64,000 nt of DNA from NCBI RefSeq assembly GCF_029855125.1, contig NZ_CP123229.1:3516501-3580500 (forward strand), read 5' to 3'. Shown piece by piece: positions 1 through 64,000 of the stretch. The translations under genes and the position numbers were made by a program. The notes beneath the pieces are model-generated. The model ran no database searches. It was not told where the DNA came from and saw nothing but the letters and a program-made list of their open reading frames with translations. Source of the stretch: Methylocapsa sp. D3K7. Lineage in GTDB: Bacteria > Pseudomonadota > Alphaproteobacteria > Rhizobiales > Beijerinckiaceae. Every line of letters starts with the position of its first letter. Within the stretch, counting starts at the first letter, position 1.

Positions 1-1
1 C

Positions 2-57
2 GCGCGCATGGACCGGCGGGTCACTCTGCATGAAGGGCTGTTGGTGGAATTTGATTA
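2..57 (+). CDS. 3' end of an unidentified gene (partial, left edge)
   Basis: The second forward frame is open from the window edge to a TAG stop at 55-57 and reads ARMDRRVTLHEGLLVEFD at its end. The stretch is too short to identify. The shape of the last residues is loosely like the tail of an ABC-transporter ATPase, but that is only an impression. Bases 58-189 between this stop and the next gene hold nothing recognised apart from the ribosome-binding site of the next gene. Confidence 0.25.
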
Positions 58-189
58 GTGTGCGGCGCGGGTCAGTGGCGCCATGCCCGGCCGTTATGGC
101 TGAAGCATGGCTTCAGATGCGGCAGCTTCGGCGCAGTCTGGCAATTCAAGCCAAAAAAGATTACATGACGGGCGTCGTGGAGGAACCTC

Positions 190-519
190 ATGTCAAATTC
201 GATTGTCATCACCGTGCCGCACGATCTTGGTGCCGAAGAAGCAAGGCGGCGGATCGTCGAGCGGCTCGATCGCTTGCGCCATGACTATGTGGATAAATTG
301 GCCTACAGCGAAGTGAATTGGAGCGGCGACACCGCGGATTTGCGGGTCGTGGCCTTTGGTCAAACGGTCACGGGAAAAATCTGCGTCATGAGCGATTCCG
401 TGCGTGTCGAAGTGCAGCTACCCTGGATCCTCGCCGCCCTCACCAACAAGATTCAAGGCGTTCTCAAGACCAACGCGGAGGAATCCTTGCGGATCGGGCA
501 CACCCCGCCAAAAGTCTGA
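190..519 (+). CDS. Polyhydroxyalkanoic acid system family protein
   Basis: A 109-residue protein matching the general pattern of the small PHA-system (PHA_gran_rgn) family: an N-terminal MSNSIVITVPHDLGAEEARR segment, then a beta-rich core with G-T-V-T-G-K-I and a C-terminal helix. Members occur near polyhydroxyalkanoate genes in proteobacteria and are thought to act at storage granules, but no biochemical role is established. The ATG is preceded by GGAGG with normal spacing. No phaC or phasin gene is visible here, so the assignment rests on sequence pattern alone. The product is cytoplasmic, with no signal peptide. Confidence 0.6.
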   Translation: MSNSIVITVPHDLGAEEARRRIVERLDRLRHDYVDKLAYSEVNWSGDTADLRVVAFGQTVTGKICVMSDSVRVEVQLPWILAALTNKIQGVLKTNAEESLRIGHTPPKV

Positions 520-563
520 ACAGAGCGACCGGGCAGAGGGGTTTGTGCCAAGCCACTTGGCCC

Positions 564-773
564 TTACTTTATGGCGACCATCACATCAGAGGCTTTGATG
601 ACCGCGTAGGCTTGCACACCTTTTTTAAGGCCAAGTTCGTCGACCGATTCATTGGTGATCGAGGAGGTTACGATTTGGCCGCCTTTGAGTTCGATCTCGA
701 CATGCGCGGTGGTCGCGCCCTTGTGAACTTCCTTGATCGTGCCTTCGAGTGCATTGCGCGCTGATATTTTCAT
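564..773 (-). CDS. Molbindin (single Mop/TOBE domain protein)
   Basis: A 69-residue single Mop domain. It begins MKISARNALEGTIKEV, has the central GATTAHVEIELKGG strand pair and ends in KKGVQAYAVIKASDVMVA, the expected motifs of molybdate-binding TOBE domains (about 68 residues each). Stand-alone molbindins oligomerise and store or buffer molybdate or tungstate in the cytoplasm. It is convergent with the preceding gene. A molybdate-binding ModA lies 14 kb away, but no modBC or modE is in the window, so any link is inferred. Confidence 0.85.
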   Translation of the reverse strand: MKISARNALEGTIKEVHKGATTAHVEIELKGGQIVTSSITNESVDELGLKKGVQAYAVIKASDVMVAIK

Positions 774-867
774 TTCTTTTCCCCAGTCATCACGATGGCA
801 CGAGGACGGTACTTCGTTCGCGCCTTACGATGCGGTTTTAAATTTGCCGCTTAGATACGGGACGATA

Positions 868-881
868 CTGACATACATCAA
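868..881 (+). promoter_or_regulatory. Possible degenerate FNR/FixK box
   Basis: CTGACATACATCAA matches the FNR/FixK consensus TTGATNNNNATCAA at 8 of 10 fixed positions (first base and fifth base differ). It lies 78-91 bases before the GTG of the kinase gene, a distance that allows activation from near -41. A perfect box occurs at 4018-4031 in the same gene group, which raises the odds a little. Weak on its own. Confidence 0.3.
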
Positions 882-958
882 ATCTTTGCCTCAGACTGAT
901 AAATTTTCGATAGGACAATCTTGACTGGGCTGACAACGCTCCCGCGAAATGAGCCAAA

Positions 959-2482
959 GTGGAACAGCGTGCATTTGATCAAAGCGAAGTCTTCGCCTTC
1001 CTGGCGGACCCCGCGACGCACGGGCTGAGTACGCCAGTCAAACGCATAGATACGCATGGGGCGGCGGTTTTCCTCGCAGGCAAGGATGTTTACAAAGTCA
1101 AGAAAGCGGTGCGCTTTCCCTTCATGGATTTTTCGACACTCGACAAGCGGCAGTTGGCCTGCGCGCGCGAGCTTGTGGTCAATCAAGCCAATGCTCCGGA
1201 TCTCTACCTTGGCGCGGTTCCAATTTCACGAGAGGATTCCAAATTAAGGTTGGGAAGTGGTGGGCCGATCATCGAATGGGCCGTGCATATGCGGCGCTTT
1301 GATGAAAACCAGACGCTCGATAATTTAGCCGAACGCCACGAACTCAATTTTGAAATGATTGCCCGTCTTGCTTGCGCCGTCGCCACGTCGCACCGACGCG
1401 CGCCAGTTATCATAGGAGCAAATTCGCCCGGCGTGCTGGAAGCTCAGATCGAGGAAACGCTTGTCTCCCTCGAAGCAGAACAAGACGTCTTCGCGGCGCG
1501 TGCCGCCGCGTGGCTTCGTCAGGCAATGCAGCAAGCTTTAAATCGAGGAAAACCCTTGCTGCGAGAGCGCGAAGATCAAGGATGGGTGCGCCGCTGCCAC
1601 GGAGATCTGCACTTGCGCAATATCGTCTTGATCGAAGACCGGCCGGTGTTGTTTGACGCGATTGAATTCAACGAGGCATTCGCGACATGCGACGTGCTTT
1701 ATGATCTGGCGTTTCTGCTGATGGATCTGTGGACGCGCGGATTGCGTCGCCATGCGAATCTTTTGTTCAACCGGTATCTCTGGACTTGTGATGATATCGA
1801 GACGCAGCTCAAGGGCCCTTCGCTGATCCCGCTTTTCCTTTCCTTGCGCGCCGCAATTCGCGCCAAGGTGATCGTTCTTGAGCCTGGCGGAGCGAAGGAT
1901 CACGCACGGGAAGCTCGCCATTATTTCGAGGCGGCTTGCGAATTTCTGGTGCCGCGGCGGCTTGATTTGGTTGCCATCGGTGGATTGTCTGGCTCCGGCA
2001 AAAGCTCGCTTGCCGCCGCGCTCGCGGGATCGATCGGATGTGCGCCCGGTGCCGTGCATCTGCGCAGCGATATTGAACGCAAGCGGCTGTTCAATGTTCA
2101 CGAGTTCGACCGCTTGCCAGAGGCGGCCTATCAGCCCGAAATCACGGAACGGACGTATCAGCGTCTGCGGGATTTGGCGGCAATCGCGCTCAACGCTGGC
2201 CAAAGCGTCATCGTCGATGCCGTGCATCTGCGCCCGGAAGAACGCGAGGCGATAAAGCTGGTCGCGAGCCAGAACAAAGCTCATTTCACGGGCCTATGGC
2301 TCGAAGCGTCAATCGGCCAGCTTATGCAACGTGTCACCACGCGCACGAGGGATGCCTCGGATGCCACAGCAGGTGTCGTGTCGGCACAGGCGAAACAGAA
2401 AGCCGGAGCGATGGATTGGCATCGCGTGGATGCCTCGGCGCCGATTGAGGAAATCACGAGCTGTATTCTTGCCGCACTCTAA
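959..2482 (+). CDS. Bifunctional aminoglycoside phosphotransferase-like / P-loop kinase fusion protein
   Basis: A 507-residue two-domain protein. Residues about 1-340 are an APH/choline-kinase-like fold with the catalytic-loop pattern RRCHGDLHLRNIV followed by LFDAIEFNEAF. Residues about 340-507 are an AAA_33-type P-loop domain with Walker A GGLSGSGKSS. The fusion is common in proteobacteria; its substrate is unknown and antibiotic resistance should not be assumed. The start is GTG; no better in-frame start is nearby. It ends 3 bases before the stop of the convergent alcohol dehydrogenase. A degenerate FNR/FixK-like site lies upstream. Confidence 0.8.
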   Translation: MEQRAFDQSEVFAFLADPATHGLSTPVKRIDTHGAAVFLAGKDVYKVKKAVRFPFMDFSTLDKRQLACARELVVNQANAPDLYLGAVPISREDSKLRLGSGGPIIEWAVHMRRFDENQTLDNLAERHELNFEMIARLACAVATSHRRAPVIIGANSPGVLEAQIEETLVSLEAEQDVFAARAAAWLRQAMQQALNRGKPLLREREDQGWVRRCHGDLHLRNIVLIEDRPVLFDAIEFNEAFATCDVLYDLAFLLMDLWTRGLRRHANLLFNRYLWTCDDIETQLKGPSLIPLFLSLRAAIRAKVIVLEPGGAKDHAREARHYFEAACEFLVPRRLDLVAIGGLSGSGKSSLAAALAGSIGCAPGAVHLRSDIERKRLFNVHEFDRLPEAAYQPEITERTYQRLRDLAAIALNAGQSVIVDAVHLRPEEREAIKLVASQNKAHFTGLWLEASIGQLMQRVTTRTRDASDATAGVVSAQAKQKAGAMDWHRVDASAPIEEITSCILAAL

Positions 2483-2485
2483 TGA

Positions 2486-3478
2486 TCAGTAAGGGGGCGG
2501 AAGCAACACCGCCGCGCCCTCCAACCGTCCGGCTCGCAAATCAGCGAGGGCGCTGTTTGCTTGATCGAGCGGATAGGTCGTAATCTGCGTTTCAATTCCT
2601 GCTTCCGTGGCAAAGGCAAGAAATTCGAGTCCATCCCGCCGCGTGAGATTGGCAACAGAGATGATCTGACGTTCTTCCCAAAGCAGACGATATGGGAATG
2701 AAGGGATGTCGCTCATATGGATCCCGGCGCACACGACGACTCCACCCTTGCGTACCGCCGCGAGGGCGGCAGGCACCAATTCACCGACTGGCGCGTAGAT
2801 GATCGCCGCATCCAGCAGCTCGGGCGGAGGTTCAGCGGAGCTGCCGGCCCAGGCGGCACCGAGGCGCAAGGCAAAAGCCTGCGAGGCTGTGTCGCCTTGG
2901 CGCGTAAAAGCAAAAACCCGACGCCCTTGCTTGAGTGCGGCCTGCACGATGATATGGGCCGCCGCCCCAAACCCATAAAGACCGAGCGTCTTGGCGTTGC
3001 CTGCGAAGCGAAGCGAGCGCCAGCCGATGAGACCGGCACAAAGCAAGGGCGCCAGCGCTGCCGCCTTGCTGTCTTCGCGCAACGGAAAAGCATAGCGCGC
3101 ATTGGCAATCGCGTGGGTCGCATAACCGCCATTTCGCGTGTACCCTGTGAACACCGGCCGGTCGCAGAGGTTTTCCCTTTGGCTGGCGCAATAGGGACAG
3201 ACGCCGCACGTTGCCCCTAGCCAGGGGATGCCAACTCTCTCGCCAATTTTGAGATTATCCACACCCGGGCCGAGTGCATCAATACGCCCGACAATCTCAT
3301 GGCCAGGAATGATCGGCAATTTTGGGTCCGGCAGTTCTCCGTCAACGACGTGAAGATCCGTCCGGCAGACGCCGCAAGCCTCAACCCGGACGCGCAGCTC
3401 GCCGGGGCCCGGAAAGGGATCAGGCAATTCCTCAAACACAAGAGGCGTGCCTATTGTGTGCAGGACCATGCCGAACAT
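2486..3478 (-). CDS. Zinc-dependent alcohol dehydrogenase family protein
   Basis: A 330-residue medium-chain dehydrogenase. The catalytic zinc ligands are visible in CGVCRTDLH and in the PGHEIVG histidine/glutamate motif. The structural-zinc cysteines lie in the GATCGVCPYCASQRENLC region. The Rossmann segment LGLYGFGAAAHI stands where GxGxxG is expected, with one substituted glycine. The family oxidises primary alcohols or reduces aldehydes with NAD(P). It lies 23 bases after the small conserved gene at 3502-3915 on the same strand, so the two are probably co-transcribed from the region holding the perfect FNR/FixK box. A role in low-oxygen redox balance is inferred from that. Confidence 0.85.
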   Translation of the reverse strand: MFGMVLHTIGTPLVFEELPDPFPGPGELRVRVEACGVCRTDLHVVDGELPDPKLPIIPGHEIVGRIDALGPGVDNLKIGERVGIPWLGATCGVCPYCASQRENLCDRPVFTGYTRNGGYATHAIANARYAFPLREDSKAAALAPLLCAGLIGWRSLRFAGNAKTLGLYGFGAAAHIIVQAALKQGRRVFAFTRQGDTASQAFALRLGAAWAGSSAEPPPELLDAAIIYAPVGELVPAALAAVRKGGVVVCAGIHMSDIPSFPYRLLWEERQIISVANLTRRDGLEFLAFATEAGIETQITTYPLDQANSALADLRAGRLEGAAVLLPPPY

Positions 3479-3501
3479 TACAAGTCTCTTCAGATGGTCA
3501 T

Positions 3502-3915
3502 TTAGACGGGTTCCACTGAGGCGACTTGAAACGTGCGCAACTCATCCTCCTCACGGACGGACACATAATCTCCAATATTGAACTCGTCCGAGCTGAAATG
3601 ATAACCTGTCTCATCGGCCTGGTCGCCGCCGACATCGTAGCGAAAAGCCCAGGCTCCACCGGGCTTGCGCACGAGATGGCCGATATCATCGGCTTCGTTT
3701 GGACGGAACCGGACGACGCGGCAAAAGTCATGGAATTCATGCCACAAATTGAGATCGATCCGGCCCTTATCATCGAGCGGCGCAATGAGTGTGTAGCCGA
3801 TCAAAGCGCTTCCCTCGGGATGGCCTTTTTCGCGCGCGAGTTCCAGGCGAATGCGCCGGAAGGCAGGCGGAAGCTTTGCCCAATCAAGCTTTGTTGGATG
3901 CTCCAAATGTTTCAT
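3502..3915 (-). CDS. Conserved protein of unknown function
   Basis: A 137-residue soluble protein, begins MKHLEHPTKLDWAKLPP and ends with a short beta-rich region (YVSVREEDELRTFQVASVEP). No catalytic motif, signal peptide or membrane segment is visible. It has the composition of a real protein and in-phase codon bias. It is the first gene of a probable two-gene unit with the alcohol dehydrogenase, 103 bases downstream of the perfect FNR/FixK box. I do not recognise the family well enough to give a function. Confidence 0.7.
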   Translation of the reverse strand: MKHLEHPTKLDWAKLPPAFRRIRLELAREKGHPEGSALIGYTLIAPLDDKGRIDLNLWHEFHDFCRVVRFRPNEADDIGHLVRKPGGAWAFRYDVGGDQADETGYHFSSDEFNIGDYVSVREEDELRTFQVASVEPV

Positions 3916-4017
3916 GCGATCCTCAAGGCGCTTTCTCTTCCTTGCCGGAAGCCTTTACCCGCCAGATGCTGGGCTGCTCGTGTTATAGGAATTTAGCGCG
4001 GTGGCGGCGTTTCGAGA

Positions 4018-4031
4018 TTGATTTTGATCAA
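4018..4031 (-). promoter_or_regulatory. Perfect FNR/FixK box
   Basis: TTGATTTTGATCAA is an exact match to TTGATNNNNATCAA, the binding consensus of FNR/FixK/Anr regulators. It lies 103-116 bases before the start of the gene at 3502-3915 and just past the stop codon of the GH94-type gene, so it most likely drives the small gene and the alcohol dehydrogenase in low oxygen. The intergenic stretch 3916-4039 holds nothing else recognised. Confidence 0.65.
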
Positions 4032-4039
4032 CTCGTCTT

Positions 4040-7000
4040 TCACACGCTTGAATTCAAGGTCATTGCCATGGCCTGAAGCGCGGCGGGCAGCAATGGCTGC
4101 ACGATACGTTCGCCCCAGAGCCTCTTATGGCCGAAAACATGCCGGACCAAAAGGCTCGTGAAAATTCCGGGCCCGCTGGAATAGATTCGCCAGCCGCCTT
4201 CGACGCCAATATTGGCGGCTTTGACCTGTTCCCAATCTTTGCTTGCGGCATAGCGGTCTGGAAACGCAGCGTCGCTGCTGCTGAAGTAAGCGTTGCGCTG
4301 GCGCAGCTGTGCGTGAGCGAGGGTATCCGTCACGGCGATGGGGCTTGCAAGCTGGAGCGCGTCCCAAAGTGCTTCGGCATCGCCAACAATCGCCATGGCC
4401 TCCGCGTAGCGCAAATGTGCGTGGACATACATGAGACCGATTTCACGCCCGAAGAAGGATGAGGACTCCGCCCGCCGGAACATGGTTTGCGGGCCGCCGC
4501 GATAGACGACGGGCCGGTCGATCAGGCGCATGCCGTCGGGAAACTGCAAATGCTTGCGGATCAGCCGAAGATGATGCGTTATCTGTTCGGGCGTAAATAG
4601 GCCGCCGATGATGCTCTGGGTCATGGGAAGCAGCGAGTATTTGAGACCAGTGCGCACGTCGCTTGGATGCAGCAGCAGTTCGATCTGCTCGGTGCCCGGC
4701 ACGAAAATCCCATAACCCGCGACTGTGCCGTCACCGATAAGAAAGCGGTTGAAATCGTGGCGTATAGCGGTGCTAAGTTCACTCAGTTCCTTGGCATCGC
4801 CGCCGCGCCCCGCCCGCCGCAGCACCTCGGCGTAGCGGTTGATCTCACCGAACAGCAACGCGACCGTCCAGCTGCTGACCATCCAGTCCCGCATCCTTGG
4901 ATCGACGGGCTGGAGGGAATCATTCCAATCGCCTTCGCCATAGGCAATGAGGTGGGTGCCCGGGACGAAACGCTCACGAACCGTTGCGAGTAGTTTTGTG
5001 ACGTGAGCGGCGATCGTATCTTGGCGAACGGTCCGCTCAAATGTGTCAGCGCGCCGCCAGGCGATGGCTTCGTCGAGAAAAGCAAAATCACCCGTTGCCT
5101 CGATGTAATCATTCAGTGCCTTGAGCGGCCACATGATCACGTCACCATGGCTCACGCGGTCCTGGATGATGGAGTAGGGTTCGAGCATGAACCATTGCGG
5201 CCAATCACCCCCCGTCTCATATTGTTGCGCGAAGATAATGCGCAGGATCTCTTTAACGGGCTCGTCATGTTCCAGCGCGAGAAAGAATTCGACGGGACCC
5301 TGGCAGACATCGCGGGTTCCCCAGGCACCGCCGGTATATTGTTCGAGACCGTGCGGCACGGTGAGATGAATCATGGCATTGTGGGCGAGCCATGGAGACA
5401 ACAAGTCGAATGCGGTGCCCCCCGCGTCTCCACCGGAGATCCGGAGGTTGCGCGTGATTCCTTCCCAGTAGCGGCGCGCGGGCGAAAGGAGGCTTCGATC
5501 GTCGACGCCGGTTTGATAATTGTCGGCAAGTTGCGCCGCGAATTGCGGATCAGTTAACGATCCGGTGACGGCGAAACAGAAGCTGCGAACGGGCCGGGTG
5601 CGGAGCGCCACATAGGCTCCATGCCGGGGTTGGCCATCGGCATAGAGCAATTCGTCGCCACCGATCGCCTCAACCGCCTCTGGCGTGGCGGTCGTGAGAT
5701 GATAGACGGCATTGGGATAATGCTTGCCCAAAATGGAATTTGGGTCCGGCCGCATCGAAAAGCGCTTTCGGTGCGGATCAACTTCGACAAGGCCCTTGTT
5801 CTCGAGTTCGCGCTCGCCAAGCACCAAATGTCCGAAGACAAGAAAGCGGCACGGCTCGCCATCGACGGCGATGCGCCATTGCATCGCGGGATCGTCGCCC
5901 GACGCGACAGCGTCAACAGTGATCGTCCGCGTGGGAAAACAATAGATCCAGCGGCAATCGGAGAGGCCCATCTCGAACGCGGAGGGAATCGTGAGCATCC
6001 GCCAGCCGTCAGCCGCTTCGATCAAGATGCGGAGGCCGCTCGCGCGAGTGATGTTGTAAGGATCGCGCGAGACAGAAAATAGTTTGTGGAAAGACGTGTT
6101 GCCGATCGTCAGCTGCGCGGCGAATACACCATGCATCCAGCATGTGGCGCAAAGAGTCGACTCGTCCGGCAGCAAGGCCTGGCCCGATCGTAGCAAGGTG
6201 CCGTGCCGACGGGTGACACGCCGTTCCTTGTCGCGCAATACGACATGCCGGTTGTGCGGCGGATCTGGTACGAAGAAGGATAGGAGCGATCCATCTTTGC
6301 GCTCCTCGTGGAGCCGTTCCGGGTAAAGTTGCGCGAGGCTCGCAGTATCCAGCGGCTCAGCGATAGCTGCAAGCGCATCTTGGACGAAACTCCTGACAGG
6401 CGGAGCGAGAGCGATGGAGGCCGCCGGCTCATTATCAGTCCATGTCAAATCATCGAGCGTTGCGAGATCACTGTCGCTAGAGGCTTCGGGGTGATCGGGC
6501 ATATAAAAGCCAAAAAAGCGCACGGTCGTGCAAGCGCCAGGCGGCAGCACGTGTTGCCCGGACTGAATTGCGGCGCAAGCGACTTCGTGCTGAAGCCGCG
6601 TGTCCGGCAAGTTCGCCTCAAACGCAAAGCCAAATCCGTCGCTGTCACGAAAGCTCGGCCCGAAAAGCTGCAGTCCGTCGGTCGCAAAACCGAGTGCGCC
6701 ATCAAGACATCCATGCATGACCCAGGGATTGCCACTGCCTTGCGCAAGGTTCTGCCGGCTCATGATTACGGGACCGTAAGCGGGGTGCTGGGCGATGTGA
6801 TGGTCGAGATATTGCGAGGCGTAGGCTTCGTTGTTCATCAGGAATCCGCGATCGCCGAGACCGAGGTCCTGTATGAGGATCGCGTCAAAGCGCGCGGGGA
6901 CGGTGCCGGTATTTTGGGCTTCCAGCCGCCAGAGCCAAGCCGGCTCCGCAGGATGCAGCGACAATGTCAGGCGATAGCGGAGACCGCACGTTTCCCCTTC

Positions 7001-7297
7001 CCACACAAAGCCGTCGCTGGCGGCTGAGAACTTGGCATTGGCACGTGGCCCGGCGGCTTGGATCAAAAACGGAGCCGCGCCATCGAGGCGCAAATACATC
7101 CGTCCAATCCCATCATCCACCGGCGAGCCAAGCAACTGGTTGATGTTGATCACGCCATGCGGGAGCGTGAAGGTGATCGCGAAGACACTGCCATTCGGGA
7201 GGACGCTGATGGATAGACCCGAGGGGTTCTCGATCCGGCGCAACTGGAGATCCTGGTCGCGCGGTGTCGTCCAGCCGCGCTTGCCCGAGGGCGTCAT
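4040..7297 (-). CDS. GH94/GH36-type glycoside phosphorylase family protein
   Basis: A 1085-residue product from an ATG preceded by GGGGAAG; an in-frame start 63 bases upstream is possible but has no better signal. The N-terminal half is beta-sandwich-like and is followed by an alpha-barrel with GGAWGTRDVCQGP, ETGGDWPQWF and YGEGDWNDSLQ (near residue 790). In GH94 enzymes (cellobiose, chitobiose and cyclic-glucan phosphorylases) the aspartate of a WND motif is the general acid. No signal peptide is seen, so a cytoplasmic phosphorolysis role is likely. Substrate cannot be read. At about 1,100 residues it is longer than cellobiose phosphorylase (about 820) and resembles the stand-alone long forms. 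It lies upstream of the FNR-box operon on the same strand. Confidence 0.75.
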   Translation of the reverse strand: MTPSGKRGWTTPRDQDLQLRRIENPSGLSISVLPNGSVFAITFTLPHGVININQLLGSPVDDGIGRMYLRLDGAAPFLIQAAGPRANAKFSAASDGFVWEGETCGLRYRLTLSLHPAEPAWLWRLEAQNTGTVPARFDAILIQDLGLGDRGFLMNNEAYASQYLDHHIAQHPAYGPVIMSRQNLAQGSGNPWVMHGCLDGALGFATDGLQLFGPSFRDSDGFGFAFEANLPDTRLQHEVACAAIQSGQHVLPPGACTTVRFFGFYMPDHPEASSDSDLATLDDLTWTDNEPAASIALAPPVRSFVQDALAAIAEPLDTASLAQLYPERLHEERKDGSLLSFFVPDPPHNRHVVLRDKERRVTRRHGTLLRSGQALLPDESTLCATCWMHGVFAAQLTIGNTSFHKLFSVSRDPYNITRASGLRILIEAADGWRMLTIPSAFEMGLSDCRWIYCFPTRTITVDAVASGDDPAMQWRIAVDGEPCRFLVFGHLVLGERELENKGLVEVDPHRKRFSMRPDPNSILGKHYPNAVYHLTTATPEAVEAIGGDELLYADGQPRHGAYVALRTRPVRSFCFAVTGSLTDPQFAAQLADNYQTGVDDRSLLSPARRYWEGITRNLRISGGDAGGTAFDLLSPWLAHNAMIHLTVPHGLEQYTGGAWGTRDVCQGPVEFFLALEHDEPVKEILRIIFAQQYETGGDWPQWFMLEPYSIIQDRVSHGDVIMWPLKALNDYIEATGDFAFLDEAIAWRRADTFERTVRQDTIAAHVTKLLATVRERFVPGTHLIAYGEGDWNDSLQPVDPRMRDWMVSSWTVALLFGEINRYAEVLRRAGRGGDAKELSELSTAIRHDFNRFLIGDGTVAGYGIFVPGTEQIELLLHPSDVRTGLKYSLLPMTQSIIGGLFTPEQITHHLRLIRKHLQFPDGMRLIDRPVVYRGGPQTMFRRAESSSFFGREIGLMYVHAHLRYAEAMAIVGDAEALWDALQLASPIAVTDTLAHAQLRQRNAYFSSSDAAFPDRYAASKDWEQVKAANIGVEGGWRIYSSGPGIFTSLLVRHVFGHKRLWGERIVQPLLPAALQAMAMTLNSSV

Positions 7298-7466
7298 TGT
7301 GCTTCCCCGCTGCAGAGATGTGTGAGAGCTGAAAGGCGCTTGCGAATCATGTGGAGCCACATGATCAAAAAAAGCCGGTCAGCGCGAGCGCAAAAGCGCG
7401 GCCGCAACCCTCGGACATGGAGTTCCGGTCAGGTTTATCGTCTCCGTCCTATCGCGGCGAAGGGAA

Positions 7467-8066
7467 TTACTGCCAGTCCGGCCATTGCGGCGTTGCTCTT
7501 TGGACGGGGTCCGCCTGCCAAGCCCGGACCGGGACTGGCGCATGTTTTGCGGGGGCATAGGCCAGCGCGTGGGGATGTTTCCGGTGCCAGGCGGCGTAAG
7601 CGATGCCGGTGCCGCTGTGCGGCCTCTTGTGGGCGTAATAGCCTGAGCCAGGCGGCGAGCCGGAGATGCTTATCCGGGCGCCCTCGGCTTGCACCATATG
7701 GTACAGGACTGCCGCGTTGCCGGGCGCTAGCCGGATGCAGCCATGCGAGGCAGGGCGGCCAAGCTGTGATGTCGAATAGGTGCCGTGAATGGCATAGCCG
7801 CCCGCGAAGAATATGGAATAAGGCATCGGCGACATATGGTATTTGTGGGAATAATGCATCCGCACCAACTGGTAGGGGCGATACGTCCCGCGCGGGGTCC
7901 TGTAGCCGGAACGGGCGGTTGAAACCCGCCAGTCATAACTGCCGGTCTCGGAGCGCACATGCATGGTCTGCGAACTCAGATCAATCGCGATTTGCACCGT
8001 GGCTTCGGCTTCCTGAACGCTGAGAATTCCGCAAAACACGGTACACGCACTTAAAATGCCGCGCAT
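7467..8066 (-). CDS. Secreted L,D-transpeptidase (YkuD domain)
   Basis: About 199 residues. A signal peptide MRGILSACTVFCGILSVQEA is followed by a YkuD catalytic domain: IHGTYSTSQLGRPASHGCIRL carries the conserved histidine and the SHGC(I)R catalytic cysteine. Such enzymes make 3-3 peptidoglycan cross-links or anchor proteins in the periplasm. The ATG at 8066 is chosen because GGGAGGGAG stands just upstream; a TTG 18 bases earlier is in frame but would spoil the signal sequence. The tail after the domain (about 55 residues) is rich in H, P, A and Y and looks disordered. Confidence 0.88.
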   Translation of the reverse strand: MRGILSACTVFCGILSVQEAEATVQIAIDLSSQTMHVRSETGSYDWRVSTARSGYRTPRGTYRPYQLVRMHYSHKYHMSPMPYSIFFAGGYAIHGTYSTSQLGRPASHGCIRLAPGNAAVLYHMVQAEGARISISGSPPGSGYYAHKRPHSGTGIAYAAWHRKHPHALAYAPAKHAPVPVRAWQADPVQRATPQWPDWQ

Positions 8067-8239
8067 GATATGCTCCCTCCCCAACTCTTGATAAATAAAA
8101 TATAAGTTCGCAACTTTAATGTAAGTTCCGATTTACAGTAAAAATCACGAGAATCATTGTTGAGTCGTGCTAGAGCTTAGGCATGCGTGGTTAATTTTTT
8201 CTTGCGGCCGAGAGTTAACCCTCCGTTTGATCTTGCACC

Positions 8240-8770
8240 TCAAAGCGCCTTGACGACCGCGAGCACGGTTTCGGCGTGAGCTGGAACCTTCACCTTATTC
8301 CACACAGCCGCGATGCGGCCATCCTTGCCAATGAGGAAGGTCGTGCGCTCGACACCCATGTATTTGCGGCCATACATGCTTTTCTCTACCCAGACGCCAT
8401 AGGCTTCGAGCGTGGCCTTCGTTTCGTCGGCCCCGAGCGCCAGATCTAGCTTATGCTTAGCTTTAAACTTAGTGTGGCTGGCCGATGAATCTGGCGATAC
8501 GCCAAGGATGGCGGCGCCCGCCTTATTAAATTGGCCCCGCAAGCCATTAAAGTCGATTGCCTCCTTGGTGCAGCCCGACGTATCGTCCTTTGGATAAAAA
8601 TAAAGAACAAGGATGCGGCCAGCAAAGCTTGCGAGCGAGATTTTGTGTCCTGAATCGTCGGGCAATTCAAAATCGGGGGGCAAATCCCCAGGACCCAATT
8701 TCTTTTCCAGTTTGACCATTGGGCTCTTGTTGGCGATAGCGGACGGTTCTTTCGACAGGTTTTTCGGCAC
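8240..8770 (-). CDS. bcp: Peroxiredoxin, BCP/PrxQ type
   Basis: A thiol peroxidase of the BCP/PrxQ family. The peroxidatic cysteine is in FYPKDDTSGCTKEAIDFN, and GVSPDSSASHTKF and TFLIGKDGRIAAVW are typical later motifs. In E. coli BCP a second cysteine follows five residues after the first; here that position is isoleucine, so the enzyme is probably 1-Cys or uses another partner. Start is uncertain: the frame runs open to 8890, but a GTG at 8770 preceded by AAAGGAAGG gives the lysine-rich leader usual in Hyphomicrobiales. It is divergent from the AsmA-like gene. Confidence 0.82.
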   Translation of the reverse strand: MPKNLSKEPSAIANKSPMVKLEKKLGPGDLPPDFELPDDSGHKISLASFAGRILVLYFYPKDDTSGCTKEAIDFNGLRGQFNKAGAAILGVSPDSSASHTKFKAKHKLDLALGADETKATLEAYGVWVEKSMYGRKYMGVERTTFLIGKDGRIAAVWNKVKVPAHAETVLAVVKAL

Positions 8771-8940
8771 GGGCCTTCCTTTCGTCACATTGAACGGCGA
8801 TTGGCGGAGTTTGACCTTTCGCCCTGCTGCTCTGCGCGACATTTCGGTAAGTGCTTCTTTGATGGTAAAATACTCCCGATCATTGCGCATAGGCGTAGGG
8901 ATTGAAGTTTCCAGTTTAAGCTTGCTCTTGTAAAGGCCAC

Positions 8941-11900
8941 GTGCGGTTGGTCGGAGATAGTAAGGAAAATCCGGCCCGGTCCCGTCCCTGGCCGGAGCAA
9001 TGGTTGCGCCGGAAGCAAAAAGCGGCGAATGCCGCTCCTTGCACTGAGATCGGCGGCGGACAGCGCAGCGCAGCGCGGTTCGCTTGGATCAGTTGTAAGT
9101 TGATTTTGGGACTGACTGTTCTCATCCTCGTCGGCGCCGGACTATTTGTGACCCGTATCGCGCTTGCGCCGCTCTCGATCGGCGCAATGGGACCGCAAAT
9201 CGCCAAGGCCCTCGACGACCGGTTTGGCCACCGGTTTGAATTCGGTTTTGGCGAAACTGCGATCATCAGGAGCGGCTATGCGCCCGCGTTGAGCGTCGAC
9301 AAGTTGGTGATCAAGGAGCGCTCCGGGCAAACGGTCCTGACCGCCCCGCGCGCTGAAGTGTCTGTCGATCCGCTCGCCCTCTTTTTTGGGCGTGTGACGC
9401 CCAGACGACTCGAAATCTTCAACATCGAGTTGCATTTGCAACTGCGGCCCGATGGTTCGCTCGCCATGCCGGTTTCGGCGAATGCTTCGGACCTCGTGGC
9501 TCTCACTCCGCCGCTTGCCACGGCGCTTGCGGAACATGACAATTTGGTGCCGCCCAATGCGGCAACGCCAAATCAGGCTCAAGAGTTGGCGCCAAAGCCG
9601 CGGGCGTTGCTGGTCAAGCAGATGGGGGCCGCGATCCGGCTCGTCATCGACACGCTGACCAGTCCTGAGAGCCCGGCCGCGGCGATCGACCGCGTTGGGA
9701 TTATACAGGGCAAGATCGTCATTGACGATGAGACCACCGGCCAGACGCTGGCCTTCAATGGTGTCAATCTCTCTTTTGATAAGGTCTCCGGCGCGACCAA
9801 ATTCAATCTTTCTGTCGAGGGGCCCAATGGTAGATGGTCAATCTCGGGCATGGCTGAAGGAAAGCCTGGTTCCAAACGGGGCCTGAAACTTTCGATTGCG
9901 AATCTGTCCATCGATGAAATTTTGCTTGCGACGGGCACGCGCGCAATTGGTGCCGATTTCGATATGCCCTTGTCTGGCAAGCTCAACGTGCAGATCCAAG
10001 GTGACGGGTTGTTATCGGAAGCGTCAGGACAATTCGACTTTGGCTCGGGTTATCTGCGTTTCGAGGATCCCGATGACGAACCCATGATGGTCGATGGGAT
10101 CAAGGGCGGATTTCATTGGGAGCCCGCAGCGCGGCGCATCGTTGTGGATCGATGGCGGCTCGCCGCCGGAGCGACGCATTTCGGGTTTTCCGGGTCGGTG
10201 ACGCCACCCGTGCATGAGGGTGATCCCTGGACGATAGGACTTATCAATGCGGAGCCTGGCGTGGCGGGTCCCGAGCGGCCCGGTGAACAGCCTGTCATGC
10301 TCGATCATGCCAGTGTGGCGGCGCGGCTTTTTCTCGGGGAGAAAAAGTTTGTCCTCGACCGGGTCTCCGTGAGCGGGCCCCGGAGCGGCATCGCTATGGC
10401 AGGCGTGATAGATTGGACCGATGGGCCTCACATTCGGCTTGGTGCTTCGATCTCGCCGACACCCGTTCGTGAGGTCATGCGCCTCTGGCCATCATTTCTT
10501 GCGGCTCCTGTCAGGTCATATTTGCTTCCCCGCGCGCATGATGGAACCGTGGAAAAAGGTACGCTCCAAATCGATTTCAATGCCGCCGATTTGCGGGCGA
10601 TGAGGCTACAGCAGCCGCCCCCCGCCGAGAAGGCAGCGGTCGATTTCACGGTCAGCCATGCAAGTCTTGAATTTTTGCCAGGGGTACCGCCTTTACGCGA
10701 CATCAATGGGGTTGGCCATGTCACCGGCCGGACGGCGGCCTTTACCGTCGCGAATGCTTCCATCGAAGCCGGTCACGAGCGCGTGCTGACCGTGGCGGAA
10801 GGCGGGTTCCAGGTTCCCGATACAGGGTTTAAACCGGCGCCCGCCGTGGTTACGGCTAGGGTCACCGGAAGCGTCGAGGCGATCGGAGATCTCTTGTCGT
10901 ATAGCGCGCTAAAGCCCTATGCCAATTTGGCGCTCGATCCCGCGACGTTGCGGGGGCAGGCCGATGGAAGATTGGAAATCGACATGAAGCTCGGCTCTGA
11001 TGAGGGTTCAAGCGATATTACTCTCAAGGCTAATGCGGCGATCACCAATTTCACGGCGGAGCGGTTGATCGGCAACGAGGCGCTCGAGGGCGCGACACTT
11101 AATGTTGACGTAGACCCGTCAGGCCTCAGAGCGACCGGGCAGGGCATGTTGTTCGGTGTCCCTGTCGCAATCAACATGGGCCATCCTACCGGCAAACCCG
11201 CCGAAGCTTCGATTGGCCTAACACTGGATGACGTCACGCGCACCAGGCTGGGTTTTGGTTCTGTTCCGGGTTTGAGTGGCGCGATAGGCGCCAAAATCAC
11301 AGCGCCGATTGGGACCGGAGAGAAACCGAAAGCGAAAGTCGATCTCGATTTGAACGGCGCCGGGATCGATATGTACGGTATTTCAAAGCCCGCCGGACGT
11401 CCTGGCAGGATTACATTTGCGCTGGCCGTTAACGACACAGGAACGACCCTCGATCAGATCATTGTCGATTCTGGAACTATTCAGGCGCGTGGCACTGCGG
11501 ATCTTGGCACGGACTTTTCGCTCATCGCGGCAAGATTTCCACAAGTGAAAGTGTCTGCAGGCGACGATATGAAAGTCGAAGCCGCGCGTGCCGGAGAGAC
11601 GCTGAAAGTGATCGTGCAGGGCAACACGATAGACGCTCGGCCATTCCTGAAAGCCTTGATTTTCAACCCATCCGACCCAAACGGAACTGCGCCAGCGAGC
11701 GGTGACCAGCACAAGGATAACCCTGCCAAAGAGATCGAGTTCGATGTCAAATCCGGTATCCTCAGCGGCTACAACAAAGCGATCATCACTGGCGCGGAAC
11801 TGAGATTTGCGAAGCGCGGCGATGAGATACAGCAATTCAGTTTCTCGGGAAATTTTGGCAGCCAGCCCATATCCTGCAATCTCACCAATGGCGGTGCCTC

Positions 11901-12507
11901 TCCCCAAATTAAACTCATCAGCGAAGACGCCGGATCGCTTCTGTCGTTCCTCGACCTTTACAAACATATGGAGCGCGGCCAGCTTACGGTCGGCATGCGC
12001 CTTGGACAAGATACGCTCACCGGCGTGCTTGTGATCGACGATTTTGTCTTGCGCGACGAACCTGCCTTGCGCAGGCTCGTGCTCGAGGGAGCTCCGCCGG
12101 TCGACACCCAGAAAAGCCAAAAGATCGACGCCGACGTGATGGCCTTTAACAAATTGCAAGTGCGCTTTCACCGCGATGGCAGCCGCCTCGATCTCAGCGA
12201 GGGAACCATGCATGGCGAGGCGATTGGACTCACGGTGCAAGGCAGCCTCGACTTTGTGCATGATCAGGTCGATATGAGCGGCACCTTCGTTCCCGTCTAT
12301 TCCCTGAACAATTTGTTCGCCAAGATACCGGTCGTCGGACTTATCCTTGCCGGCAGCACGAATGAAGGTTTGATTGGGGTCAATTACCGGATCACCGGCA
12401 TGGCCAGCGCCCCGACCCTTAACATTAATCCTCTGTCGGCCATCGCGCCGGGAATTTTCCGCCAGATCTTCGGGGTCGCTGATTTCGATCCGATGCGGCC
12501 GCAATGA
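8941..12507 (+). CDS. AsmA-like / DUF3971 (YhdP-type) envelope protein
   Basis: An 1188-residue protein with one N-terminal membrane segment at about residues 50-75 (KLILGLTVLILVGAGLFVTR), followed by a very long repetitive beta-rich periplasmic domain and a C-terminal AsmA-like region (VPVYSLNNLFAKIPVVGLIL). This is the architecture of YhdP/TamB/AsmA bridge proteins, which carry phospholipid between inner and outer membrane. The start is GTG; the first 45 residues are Arg/Lys-rich and could be shorter if a later start is used. It is convergent with tyrS, the two stops being 10 bases apart. Confidence 0.8.
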   Translation: MRLVGDSKENPARSRPWPEQWLRRKQKAANAAPCTEIGGGQRSAARFAWISCKLILGLTVLILVGAGLFVTRIALAPLSIGAMGPQIAKALDDRFGHRFEFGFGETAIIRSGYAPALSVDKLVIKERSGQTVLTAPRAEVSVDPLALFFGRVTPRRLEIFNIELHLQLRPDGSLAMPVSANASDLVALTPPLATALAEHDNLVPPNAATPNQAQELAPKPRALLVKQMGAAIRLVIDTLTSPESPAAAIDRVGIIQGKIVIDDETTGQTLAFNGVNLSFDKVSGATKFNLSVEGPNGRWSISGMAEGKPGSKRGLKLSIANLSIDEILLATGTRAIGADFDMPLSGKLNVQIQGDGLLSEASGQFDFGSGYLRFEDPDDEPMMVDGIKGGFHWEPAARRIVVDRWRLAAGATHFGFSGSVTPPVHEGDPWTIGLINAEPGVAGPERPGEQPVMLDHASVAARLFLGEKKFVLDRVSVSGPRSGIAMAGVIDWTDGPHIRLGASISPTPVREVMRLWPSFLAAPVRSYLLPRAHDGTVEKGTLQIDFNAADLRAMRLQQPPPAEKAAVDFTVSHASLEFLPGVPPLRDINGVGHVTGRTAAFTVANASIEAGHERVLTVAEGGFQVPDTGFKPAPAVVTARVTGSVEAIGDLLSYSALKPYANLALDPATLRGQADGRLEIDMKLGSDEGSSDITLKANAAITNFTAERLIGNEALEGATLNVDVDPSGLRATGQGMLFGVPVAINMGHPTGKPAEASIGLTLDDVTRTRLGFGSVPGLSGAIGAKITAPIGTGEKPKAKVDLDLNGAGIDMYGISKPAGRPGRITFALAVNDTGTTLDQIIVDSGTIQARGTADLGTDFSLIAARFPQVKVSAGDDMKVEAARAGETLKVIVQGNTIDARPFLKALIFNPSDPNGTAPASGDQHKDNPAKEIEFDVKSGILSGYNKAIITGAELRFAKRGDEIQQFSFSGNFGSQPISCNLTNGGASPQIKLISEDAGSLLSFLDLYKHMERGQLTVGMRLGQDTLTGVLVIDDFVLRDEPALRRLVLEGAPPVDTQKSQKIDADVMAFNKLQVRFHRDGSRLDLSEGTMHGEAIGLTVQGSLDFVHDQVDMSGTFVPVYSLNNLFAKIPVVGLILAGSTNEGLIGVNYRITGMASAPTLNINPLSAIAPGIFRQIFGVADFDPMRPQ

Positions 12508-12516
12508 TCGGGTGAT

Positions 12517-13809
12517 TCAGGCGATCTTTAAGAGGACGTGACGCTTTCGGCCAAGCGAGAGTTTGACCGCGCCCAAATTCAAATCGCGCGGCCCAATCGA
12601 CGCCCGTTCGTCCGTGACGGTTTCGCCGTTGACTCTAAGGCCGCCGCCCTTGATTTGACGGCGGGCTTCTCCGGTCGAGGCAACAAGCCCGGCTTTGACG
12701 AAAGCAGACAGGACTCCAATTCCGGCCTCGATTTCGGCGACGCCGATTTCGACGCTCGGAAGGTGTTCGGCGATGGCGGCTTCCTCGAAGGTTTTTTGCG
12801 CCGTGTCAGCTGCCTCAATCGCTGCCTCGCGGCCGTGCACCATGGTTGTCGCTTCGGTGGCGAGAATTTTCTTCGCCTCGTTGATTTCAGCACCGCTCAA
12901 CGTTTCGAGCCGGGCAATTTCATCCAGGGGCAATTCGGTGAAGAGTTTTAGAAACCGGCCAGTATCCCGGTCCTCGCAATTGCGCCAATATTGCCAATAT
13001 TCGAAAACGGGGAGCAGGCTTTCATCGAGCCAGATGGCCCCTTGCGCGGTCTTGCCCATTTTGGCGCCTGACGCCGTTGTCAAAAGCGGTGACGTCAAGC
13101 CATAAAGCTGGCGCGTGCCCATCCGGCGGCCAAGATCAATGCCGGTGACGATGTTGCCCCATTGGTCCGACCCGCCCATCTGCAAGTTGCAGCTATGGCG
13201 CTTGGAAAGCTCGACGAAATCATAGGCCTGAAGGCACATATAATTGAATTCAAGGAACGAGAGTTCCTGATCGCGCTCCAGTCTCAGTTTCACCGAATCC
13301 ATCGAAAGCATCCGGTTGACCGAGAAATGGCGGCCGGCGTCTCGGAGAAAATCAATGTAATTGAGGGATGCGAGCCAAACTGCGTTGTCTTGCATGATCG
13401 CATCTTGCTTGCCGTCTCCGAAGCTCAGAAACCTGGAAAAGACTCGTTTGATCCCGTCCTGATTGGCGGCGATCGTCTCCAAGGGGAGCAGTTGGCGGCT
13501 GGCGTCCTTGCCGGAGGGATCGCCAACTCGTGTCGTGCCGCCACCCATGAGTGCGATCGGCTTGCCGCCGGTCTTTTGTAGCCAGCGCAGAAGCATGATT
13601 TGAACCAGAGACCCGGCATGAAGCGAGGGCGCGGTGCAGTCGAACCCGATGTAGGCGACGAGGTCGCCGCTCTTGGCCATATGATCGAGGCCGTCGAGAT
13701 CGGAGCATTGATGTAAGAAGCCGCGTTCTGCGAGGACCTGCAGAAAGTCAGACGTAGGACGAAAATCACCTGCCACGGGAAACCTTTGCGTCACAGGGCT
13801 CACTGCCAT
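12517..13809 (-). CDS. tyrS: Tyrosyl-tRNA synthetase
   Basis: 430 residues, full length for bacterial class I TyrRS. The HIGH motif appears as HAGS (residues 64-67) and the KMSKS motif as KMGKT (250-254). The tyrosine-binding loop [10 protein letters not shown] is intact. The C-terminus has an S4 RNA-binding domain ([20 protein letters not shown]). It charges tRNA-Tyr in the cytoplasm. It is divergent from anmK, with about 160 bases between starts. Confidence 0.97.
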
Positions 13810-13967
13810 AAAAGCTGCGCGATCCCCTGATTTATGGAGCGGTGAGATTTAGGGTTAAGGGCGCAGCAATGCAACCGCCCTGTCTTGGCCACGATCACGC
13901 GCGGCGGGCGTTGAACACGGGGCAAAATGATGCAAAAAGTGTGTTTCTGCCAAGGGAAGCAATTCAA

Positions 13968-15080
13968 ATGTTTCGTGCGATAGGTCTCATGAGCGGCACC
14001 TCGATGGATGGCGTTGACGTTGCCTTGATCGAGACCGATGGCGAAGAGGGTATCGTTCTTGGCCCTTCGCGATCTTATCCTTATGCCGAAACGGATAGGG
14101 CGTTGTTGCGCGGCGCGATCCAGGAGGCCGCCTTGCTTGATGATCGCCAGTCTCGTCCCGGGTCTCTGGCGCTCGCTGATGCGATGATCACGGATCGCCA
14201 TGCGGAAGCCGTCGAAGCTTTTCTGTCGGCGGGTTCCATCGACCGTGCGACGATCGATCTGATCGGGTTCCACGGACAAACTGTCTTGCACCGGCCCGGC
14301 CGCCGCCTGACCGTCCAGATCGGCGACGGTAACACCCTCTCGGCGAGAACCGGGATCAAAGTTGTCCATGATTTTCGTGCCGCCGATGTCGCGCGCGGCG
14401 GGCAGGGCGCGCCGCTCGTTCCCGTGTTTCATCGCGCGCTCGCTGCTGCCGCGGGCTTTTTGAAGCCGGTCGCGGTGATCAATATTGGCGGCGTCGCCAA
14501 TTTGAGTTTTATCGCGCCGGGCCAGGAGCCTATTGCGTGCGATACGGGACCTGGCAATGCTCTCCTCGACGATCTGATGCGCAACCGGCTGGGGCTCCCC
14601 TGCGATCAGGATGGGGCGGTGGCAGCGCGGGGCACGGCCGATCAAAGCATTTTGGATCAGCTTCTCGCCAATCCTTTTTTTGCGGAGCCGCCGCCGAAAT
14701 CACTCGACCGGAATGACTTTTCGGGTCAACTCGTGAACGCTCTCGCAATCGAGGATGCGGCGGCGACGCTCACCGCCTTTACCGCCGCGAGCCTCGCGAG
14801 TGTCTTGCCGCATTTGCCCTCCAGCCCTTCCATGGCGATCGTCTGCGGCGGCGGTGCGCGCAACAAAACCCTCATGCGGGAAATGACGAACAGGTTTCCA
14901 TGTCCGGTTGCCGTCGCGGAAACGCTCGGCTGGTCGAGTGACGCGATGGAAGCTCAAGCCTTCGCTTATCTCGCTGTGCGCACATTCAAAAATCTCCCCA
15001 TCACGTTTCCGATGACAACTGGCGTTGAAAGACCGTTGCCTGGGGGAGTTCTGGCGCGGGCGGGCCTATCGTCACTTTGA
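13968..15080 (+). CDS. anmK: Anhydro-N-acetylmuramic acid kinase
   Basis: 370 residues from the ATG at 13968, which has AAGGGAAG upstream; the frame is open for 42 more codons but they do not resemble the family. The ATP-binding motif GLMSGTSMDGVDVAL is at residues 6-20 and GFHGQTVLHRP, INIGGVANLS and CDTGPGNALLDD are all present. AnmK opens and phosphorylates anhydroMurNAc to MurNAc-6-phosphate in peptidoglycan recycling. Its last codons overlap the end of the convergent modA by 9 bases. It fits with recycling in the cell, although nagZ is not at its expected place in this window. Confidence 0.95.
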   Translation: MFRAIGLMSGTSMDGVDVALIETDGEEGIVLGPSRSYPYAETDRALLRGAIQEAALLDDRQSRPGSLALADAMITDRHAEAVEAFLSAGSIDRATIDLIGFHGQTVLHRPGRRLTVQIGDGNTLSARTGIKVVHDFRAADVARGGQGAPLVPVFHRALAAAAGFLKPVAVINIGGVANLSFIAPGQEPIACDTGPGNALLDDLMRNRLGLPCDQDGAVAARGTADQSILDQLLANPFFAEPPPKSLDRNDFSGQLVNALAIEDAAATLTAFTAASLASVLPHLPSSPSMAIVCGGGARNKTLMREMTNRFPCPVAVAETLGWSSDAMEAQAFAYLAVRTFKNLPITFPMTTGVERPLPGGVLARAGLSSL

Positions 15081-15881
15081 CCATATTTCAAAGCCCTGCC
15101 CGGCAAAGATCTTGGTCGCCGCTTGCGACCGCAAGTAACTTAGGAAATCGGCCGCATCGGGGTTCGCGGACGCCTCTATGAGGGCACCCGCGTAGGCAAC
15201 CGGGCGGTGGCTCGAGGCCGGAAACGTGCCCGCTATCTTCACAGCGGGATCAGCCTTGGCGTCGGTGGCATAGACAATGCCGAATTTGGCCTCGCCGCGC
15301 GACACAAGAGTGAGCGTATTCTGGATATTGGCGGCTCGCACGAGCTTCGGTTCGACACTCGAAAAGATCCCGAGCGCTTCGAGCGCTTCCTGTGCGGAAA
15401 TGCCCTCTGGACATGAGTCGAGGGCGCAGGCGGCGATTTTGCCATCGCCTGCGGCGCCCGAGAGATCGAATCCCTTGGCGATCTCAATTTTGGCGCCGGG
15501 GCCGCTGGATTCGATGAGGACAAGCTTGTTGGCCACAAGAGTCCGGCGCGTTCCGGTTCGGAGGAGTTTGGCCTTTTCGAGATCGTCCATCCATCTCTGA
15601 TCAGCGGAGATGAAGACATCCGCGGATGCGCCATGTTCGATCTGTTTTGCAAGGACGCCGGAAGATGAGTAAACGAGGGACGCCGTTTTGCCGTTATGGG
15701 TCTTCCATGCCGCCGCGACCGCGTCGAGCGCGGTCTTCAGGCTGGCCGCCGCCAACACTACGACCGGCTTGCCCGGGTCCCCACTGGTGGCGGAAGGCTC
15801 GCTGTTGACCGCACGCGGCACGAGGACGACCCCCGCGAGAGTCACGCAGGCCAGTTGGCGCCGCGTCAAGCGTAGGGTCAA
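15072..15881 (-). CDS. modA: Molybdate ABC transporter substrate-binding protein
   Basis: 269 residues. A TTG start at 15881 is preceded by GAGGG at 6-base spacing and gives a signal peptide (about LTRRQLACVTLAGVVLVPRA). Mature motifs are typical of ModA: VVVLAAASLKTALDAVA, YSSSGVLAKQIEHGASADVF, ANIQNTLTLVSRGEAKFGI and GIVYATDAKAD. It binds molybdate in the periplasm and hands it to ModBC. The frame is open further upstream but that part overlaps erpA and is not real. ModB and ModC are not adjacent. It lies 62 bases after erpA on the same strand. Confidence 0.92.
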   Translation of the reverse strand: MTLRLTRRQLACVTLAGVVLVPRAVNSEPSATSGDPGKPVVVLAAASLKTALDAVAAAWKTHNGKTASLVYSSSGVLAKQIEHGASADVFISADQRWMDDLEKAKLLRTGTRRTLVANKLVLIESSGPGAKIEIAKGFDLSGAAGDGKIAACALDSCPEGISAQEALEALGIFSSVEPKLVRAANIQNTLTLVSRGEAKFGIVYATDAKADPAVKIAGTFPASSHRPVAYAGALIEASANPDAADFLSYLRSQAATKIFAGQGFEIWSK

Positions 15882-15943
15882 ACCGCACCCTCGGAGTTTG
15901 CTAATTCTTCTTATGTATCCACCGGGGCTAATTTGGACAAAAG

Positions 15944-16288
15944 TTAGACGGCGAAGCTTGATCCGCAGCCGCAGGAGGCCGTCGCAGCGGGGTTGTGGAT
16001 TTTGAACATCCGGCCCATGAGATCGTCGATAAAGTCGATTTTTGAGCCCCTCAGGATATCGAGCGAAACCGGATCGATGACCACGGTCGCGCCCTCGCGC
16101 TCGATCACGAGATCGTCGGCGGATTGTTCGGTTGTAATATTGTAGGTATAGGTGAAGCCGGAGCATCCGCCGCCATCGACGCCGACGCGCAAAAATGAAC
16201 CGGGAGGCTCGCTTTTCAAGATTTCCGCAACCCGGACCGCCGCCTTCGCGGTGAGTTCGACCGGACATTCGACTGCGGCTTCGCTCAT
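15944..16288 (-). CDS. erpA: Iron-sulfur cluster insertion protein ErpA
   Basis: 114 residues from MSEAAVECPVELTAKAAVRV; the ATG at 16288 has GAGGTAG upstream, so longer starts are rejected. The three cysteines of A-type Fe-S carriers are present (GGGCSGF and the C-terminal SCGCGSSF). It delivers 4Fe-4S clusters to target enzymes in the cytoplasm. It stands head to head with dgt (about 127 bases between the starts), a neighbourhood common in Hyphomicrobiales, and is followed by modA. Confidence 0.95.
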   Translation of the reverse strand: MSEAAVECPVELTAKAAVRVAEILKSEPPGSFLRVGVDGGGCSGFTYTYNITTEQSADDLVIEREGATVVIDPVSLDILRGSKIDFIDDLMGRMFKIHNPAATASCGCGSSFAV

Positions 16289-16415
16289 ATTGACTACCTC
16301 GAAGGGACGCTTGGACCAAAGGTCGCGTGGATGGGATTGTGCCGCCCGTTGAATTACAAACATATGTCGCAAAGCGTACGCCCGCAACCGCGCGGATACG
16401 GATCAACCAAATTTC

Positions 16416-17672
16416 ATGCCAGACTGTCAGTTTTCTCCAGCCAACATTCCGCGTGCACGCTATGCGGCCAACCCGGCGCGCAGCCGTGGCCGGCTGGTCC
16501 CGGAGCCGCCTTCACCCTCGCGTTCGGAATTCCAGCGTGATCGCGACCGTATCATCCATTGCACGGCGTTTCGCAGGCTGGCCCATAAAACACAGGTCTT
16601 CGTTCCGCATGAGGGCGATCATTTCCGCACGAGGCTGACCCATTCGCTCGAAGTTGGTCAGATCGCCCGCTCGCTCGCCCGGGCGCTTGGCCTCGATGAC
16701 GATCTCGCCGAGGCGCTTGCGCTCGCCCATGATCTTGGCCACACGCCTTTCGGCCACACAGGGGAGGACGTCCTCGACGAACTGATGGCGAGTTACGGCG
16801 GCTTCGATCACAATGCGCAGGCTTTGCGAATCGTCACCAAGCTCGAACGCCGCTACGCGGCCTTCGATGGGCTTAACTTGACGTGGGAGACGCTGGAAGG
16901 GCTCGTCAAACATAATGGCCCACTTTTGGAAGCGGACGGCCGGCCGGCCGCGCGTTACGCCAAACGCGGTCTTCCCGTGGCGATCGCCGAATATAATGCG
17001 ATCCAAAATCTTGGCCTCGTGCAATTCGCGTCAGCGGAGGCCCAGGCGGCGGCACTTGCCGACAGCATTGCCTATCACGCGCATGACATCGATGACGGTT
17101 TGCGCTCGGGCCTCATTGATGCCCGGCAAATCGGCGTGGTCGATTTCCTTCATGGCATCAGCGGCGAAATCGCGGCGCATTATCCGGGACTTGAACCCGT
17201 TCGTGCCATTCATGAGCTGGTGCGCCGCCTGATAACTCTTTTTATCGAGGACGCGATCCGTGAGAGCCAGCGGCGGATTGTGGCGTCGGGTGTTGCGAGC
17301 GTTGAAGATGTGCGGGCGTTTGGCGCCCCCTTAATCGGTTTTTCCAGCTCGATGGCGGGTGCTGACAAGGCGATCTCGGTGTTTTTGTTCGAGAATATGT
17401 ACCGGCATCCGCGGTTGACCCGAATCCGGGACCATGCGGCGCAAATTATTCGTGACCTATTTTCCCGTTTTTTGACAGCCCCGCAGCTGATGTCCAAAGA
17501 GTGGGCGATCGCGGCGGCAAATGCCGGTGCCGACGAAAAACGCCGCGCGCGGCTTGTTTGCGATTATATAGCCGGCATGACCGACCTCTTCGCCATCGCC
17601 GAGCATCGAAGGTTCTTCGATGAAACCCCGGACTTGCGCCTGAGCCTGCCGGAACATCAGGACGCGGATTGA
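16416..17672 (+). CDS. dgt: Deoxyguanosinetriphosphate triphosphohydrolase-like protein
   Basis: 418 residues. The HD-domain metal ligands are visible: [12 protein letters not shown] (first His near residue 76), [11 protein letters not shown] (His-Asp near 105) and the later [10 protein letters not shown]. This is the type-2 dGTPase family, which hydrolyses dNTPs to the nucleoside and triphosphate. The N-terminal 35 residues contain [20 protein letters not shown], typical of the alphaproteobacterial proteins. It is followed 74 bases later by argS, the usual order in this group. Confidence 0.93.
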
Positions 17673-17746
17673 GCTTTTGCCGAATAGAATTTACTTGCCC
17701 TTGCGGCGACAAAGACTCCTTCCAAAATGACAAACTTGGGTGAACG

Positions 17747-19525
17747 ATGAACCTTTTCGCCGATTTCCACGATCTGATCGCGACGGTGCTGGGCCGGGTC
17801 ATGGCGAGCGGCCGCCTGCCCAAGGACTTGGATTTGCAGCGATTTATCGTCGAACCGCCGCGCGACCCTGCGCATGGAGACCTCGCCACTAATGCGGCGA
17901 TGGTTTTTGCCAAGGAGGCGCGGGAGTCGTTCGCCAATCCGCGCCAGCTTGCGGTCGAAATCGCCGTCGCATTGGCCGATGATCCGCGCGTCGCAGAGGC
18001 GGAGGTGGCGGGACCCGGCTTCATCAATATCCGTGTGAAGCCGGAGGTATGGACGCACGTCTTGCGCGCCATTCTCGAGCAAGGACCGCAATTTGGACGC
18101 CCGGCACCGGGTGGGGAAAAAAATATCAAGACGAACATCGAATATGTTTCGGCGAACCCGACCGGCCCCATGCATGTCGGCCATGGGCGCGGCGCTGTCT
18201 TCGGCGATGCGCTCGCCAATCTCTTGGTTTTCGCCGGCCACGACGTCACCCGCGAATATTATATCAATGACGCCGGCACCCAGGTCGATGTCCTCGCCCG
18301 GTCCGCCTATTTGCGGTACCGGCAGGCTTTGGGCGAGACAATCGGCGAAATCCCCGAAGGTCTTTACCCTGGCGAGTATCTGCAAAGCATCGGCGCCTCG
18401 CTCGCGAAGAAGTATGGCCGTCAATTGCTCGATCGGCCGGAGGCCGAATGGCTGGAGGACGTGCGCGCCGCCGCGATCGACGCGATGATGGCAATGATCC
18501 AGACTGATCTTGCCTGCTTAAATATCGAACACGAAGTGTTTTTCTCTGAGCGCTCTCTGACGCGTGGCGCGGATGGTGATTTGGTCGCGGGAGCGATCGC
18601 TGAACTGCGCCGTCGCTGTCTCATCTATGAAGGGCGGCTTGCGCCGCCCAAGGGCCAGCTTCCCGAGGATTGGGAGGATCGCGAGCAGACTTTGTTCAAA
18701 TCGACGGATTTTGGCGACGACGTCGATCGGCCACTTCTGAAATCGGACGGATCCTACACCTATTTTGCATCCGACATCGCCTATCACAAGACCAAGATCG
18801 ATCGCGGCTACGCTTTGTTGATCGATGTTTGGGGTGCCGATCATGGCGGCTATGTGAAGCGGTTGCGCGCCGCCGTCGAGGCGCTTTCGGAGGGCCGCGT
18901 CACGCTTGACGTCAAGCTTTGCCAGCTGGTGCAACTGATGCGCAACGGCGAGCCGGTCAAAATGTCGAAGCGGTCCGGGGACTTCGTGACGTTACGTGAT
19001 GTCGTCGATGAAGTAGGGGTGGACGCGGTGCGGTTCATGATGCTGTTTCGGAAGAACGACGCACCCTTAGAGTTCGATTTGGCGAAAGTGATTGAACAAT
19101 CCAAGGACAATCCGGTATTCTATGTCCAATATGCTCATGCAAGAGCAAAGTCTGTGTTAAGACAGGGTCTTACAACGATTTCTGGAATTGATCTGTCAAA
19201 TCGGGCACTCGCTGCGGCGAACCTCGAACTTTTGGCGGATGAGGGGGAAGTCGCGTTGATCAAACTGCTCACGCAGTTTCCCCGGATCGTCGAGGCCGCC
19301 GCCCTTAGCCATGAGCCGCACAGGATCGCATTTTATCTGCACGAACTGGCTGCTTGCCTGCACGGCCACTGGACGCGCGGCAAAGATCGGCCACAATTAC
19401 GATTTCTTAATGAAGTACGGACAGATTTAACAGTCGCCAGGCTCGCTTTGGTCACTGCCGTGGCGGCGGTTCTCGCGTCTGGCCTTGGAATTTTGGGGGT
19501 CAGTGCCCCTGAAGAGATGCGATGA
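17747..19525 (+). CDS. argS: Arginyl-tRNA synthetase
   Basis: 592 residues, full length. The HIGH-type motif [14 protein letters not shown] has its HVGH at 143-146, and a KMSKR motif follows near residue 405. A C-terminal DALR anticodon-binding domain ends the protein ([14 protein letters not shown]). It charges tRNA-Arg. It is the first gene of the argS, SPOR, scpA, scpB, tatABC, serS block. A stretch in the 3' part, 19081-19200, is only about 41% G+C by hand count while the protein sequence looks normal there. Confidence 0.97.
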
Positions 19526-19745
19526 GGGTTCCGTCTTTGCGCTGCGAGGGTCTTCTTGCTGCCAAGAGGCAAAGTGACCGCCGCGCAGCCAATTTTGCGG
19601 AATATTTGAAGGCATGCCGGTCAAGTCATAGCCGCCGGTCGATGTAGTAAAGTGGTGTAACACTGCCCAGCGTGGGATGCGCGATTGCAATGACGTGGGT
19701 TGGCGGGTTCATTCGTCAACAGGTCGCGACAGGAGGGTGAGTTCA

Positions 19746-21074
19746 ATGAGCGAGCAAATTGTTAAACGGCGGCCGATGATCGATTTAGAGGAATTCGAAA
19801 GGCGTTTGCGCCAGCCGCTTGCCGCGCCCCAAGCGAACGATGACCCGCTTGCGGAGCTTGCCCGCAGTTTCGGTGGCGCGGAAGCAGACCCCTACAAGAC
19901 GGTATTTGAGCCTTTGAACCGGCGTCCGGCCGCGGCTTGGCGGAACGAGGATCGCGCCGACGGCAAGCTGCAAGGCGGGCGCCCCCTCATCGGGGGCGAT
20001 TTCGCGTCGATCGAGGCGGGCCTGCTTGGCGCGGGCGAGCACACGGACAACCTGTCCGAGCCCGAAGATGCAGCGGACTATCCGCAAAATGGACAGGAGA
20101 ATTGGCCTTACGCGGAGACCGATGCGGAAACTTCCCATGTTCCCGATTCCGCGTATGAGGAAGTCCGATCGCGCCGGCCGCTCTACGTCATGGCGGCGAT
20201 GATCATCGCCGGAATCGCCGGGATAGGTGCCAGCTTTGCCTTCAAAGGCACTGCGACGACGCAGAATGAGATTGCAACGATTAGGGCGGCCGAAGGGCCT
20301 GCAAAGGTCCATCCGGAAACAGTTGCCAGCACCGAAGTGACGGATCGCGATGCGACAGTCCTCGGCGGGGCGCAAACCCAACCGCCGATCGCCGCCATCA
20401 ACAACGTTGAGCAGCCTGCTGATTTGTCGGCCCAACACGACCTTACGCCTGTGATACAAGGTTATCCCGCCACGGGACAAGCGAGTGGAGCGGCAGGCGT
20501 TCCCGTACCGCCCCCACCGCCGGCACAAATTCAGGCACAGACCCAGATTCAGCCTCAGCCGGCTCCGGAACCCACGATTGCGGGTTTGATCGAGCCGAAA
20601 AAGGTAAAAACCGTTTCGGTCCGGCCGGATGGAACGCTTCTGGCCAATAGTACCCCGCCACAAGCTACGGTTCCGGTCAAGCCTGTCGGCCCCGCCAAGG
20701 CGGCGCCTCCCAAATCGGCGCCTCGCGTGGCGTCGGGCGATCCCGCGCCCGCGAAACCCAAGCGTGTGCAAGTCGCCGACGCACAGCCCCAGGCGCCCGC
20801 CGCCGAAGCGGCGACTCACGTGGCGGCTGGAACCTTCGCCGTGCAGCTCGCGGCGCCGGGAAGCGAACAAGAAGCACGGGAAGTCCAGGTCCGGCTCATG
20901 AAAAAGTTTAGTGGGGAATTGGCGGGGTTCCATCCTTCGATCCATAAGGCCGAAGTTGGCGGCAAACCTGTCTATCGCGTCAGGGTCAGCGGATTGGCCA
21001 CGCGGGATGAAGCCACCGCTCTCTGCCAAAAAATTCAAGGCGGCGGCGGCAATTGTTTCGTGGCCAAGAACTGA
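19746..21074 (+). CDS. SPOR domain-containing membrane protein
   Basis: 442 residues from the ATG at 19746, which has AGGAGG at good spacing; the 23 codons upstream are not needed. The order is: cytoplasmic acidic N-terminus, one membrane segment near residue 145 (YVMAAMIIAGIAGIGASF), a long Pro/Ala/Gln-rich periplasmic linker, and a C-terminal SPOR domain (TFAVQLAAPGSEQEAREVQV to the end) that binds denuded glycan at division sites. In most Hyphomicrobiales nagZ comes next; here it is missing and scpA follows directly. Confidence 0.88.
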   Translation: MSEQIVKRRPMIDLEEFERRLRQPLAAPQANDDPLAELARSFGGAEADPYKTVFEPLNRRPAAAWRNEDRADGKLQGGRPLIGGDFASIEAGLLGAGEHTDNLSEPEDAADYPQNGQENWPYAETDAETSHVPDSAYEEVRSRRPLYVMAAMIIAGIAGIGASFAFKGTATTQNEIATIRAAEGPAKVHPETVASTEVTDRDATVLGGAQTQPPIAAINNVEQPADLSAQHDLTPVIQGYPATGQASGAAGVPVPPPPPAQIQAQTQIQPQPAPEPTIAGLIEPKKVKTVSVRPDGTLLANSTPPQATVPVKPVGPAKAAPPKSAPRVASGDPAPAKPKRVQVADAQPQAPAAEAATHVAAGTFAVQLAAPGSEQEAREVQVRLMKKFSGELAGFHPSIHKAEVGGKPVYRVRVSGLATRDEATALCQKIQGGGGNCFVAKN

Positions 21075-21238
21075 CGGGTCCCGGCCCAAGAACTGGCCGC
21101 CGCCAGTTTTGGGGCGGCCGGCCGGGTCGAAATGCTGTGGACTGAGGCTGAGGCGTCATGACGGAGCTTGCGGCTTTGGGTAAGTCGCGTCAGAATCTGA
21201 AAATTACGCCATGAGTTTCTGACTGGGAGCACCCTTCT

Positions 21239-22042
21239 TTGGATTTGTCGTTCGAGGAACATGACGGCGGGCCCAGCGAAGATGGCTCCTTCGTGGTCGA
21301 TGTCGAGGGGTTTGAAGGCCCGCTCGATCTTTTGCTCGACCTTGCGCGCCGCCAGAAAGTCGATCTCAGCAAGATTTCGGTTTTGGCTCTCGTCGAGCAA
21401 TATCTGGAGTTCATTGCCGCGGCGCGCCGCTTGCGGCTCGAACTTGCGGCCGACTATCTCGTCATGGCGGCTTGGCTCGCCTATTTGAAGTCGCGGCTGT
21501 TGCTTCCCCAAGCTCCCAAAGGGGCGGAGCCGGAAGCCGCGGATCTCGCGGAAGCCTTGCAGCTCAGACTGCGCCGGTTGGAAGCAATCCGCGCCGCCGC
21601 CGAAGCTCTCGTGAACCGGCCGCGTCTCGGCCGTGATATGTTTTTGCGCGGCAACCCCGAGACGCCTCTCGCGTCCGGCGCGCCGCAATGGCGGGCGAGT
21701 CTCTACGAGTTGCTGTCTGCTTATGCCCATCGGCGCCAGAAGCAATCGCTCAGCCGGGTCACGCTCAAACAGCGGTTTGTATGGTCGCTCGCGCAGGCGC
21801 GTGGCGAACTCGAAAGACTGGCTGGGCGATCGCTGGATTGGACGGTGCTCGACTCGTATCTCGTGGCATTTTGCACGACGCCCGAGGTGCGCCGCACGGT
21901 CCGGGCGTCAACGCTGTCCGCCTCGCTGGAGATGACCCGCGAGGGCGTGATTTCGATACGTCAGGACGAGCCCTTCGCGCCGCTTTGGATCAAGCGCAAA
22001 TCGGCGCCGGCGGAAGGTTTTCCGCGTGCTGTTGCGGATTGA
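21239..22042 (+). CDS. scpA: Segregation and condensation protein A
   Basis: 267 residues. The kleisin N-terminal motif FEGPLDLLLDLARRQKVDLS is clear, as are YLVMAAWLAYLKSRLLLP and a C-terminal winged-helix region. ScpA bridges SMC heads and, with ScpB, builds the SMC condensin that organises the chromosome. The start is TTG at 21239 with GGGAG upstream; a second TTG six bases later is equally possible. The 164 bases before it contain only a weak GC-rich hairpin near 21098-21122. Confidence 0.94.
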   Translation: MDLSFEEHDGGPSEDGSFVVDVEGFEGPLDLLLDLARRQKVDLSKISVLALVEQYLEFIAAARRLRLELAADYLVMAAWLAYLKSRLLLPQAPKGAEPEAADLAEALQLRLRRLEAIRAAAEALVNRPRLGRDMFLRGNPETPLASGAPQWRASLYELLSAYAHRRQKQSLSRVTLKQRFVWSLAQARGELERLAGRSLDWTVLDSYLVAFCTTPEVRRTVRASTLSASLEMTREGVISIRQDEPFAPLWIKRKSAPAEGFPRAVAD

Positions 22043-22079
22043 ACGAACCGCTGCGGCGAACGGATGAAAAGGATAGGCT

Positions 22080-22859
22080 TTGGCTGAAATCGCGCAACTT
22101 TTTGCTCAGATCGATCAAAACCAGCGCCCGCCGCGCGACGATAGCATTGCGGAAGCCATGCGCGTCGCCGAGGCTTTGCTGTTCGCCGCCCCGGAGCCTT
22201 TGGACGAGAAAGAGATCGCCAAGCGCATGCCGCATGGGGTCGAGGCCGGTGCTATCCTCGAAGCTTTGAAGGAGGACTATGCGCCGCGCGGCGTCAATCT
22301 CGTGCGGGCTGGCGGCAAGTGGATGTTCCGCACCGCGGCCGATCTCGCCTGGCTGCTTGCCAGCGGCGAGGGGGAAGCCAAGCGGCTGTCGCGCGCGGCG
22401 CTTGAAACACTGGCGATCGTCGCCTATCACCAGCCGGTCACCCGCGCCGAAATCGAGGATATTCGCGGCGTCGCGATCTCCAAGGGAACCCTCGATCTGC
22501 TGCTTGAAACCGGTTGGGTACGGTTGCGCGGCCGCAGGCGCGTGCCCGGCCGTCCGATCACTTACGGGACGACGGACACCTTTCTCATTCATTTTGGCCT
22601 GGAGGCGATCGGCGACCTGCCGGGGCTTGAAGAGCTGAAAGGAGCGGGGCTTTTCGATGGCCGGCTGCCGCAGGGTTTTGACATTCCGCAGCCGTCCGAT
22701 GCGGCGGATCTGGCCGATGATGAGGACCCGCTTGAGGACGAAATGCCCTTATTTTCGGCACAGCCCGAGGCGCCTGTGGAACCGTCTGTACTTGCGCCAG
22801 CACTGGCCGATTCGGAAGACGATGAGCCCGGAAGCGCGGTTTCTGAGACTGAGGTTTAA
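22080..22859 (+). CDS. scpB: Segregation and condensation protein B
   Basis: 259 residues from TTG at 22080, preceded by AAAAGGATAG. Two winged-helix domains are visible: EALLFAAPEPLDEKEIAKRM, and then ETLAIVAYHQPVTRAEIEDI with TYGTTDTFLIHFGL. The acidic C-terminal 70 residues look disordered. ScpB binds ScpA in the SMC complex. It lies 37 bases after scpA. Thirty-five bases after its stop lies a large parS-like palindrome (22894-22925). Confidence 0.94.
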   Translation: MAEIAQLFAQIDQNQRPPRDDSIAEAMRVAEALLFAAPEPLDEKEIAKRMPHGVEAGAILEALKEDYAPRGVNLVRAGGKWMFRTAADLAWLLASGEGEAKRLSRAALETLAIVAYHQPVTRAEIEDIRGVAISKGTLDLLLETGWVRLRGRRRVPGRPITYGTTDTFLIHFGLEAIGDLPGLEELKGAGLFDGRLPQGFDIPQPSDAADLADDEDPLEDEMPLFSAQPEAPVEPSVLAPALADSEDDEPGSAVSETEV

Positions 22860-23210
22860 AACATCAATTCTGTCCGGAAATCCGGTCCGGTCTTACCAAA
22901 TCGTTTCACGTGAAACGTTTTGGTACGATTGGCGATCTGGCCGAAAGGACATGCGCGAGGCGGCCTGATGTCAGGCACGGGCTTTTGGCGCAAGCGCCGT
23001 AGTGCGATAAGGTCGAGCTTGGGTTTTTTTGATTTCTTGACCCTCCATTCTCTTCATCAAAGATCGTCTTAAGCACGCCAGCAGCCTGGGTTGGCGATCC
23101 ATAATCGCCGGGAATGAGGCCAGGGCTTCTTGTTTTTATGCAAGGGGGAGCCTAGGTTCCGGCAACGGCGGCCAGCTTTGGGCGCCACGCGGATTTTGGA
23201 GGTTTTCGCC
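22860..23210. other. Intergenic region between scpB and tatA
   Basis: About 350 bases without a convincing gene. It holds the parS-like palindrome at 22894-22925, a GGCGCAAGCGCC short hairpin near 22987, and the tatA ribosome-binding site TTTTGGAGG at its end. No tRNA or small ORF is supported. Confidence 0.7.
22894..22925. promoter_or_regulatory. parS-like palindrome, copy A
   Basis: A 32-bp near-palindrome centred on GTTTCACGTGAAAC, which agrees with the universal ParB-binding parS core (TGTTTCACGTGAAACA). The outer arms TACCAAA and TTTGGTA extend it beyond a normal 16-bp parS. It sits 35 bases after the scpB stop and is followed by T-rich sequence, so a terminator or REP-like role is also possible. 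Related copies are at 37471-37510 and 40677-40710. Confidence 0.6.
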
Positions 23211-23459
23211 ATGGGCGGTCTATCGATCTGGCATTGGATCATCGTCGGAGCCGTCGTGCTGATCGTGTTTGGCGGCAAAGGCAAGATTTCCGACATTATG
23301 GGAGATGTCGCCAAGGGCATCAAATCCTTCAAAAAAGGCCTCGCGGAAGAGGACACAAAGCCCGAGATTGCGAACTCCGGTGATACTCCCATGCGCAGCA
23401 TCGATCATCAGACCACCGCCGATCCGGCAAAGATTCCGGAATCACGGAAGCTTGGCTGA
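23211..23459 (+). CDS. tatA: Twin-arginine translocase subunit TatA
   Basis: 82 residues from the ATG at 23211, preceded by GGAGG. It has one membrane segment ([17 protein letters not shown]), then the [20 protein letters not shown] amphipathic helix, which is the TatA signature, and a hydrophilic tail. TatA oligomers form the translocation pore for folded proteins. It is first of a tatA-tatB-tatC cluster with 43- and 75-base gaps. The sulfatase at 53477 carries a twin-arginine signal and would be a substrate. Confidence 0.95.
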
Positions 23460-23502
23460 GGGGTTCGGGGCTTGCGTGGCCAGCCTTCCATGACGGGTCC
23501 TC

Positions 23503-24078
23503 ATGTTTGATTTTGACGCCGGCAAGCTCGTCATCATTGGGATCGTGGCGCTGATCGTCATCGGGCCGAAAGAACTTCCGCGCGTCATGCGCCAGGTGGG
23601 CCAGATGGCCGCCAAAATGCGCCGCATGGCGGCCGAGTTTCGCGGCCAATTCATGGACGCGATGCGCGAGGCCGAGATCGAGGATCTCAAGGCGGATGTT
23701 CAAAAGCTGGCGGAAAGCGCCAAGCTGGATACGCGTCTTGACCCGCTGGCCGAAATCAAGGCCGGAATCACCAGCGCCTTGGAGGCGGCGGACAAACCGG
23801 CGCTTCCCCCCGGGGAAACCCCGGCCATCGCCGCGCCGGGTGCCGCAGATTCGTCTTTGAATACGGTCGCCCTTCCGCATTTGCCGGACACGCCCAAAGA
23901 CGGAGACGAAACCTATCTCTCTGAAGGCGTTGCCCCCGTGGTGCCGGAACCGGCGCCGGATGCGCCGCCCGCTCCGGTCAGTACGGAGGCCGGGATGCGG
24001 GCGCTCGCCGATGCCCTCGCGGCCGAGGTTGGGAAGACGCCGCCCCCACGCCCGGACACCGGGGGCGGAACGCCGTAA
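23503..24078 (+). CDS. tatB: Twin-arginine translocase subunit TatB
   Basis: 191 residues. One N-terminal membrane segment (KLVIIGIVALIVIGPKELP) with the GPKELP motif of TatB, then an amphipathic helix (MRQVGQMAAKMRRMAAEFRG) and a long Pro/Ala/acidic tail that looks disordered. With TatC it forms the receptor for twin-arginine signal peptides. Confidence 0.95.
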   Translation: MFDFDAGKLVIIGIVALIVIGPKELPRVMRQVGQMAAKMRRMAAEFRGQFMDAMREAEIEDLKADVQKLAESAKLDTRLDPLAEIKAGITSALEAADKPALPPGETPAIAAPGAADSSLNTVALPHLPDTPKDGDETYLSEGVAPVVPEPAPDAPPAPVSTEAGMRALADALAAEVGKTPPPRPDTGGGTP

Positions 24079-24153
24079 GAAAAGGTCTGACTGGTCCGGG
24101 CGCCCCGGTTCGGCTACAGAGAAGCGCCCAAGACCTGCCGGAACGAGCCACCC

Positions 24154-26464
<2,311 letters not shown>

Positions 26465-26469
26465 GCCCA

Positions 26470-27231
26470 ATGCGCATTTTGATCACCAACGATGATGGCA
26501 TTCATGGGCCGGGCCTTGCCGTGCTTGAGCGCATCGCCAAGACTCTGTCGGACGATGTCTTTGTCGTGGCGCCCGAATATGATCAATCGGGTGTCGCTCA
26601 TTCCCTGTCGATCAACGATCCGCTGCGCTTGCGCAAAATTTCTTCTCGTCATTTCGCGGTGAGAGGCACGCCGACGGATTGCGTGATCATGGGCGTGCGC
26701 AAGCTGCTCGACGGCGTCAATCCCGATCTCGTCCTGTCGGGCGTCAACAACGGCCAGAATATTGCCGAGGACATTATCTATTCGGGCACCGTCGCGGGCG
26801 CGTTGGAAGCGGCGAGCCTTGGTATTCCATCAATTGCGCTGTCCCAAGCCTATGGCCCGGTCGGCCATGACGAAGCTTATTGGGAGTGCGCTGAAACGCA
26901 TGCGCCAGGTCTCATAGGCAAAATTTTGGCCGAGGGCATTCCGCAAAATATCGTCATCAACGTCAACTTTCCGGCATGCCAGCCGGAGGACGTGCGCGGA
27001 GTCGCTGTGACGTCGCAGGGAAAGCGTGACGCGCAAACGATCACCATCGACGAGCGCGCCGACGGACGCGGCAACCCGTATTATTGGATTTCCTTTACCA
27101 GGGGCAGTTTGAACCCTGGAACTGGAACGGACCTCGAAGCCTTGGCGCAAAACAACATTTCCGTGACGCCGCTCAGACTCGATTCCACCGACGAACATTC
27201 GCTCAACCGCTATGCGCGGGCATTGTGTTAG
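26470..27231 (+). CDS. surE: 5'/3'-nucleotidase SurE
   Basis: 253 residues. The metal-binding [16 protein letters not shown] start and [20 protein letters not shown] are diagnostic. SurE removes phosphate from nucleoside monophosphates and short polyphosphate and is linked with stationary-phase survival. It begins 5 bases after the serS stop and is followed at once by pcm and then nlpD, the conserved surE-pcm-nlpD order. Confidence 0.96.
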
Positions 27232-27238
27232 GCCAATG

Positions 27239-27928
27239 ATGCTCGAATGGCCCGTGCCGCCTGAGACCGCGAACGATACGCCGGACGCGCAAAACCTTGC
27301 GGCGTTTCTCATGGATTTGCGGGCGCGCGGCATCCAGGATCTCAATCTTTTGCGGGCGCTCGAAAATGTCCCTCGCGAAATCTTTGTGCCGCACCGTTTT
27401 GCGGATTTGGCACGCCGGCCCATCTCGCTGCCGTTGCGCTGCGGCCAGACCCTTCCGGAGCCTTGGCTCGCCGCCCGGATGATCGAGGCCTTGGCGCCGG
27501 ACCCGGCCCATCGGGTGCTCGAAATCGGGACGGGATCGGGCTATGCCACGGCGCTGCTCGCGCGGCTGTCGCGCGAAGTGCTGTCGATCGAGCGGTTTCA
27601 GAGTCTTGCGATCGAGGCGGAGGCAAGGCTGGCGCGGCTCGCCGTCGGCAATGCGGCCGTCGTCTTCGGCGATGGTTTTGCGCTCCCGCCCAACATTGGC
27701 CTTTTTGACCGGATTATCGTCCAGGGCTTGCTTGTCGAGGTTCCCGAAAACCTCCTCGCTTTGCTCGGCGAGAAAGGTCTGCTGGTCGCCGCCCGGCCTG
27801 TCCCTGGGTCAGCGCCGGGTCAACAGATCGCGCGGATCACCCGCAACGAGGTGGGCGGCCTTGATGAAACGCCGATCTGCCCATCCCGGCTGCAAGCGCT
27901 TCTGCCGGGCGAAGCGCGCGCGTTGTGA
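27239..27928 (+). CDS. pcm: Protein-L-isoaspartate O-methyltransferase
   Basis: 229 residues from the second of two adjacent ATGs (27236 and 27239); TTAGG gives better spacing to the second. The SAM-binding motif VLEIGTGSGYATALLA, the early REIFVPHRFADLA and LRCGQTLPEPWLAARM (typical form is GQTISQP) mark the family. It methylates isoaspartyl residues to repair aged proteins. Confidence 0.92.
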   Translation: MLEWPVPPETANDTPDAQNLAAFLMDLRARGIQDLNLLRALENVPREIFVPHRFADLARRPISLPLRCGQTLPEPWLAARMIEALAPDPAHRVLEIGTGSGYATALLARLSREVLSIERFQSLAIEAEARLARLAVGNAAVVFGDGFALPPNIGLFDRIIVQGLLVEVPENLLALLGEKGLLVAARPVPGSAPGQQIARITRNEVGGLDETPICPSRLQALLPGEARAL

Positions 27929-28060
27929 AGCATAAAAGCCACAGTTGCCAATAATCGTAATTTTGTCGGCTTTTCGGTGAATATCCATTCATCTTAAACC
28001 GTCCTTTAACTTAGTCCACGCCTTAGTAGGTCGAGAGACATTGCGTCGGTGGGTTGCGTC

Positions 28061-29233
28061 ATGACTGATTTTATTTGTGGTTCCGGATCGCGTCTTGCGT
28101 TTCGTCTTGCCTTGACCGGCGTTGCTGCCGGTTTGCTCGCCGGTTGCGCCAGTTCGGAGCGCCTCAGCGATCCGCTGTCCAATCCTTTCCAGACGTCGGC
28201 GAACGTCTCCGAGCCGGCCCCCGCCTCTGGTGGATTTGCCAGTTCGGTGCCGGTCTCGCCGGTGCAGTCGCGGCCGCTCAGCGCCCCGCAGGCGAGCACC
28301 GCGCCGGTGTCGCAGCCAGTGCCCCGCGTCGCCGCCGTCTCGCAAGCGCCGCGCGGCGGCGTTGCCGGATGGTCCGCGCAAGGCGGCTCGCCGGTGGTCG
28401 TCGCGCAAGGCGAAACGGCCGCGGTCCTCGCTAGTCGCTACGGAATCCCGGTGGACGCGCTCGTCAAGACCAATGGGTTTTCCTCGGCATCCCAAATCCA
28501 GCCGGGCAGCCGTATCGTGATCCCGGTCTACAATGCGGCGCTTGCTGCCTCGAGCGGAGCGATTGCGGTCCGCAACACGGCGGCATCGGCGAAGGCAGTT
28601 GGGACACCGCCGCGCTCCTTGGCGAGCCAGGCCGAGGCCCTCAAATTGGCGAAAGCGCACGCGCCGGCGGCGAAGACAGCCGCTGTCGAACCGGCCGCGA
28701 AGCCAGCCCAAAAGCTTTCCGCTACTCCCCAGGCTCAAAAGACCGCAGCCGCTAGCCCAGCGCCTTCAGCTGCCAAGCCAGAGACGTCCCGGACGGCCAA
28801 GGCTGACCCAGCCCCGGGTGCGGCCGAACCAGCCAAAGCGAGCGCAACCACCGCTGACGCCGCCAATCCGGAATTTCGCTGGCCGGCGCGCGGACGGATC
28901 ATCCAGGCGTTTAAACCCGGCGGCAATGATGGGATCAATATCGCGGTCCCCGAAGGCACCTCCGTCAAGGCAGCCGAAAGCGGCGTCGTCGCCTATGCCG
29001 GAAACGAGTTGAAAGGCTACGGCAATCTGATCTTGATCCGGCATCCCAATGGCTTCGTTTCCGCCTATGCGAATACGAGCGACATCGAAGTCAAGCGCGG
29101 CGAGACGGTGAAGCGCGGCCAAACGATTGCCAAATCCGGACAGAGCGGCAATGTCGCCTCACCGCAGCTCCATTTCGAATTGCGCAAAGGCACAACGCCC
29201 GTCGATCCGACGCAATATCTCGCGGGGGTTTGA
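28061..29233 (+). CDS. nlpD: NlpD-like lipoprotein with LysM and degenerate LytM (M23) domain
   Basis: 390 residues. It has a lipoprotein signal with lipobox LLAGC (near residue 30), a LysM domain about 115-155 (VVAQGETAAVLASRYGIPVD), a long Ala/Pro/Lys linker, and a C-terminal M23 domain (residues about 270-390). Metal ligands of active M23 enzymes are replaced: the HxGID-type site reads NDGIN, the YAH motif reads YAN, and HLHFE reads QLHFE. As in E. coli NlpD, it is therefore probably an activator of amidases at the septum rather than an enzyme. It follows surE and pcm. Confidence 0.85.
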   Translation: MTDFICGSGSRLAFRLALTGVAAGLLAGCASSERLSDPLSNPFQTSANVSEPAPASGGFASSVPVSPVQSRPLSAPQASTAPVSQPVPRVAAVSQAPRGGVAGWSAQGGSPVVVAQGETAAVLASRYGIPVDALVKTNGFSSASQIQPGSRIVIPVYNAALAASSGAIAVRNTAASAKAVGTPPRSLASQAEALKLAKAHAPAAKTAAVEPAAKPAQKLSATPQAQKTAAASPAPSAAKPETSRTAKADPAPGAAEPAKASATTADAANPEFRWPARGRIIQAFKPGGNDGINIAVPEGTSVKAAESGVVAYAGNELKGYGNLILIRHPNGFVSAYANTSDIEVKRGETVKRGQTIAKSGQSGNVASPQLHFELRKGTTPVDPTQYLAGV

Positions 29234-29259
29234 AGCCTGAGCCGCCGCCTGCCGGCTCG

Positions 29260-30051
29260 CTAAAAGCGCGCAGCAAAAGCGAGGTAGAAGACGATTTCGC
29301 TGAATTGCTGCGCGGCCCCTGCAACATCGCCCGTGCAACCGCCGATGTGTTTTTTGGCTAACGGCACCATCGCGTAGGCCGCGCCTGTTGCGAGTGCGAT
29401 GGCCGCAAGTGTGCGGACAAATCCGGCACCCGCAAGGATAGGACCGAGCGCAAAAACGGCGGCGAGGCAGGCGGCGGCGGCGAGCGCCATAGCATCCGGC
29501 GTTCCAGCCGCGTAACCCGCGCCATCCTGCCGCGCGGGGGGAAGGACAGCCAAAGGAATAAGGGCCGCGTTGCGTGACAAAGCTGCGGCAGCGATCAGCA
29601 CGGCAGCCGCGAGACCTGGGCTTTCACTGGTAATGGACGCAAGGCTTGCGGCCCGTACAGAGAGGCTGAGCAGGAGCGCCAAGGCTCCAAACGTGCCGAT
29701 TTGGCTGTCTCGCATGATGTCCAGCTTGCGCTGCCGGGTCGCACCGCCAAAAAAGCCATCGGCGCAATCGGCCAGGCCGTCCTCATGCAAAGCGCCGGTG
29801 AGGATGATCAAACAGCTCAGCGCTAGGAGCGCGGCGAGAAGCGGAGACAAGCCGAGTTCAACCGCCACTGCCAGGACGATCCCCGCGATTGCTCCCAAAA
29901 GGGCTCCGGCAAGTGGCAGGATTCGCACGGCGCGCGGAAAATGGGCAAGTGACTGTGCCGTCGCTTGACGCGCTGCCCGGGGTATTGGCAACCGCGTGTA
30001 AAATCCGAGACAAAGCCAAAAATCGGCGAGAAGCGATGAGCCGTGGCGCAT
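29260..30051 (-). CDS. cobS: Adenosylcobinamide-GDP ribazoletransferase (cobalamin synthase)
   Basis: 263 residues, integral membrane protein. FYTRLPIP near residue 17 and the acidic GALHEDGLADCADGFFGG motif with RQRKLDIMRDSQIGTFG are the CobS/CobV signatures. It joins alpha-ribazole to adenosylcobinamide-GDP in the last step of B12 synthesis. It is convergent with nlpD. Its partner cobT, usually next door in divergent order, is here about 1 kb away with two small secreted-protein genes between. Confidence 0.93.
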   Translation of the reverse strand: MRHGSSLLADFWLCLGFYTRLPIPRAARQATAQSLAHFPRAVRILPLAGALLGAIAGIVLAVAVELGLSPLLAALLALSCLIILTGALHEDGLADCADGFFGGATRQRKLDIMRDSQIGTFGALALLLSLSVRAASLASITSESPGLAAAVLIAAAALSRNAALIPLAVLPPARQDGAGYAAGTPDAMALAAAACLAAVFALGPILAGAGFVRTLAAIALATGAAYAMVPLAKKHIGGCTGDVAGAAQQFSEIVFYLAFAARF

Positions 30052-30129
30052 CGCTTCTCTTCCTTGATCATGCGGCGTTTGTCGAGTGCAGAGGGGGCCG
30101 CGAGACTCTGCTTCCCAGAAACCGGAATT

Positions 30130-30369
30130 TCATGGGTTTGGGACCGGCGCAAGCTCGATTGAACAGACCCAGTCGTGATGCAGTTTGCTATACCGGCCCG
30201 GCACGCCTTCGGGGCATGGCATGGCAGCCGGTGCATCGCTCGTCCCGGCAAAGGCAGTCTGGACGGTTTTGAGCGAATGAACGGAGAACGGCTGACCGAT
30301 TGTTGCCACGGCGAGGAAAGCGAGAGCGGGCAAGAGCCCAATGGTCGTGATAGAAAGCTGGCATTTCAT
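30130..30369 (-). CDS. Small secreted protein, tandem paralogue 1
   Basis: 79 residues from the ATG at 30369, with GGAG eight bases upstream. A signal peptide (MKCQLSITTIGLLPALAFLA) precedes a short mature part with two cysteines: PCPEGVPGRYSKLHHDWVC, ending SIELAPVPNP. It matches the neighbour at 30637-30882 in signal peptide, cysteine spacing and tail. I do not recognise the family; a disulfide-bonded periplasmic mini-protein is inferred. Confidence 0.6.
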   Translation of the reverse strand: MKCQLSITTIGLLPALAFLAVATIGQPFSVHSLKTVQTAFAGTSDAPAAMPCPEGVPGRYSKLHHDWVCSIELAPVPNP

Positions 30370-30485
30370 CGGTCGATCTCCATTCCACATTGATAATGTT
30401 AGTTTTTTTCCTCCCATGCGATTGCGCTATCTTAATTTAGGAACATGAATGCTGCGTTGTAATATCGCTACCGCAGCAATAATGC
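30370..30485 (-). promoter_or_regulatory. Conserved upstream region of small secreted protein gene 1
   Basis: About 115 bases that match the region before the second gene (30883-31012). Shared blocks (plus-strand reading) are TCTCCATT(t/c)CA(t/c)ATTGATAA then GTTAG, CCTCCC, and about 70 bases farther AATATCGC followed after four bases by GCAGCAA. The second copy of that far block has the same layout. The block in this copy begins GCTGCG and ends CGCAGC, an inverted repeat. It is a candidate promoter or regulator site. The rest of the gap to 30636 holds another GCTGCA/TGCAGC inverted repeat at 30591-30608. Confidence 0.45.
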
Positions 30486-30636
30486 TTTTCTTGTCGCACA
30501 TCGGTCATCGGCCCTGCGGCAAACAGTCTAAAGTTGAGGATTTTGCGCCGCGGGATTGTTGACCCCGCAAGCGCAAGCTGGTGCCTCATTGCTGCAAACT
30601 CCTGCAGCAACTTTTTATTGTGCCTCTCGGCTGCGA

Positions 30637-30882
30637 CTAGTTTGTCAGGGGGAGTTTCTGCTCAGGCTCGCAGATCCAGCCACGGTAGAGGCTGCCTTGC
30701 TCTCCTGTGGTGCCATTATAGCAAAAGACCCGTGATGCTGGGCCGTGGGTGTTTGACTCGGAGACCTGCACGGGAGTGGTCTGAGTGTCAGGGGTCGCGC
30801 GCAGAGGGCCGACGGTGGCAAACCCAAGCACCGCCGTCGCCATGACGAGAACGATCGCGATGAAGGAAATCTGGCTTTTCAT
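30637..30882 (-). CDS. Small secreted protein, tandem paralogue 2
   Basis: 81 residues from the ATG at 30882, also with GGAGA upstream. Signal peptide (MKSQISFIAIVLVMATAVLG) then a mature part FCYNGTTGEQGSLYRGWIC followed by EPEQKLPLTN. Compared with paralogue 1, the pattern Cys, about 17 residues, W-(I/V)-Cys and a Pro-rich end is shared. Function unknown. Confidence 0.6.
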   Translation of the reverse strand: MKSQISFIAIVLVMATAVLGFATVGPLRATPDTQTTPVQVSESNTHGPASRVFCYNGTTGEQGSLYRGWICEPEQKLPLTN

Positions 30883-31012
30883 AGGGGTGGTCTCCATTTC
30901 ATATTGATAACGTTAGCCTTTGCCTCCCTAGCTGACGGATAAAAGCTACATAGGGATAATTTTGTTGCATTGCAATATCGCATTTGCAGCAAAATATAGA
31001 CTTCTTGCCGCA
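30883..31012 (-). promoter_or_regulatory. Conserved upstream region of small secreted protein gene 2
   Basis: Second copy of the region described at 30370-30485, including the AATATCGC(4 bases)GCAGCAA block at about 30976-30994. The segment also contains the region upstream of the divergent cobT (start 31078). No cobalamin riboswitch was recognised before cobT. Confidence 0.45.
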
Positions 31013-31077
31013 TGCGGGTTTCAGCGGACGCCGCTCTGGATTAAGGAGGGGGACCTTATCTCCTGCGTCAGGTTGCA

Positions 31078-32100
31078 ATGCCCGCCCCGGAACCTTTCGA
31101 CTCCATTCGCGAATTGGTCGCGCTCATGCCTGTGGCGTCGGAGGCCGCCCGGCAGGCCGTGCAAGAGCGCCAGGCAATACTGACCAAACCGCCAGGCTCG
31201 CTGGGCCGGCTTGAGGACATCGTCGCTTTTCTGGCCGCGTGGCAGGGCAAGCCCACCCCATCGATCGACCGGCCGGTTGTCGCGGTTTTCGCGGCCAATC
31301 ATGGTGTCGTTGAAAATGGCGTCTCGGCCTATCCGGCCTCGGTCACAAGCGCGATGAAAGACAATTTCACCGCCGGTGGTGCCGCAATCAATCAGATATG
31401 CGCGGCCTATGGGATCGGTTTGAAGGTCTTCGATCTGGCTCTTGATGTGCCCACAAAGGACATTACCAAAGCCGCGGCCCTGGAAGAGAAGGAGGCTGCC
31501 GCGACCTTTGCCTTTGGGATGGAAGCCACTGCAGGCGATGTCGACCTTTTGTGTCTTGGTGAAATGGGCATCGGCAATACGACCATCGCGGCTGCCATTT
31601 ATCACGCGCTCTATGGGGGTGCGGCGGAAGATTGGGTTGGCCGGGGCACGGGAGTCGATGATCGGGGCTTGGCACGCAAAATTGCCGCCGTGGAAACCGC
31701 GGTCGCGCATCACAAGGCGCATCTTGAGGATCCGCTGGAGGTGATGCGGCGTCTCGGCGGCCGCGAAATCGCAGCCATCGCCGGGGCGATCATGGCCGCC
31801 CGGATCCAGCGCATCCCGGTCGTCCTCGACGGTTATGTCGTCTGCGCCGCCGCTGCAATTCTGCGGGCCTTGGACAGCACGGCGATCGACCATTGCATTG
31901 CCGGCCATGTTTCGGCGGAGGCCCCGCACAGAGCCGTGCTGCGGCGGTTGGGGAAGGACCCCTTGCTCGATCTCGGCCTGAGACTCGGCGAAGGCTCCGG
32001 CGCGGCTCTGTCGTTTGGGATCATCAAGGCCGCAATGGCTTGCCACACGGGAATGGCAACCTTTGAGCAGGCCAAAGTGGAGAGAAAATCAGCGGAATAA
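31078..32100 (+). CDS. cobT: Nicotinate-nucleotide--dimethylbenzimidazole phosphoribosyltransferase
   Basis: 340 residues. TKPPGSLGRLEDIVAFLAAW, FAANHGVVENGVSAYP, GEMGIGNTTIAAAIYHAL and LRLGEGSGAALSFGI are the conserved CobT motifs, including the catalytic glutamate near the C-terminus. It makes alpha-ribazole phosphate, the lower-ligand precursor of cobalamin, which CobS then attaches. Its stop is 14 bases from that of the convergent peptidase gene. Confidence 0.95.
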   Translation: MPAPEPFDSIRELVALMPVASEAARQAVQERQAILTKPPGSLGRLEDIVAFLAAWQGKPTPSIDRPVVAVFAANHGVVENGVSAYPASVTSAMKDNFTAGGAAINQICAAYGIGLKVFDLALDVPTKDITKAAALEEKEAAATFAFGMEATAGDVDLLCLGEMGIGNTTIAAAIYHALYGGAAEDWVGRGTGVDDRGLARKIAAVETAVAHHKAHLEDPLEVMRRLGGREIAAIAGAIMAARIQRIPVVLDGYVVCAAAAILRALDSTAIDHCIAGHVSAEAPHRAVLRRLGKDPLLDLGLRLGEGSGAALSFGIIKAAMACHTGMATFEQAKVERKSAE

Positions 32101-32114
32101 AACCAGTTGTTTTC

Positions 32115-33683
32115 TCATTTTCTCTCGATCAACTTCTTTGCGTCGTCGCGCAAAGCCGCTCTGGATTTGTCGTCCAGATAGAGCATATGGCCGCCGTCAT
32201 AGACTTTGAGGCGCACACGGTCAGGATCGTCCATTGGGGGGATTTGGTCGATCAGCAGCTTCGAGGCAAAATACGGTGTCACTTGATCTGTCACCCCATG
32301 CGCCACGAGCACGCGCATGGAAGGATCAAGTGCCAACGCGCGTTTCAGATCGGAAAGCGCTTCCGCATGCTCGCGACCCTTGCCCCAATCCCAGGCGTGG
32401 TTGACCTCTTCGTTGAGAATCTCGTAGCGGGCTTCGACCGGCCAGCCAAGCCGGTTGCCCGTAAGATCGGCCATTGTGCTCGCAAGGGGCGTTTTGATGG
32501 CATCGAGGATGGGATCGGAATAGTCACTCGACGCCGCGTGCGGGGACGGATCGAAACCGCTGACACGCGCATCGTAAAGGCTGGTGATTTTTGCCCCGCT
32601 GCGTGTCCGCTCGCGCGCAAATGTTGTTATGTCGATGCGCCCGCCGAGCTTGCGGACCATCTCTGGATCAAGGCCTGTAAACGCCGCAACCTTTTCAGCG
32701 ATGCGCGCGAGCGCGCCGGGATCGCGTTCGCCGCGCAAGAGATCGGTAAGATAGGGTCCGGCCGCATAAGCTTCCACGTCCTTCAGGGCGTCGCGGCCGC
32801 CGGGTCCAGCAATACCCTTCGCCGCGGCGGCCTGCGAGGGCAGGCGTGTTACGAAGGTCAGCGGATTGTTGACGCCTTCGAACCAGCCGAAATCCAGCAC
32901 CGGCGAAATCAGCATAAGGCCCTTGATTCCGATTCCCTCCTGGTCCTGCAACCGGCGCGCAAGCTTTGGGGCGCGAAAGCCTCCGTAACTTTCGCCGACG
33001 ATGAATTTAGGACTGGCAAGCCTTTTGTTGGCAACGAGCCATTTGCGGATCGTCACCGCCAGGACGTCAATATCGCCATTGACCGAATAAAAATGGTGGC
33101 GAGTGTCATCGCCTTTAGCCAAGATGCGGCTATAGCCGGTGCCCGGCGGATCGATAAAAACGAGATCGGTAAAATCAAGCCAGGTGTCGGGGTTATCGAT
33201 TGTGGCTGGAGGAGCCGAGGGGGATGGGGCCTCCCTGTCGAGAGGCAATCGCCAAGGGCCCAAAGCTCCAAGATTAAGCCAGGCGGAAGAGGCGCCTGGT
33301 CCCCCATTGATTGCGAAAGTGACGGGCCGCTTGGCGGCGTCGCCGCCATCGAGGAGAAAAGCCAGGGTGGCAATGTCGGCCTTGGGCGCGAGGCTTTCGG
33401 CATCGCTTAGGCGGATCGCCGACGCGATCGCCTTGAAGCGCAGGATGCGTCCGGGAAGCTCAATCGTATGTGACGTCGTGACCGGAGCGGGCAGGGCGTT
33501 CAAAGCCGCCTCTGGCGCCTGGCCACTTGCGTCACCTTGCTGCGTTGACTTGGGGGCGACCTTCGCGTGCACCACATCCGCGGGTTGTTCAACGGCTCCC
33601 GCCGGCAAAACCATTGCGAAGCCGAAGAGAACGCAAATCACCGGCATGCGCATCAGCTTCGGTGACGGGGCGCGCCAGGTCAT
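32115..33683 (-). CDS. Secreted S10-family serine carboxypeptidase
   Basis: About 522 residues from the ATG at 33683; ATGs at 33653 and 33647 are alternatives and all give a signal peptide (MRMPVICVLFGFAMVLPAGA). The catalytic triad of family S10 is visible: Ser in FIVGESYGGFRAP, Asp in HGVTDQVTPY and His in YDGGHMLY. NGGPGASSAWLNLGALGP forms the oxyanion and substrate site. It would release C-terminal residues from peptides in the periplasm at acid pH. Bacterial S10 enzymes of this type are common in acid-loving proteobacteria. Confidence 0.9.
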   Translation of the reverse strand: MTWRAPSPKLMRMPVICVLFGFAMVLPAGAVEQPADVVHAKVAPKSTQQGDASGQAPEAALNALPAPVTTSHTIELPGRILRFKAIASAIRLSDAESLAPKADIATLAFLLDGGDAAKRPVTFAINGGPGASSAWLNLGALGPWRLPLDREAPSPSAPPATIDNPDTWLDFTDLVFIDPPGTGYSRILAKGDDTRHHFYSVNGDIDVLAVTIRKWLVANKRLASPKFIVGESYGGFRAPKLARRLQDQEGIGIKGLMLISPVLDFGWFEGVNNPLTFVTRLPSQAAAAKGIAGPGGRDALKDVEAYAAGPYLTDLLRGERDPGALARIAEKVAAFTGLDPEMVRKLGGRIDITTFARERTRSGAKITSLYDARVSGFDPSPHAASSDYSDPILDAIKTPLASTMADLTGNRLGWPVEARYEILNEEVNHAWDWGKGREHAEALSDLKRALALDPSMRVLVAHGVTDQVTPYFASKLLIDQIPPMDDPDRVRLKVYDGGHMLYLDDKSRAALRDDAKKLIERK

Positions 33684-33756
33684 CGAAGGTAATAGCGTCT
33701 GGATATGGAACAAATTTGGCTTCCTGTTACACTTCTTGCCAGGCGAGTCATGGGGC

Positions 33757-35301
33757 CTAAGCGGACACGCGCCGGACGCGCTTCTTCCCTTCGACCTTGC
33801 CCTCGGACATCGCGGGCACATTGTCCATCACCCGTTCGGGGGGGAAAATCACGATGACTTCGGTTCCTTCACGGAGCTTTGATTGCAAAGTGAAGGTTCC
33901 GCCATGCAGTTCGACCAGCCCCTTGACGATGGGCAAACCGAGACCCGAGCCTTCCTCGGCGTTTTTTTGCGCCAGCGTTCCTCGCCCGAACGACGACATG
34001 ACGGTCGGGATCTCCTCTTCCGGAATACCCGGGCCACTGTCGCGCACGGCCACATATTGACCGCCCTTGGATGTCCAGCCAATGCGAATCTTAATTGATC
34101 CACTTTCCGGCGTAAATTTGATGGCATTTGATAACAGGTTCAGAATGACCTGACGAATCGCGCGTGCATCGGCCGAAATCCGGGGCAAGTACGGATGCGC
34201 CGCCGTTTCAATGGATATTTGCCGCTTTTTTGCCCGCAATCCCAGAAGCCGCCGGCAATCCCCAACAATATCCGCAAGCGCAACTGCCTCTTCCTTGAGA
34301 TCGAAACGCCCCGCCTCGATCCTGGAAAGATCGAGGATTTCATTGATGAGCACCAAGAGATGCTGTCCGCTGGCATGGATATCATTCGAATAGTCCTTAT
34401 AGGACGCCACAATATGCGATCCGAACAATTCGCCTTTCATGACTTCGGAAAAACCGAGGATCGCATTGAGCGGTGTGCGCAATTCGTGGCTCATCGTCGC
34501 TAGGAAGCGGGATTTGGCAAGATTTGCGGCCTCGGCGCGGCGGCGCGCAAGATCGCTGATTGCATTGGCTTGCTCGAGCTCCGCGATGAGTTCGTCTTTC
34601 TCGGCTTGGAACGAGAGCGTGTCGAGCGAAGCCGCATGCAGTCTTCTCGCAAGATACATGAAATAAAACTGGGTGCCGCAAGCCAGCGCGATCAAGGCGA
34701 AGGTCCCGTTGGAAACGCTTGCCGAGCATAGGAAACCCAGAGTTGCGAGCGTCATCGGCGTTAACGCGCCGGTCAGCGCCGAGGGTATGGCGGCGGAGAT
34801 CGTCGCGTTCATCGCGGCGACGAGCAAAAGCAAAACAAGGACAAAGCCACGCGCCTCGAGGTCGCAGGACTGGCCGATAAGCCAGACAATCACCGCCCAT
34901 GTGATGCCTTGGAACGTCTCGGCGAAGATGAATATCCAACGCCAGCGAAGAGGGTCGAGCCTGGACGCGTCTGTGGCAAGCAATCTGCTGGCCAAAAGGC
35001 AAGCCAGGCCTAGTGCGAAGGCATCGAGGGCACCCCATAGCAAAACCTTTTCGGTGCCGACCCATGGGGCGGCGGCGGCGGCAACCACGGCGGCGATGCC
35101 GGCCATCGCGGGGGCCGACGACCGGCGTCCGCGCGCGAAAAGGTGGAGCAATTCGATGTCGAACGCGTGCTGGGAGGACGCCGAGGACGTGAGCTTTTCG
35201 CGGGCATCGCGCACTTCGGGGGCCAGGCGTCCACGCGGCACGGCAGCCCTCGGGTCGCCCGCAATTCCGAACGCGATTGGGCCCGTGGTGAGATTCGTCA
35301 T
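33757..35301 (-). CDS. Membrane-bound sensor histidine kinase
   Basis: About 514 residues from an ATG at 35301; a GTG at 35376 is an alternative and neither has a good ribosome-binding site. An N-terminal block of about six membrane segments (such as GFVLVLLLLVAAMNATISAA) is followed by a short coiled coil, a HisKA domain (FLATMSHELRTPLNAILGFS) and HATPase with N box NLLSNAIKFT, G1 DSGPGIP and G2 GSGLGLPIVKGLVELHGG. The phospho-acceptor motif resembles PleC/DivJ-type alphaproteobacterial kinases. No response regulator is adjacent. The signal is unknown. Confidence 0.88.
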   Translation of the reverse strand: MTNLTTGPIAFGIAGDPRAAVPRGRLAPEVRDAREKLTSSASSQHAFDIELLHLFARGRRSSAPAMAGIAAVVAAAAAPWVGTEKVLLWGALDAFALGLACLLASRLLATDASRLDPLRWRWIFIFAETFQGITWAVIVWLIGQSCDLEARGFVLVLLLLVAAMNATISAAIPSALTGALTPMTLATLGFLCSASVSNGTFALIALACGTQFYFMYLARRLHAASLDTLSFQAEKDELIAELEQANAISDLARRRAEAANLAKSRFLATMSHELRTPLNAILGFSEVMKGELFGSHIVASYKDYSNDIHASGQHLLVLINEILDLSRIEAGRFDLKEEAVALADIVGDCRRLLGLRAKKRQISIETAAHPYLPRISADARAIRQVILNLLSNAIKFTPESGSIKIRIGWTSKGGQYVAVRDSGPGIPEEEIPTVMSSFGRGTLAQKNAEEGSGLGLPIVKGLVELHGGTFTLQSKLREGTEVIVIFPPERVMDNVPAMSEGKVEGKKRVRRVSA

Positions 35302-35506
35302 TCTTTGGAAGATCCGCTCAATTCTCGGTGCACTCGAAAGAGTATGGAGACGATGGTGGAAAAAGATTAATGACACCCTTGAGCGATCATTCGATTTGTT
35401 CGCACCTCAGGCTCGTCTTTGGCATGGTCTTGCACGGCCAAAGCTCAATGCGCCCTAAGGCTTGCGCGGGACAGGCGTGCAACGTTACTTGGAGTTCTCG
35501 TCTCGC

Positions 35507-36148
35507 ATGAACTGCACCGGTCCGAGTGCTGATCTCGCGGCCCTGGCCAGCCGTATCCGGGCTTGCCGGCTGTGCATCGAGGCCCCGTATAAGGCCCCCC
35601 TCCCGCACGAGCCGCGACCGGTCTTGCGGGTTTCTTCGAGCGCAAAATTGCTGGTGGCAAGCCAGGCGCCAGGCATCCGAGTGCATCTTTCGGGATTGCC
35701 TTTCAACGATGCCTCGGGGGACCGGCTGCGGAGCTGGATGGGCGTGACGCGGGAGGTCTTTTATGATGAAGCGAAGGTGGCGATCGTGCCCATGGGGTTT
35801 TGTTTTCCAGGTCACGATGCGCACAAAGGCGATTTGCCGCCGCGCCGCGAATGCCGCGAGACATGGCACCGCGACTTGTTTTTGGCGTTGCCGCACATTG
35901 AATGCATCCTCGCGATTGGCCGCTACGCCCAGGATTATCATTTTAATCGGCTTGGCAGGCCGCTGCCGAACGGCATTGGGGTTGACGAAACCGTCCGCCG
36001 CTGGCGCGATTTCATGGGCGAGGCGCCGCGGATTATCGCGCTTCCGCATCCCTCCTGGCGCAACAACGGCTGGCTCAAACGCAATCCCTGGTTTGAGCAG
36101 GAGGTCTTGCCGATGCTGCGGACCGAGGTTGCCCGAGCCGTTTCATGA
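35507..36148 (+). CDS. Uracil-DNA glycosylase superfamily protein
   Basis: 213 residues from MNCTGPSADLAALASRIRAC. CRLCIEAPYKAP is followed by a core with LLVASQAPGIRVHLSGLPFNDASGD and a C-terminal LPHPSWRN, where family enzymes have a catalytic-site HPS motif. The GQAPG-type glycine of true family-4 and family-5 enzymes is SQAPG here. These YcdM/UDG-like proteins are predicted nucleic-acid glycosylases, but several have no proven activity. Cysteines that hold Fe-S in family 4 are only partly present. Confidence 0.82.
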   Translation: MNCTGPSADLAALASRIRACRLCIEAPYKAPLPHEPRPVLRVSSSAKLLVASQAPGIRVHLSGLPFNDASGDRLRSWMGVTREVFYDEAKVAIVPMGFCFPGHDAHKGDLPPRRECRETWHRDLFLALPHIECILAIGRYAQDYHFNRLGRPLPNGIGVDETVRRWRDFMGEAPRIIALPHPSWRNNGWLKRNPWFEQEVLPMLRTEVARAVS

Positions 36149-36290
36149 ACGCTCCGGGCTCTAGGCTATAGCGTGGCTTTACAAACATTTCATTTCCCGC
36201 AAATGCTTCACAACGCTTGGTGTTTGGGGCGGGCCTTGCTACACTTCATTGTGATCGAAAAAGACGTAGACATGGCTCCGGGGGCGGGAC

Positions 36291-37451
36291 GTGGGACCAG
36301 CGGATGATGCCACCGGCGGCCTCGTGATTGACGCGCCTCGCACAAGCGTGCGGGCGCGGGCGGATTTGGTGCAAGACGTGGAGATTTTGGACCATGGCTG
36401 GGCGGCCCCTGCGGGGGAGTCCATGGCGGCCCTTGCGAGGAAGGCCGGAGACAAGCCCGTTTACGCGGCTCTCGATCTTGGCACCAACAACTGCCGTCTT
36501 CTGATCGCCCGCGAGGCATCGGAGGGCCGCGGCCAAGATTGTTTTCGCGTCATCGATTCCTTTTCCCGTATCGTCAGATTGGGCGAAGGTCTGTCGCGGA
36601 GCGGCAAGCTGAGCGCCGCCGCGATCGACCGCACTCTTCGTGCCCTCGAAATATGCCGCAACAAGATGCATTCACGGGGAGTCACCCGGGCCCGGCTGAT
36701 CGCGACCGAGGCTTGCCGCTCGGCAAGCAACAGCGACGAATTTCTGGAGAAGGTCTTCGAAACAACCGGCCTCGAACTGGAAATCGTGGACCGGGAAACC
36801 GAGGCGCGGCTGGCGGCCACCGGCTCCGCCTCGCTGGTCGATTCCGCCGCCGAGAGCGCGGTGCTGTTCGACATTGGCGGCGGCTCCTCCGAGCTGGTCT
36901 GGCTTGCCCGGCCAGCGCCCGGAGGCGGGCCATCGAATGGCGCGGCGCTCGACCAGCGAATCCGTTTTTGGGACTCACTCAAGCTCGGGGTTGTCACCTT
37001 GGCGGAGGAGTTCGGCGGGATCGAGGTGTCCGGAGAGACATTCGAGGCCATGGTCGATCACGTTGTCCCGGAACTTGAGGGGTTTGCCGCAAGGGCCGGT
37101 TTGGAACGGCGCTGCCACCGCTTCCATTTGCTCGGAACATCCGGAACCGTGACGACAATCGCTGGGGTCTTTCTCGGTCTGCCCCGCTACGACCGCCGCC
37201 GTGTCGATGGTTTGTGGATGTCGAGTTGCCAGGTGGATCATGCGGTGGCCAGCTTGCGGAACATGACGTACGCGGAGCGCGCCGCCAACGGCTGCATCGG
37301 CCAAACCCGCGCCGATCTCGTGCTTGCCGGCTGTGCCATTCTTGAGGCGATCCGGCGCGTGTTCCCGGCCGATCGCGTTCGCATCGCCGATCGCGGTTTG
37401 CGCGATGGCATGTTGATCCAGCTCATCAGCGCTGACCGGTCACCGGACTAG
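36291..37451 (+). CDS. ppx: Ppx/GppA phosphatase family protein
   Basis: 386 residues from GTG; an ATG at 36423 would remove the first 44 residues, but a long variable leader is usual in Hyphomicrobiales. YAALDLGTNNCRLLIA, ATEACRSASN, FDIGGGSSELVWL and GTSGTVTTIAGV are the ASKHA phosphatase motifs. The protein degrades polyphosphate or hydrolyses pppGpp. In relatives rlmE follows directly in an operon; here 3.5 kb of foreign DNA separates them. A 40-bp palindrome begins 20 bases after the stop. Confidence 0.9.
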   Translation: MGPADDATGGLVIDAPRTSVRARADLVQDVEILDHGWAAPAGESMAALARKAGDKPVYAALDLGTNNCRLLIAREASEGRGQDCFRVIDSFSRIVRLGEGLSRSGKLSAAAIDRTLRALEICRNKMHSRGVTRARLIATEACRSASNSDEFLEKVFETTGLELEIVDRETEARLAATGSASLVDSAAESAVLFDIGGGSSELVWLARPAPGGGPSNGAALDQRIRFWDSLKLGVVTLAEEFGGIEVSGETFEAMVDHVVPELEGFAARAGLERRCHRFHLLGTSGTVTTIAGVFLGLPRYDRRRVDGLWMSSCQVDHAVASLRNMTYAERAANGCIGQTRADLVLAGCAILEAIRRVFPADRVRIADRGLRDGMLIQLISADRSPD

Positions 37452-37752
37452 GCGGATGGCGGCGCTGTCAATCGTACCAAAGTGTTTCACGTGAAACGTT
37501 TTGGTACGATGGGACAGAAAAAACTTTCAAGGATTTGGACGGCGTTTTCGCTTGGGCTTTTGTATGATTGGGCCAAAGGTTTGTACGAACGCTGGGAGTC
37601 ACGCGAGCCGACGCTCACCCATCGTCAAGAGCAGCTAAGACGATCAAATGATGCAACATAAGAAATCAGACGCAGCGTGAGATTGTGCGCTCACACAATA
37701 TGAGTGGTTCGAGGGTTTTCAGGCTGATCGTATCCATTCCGTTAAGTAGTAG
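37452..37752. other. Intergenic region, left edge of the foreign block
   Basis: About 300 bases between ppx and the broken nuclease gene. It contains the 40-bp parS-like palindrome at 37471-37510. The G+C falls toward the right as the AT-rich gene is approached. No gene, tRNA or integrase remnant is seen. Confidence 0.65.
37471..37510. promoter_or_regulatory. parS-like palindrome, copy B
   Basis: A 40-bp inverted repeat with only two mismatched pairs of twenty, centred on TGTTTCACGTGAAACG with ATCGTACCAAA arms. The core fits the universal ParB site. It lies directly after the ppx stop and is the left member of a direct-repeat pair with the copy at 40671-40710 (32 of 40 positions match when both are read from TCAATCG). 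Confidence 0.62.
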
Positions 37753-38678
37753 TTATCCGCAGAGCTTTGCGTTTATAAGTTTGACTATTTTATTCATTTC
37801 TTTGAGCTCATCTTTTGTATAATTATTTCTAGTTTTAAACTCTTCTAAATATTTCTTTTTAAGTTCATCTTTTGCCTTCTTTCGATCGGCGCTTCCTAAC
37901 TTCATAACTAAATCTGTTTCTCGGCCATTTACGGCAGCAAGAACGTTTTCTGGAAGTATTCCTTCCATACAGTCCTTGCCTGCCTGCTTAATTCCAACTG
38001 GCGCGTAATTGGTATTTTCTTTCAATGCTAATCTCGCGAGTGCTGGGCTTACTTCGGCGTGCGCATCCAAATCGTAGGTTAGGAAAACTTTATCAAATTT
38101 TCTTAAAACAAATTGAATTAGCACGGTGTTCTTCAATGTATCTTTGCCACCATAAGGTACGACTTCTATTTCCTTGTTCAATTTTTCACACCCTAAAAGC
38201 CCTCCCTGTAATATCTTAAAATATGCGACATCTAAGTCTCCTTCTACAAGCAACGTTTTGGATTTTCTGGCAGAAAATATTGGACCCAAGGCTTTAAACT
38301 CGTCTGCTCCTATTCCTAAATGATCTGCAAAAGGAGCCATCCAGTTTTCACCGCAAACTTCAATAAGTTTAGTTTCACAGAGTTTTTTATGCTTCACGTC
38401 TCGCGCGAGCAGAATATTTGATTCCGGCTCTTCTTGATTTAGCATATACGGACTATGTGTCGTGGCAATAATTTGGATACCAAATTCATTGGAGAGGGAT
38501 TTAAGCATGCCCCCAAACTCTGCTTGAGCAGATGGGTGAAGAAAACTTTCGGGTTCTTCAATTACGACAAAAGGGGTAATTTTTGTATCTGAAGCGGATG
38601 TCGTTTTGATTCTATTACCTTGTAGAATGGCCATTAAGATATGCGTACGATTTTGAGTGCCGCTTCCCCAATCATTAA
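37753..38678 (-). pseudogene. 3' part of an OLD-family ATPase-nuclease gene split by an IS
   Basis: C-terminal part of an overcoming-lysogenization-defect (OLD) type protein. In frame from the IS junction it reads NDWGSGTQNRTHILMAIL, and continues with Walker B FVVIEEPESFLHP, ATTHSPYML, then a Toprim nuclease domain: KTLLVEGDLDVAYF (glutamate) and FLTYDLDAHAEV (DxD). The DNA is strikingly AT-rich (37801-37860 is 12/60 G+C) unlike its neighbours. OLD proteins, including GajA of the Gabija system, act in phage defence. No GajB-type helicase is present. The fragment may be translated from the ATG at 38634 (294 codons with stop) but lacks the Walker A half. Confidence 0.85.
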
Positions 38679-38698
38679 GAGTCGGTCCGGAAAGTTCA

Positions 38699-39157
38699 TC
38701 AATTCAGACAAAGCTTTCTGAGCGTGAGACGAATTGAGGCGAGACGGAGAAAAGCGAGTGCGTTTCGGGTGAGATTTTCGAAGTCTTTGGCCAAGCGGCG
38801 GCAACGATTAAGCCAAGCGAAGGTGCGTTCGACAACCCAACGTCGCGGCAGAAGCTCAAACCCTTTGGCCTGATCGGAGCGTTTGACGATTTCGATTTGT
38901 ATATGCGGCAGGATTTTGGCCGACGCCTTTTGAAAGACCGGGCCCTGATATCCGCCATCAGCAAAGAGCTTTTGTAAAAACGGATACAAGCCGAACAAGG
39001 TCGACAGAACAAGCACGCCACCATCCCGATCTTGAATGTCGGCGGGATGCACCACTGCATGCAGCAGCAGGCCTAGCGTATCGACGAGGATATGGCGCTT
39101 CTTGCCTTTGATCTTCTTGCCAGCATCATAGCCGCTCGGATCGATGCGGCGCCCCCT
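38699..39157 (-). CDS. IS transposase, second frame (orfB)
   Basis: Entered by a -1 shift from orfA at the CCCCCTTTTT tract (39152-39161 on the plus strand). It then reads RGRRIDPSGYDAGKKIKGKK, RHILVDTLGL, the second DDE aspartate in VHPADIQDRDG and the catalytic glutamate in VVERTFAWLNRCRRLAKDFE. This is the DDE half of an IS5-family transposase. An internal start at 39055 exists, but the fused product is the expected active form. No stop interrupts the frame, so the element may still be mobile. Confidence 0.85.
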   Translation of the reverse strand, partial: RGRRIDPSGYDAGKKIKGKKRHILVDTLGLLLHAVVHPADIQDRDGGVLVLSTLFGLYPFLQKLFADGGYQGPVFQKASAKILPHIQIEIVKRSDQAKGFELLPRRWVVERTFAWLNRCRRLAKDFENLTRNALAFLRLASIRLTLRKLCLN

Positions 39158-39534
39158 TTTTCCGCGCTCTTTACGCTCTGGCTGTCGATGACGCAGGCCG
39201 TCGGGCTCGCTTCACGATCCATGGCTTCGCGACACTTCACGTAGAGCGCGTGATGAATGCGATCCAGCGTGCCGTCCCAGTTCCAAAGGTCGAAATAACC
39301 AAACAGCGTGCTCTTGGGCGGCAGATCTTTGGGAACGTAACGCCACTGGCATCCCGTGCTCAGCACATACATGAGACCGTTCACGATTTCCCGCGGCTCA
39401 ACAGAGCGCTTGCGTCCGCCACGTTTGGCCGGTGGAATAATCGGCTCGATGTGCGACCACTCATCGTCCGTCAGATCGCTCGGATAGCGCAGTTTGTCAC
39501 GATTGTATTTCGGGCGGTTTTCGGACGTCCACAT
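39073..39534 (-). CDS. IS transposase, first frame (orfA)
   Basis: 153 residues, begins MWTSENRPKYNRDKLRYPSD with the LTDDEWSHIEPIIPPAKRGG DUF4096-type N-terminal region, then GCQWRYVPKDLPPKSTLFGY and the first catalytic aspartate in ACVIDSQSVKSAEKGG. After the slippery tract the zero frame runs only about 25 more codons of nonsense-like sequence to a stop; the -1 frame carries the real continuation. Same orientation as the interrupted gene. Confidence 0.88.
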   Translation of the reverse strand: MWTSENRPKYNRDKLRYPSDLTDDEWSHIEPIIPPAKRGGRKRSVEPREIVNGLMYVLSTGCQWRYVPKDLPPKSTLFGYFDLWNWDGTLDRIHHALYVKCREAMDREASPTACVIDSQSVKSAEKGGAASIRAAMMLARRSKARSAISSSIR

Positions 39535-39614
39535 TGGCGGCCTCTCATCGAATCAGGCAGCCGCCAATGAATCACAAATGATTCATCCGATTCAACTACT
39601 TCCCGGACGGACAC

Positions 39615-40371
39615 TAAGGGGCACATCAACATTCTGATCTTTTAGATTTATACTGATTGGCATGCGCCCCATCGCAAGACCTTCAGGTGTTGATGCCTCC
39701 ACATCGTATTTTTCGGCAAGTCTGCCAAGTATATTACTTAAACGACGTGTATGATCTTTAGCCAATCTACGCATCTTTTGTTGTATCGTTTTTTGGGCGT
39801 TACTGAGAGCCCTTTTCTCGTCCGCAGACATCATAAAGTCATAAAACAAACGAGTACGACTGTGGCCATAATATAGCGCCTCATGAGAAGTCGTAGAGTT
39901 GTATAGAAACATAATATTTGAATCTTTTAGTTTTTTGTCTATCTCTTTCGTGGCCTGTTCGTCTATTTTATTTTGGTCAACAGACATAGTTACATCGACA
40001 GTGTCTGATTCTGTTATCGAATAAGAGATAACTAATGCAACAATCTCATTTGGAATTGTTATGGTTGCAATTTTTTCTATAAATGAAATTAGGGCTGGGT
40101 CTTCAGGTTTTGTGAGTTCAAGTGTATAAGTGATATTTATTGGGAATTTATCCTTAAGCCATTGTGTCTTTTCTAGTTTATATTCAAAGCCGCCCTGATT
40201 TATAGCCCAAGGTAAGGATGATTCTTCTTCAAATAATTTCGATAACAGCCTTATGAGACAGGATTTTCCGGCGTTATTTCGCCCAGAGATAGTGCAGTAT
40301 CCGTTCGAAAAATTTATGGTCAAATCCTGTAGTGTACGGTAATTCTTCGTGGATATAGATTTTATCCGCAT
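39615..40371 (-). pseudogene. 5' part of the OLD-family ATPase-nuclease gene split by an IS
   Basis: N-terminal ATPase half. MRIKSISTKNYRTLQDL is the SMC/RecF-like start, with Walker A GRNNAGKSCLI at residues 30-40. The host sequence runs to NVDVPL at the IS; the last residues of the open frame (SVRPGSS) are IS-derived. Start ATG at 40371 has GGGGGAC upstream. DNA is AT-rich (39961-40020 is 21/60 G+C). With the 3' part the original protein would be 559 residues: ATPase core split by a dimerisation region, followed by Toprim. A natural role in phage or plasmid defence is inferred from the family. Confidence 0.85.
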
Positions 40372-40912
40372 ATAGACGTCCCCCGATAAATTTTCTTGTG
40401 TGTGTTAAGCATAATATGTAAAAATTTAAGCTCGTAATAGTAAAGTAATACGACATCAGGAGGTGCCCACAACTTCGCTGCTCGCGGCGTTATAGATACT
40501 TGACTTCATAATTCAGGTCAGCTGGCCGAATTAAGGGATTTCTCAGGGACGCGCCGGCATTACCGATAAATCAAAGCTCCCAGCATAGATCTAATTTCGT
40601 TGCCGCGATCCCGCCAAAAAGCCGGATTTATACATCGCCGCGCCTTGCAAAAATTCTCTAGCGCAAAGTATCAATCGGTCCAAGTTGTTTCACGTGACCC
40701 ATTTTGGTCCCAGCAACCAGACAAAAGGCTCGCACGGCGATCACGCAAATTCTTTTACTTACCAGTTTCGAAAAAGCGAACCGAAATTTTGAACTGTCCC
40801 TCCTCCAAAACTTTGCGGGACTTTCGCCGCATGGCATTATAAAGCTCCCGTTTGGCGCTTCCTCTTTTTAGGTTCGCCGCATGATCCCAAAAAGTCCGTA
40901 CCTTTATGGATC
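40372..40912. other. Intergenic region, right edge of the foreign block
   Basis: About 540 bases without a supported gene. The first 90 are AT-rich and should hold the promoter of the OLD-type gene. The parS-like copy C is at 40677-40710 and a small repeat hairpin overlaps the right end. G+C rises toward rlmE. Two in-frame ORFs of 60-80 codons here have no family features. Confidence 0.6.
40677..40710. promoter_or_regulatory. Degenerate parS-like palindrome, copy C
   Basis: Centred on TTGTTTCACGTGACCCAT. The left half-site GTTTCACGTGA is intact and the right half has decayed (ACCC in place of AAAC). Outer arms GGTCCAA and TTTGGTCC are kept. With seven more bases (TCAATCG) on the left it forms a 40-bp direct repeat with copy B across the foreign block. 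Confidence 0.5.
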
Positions 40913-40916
40913 ATGC
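40879..40916. repeat. Short REP-like hairpin at the rlmE start
   Basis: GCATGATCC at 40879-40887 and GGATCATGC at 40908-40916 form a perfect 9-bp stem, with AAAAAGT in the loop. It is akin to the widespread Hyphomicrobiales GAGCATGATCC...AAAAAG intergenic repeats. Its right arm contains the annotated ATG of rlmE (40913), so either the hairpin affects initiation or the true start is the GTG at 40931. Confidence 0.55.
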
Positions 40917-41638
40917 TCTTGGATATCACCGTGACCGATACAAAATCCTCCTCCGGCCGCGAAGGCGGGCGTTCGCTCAAGACGCGGGTGAAGACTGCGC
41001 GCAAACGCTCGCTGTCCTCGACCTTGTGGCTTGAGCGGCAGCTGAATGATCCTTATGTGGCGAAGGCCAAGCGGGAGGGGTTCCGGTCGCGGGCGGCTTA
41101 TAAGCTGATCGAGATCGACGAGCGCTATCATTTTTTGAAACCCGGCCAGCGGGTTGTCGATCTGGGCGCGGCCCCCGGCGGCTGGTCGCAGGTGGCGGTG
41201 GGCAAGGTTGGCTCGGAGCAAGGCAAGGGCAGAGTCATTGGCATCGATCTTCTCGACACCGATCCCATGCCGGGCGCCGAATTCAAGGTCATGGATTTTC
41301 TGGCTGAGGATGCACCGCAGCAGCTGATGGAATGGCTCGGCGGCAAGGCCGATGTCGTGCTCTCCGACATGGCGGCGAATGCCACTGGGCACAAGAAAAC
41401 CGATCAACTGCGCATCATCGGCCTCGTCGAACTTGCCGCCGATTTTGCCTGCGAGGTTCTCGCCGAGGGCGGCGCCTTTCTCGCCAAGGTGATCCAGGGC
41501 GGCACCGAGCACGAGTTGCTCGCCCGGCTGAAGCGCGAATTCGCCGCCGTGCGCCATGTGAAGCCGCAGGCCAGCCGCGCCGGTTCGGCCGAGCTTTATG
41601 TGCTGGCGACCGGCTTTAGAGGCCCCACGAAACGCTAG
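40913..41638 (+). CDS. rlmE: 23S rRNA (uridine-2552) 2'-O-methyltransferase
   Basis: 241 residues. [20 protein letters not shown] carries the first catalytic lysine, [15 protein letters not shown] is the SAM motif, [17 protein letters not shown] the catalytic aspartate region and AKVIQGG the second lysine: the K-D-K-E FtsJ pattern is complete. It methylates U2552 in the 50S A-loop. The start is ambiguous between ATG 40913, inside a repeat hairpin, and GTG 40931. The gene has been separated from ppx by the foreign block and may have lost its original promoter. Confidence 0.94.
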
Positions 41639-41642
41639 AGCG

Positions 41643-41748
41643 CTTTCCGATCAGGTGGAATCACCTGATCGGAAAGAAATCGCTCAAAATCAAAGAGCTG
41701 GAGCATGTTCTGATCGAAAAAGTCGATCAACTTTTTCGGAACATGCTC
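41643..41748. repeat. Double-hairpin REP-like intergenic repeat
   Basis: Two back-to-back inverted repeats fill the space between the convergent rlmE and DHA2 exporter. The first (41643-41676) is a perfect 15-bp stem, CTTTCCGATCAGGTG with a GAAT loop. The second (41701-41748) pairs GAGCATGTTC with the closing arm at its end and CGAAAAAGT with ACTTTTTCG. This unit occurs in many Hyphomicrobiales intergenic regions. It could act as a two-way terminator. Confidence 0.75.
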
Positions 41749-41758
41749 TGAGGCTCGT

Positions 41759-43180
41759 TCATTGCCCAGCGGGCGCGATGGCCTCCGAGGGTTCCGAGGG
41801 GTTTGCAATCAGCTCCGCGCCGGCCTCCGAGGGGAGGCGGAAGAAGATGGGCGCCGCGCTCAGGGAGACCAGCGCCATCGTCACAAAAGCCCATTTGAAA
41901 TTTTCGGGCGAAAGAACAGCGACGCCCGGGTTCAGCAGGGCAAAGCCTTGCAGCGCGCCAGCACCGGCGGTGACGCCAAGACTTAATGACAATTGCTGGG
42001 CGGCGGACGAGAAGCTGACGGCCCGGCTCATTCTTGAATTGTCGATGTCGGCAAAGACAATCGCATTGAGGCTGGTGAACTCGAGCGAGCGCACGAAGCC
42101 GCACGTCAGCAGCACCCCCATCATGAGAACCACTGGAGTCGAAGGTGTGAAGAAGCCGTAACAAGCAAGCAAGGCGGCGGTCAATATCGCGTCATAGACG
42201 AGCACGCGGCGAAAGCCGAACAGCCGCAGGATCGGCGCCGCCGTGGCTTTCATGGCCATGGCCCCCACCGAGGCGATGAACGTGACCGAACCCGATTGGA
42301 ATGCGTTCATGCCAAAACCGGCTTGCAACATGAGCGGCAGCAGAAAGGGGATCGAGCCAATTCCGATGCGGAACAAAGACCCTCCCATCACACTCGCGCG
42401 GAAGGTTTTGATTTTGAGAAGGGTGAGATCGATCAGCGGAAACGCGGTGCGGCGGGCGTGCCAGACATAGGTGATCAAAGCAGTAGCGCCCAAGGCGGTA
42501 AGAAAGACCGCGGCTTCCCAAGGGAGGAGGCCGCGCCCGGCGCCGCCAAGCCCGAACAACAAAAAAGCCAGCCCGGAGCCGCAGAGGAGGAAGCCCTTAA
42601 CGTCGAGCGGCCACGTGCCTTCGCCCGTGATGTCTTCCACGAAGAGGGTCGCGAGGACAATGCCGGCAGCGCCGATTGGCACATTGATCCAGAAGATCCA
42701 GCGCCAGTGAAAATAGGTTGTGATGAAGCCGCCGAGCAGCGGCCCCGCCACCGGCCCCAGAAGCGCGGGGATCGTCAGATAGGAGAGCGCGTTGACAAGT
42801 TCGGTGCGTTCAACGGAGCGCAAAAGCACGAGCCGTCCAACCGGAACCATCATCGCGCCGCCGAGACCTTGGACCACACGGGCGGCGATAAATCCCGGCA
42901 GGGTCGACGCCATGCCGCACAGGATGGAGCCCAGGGTGAAGACAAGAATGGCGATCCGGAAGATTTTGCGGGCGCCAAAACGGTCGGCCACCCAACCGCT
43001 CGCCGGGATGAAAATCGCGAGCGACACGAGATAGGAGGTCAGGGCAAGTTTGAGGGAAATCGGATCTTCATGAAGGTCGATCGCAATCGCGGGCAGCGAT
43101 GTCGCGATGACGGTCGAGTCGAGATTTTCCATGAATAAGGCGCAAGCGACGGTGAGCGCCGAAATGAGATAGGACGGCAA
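41759..43180 (-). CDS. DHA2-family MFS exporter
   Basis: About 473 residues from TTG at 43180, which has GGGAG nine bases upstream; the frame is open to 43252 but without a better signal. VACALFMENLDSTVIATSLP is the DHA2 helix-1 motif, GWVADRFGARKIFR motif A and LTIPALLGPVAGPLLGG motif C of drug:H+ antiporters. About 13-14 membrane helices are expected. It probably exports small toxic compounds; the substrate is unknown. It is divergent from guaB. Bases 43181-43573 between the two starts hold no recognised feature. Confidence 0.85.
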   Translation of the reverse strand: MPSYLISALTVACALFMENLDSTVIATSLPAIAIDLHEDPISLKLALTSYLVSLAIFIPASGWVADRFGARKIFRIAILVFTLGSILCGMASTLPGFIAARVVQGLGGAMMVPVGRLVLLRSVERTELVNALSYLTIPALLGPVAGPLLGGFITTYFHWRWIFWINVPIGAAGIVLATLFVEDITGEGTWPLDVKGFLLCGSGLAFLLFGLGGAGRGLLPWEAAVFLTALGATALITYVWHARRTAFPLIDLTLLKIKTFRASVMGGSLFRIGIGSIPFLLPLMLQAGFGMNAFQSGSVTFIASVGAMAMKATAAPILRLFGFRRVLVYDAILTAALLACYGFFTPSTPVVLMMGVLLTCGFVRSLEFTSLNAIVFADIDNSRMSRAVSFSSAAQQLSLSLGVTAGAGALQGFALLNPGVAVLSPENFKWAFVTMALVSLSAAPIFFRLPSEAGAELIANPSEPSEAIAPAGQ

Positions 43181-43465
43181 AGCTGCGGGCTCCCAAGGGA
43201 TTTTTGTAAAAGGAAAGGGGGCGAGGTGTAATTGGAGGCAATTCCTTGCCAATTCAACCCGGAAGACTCGGAGCAGGTCTCGTCACACCCGGCTTTTCCG
43301 ATGCATATATCCTCTAGGTTCATGAAACTGAGGCAATTTCCGTTCCCGTCACGCAATTTCACGTGATTTGGACAGAAATCGTCACGAAAGCTCTGCGGCA
43401 AGCCTTTGGAGAACTGCCCGATGACGGCCGGTCTGTGTTTGCGCTCCGCTCCGGGCGTGCTATGA

Positions 43466-45067
<1,602 letters not shown>

Positions 45068-45104
45068 GCCAAGGGCTGAACACTTTCGCTGGGATGACGG
45101 CCAT

Positions 45105-45542
45105 ATGAGCCTGCAATCAATTCTGCTGCCGCTTTTCGTTCAAGTTGGGCTGACGTTTTTCCTTATTCTCTGGATGGCGAAGGAACGCACGGGTCTTCTC
45201 AAGCGCCGCGCGGTCAATTGGCGGGACATCGCGCTGCGCCAAAATCCTTGGCCCGGCCGCGCCCAGCAAATTGGCAATTGCTTCGAAAATCAGTTCGAGA
45301 TCCCGGTCCTGTTCTATGTCCTCGTGGTGCTGGCGATCATCACCAAAAAGGCCGATCTTCCCTTTGTTGTCATGGAATGGCTTTTCGCCGCGACGCGAAT
45401 TGCGCATGCCATTGTCTTCACAACCTCGAACTATGTGCCGTTGCGCGGCCAGTTCTATATCGCAGGAACGCTTATTTTGCTGCTGATGTGGGGCCTCTTT
45501 GCGGTCCGGATTTTTGCTGGCTCCTCGATTGGAGCATTATGA
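45105..45542 (+). CDS. MAPEG family membrane protein
   Basis: 145 residues from MSLQSILLPLFVQVGLTFFL. Four membrane helices and the loop RQNPWPGRAQQIGNCFENQFE then PVLFYVLVVLAII fit the MAPEG fold (eicosanoid and glutathione metabolism in eukaryotes). The bacterial members are of unknown substrate. The frame is open upstream inside guaB, so the ATG at 45105 is chosen. Located between guaB and the RsmB-type gene, usual for the group. Confidence 0.82.
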   Translation: MSLQSILLPLFVQVGLTFFLILWMAKERTGLLKRRAVNWRDIALRQNPWPGRAQQIGNCFENQFEIPVLFYVLVVLAIITKKADLPFVVMEWLFAATRIAHAIVFTTSNYVPLRGQFYIAGTLILLLMWGLFAVRIFAGSSIGAL

Positions 45543-45555
45543 GAGTTGGTATTCG

Positions 45556-46863
45556 ATGACGCCTGGTGCTCGCATTTCAGCGGCGATTGAAGTTTTGGAC
45601 GACGTCAATGCGCGCAAACGACCGGCCGCCGACGCGCTGAAGGATTGGGGGCTGTCGCACCGCTTCGCGGGCTCCAAGGATCGCGCGGCGATCGCTTCGC
45701 TGGTGTTTGACGCGGAGCGCAACCGGGCCTCCGCCGCATTCCTCATGGGCAGCGAAACGCCCCGCGCGGTTGTTCTCGGCTCGCTTGCCCGGGCGCGCGG
45801 CATGGACGCCGATGCGCTGATGTCGCTCTGTTCGGGCGAGGCGCATGCACCGCCTCCCCTTGATGAAAGGGAAACCAATTGCCTCGCCAAGGGCGATCTG
45901 AACGGCGCGCCCAGTTTTGTCGCGGGCGATTTTCCGCAATGGTTGGAACCATCCCTGACTGCCGTCTTCGGCGAGAATACCATCGCCGAGATGAGCGCCC
46001 TCGCCACGCGGGCGCCGGTCGATCTGCGCGTCAACACTCTGAAGGCCGGACGAGACAAAGTGCTTACGGGTCTCGCGCATCTGCACGCGACGCCAACGCT
46101 TCTGTCGCCGCTTGGCCTGCGCATACCTTTGATGCCGGACGGCCGTGGCCCGTCACTCTCGGCGGAGCCCGCCTATGTCAAGGGTCTTGTCGAAATTCAG
46201 GACGAAGGCTCGCAGCTTGCCGCTCTCCTTGCCCTGGCGAAACCTGGCGAGCAGGTGCTTGATCTTTGCGCGGGCGCTGGAGGCAAAACTCTTGCGCTTG
46301 CGGCAGCGATGCAGAACAAGGGCCAGATCCACGCAGCCGACCGCGACGGTTCAAGGCTCATGCGCAGCATGGCGCGGCTCGAACGCGCCGGGGTTCGCAA
46401 CGTCCAGCTGCATGCTCCGCGTGGCAGCCACGACGTGCTCGCTTCTCTCGAAGGCCGCTGCGATCTCGTTTTCGTGGATGCGCCCTGTACCGGCACGGGG
46501 ACTTGGCGGCGCAACCCCGACGCGAAATGGCGGATGCGGCCGGGCGCTCTCGCCATCCGGATCGCGGAGCAGGTTGAGGCTCTCGAAGAGGCGGTCCGTT
46601 TCGCAAAGCCGCATGGGCGAATACTTTATGTGACATGTTCGATTCTGCGGGAGGAAAACGAAGACCGGATCGCGGCTTTTCTTCGCGAGCATCCGGATTT
46701 TCAATGTCTTTCCGCGCAAGAACTGGCTTCCACGGCGCATCTTCCCGAACTCGCACGGTTTGCATCGCGCCTTGGTTTAGGTCTTCGTCTGACGCCGTTG
46801 ACGAGTGGCACCGATGGGTTTTTTGTGGCCATGCTGATGCGGGGCGCACACGCGGCCCAATAA
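45556..46863 (+). CDS. rsmB: RsmB/NOP-family 16S rRNA (cytosine-C5) methyltransferase
   Basis: 435 residues from MTPGARISAAIEVL. A NusB-like N-terminal part (to about 150) precedes a SAM domain with [18 protein letters not shown]. The two catalytic cysteines are in DAPCTGTGTWRRNPD (near 309) and YVTCSILREENE (near 359). It methylates cytosine in 16S rRNA. An NOP2/RsmF-type target cannot be ruled out from sequence. Confidence 0.9.
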   Translation: MTPGARISAAIEVLDDVNARKRPAADALKDWGLSHRFAGSKDRAAIASLVFDAERNRASAAFLMGSETPRAVVLGSLARARGMDADALMSLCSGEAHAPPPLDERETNCLAKGDLNGAPSFVAGDFPQWLEPSLTAVFGENTIAEMSALATRAPVDLRVNTLKAGRDKVLTGLAHLHATPTLLSPLGLRIPLMPDGRGPSLSAEPAYVKGLVEIQDEGSQLAALLALAKPGEQVLDLCAGAGGKTLALAAAMQNKGQIHAADRDGSRLMRSMARLERAGVRNVQLHAPRGSHDVLASLEGRCDLVFVDAPCTGTGTWRRNPDAKWRMRPGALAIRIAEQVEALEEAVRFAKPHGRILYVTCSILREENEDRIAAFLREHPDFQCLSAQELASTAHLPELARFASRLGLGLRLTPLTSGTDGFFVAMLMRGAHAAQ

Positions 46864-47002
46864 CCTTTGCAGAGCAGCGACGCTGGCGCTTGATGTCAGT
46901 GGGCGCCCGAGCTTGGCATCGTTTATGCCTTCAATCCGGGGACACGCCAGCAAAGCCGTGCCAGCGTAATCGGTGCCAAGACAGTGAGATGGCGGTTCGA
47001 AC

Positions 47003-49168
47003 ATGACGGCTTATGAAAAACTGGGCGAAATCCGCGTTGCGCAGGTTCTGCGCGATTTCATCAGCAATGACGTTTTGCCGGGAACGGATATCGGTGCCGA
47101 TCAATTTTGGACTGGGCTGGAAGGGCTTATCGGTACGTTCGCGCCCCGCATTCGCGACCAATTGAAGTTTCGTGACGAGCTGCAGGAAAAAATCGACGCG
47201 TATCATCGCAAGACCATGAGCCAGCCGTTCGATCCGGCGGGTTATGAACAATTTCTTCGCGAGATCGGCTATCTCGTTTCAGAGCCCCACGATTTTGTTC
47301 TCCGGACCGAAAATGTGTTGGAGGTGGCGCGGGTCGCGGGGCCGCAACTCGTCGTCCCAGCCTCGAACGCCCGTTACGCCCTAAATGCCGCGAATGCGCG
47401 CTGGGGCAGCCTTTATGATGCGCTTTATGGCACGGACGTCATTCCGGAAACCGATGGAGCGGAGCGCGGCAAGGGTTATAACAAAATACGCGGCGCCAAA
47501 GTCGTGGACTGGGTCCGCGCGTTTCTCGACGATGTGGCTCCCCTCGCGAAGGGCAGCCACAAAGAGGTCACCGCTTATAAGGCAGCAGGCGGCGAGCTTG
47601 TCGCTATTCTTCAAAATGGCATCGAGACGCGCTTGCGGCATCCGGGCCGCTTTGCGGGATACAAAAAGAAATCGCCCGATTCCTTTGTCATTTTGTTGCG
47701 TCATCATGGCCTGCACATCGAGATCGAGATTGACCAGAACAGTTTGGTCGGGGCCGAAAACAAGGCGGGCGTCGCCGATGTCATCCTTGAAGCCGCGCTC
47801 AGCACCATCATCGATCTCGAGGACAGTGCGTCGGCGGTCGATGCGCAAGACAAGATCGGCGTCTACCGCAATTGGCTTGGACTGATGCAGGGGAGTTTGA
47901 CAGCGAGCCTTGAAAAGAATGGCTTGCTGTTTGAGCGCCGGCTTAATGAAGATCGCACTTATGTAAACCGGGATGGTGCCCCCATGACCTTGCATGGGCG
48001 CAGTCTTTTGCTGGTGCGCAATGTCGGCCATCATATGCAAACCGACGCGGTGCTCGACAAAGATGGCAACCAGATTCCCGAAACGATTCTGGATGCTGCG
48101 GTCACCACGCTGATCGCGATCCACGATCTCAAACACGCGTCGGGACCGCACAACAGCCGCCACGGTTCGATCTACATCGTGAAGCCGAAAATGCACGGTC
48201 CGGACGAGGTTGCACTCGCCAATGCGCTGTTCGCCGCCGTCGAGGACATGCTGGGCCTCCCCCGCTTCACGATCAAGATTGGCATCATGGATGAGGAGCG
48301 GCGCACCTCGGTCAATCTCAAGGCCTGCATCGCGGCGGCGGCCGATCGTGTGTTTTTCATTAATACCGGTTTCCTCGATCGTACGGGAGATGAAATTCAC
48401 ACCTCGATGGAAGCAGGGCCGATGGTCCGCAAGAACGATATGAAGAACACAGACTGGATCGCGGCGTATGAGAACTCCAACGTCGATATTGGCCTAGCGT
48501 GCGGCTTGCCGGGCCGGGCACAAATCGGAAAAGGCATGTGGGCCGCTCCCGATCGCATGGCCGACATGCTCGCGCAGAAGATCGTGCATCCGCTCGCCGG
48601 AGCGAACACCGCCTGGGTGCCGTCGCCGACGGCGGCGACCCTGCATGCGGTGCATTATCATAAGGTCGATGTCGCAAGCCGCTGGAAAGTCCTCGCCCGG
48701 CGTACGCGGGCGCCTCTCGCGGACCTTCTCACCATTCCAACCTGCCGGGTGAACTGGGCGCCTGACGACATTCAAGCTGAACTCGACAACAATTGTCAGG
48801 GCATTCTGGGCTATGTCGTGCGCTGGATCGATCAGGGCGTCGGCTGTTCCAAAGTGCCGGACATTCATGACGTCGGCCTCATGGAGGACCGGGCCACCTT
48901 GCGCATTTCGAGCCAGCACATCGCCAATTGGCTGCACCATGGAATCGTCACGCGCGAGCAGGTGACCGAAACCTTGCAACGGATGGCGGCGGTCGTCGAC
49001 CGGCAAAACGCCGGTGATCCGCTTTACCGGCCGATGGCCCCAAGCTTTGATGGCAAAGCTTTTCAAGCGGCGAAAGAGCTGATCTTCGATGGACGCGCTC
49101 AGCCTAATGGCTACACGGAGTGGATCCTCCACGCGCGGCGCCGCGAGGTGAAGGCGGCAAGCGCCTGA
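47003..49168 (+). CDS. glcB: Malate synthase G
   Basis: 721 residues, right for the monomeric G isoform. Landmarks are [56 protein letters not shown], and [19 protein letters not shown]. It condenses acetyl-CoA with glyoxylate to malate. No isocitrate lyase, glycolate oxidase or regulator is next to it. In methylotrophic relatives the enzyme also serves C1/C2 carbon assimilation, which is inference. Confidence 0.97.
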
Positions 49169-49175
49169 CTCGCAC

Positions 49176-50486
49176 CTAGTTCGGCGGCGTGCCGTTGAGT
49201 GCCAGCACTTCTCCGGCGAGGTAGAGACTGCCTGCGATCAAGATGCGGGGAGGCGCCGGCCAGTTGCGCGCGGCGAGATAGGCAAGCGCCGCTTTAACGC
49301 TGCCGCAGGATGCCGCGGGAATTCCGTTTGCGGTGGCAGCGGCGGCAACCTCGGCGGCGGGCTTTGCATATTGGTCCGCATTGACAGGTACGGCGACAAC
49401 TTCTTGAGCAAGGCCCTTGAAGGCCCGCAGGAACGCCCCTGTGTCCTTGGATGCGAGCGAGCCGCAGATGATGACGAGAGGGCGTTGTCTCTTGTCTTCG
49501 AGTTCGGCCATCGATTGCGCCAGGACGCGCCCGGCATCCTCATTGTGGCCGCCGTCGAGCCAGATTTCGGAGCCTTCGGGGGCGATTGTCCCAACATGGC
49601 CCTTCGCGAGATTTTGCAAGCGGGCTGGCCACTGCGCACCTATGACACCATCCTCGAAAGCTGATGCCGCGAGATGGGGCTCGATCGCGCGCAACGCGGC
49701 AATCGCAGTCGCGGCATTTTGATGCTGATGGCGGCCGATCAGATGCGGTGGCGGCAGATCGAGAAGGCCACGCGAATCCTCGAACACAAGCCGGCCATTT
49801 TCCTCGCGGGAATCGTAGTCCCGCCCGCCAGCGATCACGGGCGCGCCCACGCGCCTTGCTTCACGCTCGAGCACCGCAAGGGCGGCATCTTCCTGGGTGC
49901 TCAGAATGGCGAGCGTGTCGGCTTTGAAGATGCCGGCCTTTTCATACGCGATTTTATCGACTGTCGCACCGAGGAACTCGGGATGATCGATGGAGATCGG
50001 GGTAATGACCGTGGCCGCCGGGCGCGCGATGACATTGGTGGCATCGTATCGGCCGCCAAGGCCGGTTTCGAGCAGCAAATAATCGGCCGGATGCTCGCTG
50101 AAAAGCTTGAATGCCGCGGCCGTGGTCACTTCGAAGAATGTGATTGGCTGGCCCGCATTGGCGGTTTCACAGGCGGTCAGGGCGGCAAAAAGCTCCGTAT
50201 CTCCAACGAGCCGTCCGTGCGTCCCCAGTCTGATCCGTTCATGGAAACGCACCAGATGCGGCGAGGTGTAGACATGGACGCGTTTGCCTGCGGCTTCGAG
50301 AATGGCGCGCATGAACGCGATCGTCGAACCCTTGCCATTGGTTCCGGCGACGTGAATGACCGGCGGCAGGCGCGCCTCCGGCGAACCGAGCGCGGCAAGC
50401 AGCCGCTCGATCCTGCCGAGCGAGAGTTCGATCGTGTTCCGGTGCAGCGTGAAGAGGCGTGAGAGGAGCGCGTTGAGCGAATCCAT
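49176..50486 (-). CDS. folC: Bifunctional folylpolyglutamate / dihydrofolate synthase
   Basis: 436 residues. The ATP loop HVAGTNGKGSTIAFM, the TSPHLVRFHERIRL segment, LLETGLGGRYDATNV and ISIDHPEFLGATVDKIA are conserved Mur-ligase-type motifs. It adds glutamate to dihydropteroate and to folates. It follows accD at 21 bases on the same strand, giving a trpA-accD-folC unit that is conserved in Hyphomicrobiales. Confidence 0.95.
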   Translation of the reverse strand: MDSLNALLSRLFTLHRNTIELSLGRIERLLAALGSPEARLPPVIHVAGTNGKGSTIAFMRAILEAAGKRVHVYTSPHLVRFHERIRLGTHGRLVGDTELFAALTACETANAGQPITFFEVTTAAAFKLFSEHPADYLLLETGLGGRYDATNVIARPAATVITPISIDHPEFLGATVDKIAYEKAGIFKADTLAILSTQEDAALAVLEREARRVGAPVIAGGRDYDSREENGRLVFEDSRGLLDLPPPHLIGRHQHQNAATAIAALRAIEPHLAASAFEDGVIGAQWPARLQNLAKGHVGTIAPEGSEIWLDGGHNEDAGRVLAQSMAELEDKRQRPLVIICGSLASKDTGAFLRAFKGLAQEVVAVPVNADQYAKPAAEVAAAATANGIPAASCGSVKAALAYLAARNWPAPPRILIAGSLYLAGEVLALNGTPPN

Positions 50487-50507
50487 GTTGCCCTTGTTTC
50501 GCGGTCC

Positions 50508-51377
50508 TTAGGCGGCCGCTTGCTCGATCGGCTGAGTTTTTGTCAACAGCGCGCAAATGCGGGCCAGTGTCGCGCGCATGTCTTGTCTTTTGACCACCAT
50601 GTCGATCATGCCATGCGCTTCGAGATATTCAGCACGCTGAAAGCCTTCCGGCAGGCGTTCCCTGATCGTTTGCTCAATGACCCTCGCACCGGCGAAGCCG
50701 ATCACGGCACCGGGCTCTGCGATATGGATATCGCCAAGCATGGCATAGGAGGCGGTGACACCGCCGGTCGTCGGATTGGTCAAGACGACGATATAGGGAA
50801 GTTTGGCCTCACGCAGACGCTGCACCGCGATTGTCGTGCGTGGCATTTGCATCAGGGAAAAGATGCCCTCCTGCATCCGGGCGCCCCCCGAGGCAGTGAA
50901 GATGATAAAAGGTGCGTGGCGGTCGACCGCGGCGGTCATGCCCGTGATGATGGCTTCGCCCGCTGCCATACCCAGGGAGCCGCCAAGGAAATCGAAGTCC
51001 TGCACCGCGACGACGACTTCCATGCTTTCCAATCTGCCTGTCGCGAGCTTCACCGCGTCGGGCGCGCCGGTTTTCAAGCGGTATTCCTTCAGCCGGTCGG
51101 TGTAGCGCTTCACATCACGGAATTTCAGCGGGTCTAGCGGCACTTCCGGGGTCACAAGCTCTTCATACACAGCATTGTCGAAAAGATTGTCGAGTCTCGC
51201 CTTTGGAGTGAGACGCATGTGATAGCCGGAGCCGGGCACGACGAAGAGATTGGCTTCGAGATCCTTGTGAAAGACGAGTTCGCCGCTCTCCGGGCATTTG
51301 ACCCACAGGTTTTCCGGGGTTTCCCGGCGCAGCAGCGACCTGACCTTCGGCGGAACGACATTTGAGATCCAGTTCAT
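50508..51377 (-). CDS. accD: Acetyl-CoA carboxylase carboxyltransferase subunit beta
   Basis: 289 residues. The carboxyltransferase core has [34 protein letters not shown] and [16 protein letters not shown]. Of the four zinc-finger cysteines seen in E. coli AccD only the first remains (WVKCPESGE); the second, third and fourth positions are E, V and S or G. Loss of the finger is the norm in Rhizobium-type proteins, so it is not damage. It works with AccA, AccB and AccC to make malonyl-CoA. Confidence 0.95.
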
Positions 51378-51442
51378 CGTCTATCCAGTTTTGGCTATCC
51401 AGATTACCATGACGTCTGTTTGGTGAATTCGGTGCAAAGACC

Positions 51443-52276
51443 TCAGCCCAAAGAGGCTGATGGCCTCATGCCCTTGGCGATTTCGGCAACAAGATCAGCC
51501 ACCGCTTCTACGCTTTTCCCGGTGGCCTTGCCATCCCTATCGAGCGAGGCGCGCAAAGCTTCGACAATCGCCGAACCTACGACCACCCCGTCGGCGTGCG
51601 CGGCGATCGCCGCGGCGCTCGCGGCATTTTTCACGCCAAAACCAACCGCGACCGGCAAAGCTGTATGCGCTTTGATACGGCGGACCGCCGCCGCGACCTT
51701 GGCGTTATCCGGGGCGGCGGCTCCGGTGATGCCGGTGATCGAGACATAATACACAAAGCCCGATGTATGGGCGAGAACCGCTGGCAGCCGTGCGTCGTCG
51801 GTTGTTGGCGTCGCTAGGCGGATGAAATTGAAACCCGCCGCAAGTGCTGGAAGGCATAGCTCTATATCTTCTTCGGGCGGCAGATCGACGATGATCAAGC
51901 CATCGACGCCCGCGGCCTTGGCGTCTCGCAGGAAAGCTTCGACGCCATACACATAGATCGGGTTGTAATAGCCCATGAGAACGAGCGGGGTCGTCGAATC
52001 GGCTTCACGGAAAGCCGCGGCGAGTGCCAGCGTTTTGGCGAGCGTCGTCCCCGCCGCGAGCGCGCGCAGCCCCGCCGCCTGGATTGCCGGGCCGTCCGCC
52101 ATCGGATCGGTGAAAGGCATGCCGAGTTCGATCACATCGGCGCCCGCCTTTGGAAGCGCCTTGAGGATGTCAAGGCAAGTAGAAAGGTCAGGGTCGCCGG
52201 CCATTACAAAGGTCACGAGGGCGGCGCGGTTTTGCCGCGCCAGATCTTCAAAACGGCGATCGATTCGTGTTGCCAT
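51443..52276 (-). CDS. trpA: Tryptophan synthase alpha chain
   Basis: 277 residues from [20 protein letters not shown]; 29 upstream codons in the open frame are excluded. The catalytic glutamate is in [16 protein letters not shown] and the aspartate in [25 protein letters not shown] forms the phosphate site. It cleaves indole-3-glycerol phosphate and passes indole to TrpB. TrpB and TrpF are usually directly upstream in this order; here the upstream neighbour is a divergent FGE gene. Confidence 0.95.
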
Positions 52277-52481
52277 AAGTCGTTTCGAGTTGGAAGGCAA
52301 AAAGGCCAAGGCCGGCCGCGCGGGCCATCGCTCTAGCATGGTGGCTTTCGCTGCGGAAGGCACTATTCCGCGCCGCTCAAGGTCAAGATTTAGCTTTGAT
52401 GCAGGGCGTTGGACCTTCCGATAGATTGCTGTATGACCGACAACTCGTCGCGTTTAGCCTTCCCAAGACGCCCAGAAGCCC

Positions 52482-53480
52482 ATGCAACAGACGGAAGATG
52501 CAGCAGCTGCCTTGTCGATTCCGGGGGGCATGTCCTGGATCGCTGGCGGCGTGTTCCACATGGGGTCGGATTCGCATTATCCGGAGGAGCGTCCGGCCCG
52601 GTTGGTCCGCGTCGGCGGGTTCTGGATGGACAACTGCACCGTGACCAATGCTCAGTTCGCGCGATTTGTCGGGGCGACGGGCTACAAAACGATCGCCGAA
52701 CGTCCTCTTGATCCCGCCCTTTATCCAGATGCGATCCCCGGCATGCTCGTGCCGGGCGCGCTCGTCTTTCACATGACGAGCGGTCCCGTCGATACGCGCG
52801 ATTACAGGAATTGGTGGCGGTATGTTCCCGGCGCCTGTTGGCACCAGCCAGAAGGGGAGGGCAGTTCGATTACAGGGCTTGAGGCCCATCCCGTGGTTCA
52901 TGTGGCGTTTGAGGACGCCGAAGCCTATGCGGCGTGGGCTGGCAAATCGCTGCCCACCGAAGCGGAATGGGAGCGCGCGGCGCGGGGCGGTTTAGAGGGG
53001 AAGGAGTTCGTGTGGGGCGACGAATTCACGCCAAACGGGCGCCACATGGCAAATACGTGGCAAGGACCATTTCCCTGGCGCAACCTCGCCAACGATCCTC
53101 GCCTGGGGGACGGGTTCGCTGGCACGGCGCCGGTCGGTTCCTATCCGGCGAACGGCTTTGGCCTCTTCGACATGGTCGGCAATGTTTGGGAGTGGACGAC
53201 GGACTGGTACCTCGCTTCCGCTCAGCAAGATACTGTGAAGTCCTGTTGCGTTCCCGAGAATCCGCGTGGCCGGCCGCCAGAGGCAAGTTACGACCCAGCG
53301 ATGCCGAAATGCCGCATCCCGCGCAAAGTGGTCAAGGGCGGGTCATTTCTCTGTGCGCCAAGCTACTGCCGGCGCTACCGGCCAGCAGCCCGGCAGCCGC
53401 AAATGGTGGATAGCGCCATGAGCCATATCGGCTTCCGGTGCATCATTCGTGAATCAAAACAAATGCAGGAGAATACATGA
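52482..53480 (+). CDS. Formylglycine-generating enzyme
   Basis: 332 residues of the SUMF1/FGE fold. Active-site cysteines 291 and 296 in GGSFLCAPSYCRRYRPAAR correspond to the copper-binding pair of aerobic FGE, and GFRC closes the fold. HPVVHVAFEDAEAYAAWAGK and LPTEAEWERAARGG are family landmarks. It converts the cysteine of a CxPxR or CxAxR motif in sulfatases to formylglycine. Its stop overlaps the start of the sulfatase (ATGA), a clear sign of coupled expression. No signal peptide, so modification occurs before Tat export. Confidence 0.92.
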   Translation: MQQTEDAAAALSIPGGMSWIAGGVFHMGSDSHYPEERPARLVRVGGFWMDNCTVTNAQFARFVGATGYKTIAERPLDPALYPDAIPGMLVPGALVFHMTSGPVDTRDYRNWWRYVPGACWHQPEGEGSSITGLEAHPVVHVAFEDAEAYAAWAGKSLPTEAEWERAARGGLEGKEFVWGDEFTPNGRHMANTWQGPFPWRNLANDPRLGDGFAGTAPVGSYPANGFGLFDMVGNVWEWTTDWYLASAQQDTVKSCCVPENPRGRPPEASYDPAMPKCRIPRKVVKGGSFLCAPSYCRRYRPAARQPQMVDSAMSHIGFRCIIRESKQMQENT

Positions 53481-55135
53481 GTAAGAACGGGGATCGCGTA
53501 CTGAGCCGCCGCACTGTGCTTATGGGAAGCGTCTCGACGCTCGCCGTGGCCGGAATGGTCGATGACGCATTTGGTCAGGCGAAGAAACGTCCACAGGCGC
53601 AGCCGCAATCGCAGCCGGTCGCCAAGGAGCCAAACGCCGCAGCGCGCAAGCCGAACATCGTCTTCATTTGGGGGGATGACATTGGCCAGACCAATCTCAG
53701 CATCTATTCGCGCGGCTTGATGGGCTATCATACGCCGAACATCGACCGGATTGGTCAAGAGGGTGCGCTGTTCACCGATTACTATGGCGAGCAGAGCTGC
53801 ACCGCGGGCCGTTCGGCCTTCATCACCGGCCAAAGCGTGTTCCGCACCGGGCTCAGCAAGGTCGGCTTGCCGGGCGCCGATCTCGGTCTTTCCAAGGACG
53901 ATCCAACCATTGCCGAGTTGTTGAAGCCGCTCGGCTACGCCACCGGCCAATTTGGCAAGAACCATCTAGGCGACAAGGACGAGTTTCTGCCGACAGCCCA
54001 TGGCTTCGACGAGTTCTATGGCAATCTGTACCATCTGAATGCCGAGGAGGAGCCGGAGCTGCCGGATTATCCGAAGCCCGCTGACTTTCCGAATTTCGCC
54101 AAGCGATTTGGGCCGCGCGGCGTGCTCCACAGTTTTGCCAATCCTGACGGCACCCAGCGGATCGAAGATACCGGCCCGCTCACGAAAAAGCGCATGGAGA
54201 CCATCGACGACGACATCGCCGCGCGCTCCGCCGATTTCATCGCGCGTCAGAACGCCGCCGGAAAACCGTTCTTTCTCTGGGTGAACTTCACCCACATGCA
54301 CTTCCGGACGCATCCCAAGCCCGAGAGTGTTGGCCAAGCCGGCCGTTGGCAAAGCCCCTATCACGACGTGATGATCGATCACGACAAAAACGTCGGGACC
54401 GTGCTGCAAAAACTCGATGAGCTAGGCATCGCGGATGACACCATCGTGATGTATGGGACAGACAACGGCCCCCACATGAACTCCTGGCCGGATGCCGGGA
54501 TGACGCCTTTCCGGTCCGAAAAGAACTCCAATTGGGAAGGCGCCTACCGGGTGCCGGCGCTGGTGCGGTGGCCGGGCAAGATCAAGCCTGGCACGGTCTT
54601 TAATGAGCCGATGTCACATATGGACTGGCTGCCGACATTGGTTGCGGCGGCGGGCATGCCGGATATTAAGGAGCGTTTGCTGACGGGCTACACGGCCGGC
54701 AACAAGACGTATAAAGTCCATTTGGACGGCTATAATTTTCTGCCCTATCTGACCGGCCAGGAAAGCAAAGGCCCGCGCACCGAATTCTTCTACTTTTCCG
54801 ACGACGGCGGCCTCACGGGCCTGCGTTATGACAATTGGAAATTTGTCTTCTTGGAGCAGCGCGCGCCGGGCACGCTGGCGGTTTGGTCGGAGCCGTTCAC
54901 GCCTCTGCGCGTTCCAAAAATCTTCAACCTACGGTCGGACCCGTATGAGCGGGCGGACATCACCTCCAATACCTATTATGATTGGATGCTGGATCACGCG
55001 TTCTTGCTTGTCCCCGCGCAATCCTATGTGGCAGAATTCTTGGCGACCTTTAAGGAATTCCCGCCACGCCAGAAGGCGGCGAGCTTTACCATTGACCAAG
55101 CGCTGGAGAAACTGCGGCAGACATCCGGCGACTGA
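53477..55135 (+). CDS. Tat-exported arylsulfatase
   Basis: 552 residues. Twin-arginine signal near the start (LSRRTVLMGSVSTLAVAGM). The metal-binding WGDDIGQTNLS and the modification motif SCTAGRSAF put the formylglycine precursor at Cys108, in the CxAxR form accepted by FGE. FLWVNFTHMHF, YGTDNGPHMNSW and FRSEKNSNWEGAYRVP complete the active site. It would release sulfate from organic sulfate esters in the periplasm. Folded export by Tat fits a cofactor-like residue made in the cytoplasm. ATG has AGGAG upstream and overlaps the FGE stop. Confidence 0.93.
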   Translation: MSKNGDRVLSRRTVLMGSVSTLAVAGMVDDAFGQAKKRPQAQPQSQPVAKEPNAAARKPNIVFIWGDDIGQTNLSIYSRGLMGYHTPNIDRIGQEGALFTDYYGEQSCTAGRSAFITGQSVFRTGLSKVGLPGADLGLSKDDPTIAELLKPLGYATGQFGKNHLGDKDEFLPTAHGFDEFYGNLYHLNAEEEPELPDYPKPADFPNFAKRFGPRGVLHSFANPDGTQRIEDTGPLTKKRMETIDDDIAARSADFIARQNAAGKPFFLWVNFTHMHFRTHPKPESVGQAGRWQSPYHDVMIDHDKNVGTVLQKLDELGIADDTIVMYGTDNGPHMNSWPDAGMTPFRSEKNSNWEGAYRVPALVRWPGKIKPGTVFNEPMSHMDWLPTLVAAAGMPDIKERLLTGYTAGNKTYKVHLDGYNFLPYLTGQESKGPRTEFFYFSDDGGLTGLRYDNWKFVFLEQRAPGTLAVWSEPFTPLRVPKIFNLRSDPYERADITSNTYYDWMLDHAFLLVPAQSYVAEFLATFKEFPPRQKAASFTIDQALEKLRQTSGD

Positions 55136-55269
55136 GCTATTTCACTTCAAATGCGAAGCCGGCCGGGGATCCCGGCCGGGTACGCCGATGCGAACTCCAC
55201 TTAGCGTTCAGGAAAAGCGCGGACGAGGGTTGCGAAACTCAGCAATCTCGCGCAAACACCCATTCCGCC

Positions 55270-56535
55270 ATGGCACCCACGAAACGAAGCGCGATAAATC
55301 CGCGTGCCACGAAGAACGTTGCAGTCCCGAGGTTTAGAGCGCAATTGACGGTCAATTCTCAAGAGAACCAGGCTGAATTATCCATTGCTAGCAGCGATGT
55401 CATTCCGGCCCTCGTCTCGGCGATCGCCACTGTGACGATCGTGGGCGTCGGCCTTTCGCTGACCATGACACTCCTCGCTTTGCGGCTTGGCGAGCAGGGG
55501 TTTAGCGCACGGGCGATCGGTTTGAACCCCACCGCTGGCGGGTTTGCCATCCTTGCGGGTGCGGCCTTTGTTCCGGCGCTCACTCGCCGGTTCAACGTTA
55601 AGCATGTGCTTTTCCTGGCGCTTCTCACGAGCGGCGTCAGCCTCCTCAGCTTTGCCTTGACCAATGATTATTGGGCTTGGCTTGCCATTCGCGCGGTGCT
55701 CGGCGGCGCCCTCAGCGTCCTCTTCGTTACCAGCGAATATTGGATCAATGCCATTGCTCCCCCCCGGCATCGCGGCTTCGTCTTGGGGTTTTATATGACC
55801 AGCCTCGCAGGCGGCTTTGCCGTCGGCCCAGGGATTTTGGGCTTTGTCGGCACCGCGGGCGCGGCGCCTTTCCTCGTGGCCACGGCTCTCTTCGCGCTCG
55901 CGGCGTTGCCGATCATCCTTTGGAGCGGCAAGGTGCCCGAGATCAAGAGCGGTCCGCCGGTCCCGGTGCTTGGCTTTCTCACGGCTGTGCCGGTGGCGAC
56001 CCTTGCCGGACTATTATATGGGGCGATCGAAACGGCGAGTCTCGGGCTTCTTCCTGTTTATGCCCTTCGCTTCGGTCTCAGTCCCGAAACCGGAGCCTTG
56101 TTCGTGACCCTGTTCGCGCTGGGCAATGTTATCTTTCAATTCCCTGTCGGCATCGCCTCGGACCAGATGGATAGACGCAAATTATTGTTATCGCTCGCGG
56201 TTCTTGGGCTTTGCGGGGCCATCGCCCTGGCTCTTGCCGGGCCGTCGCATTTTCCGCTGTTTTGCGTCTTGCTCGTCCTGTGGGGCGGCATCGTCGGCAG
56301 TCTTTACGCCGTAGGGCTCGCGCATCTTGGTTCACGCTTTAGCGGGTTGGATTTGGCGAGCGCCAATGCGGCCTTTGTCATGCTCTATTCGGTTGGCATG
56401 CTCGGCGGCCCGCCCATCGCTGGCCTTGGCATGGATCTCATCTCTTCGAACGGCCTTTTCTTCTCGATCGCAGCAATGATCGTGCTCTATCTCGGTCTCG
56501 TTCTCGGGCGTGGGCAAGGCCGTCTCGCTATGTGA
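55270..56535 (+). CDS. MFS transporter (YcaD-like)
   Basis: 421 residues with 12 predicted membrane helices. TLLALRLGEQGFSARAIGL, FVTSEYWINAIAPPRHRGFV and VGIASDQMDRRKLLL (motif A-like) fit the YcaD-type MFS group. The start is uncertain: an ATG at 55270 gives a basic leader, a TTG at 55345 lies closer to the first helix. Follows the sulfatase by 134 bases on the same strand and could move its substrate or product, but no direct evidence shows that. Confidence 0.8.
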   Translation: MAPTKRSAINPRATKNVAVPRFRAQLTVNSQENQAELSIASSDVIPALVSAIATVTIVGVGLSLTMTLLALRLGEQGFSARAIGLNPTAGGFAILAGAAFVPALTRRFNVKHVLFLALLTSGVSLLSFALTNDYWAWLAIRAVLGGALSVLFVTSEYWINAIAPPRHRGFVLGFYMTSLAGGFAVGPGILGFVGTAGAAPFLVATALFALAALPIILWSGKVPEIKSGPPVPVLGFLTAVPVATLAGLLYGAIETASLGLLPVYALRFGLSPETGALFVTLFALGNVIFQFPVGIASDQMDRRKLLLSLAVLGLCGAIALALAGPSHFPLFCVLLVLWGGIVGSLYAVGLAHLGSRFSGLDLASANAAFVMLYSVGMLGGPPIAGLGMDLISSNGLFFSIAAMIVLYLGLVLGRGQGRLAM

Positions 56536-56670
56536 AAAAATTTTTCCAGGACGCGCGGCCAATTGCGCAAGCGTCCTCCATAGCCATGGCGGGCATCCCG
56601 CGCTATGGTCCGCAACCCATAATACCGCTAATCATGCCCCCATCCGCGGCCCCGCGCGAGCATCATTGAC

Positions 56671-57420
56671 ATGGCAGAAGAGACGCATTTTGGTTTTTCC
56701 CGCGTGCCATTGCGCGACAAGCAGGCGCGTGTGGATGAGGTCTTTCACAAGGTCGCTTCCCGCTACGACATCATGAACGATCTGATGTCCGCCGGTCTCC
56801 ATCGGGTCTGGAAGGATATTTTCACGGCCCGGATCAAGCCGTCCAAAAGAGCGAAGTTCCGGCACCTTGATGTGGCCGGCGGAACTGGCGACATTGCCTT
56901 CCGGGTGGCGGAAGCAGGCTCCGCTTCGACCGAAGTCGTGGTGCTCGACATCAACGCCGGGATGCTTGAGGAGGGCCGGCGGCGCGCGGCCAAGCGGCAT
57001 TTTGACGGGACACTCGAGTTTGTCGAGGCCAACGCCGAGGACTTGCCATTCCCCGAAAATAGTTTCGACTGCTATACGATCGCCTTCGGCATCCGCAACG
57101 TGCCGCGCATCGAGATCGCGCTCGCTGAAGCGCACCGGGTGTTGCGGCGGGGCGGCAAATTTCTCTGTCTTGAATTTTCGCATGTGAATGTGCCCGGGCT
57201 CGACCATCTTTACGAAGCCTATTCGTTTCACTGCATTCCGCTGATTGGCCGTCTCGTCGCAGGCGATGCGGAGCCCTATCGCTATCTCGTCGAATCGATC
57301 GCGCGGTTTCCGGACGCTGAGAGTTTTCGTGAAAAAATTGCTCGTGCTGGGTTTGAGCGGGCCTCGTTTACGCGGCTGTCGGGCGGTATCGTCGCCATTC
57401 ATTCGGGCTGGAAGCTTTAG
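56671..57420 (+). CDS. ubiE: Ubiquinone/menaquinone biosynthesis C-methyltransferase UbiE
   Basis: 249 residues. [21 protein letters not shown] and [18 protein letters not shown] are UbiE motifs, with [10 protein letters not shown] and [13 protein letters not shown] further on. It methylates the quinol ring at C2/C5 in ubiquinone synthesis. ubiB follows after 110 bases. In relatives this pair stands close to the chromosome origin beside mutM, coaBC and dnaA; none of these is in view. Confidence 0.95.
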
Positions 57421-57530
57421 GCATGAGCCACCAAAACGAAGCTGGCGGCCCGCCCACGATCTTCCAGCCACAGAGCACGCGTGAGGGTTCGGCTTTTCCG
57501 GACCGGCGCACAAAATAGGCGGCGGCGATT

Positions 57531-59129
57531 TTGCGTTTCTCCTTCGGTTCCATACTGCGCCTTGGGCGCGCGGGTTTTGTGCTGGCGCGGGCCGGCGTGT
57601 TCAGCGATGTCGATCCTTCAATCCTTCCCCCAGCCGCGCGGCTGCCGCTGGGCTTGGCGAAACTTCTCGCGAGGCGCGGATCGGGAACAGGCGGTGCCAA
57701 GGGCGCCGGCAAAACAGCGAGCGGTCTTGCCAATCTTCCGGGCGCGATCAGCCGGCTCGGGCCGTCCTATGTGAAGCTCGGGCAGTTCCTTGCAACGCGC
57801 CCGGATGTCGTTGGCGCTGCCGTGGTCAAACAGCTCGAGCGGTTGCAAGACCGGATGGAGCCGTTTCCGCGCGCCGTCGCGATCGCCACGATTGAGGCGG
57901 CCTTTGGCGAACCGATTGGCCGCATTTTTGTGAGCTTTGGAGAGCCGGTTGCCGCCGCCTCCATCGCCCAAGTCCATCGCGCCCGCGTCAACTACGCGGA
58001 AGGCGAACGCGACGTCGCAGTGAAGGTGCTGCGTCCCGGGGTCGAACGGCTTTTCCGGCGCGACCTCGGTGATATGTATTTCGCGGCTCGCCTGGCCGAG
58101 CGTTGGATCGACGATGCGCGCCGTCTAAAACTCGGCGGGGTTGTGGATACGCTCGCCCGCACCGTCAAGATGGAGATGGATTTCCGGCTCGAAGCCGCCG
58201 CGGCCTCGGAGTTTGCCGAGAATGTCTCCAAGGATTCCGATTTGCGGATTCCTCACATCGATTGGGACCGGACCGCCAAAGAGGTGCTGACGCTCGAATG
58301 GATCGATGGGACACCTTTGTCCGATGTCAAGGCACTCGCGGCCAAGGGCTACGATCTCCAGGACCTTGGCCGCAACGTGGTTCAATCCTTCCTGCGCACC
58401 GCGATGCGGGATGGGTTGTTCCATGCTGACATGCATCAGGGAAATCTGTTTGTTGACACGGAGGGGCGCCTGACCGCGGTTGATTTTGGCATCATGGGCC
58501 GTCTCGGCTTTAAGGAGCGGCGCTTTCTCGCCGAAATCCTCTATGGCTTCATCAAGCGCGATTACCGGCGCGTCGCGGAGGTGCATTTCGAAGCGGGCTA
58601 TGTCCCGCGCGTGCACAAGGTCGAGGATTTCGCCCAGGCCATAAGAGCGATTGGCGAGCCGATCCATGCGCGCACTGCCGATCAGATTTCCATGGCCAAA
58701 CTCTTGACCCTGCTTTTTGAGATCACCGGCCTTTTCGACATGAAGACCCGGATCGAACTTGTGCTTCTGCAAAAAACGATGGTGGTGGTCGAAGGCGTGG
58801 CGCGCACGCTCGATCCCAAACTCAATGTATGGTCAACATCCGAGCCCGTTGTCGGTGCTTGGATCGAGCAGAATCTTGGCCCCGCTGGGAAGTTGCAGGA
58901 TGCGAGCCGCGCGGCGATGACACTGGGGCGCTTTGCGAGCAATTTGCCTGCGGTGCTTGTACGCGGCGAGAATATCATCAACCAGATCGAAGGCATGGCC
59001 GAAAACGGCTTCGAATTATCCGATTCCGTCATCCAAAAAATCGGCGAGGCAGAAGCGCGCGGCGCGCGGCTTGGCCACATCGCCCTCTGGCTTATTGCCG
59101 CGATCGGTCTGTTAATGCTGTTGCGGTGA
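57531..59129 (+). CDS. ubiB: UbiB, atypical kinase-like ubiquinone biosynthesis protein
   Basis: 532 residues from TTG, no ATG nearby. The KxGQ motif GPSYVKLGQFLATRPD, the alanine-rich loop AAASIAQVHRARV in place of a P-loop, DFRLEAAAASEFAEN and the catalytic MHQGNLFVDTEGRLTAVDFG are all present. A C-terminal membrane anchor (IALWLIAAIGLLMLL) ends the protein. UbiB supports ubiquinone assembly at the membrane as an ATPase. Confidence 0.94.
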   Translation: MRFSFGSILRLGRAGFVLARAGVFSDVDPSILPPAARLPLGLAKLLARRGSGTGGAKGAGKTASGLANLPGAISRLGPSYVKLGQFLATRPDVVGAAVVKQLERLQDRMEPFPRAVAIATIEAAFGEPIGRIFVSFGEPVAAASIAQVHRARVNYAEGERDVAVKVLRPGVERLFRRDLGDMYFAARLAERWIDDARRLKLGGVVDTLARTVKMEMDFRLEAAAASEFAENVSKDSDLRIPHIDWDRTAKEVLTLEWIDGTPLSDVKALAAKGYDLQDLGRNVVQSFLRTAMRDGLFHADMHQGNLFVDTEGRLTAVDFGIMGRLGFKERRFLAEILYGFIKRDYRRVAEVHFEAGYVPRVHKVEDFAQAIRAIGEPIHARTADQISMAKLLTLLFEITGLFDMKTRIELVLLQKTMVVVEGVARTLDPKLNVWSTSEPVVGAWIEQNLGPAGKLQDASRAAMTLGRFASNLPAVLVRGENIINQIEGMAENGFELSDSVIQKIGEAEARGARLGHIALWLIAAIGLLMLLR

Positions 59130-59167
59130 TTGCGCCGCCGATCCCGGCCATTCCGTCCGCAAGAACG

Positions 59168-59632
59168 TCATTCCGTTGAAGGATGCGCCGGAATCAACGC
59201 GCTGGGGCCGATGCCGGTCGCCTGAAAAATGACCTCGCTATCCTTGGCTGCGACGAAATGGGGAACATTCGGAAGCTCGGAAAAAAAAGTTCCGGCTGGG
59301 TAGGGGGTGAGTTTGCTTTCGTCATAATGGTCGCCAAACCCGAAATAGAGCGTGCCCGACAACACAGTCAGCGTACGCACCTCTTCTGGATGCGTGTGAG
59401 GCACAACTTTGACCCCGGCTGGAAGTTTTAGGCGTATGACGTAAAGACCAGGCTTTGCCGGGTCGCCATAGAGGACGGCGGTTTCAACGCCCGCCGCCGT
59501 GGCCTTGAAGGTGATCTCCTGCGGGAGCTTCACAATGCCCGCATTGTCCGCTGCGGCCGAATAAGCTCCGAATGCCAAGATGGCGCCTAAGAGCCCGGAT
59601 GCGGTACAGACCTTCCACGCATTTGTTCTCAT
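59168..59632 (-). CDS. Secreted cupin-domain protein
   Basis: 154 residues. A signal peptide (MRTNAWKVCTASGLLGAILA, cleaved near AAADNAG) precedes one cupin domain with the first motif HTHPEEVRTLTVLSG and a second motif FFSELPNVPHF. Metal ligands would be the two histidines, a glutamate and the later histidine. Substrate is unknown. Convergent with ubiB. Confidence 0.82.
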   Translation of the reverse strand: MRTNAWKVCTASGLLGAILAFGAYSAAADNAGIVKLPQEITFKATAAGVETAVLYGDPAKPGLYVIRLKLPAGVKVVPHTHPEEVRTLTVLSGTLYFGFGDHYDESKLTPYPAGTFFSELPNVPHFVAAKDSEVIFQATGIGPSALIPAHPSTE

Positions 59633-59787
59633 TGCACAATCTCCTTGGTTCTCCCTGGAGACGGCTCTCGCATTCTTGTTTTAGAACCCGCAATAGAAGC
59701 GCGCGATCCATCTCCCACACGAGGCGTGAAGGATTGCAGCAAAAGAGAATCGGGACAAGCTGTTATTGGGTGGAACGTGGCAATCCG

Positions 59788-61608
59788 TCAGGCGCTTTCC
59801 TTGGCCCGGAAAGCGCGCTTCCGTTCATTGGGATCGAGCAGCGCCTTGCGCAGCCGGATCGATTTCGGCGTGACTTCGACCAGTTCGTCGTCCTCGATAT
59901 AGGCGAGTGCCTTTTCCAATGTCATCTTGATCGGCGGCGTCAGGCGGACAGCTTCGTCCTTGCCGGCGGCACGGATATTGGTGAGCTGCTTGCCTTTCAG
60001 GACATTGATTTCGAGGTCGTTTTCGCGCGTGTGTTCGCCGACGATCATGCCGCGATAGACCTTACAGCCCGGCTCGATCATCATCGGGCCGCGGTCTTCG
60101 AGTTTCCACATTGCATAAGCGACCGATTCACCGCTTTCATTTGCGATCAAAACGCCATTGCGCCGTCCTGCAATGTCGCCCTTCCATGGCGCATAAGCGT
60201 GAAACAGACGGTTCATGATCGCGGTGCCGCGCGTGTCGGTCAAAAGCTCGCCCTGATAGCCGATGAGCCCGCGCGTCGGCGCGTGAAACACGAGGCGCAG
60301 ACGATTGCCGCCCGATGGCCGCATCTCGATCATCTCGGCCTTTCGCTCGGCCATTTTCTGAACGACGACACCGGAATGTTCCTCATCGACGTCGATGACC
60401 ACTTCCTCGATCGGTTCGAGAAGTTGATTCGTGTCCGGGTCTTTTTGAAAGACCACTTTCGGCCGCGACACCCCGAGTTCGAACCCCTCGCGGCGCATGG
60501 TCTCGATCAGGATCGCAAGCTGCAATTCGCCGCGCCCCGAGACAACGTAAGCGTCTGCACCGGGCGTATCCTCGACTTTCAAGGCGACATTGCCCTCCGC
60601 CTCTTTGTAAAGACGGGCGCGGATGACACGGCTCGTCACCTTGTCGCCTTCGGTTCCGGCGAGCGGCGAATCATTGACAAGGAACGTCATCGACAACGTC
60701 GGTGGATCGATCGGCTGCGCCTGCAAAGGCTCCACAACATCCGGCGCGCACAGCGTATCGGCGACGTTGAATTTTTCAAGCCCCGCGATGGCGACGATAT
60801 CGCCGGCTTCCGCCTCCTCGATTGGCGTGCGCTCAATACCCCGGAAGGCGAGGATTTTGGAAATCCGTCCCTGTTCGACCACATTGCCCTTGCGGTCCAG
60901 CACCTTGACGCTCTGGTTGGGCTTCATTGAGCCCGCGAAAATACGTCCGGTGACAAGACGGCCGAGATAGGGATTGGCTTCGAGCAAGGTGCCGAGCATG
61001 CGAAACCCGCCCTCCGCCGTGGCGGGCGCCGGGACGTGCTTCAAGACAAGATCGAACAGCGGCGCCATGCCCTCTTGCGGGCCATCTGGGCTCTCCGACA
61101 TCCAGCCTTGTTTTGCGGAGCCATAGAGAATTGGAAAATCGAGCTGTTCGTCGGTCGCATCGAGCGCCGCGAACAGATCGAACACTTCGTTCACGACCTC
61201 GGTCACGCGGGCATCCGGCTTATCGACTTTGTTGATCGCGACGATGGGCCTGAGGCCGATTTTGAGCGCCTTCCCGACGACGAACTTGGTTTGCGGCATC
61301 GGGCCTTCGGAGGCATCCACCAAAACAATCGCGCCATCGACCATCGACAAGATGCGCTCCACCTCGCCGCCGAAATCGGCATGGCCCGGGGTATCGACGA
61401 TATTGATCCGCGCGTCCTTCCAGGCGATCGATGTCGCCTTCGCCATGATCGTGATCCCGCGCTCTTTTTCGAGATCGTTGGAATCCATGACCCGCTCGGC
61501 GACCCGCTGATTGTCGCGGAAGGCACCAGATTGCTGGAGCAGACGGTCGACGAGCGTCGTTTTGCCGTGGTCGACGTGCGCGATAATCGCGATATTACGG
61601 AGCTTCAT
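59788..61608 (-). CDS. typA: Ribosome-associated GTPase TypA/BipA
   Basis: 606 residues from [19 protein letters not shown] at 61608; the 81 codons upstream in the open frame are excluded. G1 AHVDHGKT, G2/G3 [10 protein letters not shown] and [12 protein letters not shown], and G4 NKVDKPD are intact. The C-terminal TypA domain has [20 protein letters not shown]. It binds 70S or 30S ribosomes and helps assembly under stress and cold. Confidence 0.95.
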
Positions 61609-61645
61609 CTTAAGACCTTGACTCAAATTTACCGCGTCCAGACGG

Positions 61646-61661
61646 ACGGTCCATGGACCGT
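61646..61661. promoter_or_regulatory. Perfect 16-bp palindrome upstream of typA
   Basis: ACGGTCCATGGACCGT reads the same on both strands and lies 38-53 bases before the typA start. A second palindrome-like CCCTTATATAGGG at about 61710, which may contain the -10 region, lies farther up. No known operator matches. It may be a protein site or a leader hairpin. The rest of the 230-base gap to thiD holds nothing recognised. Confidence 0.4.
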
Positions 61662-61838
61662 ACACCACCCAGACGACGCTTTTTTGTGAGGAATTCCAGT
61701 GAGCCCTTATATAGGGCGGCACCTTCGCGGTTGCAGCATCCCATATAGGAAACAAAGCGATTTGGGAACCAGGCATCCGCCGATTCCCGCTGGTTGCCGG
61801 CACGCGGGGATGATTTGTTCGGGTTGAGCCTCCAAAAC

Positions 61839-62642
61839 TTACCGTTTCCACAATTCGTGGAAGTGGTGAACAGGCCCTGGCCCATGACCGGCGGAGAGCT
61901 GATCAGCTGCTGCTAATGCCTTGGAAAGATAGGCTTTCGCGGCGGCGATGGCGTCGCCCAGTTCAAGGCCGTGGGCGAGATTGGCGGCGATCGCCGAGGC
62001 GAGCGTGCAGCCGGTGCCATGCGTGTTGGCGGTTGCGTCCCGGGGAGCGGAAAACAGGCGATAGGAGCCGTTGACAGACAAAAGGTCATCGGACGTCGCT
62101 CCGCCCACATGCCCCCCCTTGATCAGCACCGCTTTCGCGCCGCGCGCGTGAAACAGCTTGGCGGCGCGGCGCATACCCTCGAGATCCGGGGCGATGACCT
62201 GGCCCGACAGCCGCGCCGCTTCGGAAAGATTCGGCGTAATGAGGGTCACGATCGGCAAAAGATAGCGCATGATCGCCGTGGCGGTATCGGAGGTGGCCAA
62301 GGAATCACCGCTCGTCGCGGCCAGCACCGGATCAAGCACGATGAAACGGGGCTTATGAAATGCGAGCCTGTCGGCGACCTCTTCGGCGATTGCGCCGCAG
62401 GCAAGCATCCCGATCTTGACGGCGGCGACATCGATATCCGCGAAAATCGCGTCGATCTGCGCGGCGGCGAAATCCGCGGAGGGGACATGCATGGCGCGGA
62501 CGCCTTGCGTATTCTGCGCGGTCAAGGCGGTGACGACGGCCATGCCGTTGCAGCCGAGCGCCGCAAAGGTTTTGAGATCGGCGGCGACACCAGCGCCGCC
62601 GCTGGGATCAAATCCGGCAATCGAGAGGAGGTTGGGAATCAT
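61839..62642 (-). CDS. thiD: Hydroxymethylpyrimidine/phosphomethylpyrimidine kinase
   Basis: 267 residues from MIPNLLSIAGFDPSGGAGVA. GMAVVTALTAQNTQGV, DPVLAATSGDSL and the anion hole AVLIKGGHVGG with GTGCTLASAIAANLAHG mark the ribokinase-like ThiD. It phosphorylates HMP and HMP-P for thiamine synthesis. No other thi gene and no TPP riboswitch are visible here. Confidence 0.95.
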   Translation of the reverse strand: MIPNLLSIAGFDPSGGAGVAADLKTFAALGCNGMAVVTALTAQNTQGVRAMHVPSADFAAAQIDAIFADIDVAAVKIGMLACGAIAEEVADRLAFHKPRFIVLDPVLAATSGDSLATSDTATAIMRYLLPIVTLITPNLSEAARLSGQVIAPDLEGMRRAAKLFHARGAKAVLIKGGHVGGATSDDLLSVNGSYRLFSAPRDATANTHGTGCTLASAIAANLAHGLELGDAIAAAKAYLSKALAAADQLSAGHGPGPVHHFHELWKR

Positions 62643-62704
62643 AGGACCGCACACAAGCTGTGATTTTTACTCGGAAATTTGGCGGCATCGCCCTAAGGCT
62701 CCGC

Positions 62705-64000
62705 TTACCCCTCGCCTTGCGAAGCCTTCCGCTCGATATGGCGAAAACTCCATTCGACAACCGTGCCGGGGCTCGTTTCGCCGTGAACAGCGATCTGGGC
62801 GCAACCACGCGGCCCATCCGGCGCTGCGAAAAATACGCTTTCCTCGATATCGGCTTGCCCGGCCGAATTTTCGAACAGCCAGCGTTTTCCATTTGGCAAA
62901 ATGCATAGCACGGAGCGGCCTTCGCGGACACGCTTGAGGCGCACGTTCGGATGAATGTGGAAGCGGATGGCGAAAGGATGCTGTTCGTCGGCCTTTTCAC
63001 TTGTCTTCTCGCCTGCCTTGGCGGCGTGCAAACGATCAGTGCCGCCGAGTGACTTGCCGTCCTGGCTCAACATAATCCGGCGCTCGTGAATCAAACCAAA
63101 CCGCGCCTCATAGCCATTGTGAGCGACGACGATCATGGTTCCCGATGGCTGGTCGTGCCGCTCGACGTTGACCTTATCCGGACCCGAGACAATTTGATCG
63201 CCGAGCCATTTCTGCAATCCAGTGTGCGACGCGAACCGGCAGGAGGAGGTATCGTCGATCACAAGTGTCGAATGCGCGGCTGTCATCCGGGCCGCTTCGC
63301 GCGCCGCCGCGCGATTGGCATCCGGCGAGCCGCAATTGATGACAAGACGTTGCGCGCCGGAAGAAAACTCAAAAGATGAACACCCGGCATGGGCGCGGTT
63401 GGAATAAATTTGCGGGGGCGGCGCCCCGGCGTCAATCAAGGCAATGCCGTCCTCCGCCTGGAGGCGCTGATAGCCTGAATGCCGCGCGCTGGTGAGCGGC
63501 TGCGCCCGCACATCGTCATAGGCAAGAATCGTTGCAAGCAATTCGGGCGGCGTCACGCCCATGCCGTTAAACAAGGCGAGGGTGCCGTCTCCGTGCCGGA
63601 ACAAACGCAGCATCGGCATCATGCGATCAATCGCGTTGAGGAGTTGTGCCGGGGGCTGCAGCCCGCGAGCGGCATAGGCTTGCCGCAAGGGAAGCAGATC
63701 CGGAAGCAGGTCGAGCAAAACCTCAGGATTGCGGCCGATATGGCCGCCGTCTGGAAGAATTTGGCGATTCAGCTCCTCAATGAGCAGTTTTGTGCCTTTG
63801 CGGGTCAGATTGCGGGTTCCTTCCGCACAAAGCCCGAATTCGGCGAGCGCGATCGCAGCAAGAAGACGCGATTCGCCGTCGAGACCTCCGGCGAGTTTCC
63901 GCTCCAGAAAGAGCTGGATGCGGCCGAGGTTCTTCATGAAACGGCGATAGAAGGCGCGATCCGCGCCCTCAAGGATCACGGGCGATTGCGACAGAAAGGC
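62705..64000 (-). CDS. Heparinase II/III family protein (partial, right edge)
   Basis: At least 431 residues; the frame is open to the right edge, so the N-terminus lies outside the window. It has the alpha-barrel (LLIEELNRQILPDGGHIGRN) and the C-terminal beta-sandwich (YSNRAHAGCSSFEFSSGAQR; AAAREAARMTAAHSTLVIDD) of the family. In Hyphomicrobiales this gene usually lies beside rsmB and purH and its polysaccharide substrate is unproven. Most of the acid-base residues used by heparinase II lie in the missing or early part and cannot be checked. Confidence 0.85.
   Translation of the reverse strand, partial: AFLSQSPVILEGADRAFYRRFMKNLGRIQLFLERKLAGGLDGESRLLAAIALAEFGLCAEGTRNLTRKGTKLLIEELNRQILPDGGHIGRNPEVLLDLLPDLLPLRQAYAARGLQPPAQLLNAIDRMMPMLRLFRHGDGTLALFNGMGVTPPELLATILAYDDVRAQPLTSARHSGYQRLQAEDGIALIDAGAPPPQIYSNRAHAGCSSFEFSSGAQRLVINCGSPDANRAAAREAARMTAAHSTLVIDDTSSCRFASHTGLQKWLGDQIVSGPDKVNVERHDQPSGTMIVVAHNGYEARFGLIHERRIMLSQDGKSLGGTDRLHAAKAGEKTSEKADEQHPFAIRFHIHPNVRLKRVREGRSVLCILPNGKRWLFENSAGQADIEESVFFAAPDGPRGCAQIAVHGETSPGTVVEWSFRHIERKASQGEG

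Follow-up and report, generated by a model that had tools for sequence, protein, structure and literature searches.

A probably transferred OLD-family gene split by an active IS5-family insertion sequence in Methylocapsa sp. D3K7

A stretch of 64,000 nucleotides from the genome of Methylocapsa sp. D3K7 (contig NZ_CP123229.1, positions 3,516,501 to 3,580,500), referred to below as the window, carries an OLD-family gene in two pieces with an IS5-family insertion sequence (IS) between them. The reading preferred here, to which a probability of about 0.92 is assigned, is that a class 1-like OLD gene, encoding an ABC-type ATPase with a C-terminal Toprim domain, arrived, most likely by transfer, and was split by an active IS5-family element. 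The features are listed in Table 1.

Table 1. Features of the split OLD gene, the IS and the surrounding segment, in positions of the window
Feature	Position	Strand	Evidence or remark
Segment between ppx and rlmE with both OLD pieces and the IS; missing from this place in the relatives examined	37452..40912	.	Synteny, GC
parS-like core within a dispersed palindrome, at the left of the segment	37483..37498	.	
Degenerate parS-like core, right side of segment	40686..40701	.	
3' part of OLD gene: remaining two bases of the split codon, then 306 codons and stop	37753..38675	-	Pfam AAA_15 7.8e-15; 71% identical to B. mobilis homologue
Toprim motif DLD	38065..38073	-	3' piece
Toprim motif EGDLD	38230..38244	-	3' piece
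Walker B, VVIEE	38554..38568	-	3' piece
ABC-signature-like motif WGSGTQ	38653..38670	-	3' piece; begins five native bases past the break
Target-site duplication TAA, left copy	38676..38678	.	Read directly
IS5-family IS, 936 bp	38679..39614	- (transposase strand)	Eight identical genome copies including its own; NCBIfam transpos_IS5_3, Pfam DDE_Tnp_1 and DUF4096
Left terminal inverted repeat of IS	38679..38695	.	14/17 bases match right end
Transposase second frame (DDE half)	38699..39055	-	ORF list, Pfam/NCBIfam domains
Transposase first frame (DUF4096 half)	39073..39534	-	ORF list, Pfam/NCBIfam domains
GGAAAAAGGGGGC, presumed programmed frameshift site between transposase frames	39151..39163	-	Common to all eight identical copies
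Right terminal inverted repeat of IS	39598..39614	.	Pairs with left end, 14/17 bases
Target-site duplication TAA, right copy	39615..39617	.	Read directly
5' part of OLD gene: 252 native codons and one base	39615..40371	-	Pfam AAA_15 3e-14; 64% identical to B. mobilis homologue
Walker A, GRNNAGKS	40261..40284	-	5' piece, read directly

The 5' ORF extends over 39592–40371. Past the break its frame enters the IS and stops at 39592, and the product from the native start ends, after the native part, with one chimeric codon followed by six residues from the IS. The 3' frame (37753–38673) contains 306 codons and a stop; an in-frame ATG at 38634 opens an ORF of 293 amino acids that has Walker B and the acidic residues of the Toprim domain and lacks Walker A. 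Neither piece has an internal stop. An initial annotation, made from the letters of the window, had counted 559 residues after removal of the IS, which is correct by arithmetic (252 + 1 + 306), and had deduced N as the residue at the join, the same residue as in a homologue from Beijerinckia mobilis and in the partial metagenomic protein P0249. It had also placed Walker A in the 5' part and Walker B and the Toprim motifs (EGDLD, DxD) in the 3' part, where they were found. In Pfam, AAA_15 is above cut-off in both pieces and AAA_21 also in the 3' piece, in which OLD-like_TOPRIM is sub-threshold. The ATPase features Walker A, Walker B and H-loop are present, with conserved motifs, in the two pieces taken together, and the catalytic positions checked are all kept in one piece or the other (in B. 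mobilis numbering, Walker A G30-S37, Q69, W254-Q259, E291, E292, H325, E397, D401, K430, D431, D454, D456 and E490). The 3' piece shares all of the Toprim set among them (E397, D401, D454, D456, E490) with 22 of 22 homologues. The insertion point lies two codons ahead of WGSGTQ, and the break separates the native start and its Walker A from the signature, Walker B, H-loop and Toprim domain.

That the two AT-rich ORFs are halves of one gene, as first proposed, is borne out by homologues that are whole across the break. In B. mobilis, a cultured member of the same family, the pieces match directly adjacent positions (G017:C7:65058-65813 and 65814-66734) of one open frame. P0249 is unbroken at the junction, matching at 72% over 178 residues before it and at 90% over 227 after it, and P0242 likewise runs through without interruption. 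Of 7996 candidates scored with the intact B. mobilis protein as query, 1460 were homologues at E <= 0.001, and the best 120 of them are single chains of 558–599 amino acids. A strict pattern found Walker A, WGSG and EEPES together in 114 of these 120 chains (113 with a differently written pattern), and the other six carry a one-letter variant in one motif. No intact allele of the window's own species was seen in this search, the best match of the B. mobilis query besides itself being 62%.

The same genome, a single contig of 4.15 Mb, holds eight copies of the IS at 100% over positions 1–936 (window copy included) and one at 96%. The flanks differ among all nine, and each copy has a TNA target-site duplication, TAA in six cases and TTA in three. 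Since TNA is repeated at both sides and the flanks are different in nine of nine copies, the ends of the IS are fixed independently of the initial annotation. They are the ends that it had given, and the 936-bp element with TAA on both sides is confirmed by the seven further 100% copies and by the duplication itself. In all nine copies the right triplet is followed by a G, and a TNAG duplication of four bases with a 935-bp element is a possible alternative boundary; the empty site is identical either way. A DDE transposase, terminal inverted repeats and a short target duplication, which characterise the IS5 family, are all found in the element. Because the identical copies are plainly mobile, the two-frame transposase is read as programmed frameshifting and not as damage. 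The same pattern search gave no match to the GGAAAAAGGGGGC tract in the 96% copy. The window IS is like IS5-family elements of the NF033580 type in its two-frame DDE transposase, its length, its TNA duplication and its A5G5 tract, with no notable difference. The TNA duplication and the two-frame transposase, both seen here, are the features of the IS427 group of IS5, to which the window IS may belong. Matches at 72–77% identity occur in five plasmid records, from Rhizobium, Bradyrhizobium and Shinella.

Over the eight 936-bp copies (7,488 bases) there are zero differences, which on a star tree corresponds to <=0.0004 substitutions per site since the burst. The inactivation is read as recent because of these identical copies and because neither piece has collected stops, which agrees with the initial suggestion. 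A recent insertion is well supported, with "recent" as a bound and no date in years, since gene conversion among the IS copies could feign youth. An attempt at dN/dS gave pS of 0.83 and 0.89 and pN of 0.21 and 0.18; the synonymous sites are saturated, so no date follows from it, and past purifying selection is all that it shows.

Two other explanations of the arrangement were considered. It is improbable in the extreme that the ORFs represent two independent genes, such as a split ATPase and a Toprim protein encoded on its own, that flank the IS by chance. The ORF of each piece does have its own ATG, but the native 5' piece stops within the ATPase fold, and the TAA duplication is the mark of an insertion. 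Homologues consisting of the 3' part only also exist. The 3' ORF as query gave 424 proteins, and among the best 120 WGSG is present in 81 (69 of them with >=20 residues ahead of it) and missing in 39, the window's own included. Most of these 39 lie on contigs of a few kb, whose ends can cut genes, yet some are on long contigs, namely P0267 (305 aa/100,521 bp), P0289 (258 aa/62,280 bp), P0307 (290 aa/34,449 bp) and P0339 (305 aa/1,211,236 bp). None of the four is close to the window gene, the best being P0267 at 63% identity. Against separate genes stand the B. mobilis, P0249 and P0242 homologues, continuous over the junction, and the presence of Walker A, WGSG and EEPE together in each of the 120 full-length chains listed. 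The separate-gene reading is thus disfavoured. The initial annotation had named halves occurring as separate genes in close homologues as evidence against a single gene; the outcome is mixed, the listed homologues with whole chains speaking for one gene and the WGSG-less matches on long contigs for the opposite. As the full-length form is the rule, the 3'-only homologues are probably further truncated copies of the full-length gene.

It is also very unlikely that the insertion acts as a reversible switch, through precise excision of the IS, or has left a functional remnant, with translation of the 3' piece from the ATG at 38634 yielding a separate Toprim protein, perhaps under a promoter carried by the IS. 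The open frames of both pieces would suit such a role, but recency alone accounts for the lack of decay. The 293-residue ORF retains Walker B and the acidic Toprim positions and has 3'-only counterparts elsewhere, although among the 120 matches listed the split form of the window type is confined to the window's own ORF (P0241, one member). Part of E. coli YbjD is described as enough for phage phenotypes (PMC13261556); that part, however, is the ATPase region and not the Toprim domain, and the window gene is split in the ATPase. Interruption of a single gene by the IS is retained as the preferred reading.

Assignment to the OLD family, also made initially, agrees with a profile of 40 homologues, for which the best solved structure is Thermus scotoductus OLD (TsOLD, 6p74, E 6.3e-15). 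In PADLOC the best match of the 3' piece is Old (2.1e-20), and for the 5' piece the AriA (9e-16) and GajA (1.7e-12) models stand above Old (2.3e-6). Foldseek with a model of the B. mobilis protein, itself of fair quality (pLDDT 75.7), ranked 6p74 first (E 1.5e-15), but the TM-scores were low (0.34–0.37), and VIA-align put 6p74 level with Rad50/SMC heads and GajA. The region of this model looked at for a dimerisation domain within the ATPase fold shows a long helix (182–217), and pLDDT is below 50 at 158–181, 220–229 and 231–254. In four whole homologues scanned, OLD-like_TOPRIM was over threshold in two and PF11398 (DUF2813) over cut-off in all four, against 18.1 vs 21 for the window 3' piece. 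PF11398 is presumably the YbjD family.

As in the class 1 OLD systems (TsOLD, P2 Old and E. coli YbjD), the window gene is a single gene with an N-terminal ABC ATPase and a C-terminal Toprim domain; the window copy differs in being broken. TsOLD has 525 residues vs 559 by count for the window gene and is 17–18% identical to the window branch in structural alignments, and the acidic set of E, D, D-x-D and a later E is conserved. TsOLD is described as using E377, D381, D431, D433, S478, E480 and R487 (PMC7049728). In the window branch, aligned by eye and not by structure, C488 (B. mobilis numbering) stands in the place of S478, and the basic residue found 7 positions after the last E in TsOLD has its counterpart in R504, 14 after. 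This position is R in 17, K in 3 and Q or S in 2 of 22 sequences. A single gene without helicase or reverse transcriptase is presented as the class 1 arrangement (PMC7049728, PMC10568477), and the window gene is a stand-alone, class 1-like OLD. GajA of Gabija (class 2) has the same ATPase-Toprim plan, and the window gene matches many PADLOC GajA models. The retron-associated OLD proteins (class 3, Retron-Eco8) share the two-domain plan as well, and Eco8 chains are in the Foldseek list. The Gabija and retron readings were rejected because their partner genes were not found: a scan of seven neighbouring genes in the window (histidine kinase, uracil-DNA glycosylase, Ppx/GppA, FtsJ (RlmE), MFS transporter, IMP dehydrogenase and RsmB; the ORF at 44907–45542 lay outside the scan) showed neither a UvrD-like helicase nor a reverse transcriptase, and the genes adjoining the segment are ppx and rlmE. 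Rfam at gathering threshold gave no match, and thus no retron ncRNA, in 36000–42000.

The gene most likely came to lie between ppx and rlmE by transfer, as initially proposed, because its GC content is low and because the relatives examined lack it at this position. A search for RlmE succeeded in 58 of 60 genomes, and the comparison used 30 loci, the window's and 29 others. The spacing of ppx and rlmE is 3,461 bp in the window (a 3.46-kb segment), whereas in 26 of the 29 relatives ppx adjoins rlmE without the segment, with 9–203 bp between the matched ends. In the other three ppx was not within 1.5 kb of rlmE; another ORF lies between in G002, and in G011 a search of 11 kb gave no ppx. In 149 genomes searched, the only whole gene besides the window's was that of B. 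mobilis, and the other matches were short ATPase stretches except for a remnant of ~96 residues with five stops in G001, a genome of the same genus, on a different contig from its rlmE. The native OLD parts have 38.4% GC vs 59.8% for the rest of the window, and the B. mobilis gene has 36.4% with flanks of 61.1%. In 65 of 74 loci used for a wider comparison (nine with a short gene span or short flanks were dropped), gene GC was below flank GC in 64, with a median of -14.3 points, including 38 of 38 loci with flanks >55% GC. Of 259 control ORFs >750 bp taken from these flanks, 86 had a GC content lower than the flank; the control is not independent, since the ORFs belong to the flanks compared. 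The deficit in 64 of 65 loci suggests repeated transfer in this OLD branch.

The surroundings of the gene in 74 relatives give a weak indication, without a control set, that the branch may be associated with mobile and defence genes. Among the 25 neighbour clusters listed, named by eye from one sequence each after seven weak loci (L173–L179) had been left out, the largest span seven loci (integrase), five (ABC-transporter-like) and three, which agrees with a stand-alone gene. In 100 hand-picked ORFs out of 231 neighbours, Pfam gave five phage integrases and four N6-methylases among the first 25 of 83 families, and of 188 PADLOC families the first 25, largely methylases, had no more than four members for any model. 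A helicase may still lie among the neighbours beyond these listings. Plasmid and phage collections yielded no close homologue of the OLD protein, the best matches having 22–34% identity over a part. One 40% homologue is on a viral contig with an adjoining integrase.

On the preferred reading, a stand-alone OLD gene for an ABC-type ATPase with a Toprim nuclease domain at its C-terminus would have reached the ppx-rlmE gap, most likely by transfer, before the IS entered ahead of the ABC-signature-like motif. Since the signature, Walker B, H-loop and Toprim domain are lost from it, the product from the native start, which keeps Walker A, is predicted to be unable to build an ATPase site or to act as a nuclease; the 3' piece keeps its ATG and misses Walker A. 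By analogy with TsOLD, P2 Old and GajA, the whole protein was most likely a dimeric ATPase that would sense an infection-linked signal and let the Toprim domain cut nucleic acid. The label "defence-type" is drawn from family resemblance, and a role of the whole protein in phage defence is probable on the same grounds, with another DNA-maintenance role less likely but conceivable. P2 Old is reported to interfere with lambda and to kill recBC mutants (PMC10568477), and its tRNA cleavage is cited in PMC13261556, where YbjD is described as giving phage phenotypes upon induction with its Toprim domain dispensable. An archaeal OLD relative is reported to function in the cell cycle and not in defence (PMC12796447). 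Broad phage defence by a stand-alone cellular OLD protein was listed as open in a 2023 review (PMC10568477); the work on YbjD (PMC13261556) and that on V. cholerae OLD, as cited in the YbjD paper, have since begun to answer that question.

More speculatively, the branch may be AT-rich cargo that repeatedly reaches GC-rich hosts and is repeatedly broken as costly to them, with the window as one such death in the act. This rather doubtful proposal draws on the GC deficit in nearly all loci, on the long matches in only two further genomes of the 149 (one of them the G001 remnant), on the 3'-only homologues on long contigs and on internal stops or frame breaks in 5 of 70 near-full-length copies, for which sequencing error is possible.

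Overall, the gene family is known and the breaking element is of a known type, and both are ordinary. To the first reading are added an intact homologue in a cultured organism, the AT-rich pattern over hosts, further copies that look broken and the parS-like palindromes. The locus offers a clean case of IS inactivation of a defence-type gene, probably acquired by transfer, in a soil bacterium from the group of the methane-eating Methylocella. The number of homologues in one search, with an intact member in cultured B. mobilis, indicates a widespread branch of stand-alone OLD proteins, and since its AT-richness is consistent over hosts, repeated transfer would be easily testable in this branch.

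Broken or partial homologues of the OLD gene also exist outside the window. The congener G001 carries a remnant of about 96 C-terminal residues with 57% identity and five stops (L017:1501-1776, i.e., G001:C79:58929-59204), at a location different from that of the gene in the window. It is a decayed leftover of the same OLD gene. Four protein matches (P0267, P0289, P0307, and P0339), on contigs ranging from 34 kb to 1.2 Mb, correspond to just the 3' part of the OLD gene product, and in the protein comparison P0267 has a new N-terminus near the position of the break in the window's gene. Internal stops or frame breaks were observed in 5 of 70 near-full-length relatives (L115, L126, L152, L165, and L172) and may reflect true decay or assembly error. 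At four more loci (L123, L167, L169, and L171) the gene is incomplete.

On a viral contig (L180:4627-7677), an OLD homologue with 40% identity immediately adjoins a phage integrase, making this contig a possible carrier of the gene. Genes for a type I restriction methylase (HsdM-like) adjoin the homologue in three of the 74 relatives (L117, L130, and L160). The IS that splits the gene occurs elsewhere in the window's genome as seven identical copies and one at 96% identity (L002-L009); in the 96% copy, the search for the exact A5G5 tract, the presumed frameshift site, gave no match.

The OLD segment is flanked by two copies, one on each side, of the palindrome CGTACCAAANNGTTTCACGTGAAACNNTTTGGTACG, whose centre carries the consensus core of the ParB site parS.

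Copies of the palindrome in the window (positions of the 16-base parS-like core)
Feature	Position	Type
CGTACCAAANNGTTTCACGTGAAACNNTTTGGTACG, parS-like core at centre	22902-22917	dispersed repeat
CGTACCAAANNGTTTCACGTGAAACNNTTTGGTACG, parS-like core at centre	37483-37498	dispersed repeat
CGTACCAAANNGTTTCACGTGAAACNNTTTGGTACG, parS-like core at centre	40686-40701	dispersed repeat

Allowing up to three mismatches, the full palindrome is present in 56 copies in the window's genome and in 11-22 copies in four of 14 congeners, with zero copies in the other 10. Of the 16-base core, with at most one mismatch, the window's genome has 43 copies; five congeners carry 15-54 each, and nine carry 1-5. Two parS-like cores lie about 4 kb from a parB gene (G000:C1:2220327). 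The pattern is that of a centromere motif dispersed in a REP-like manner, its copies being putative ParB sites.
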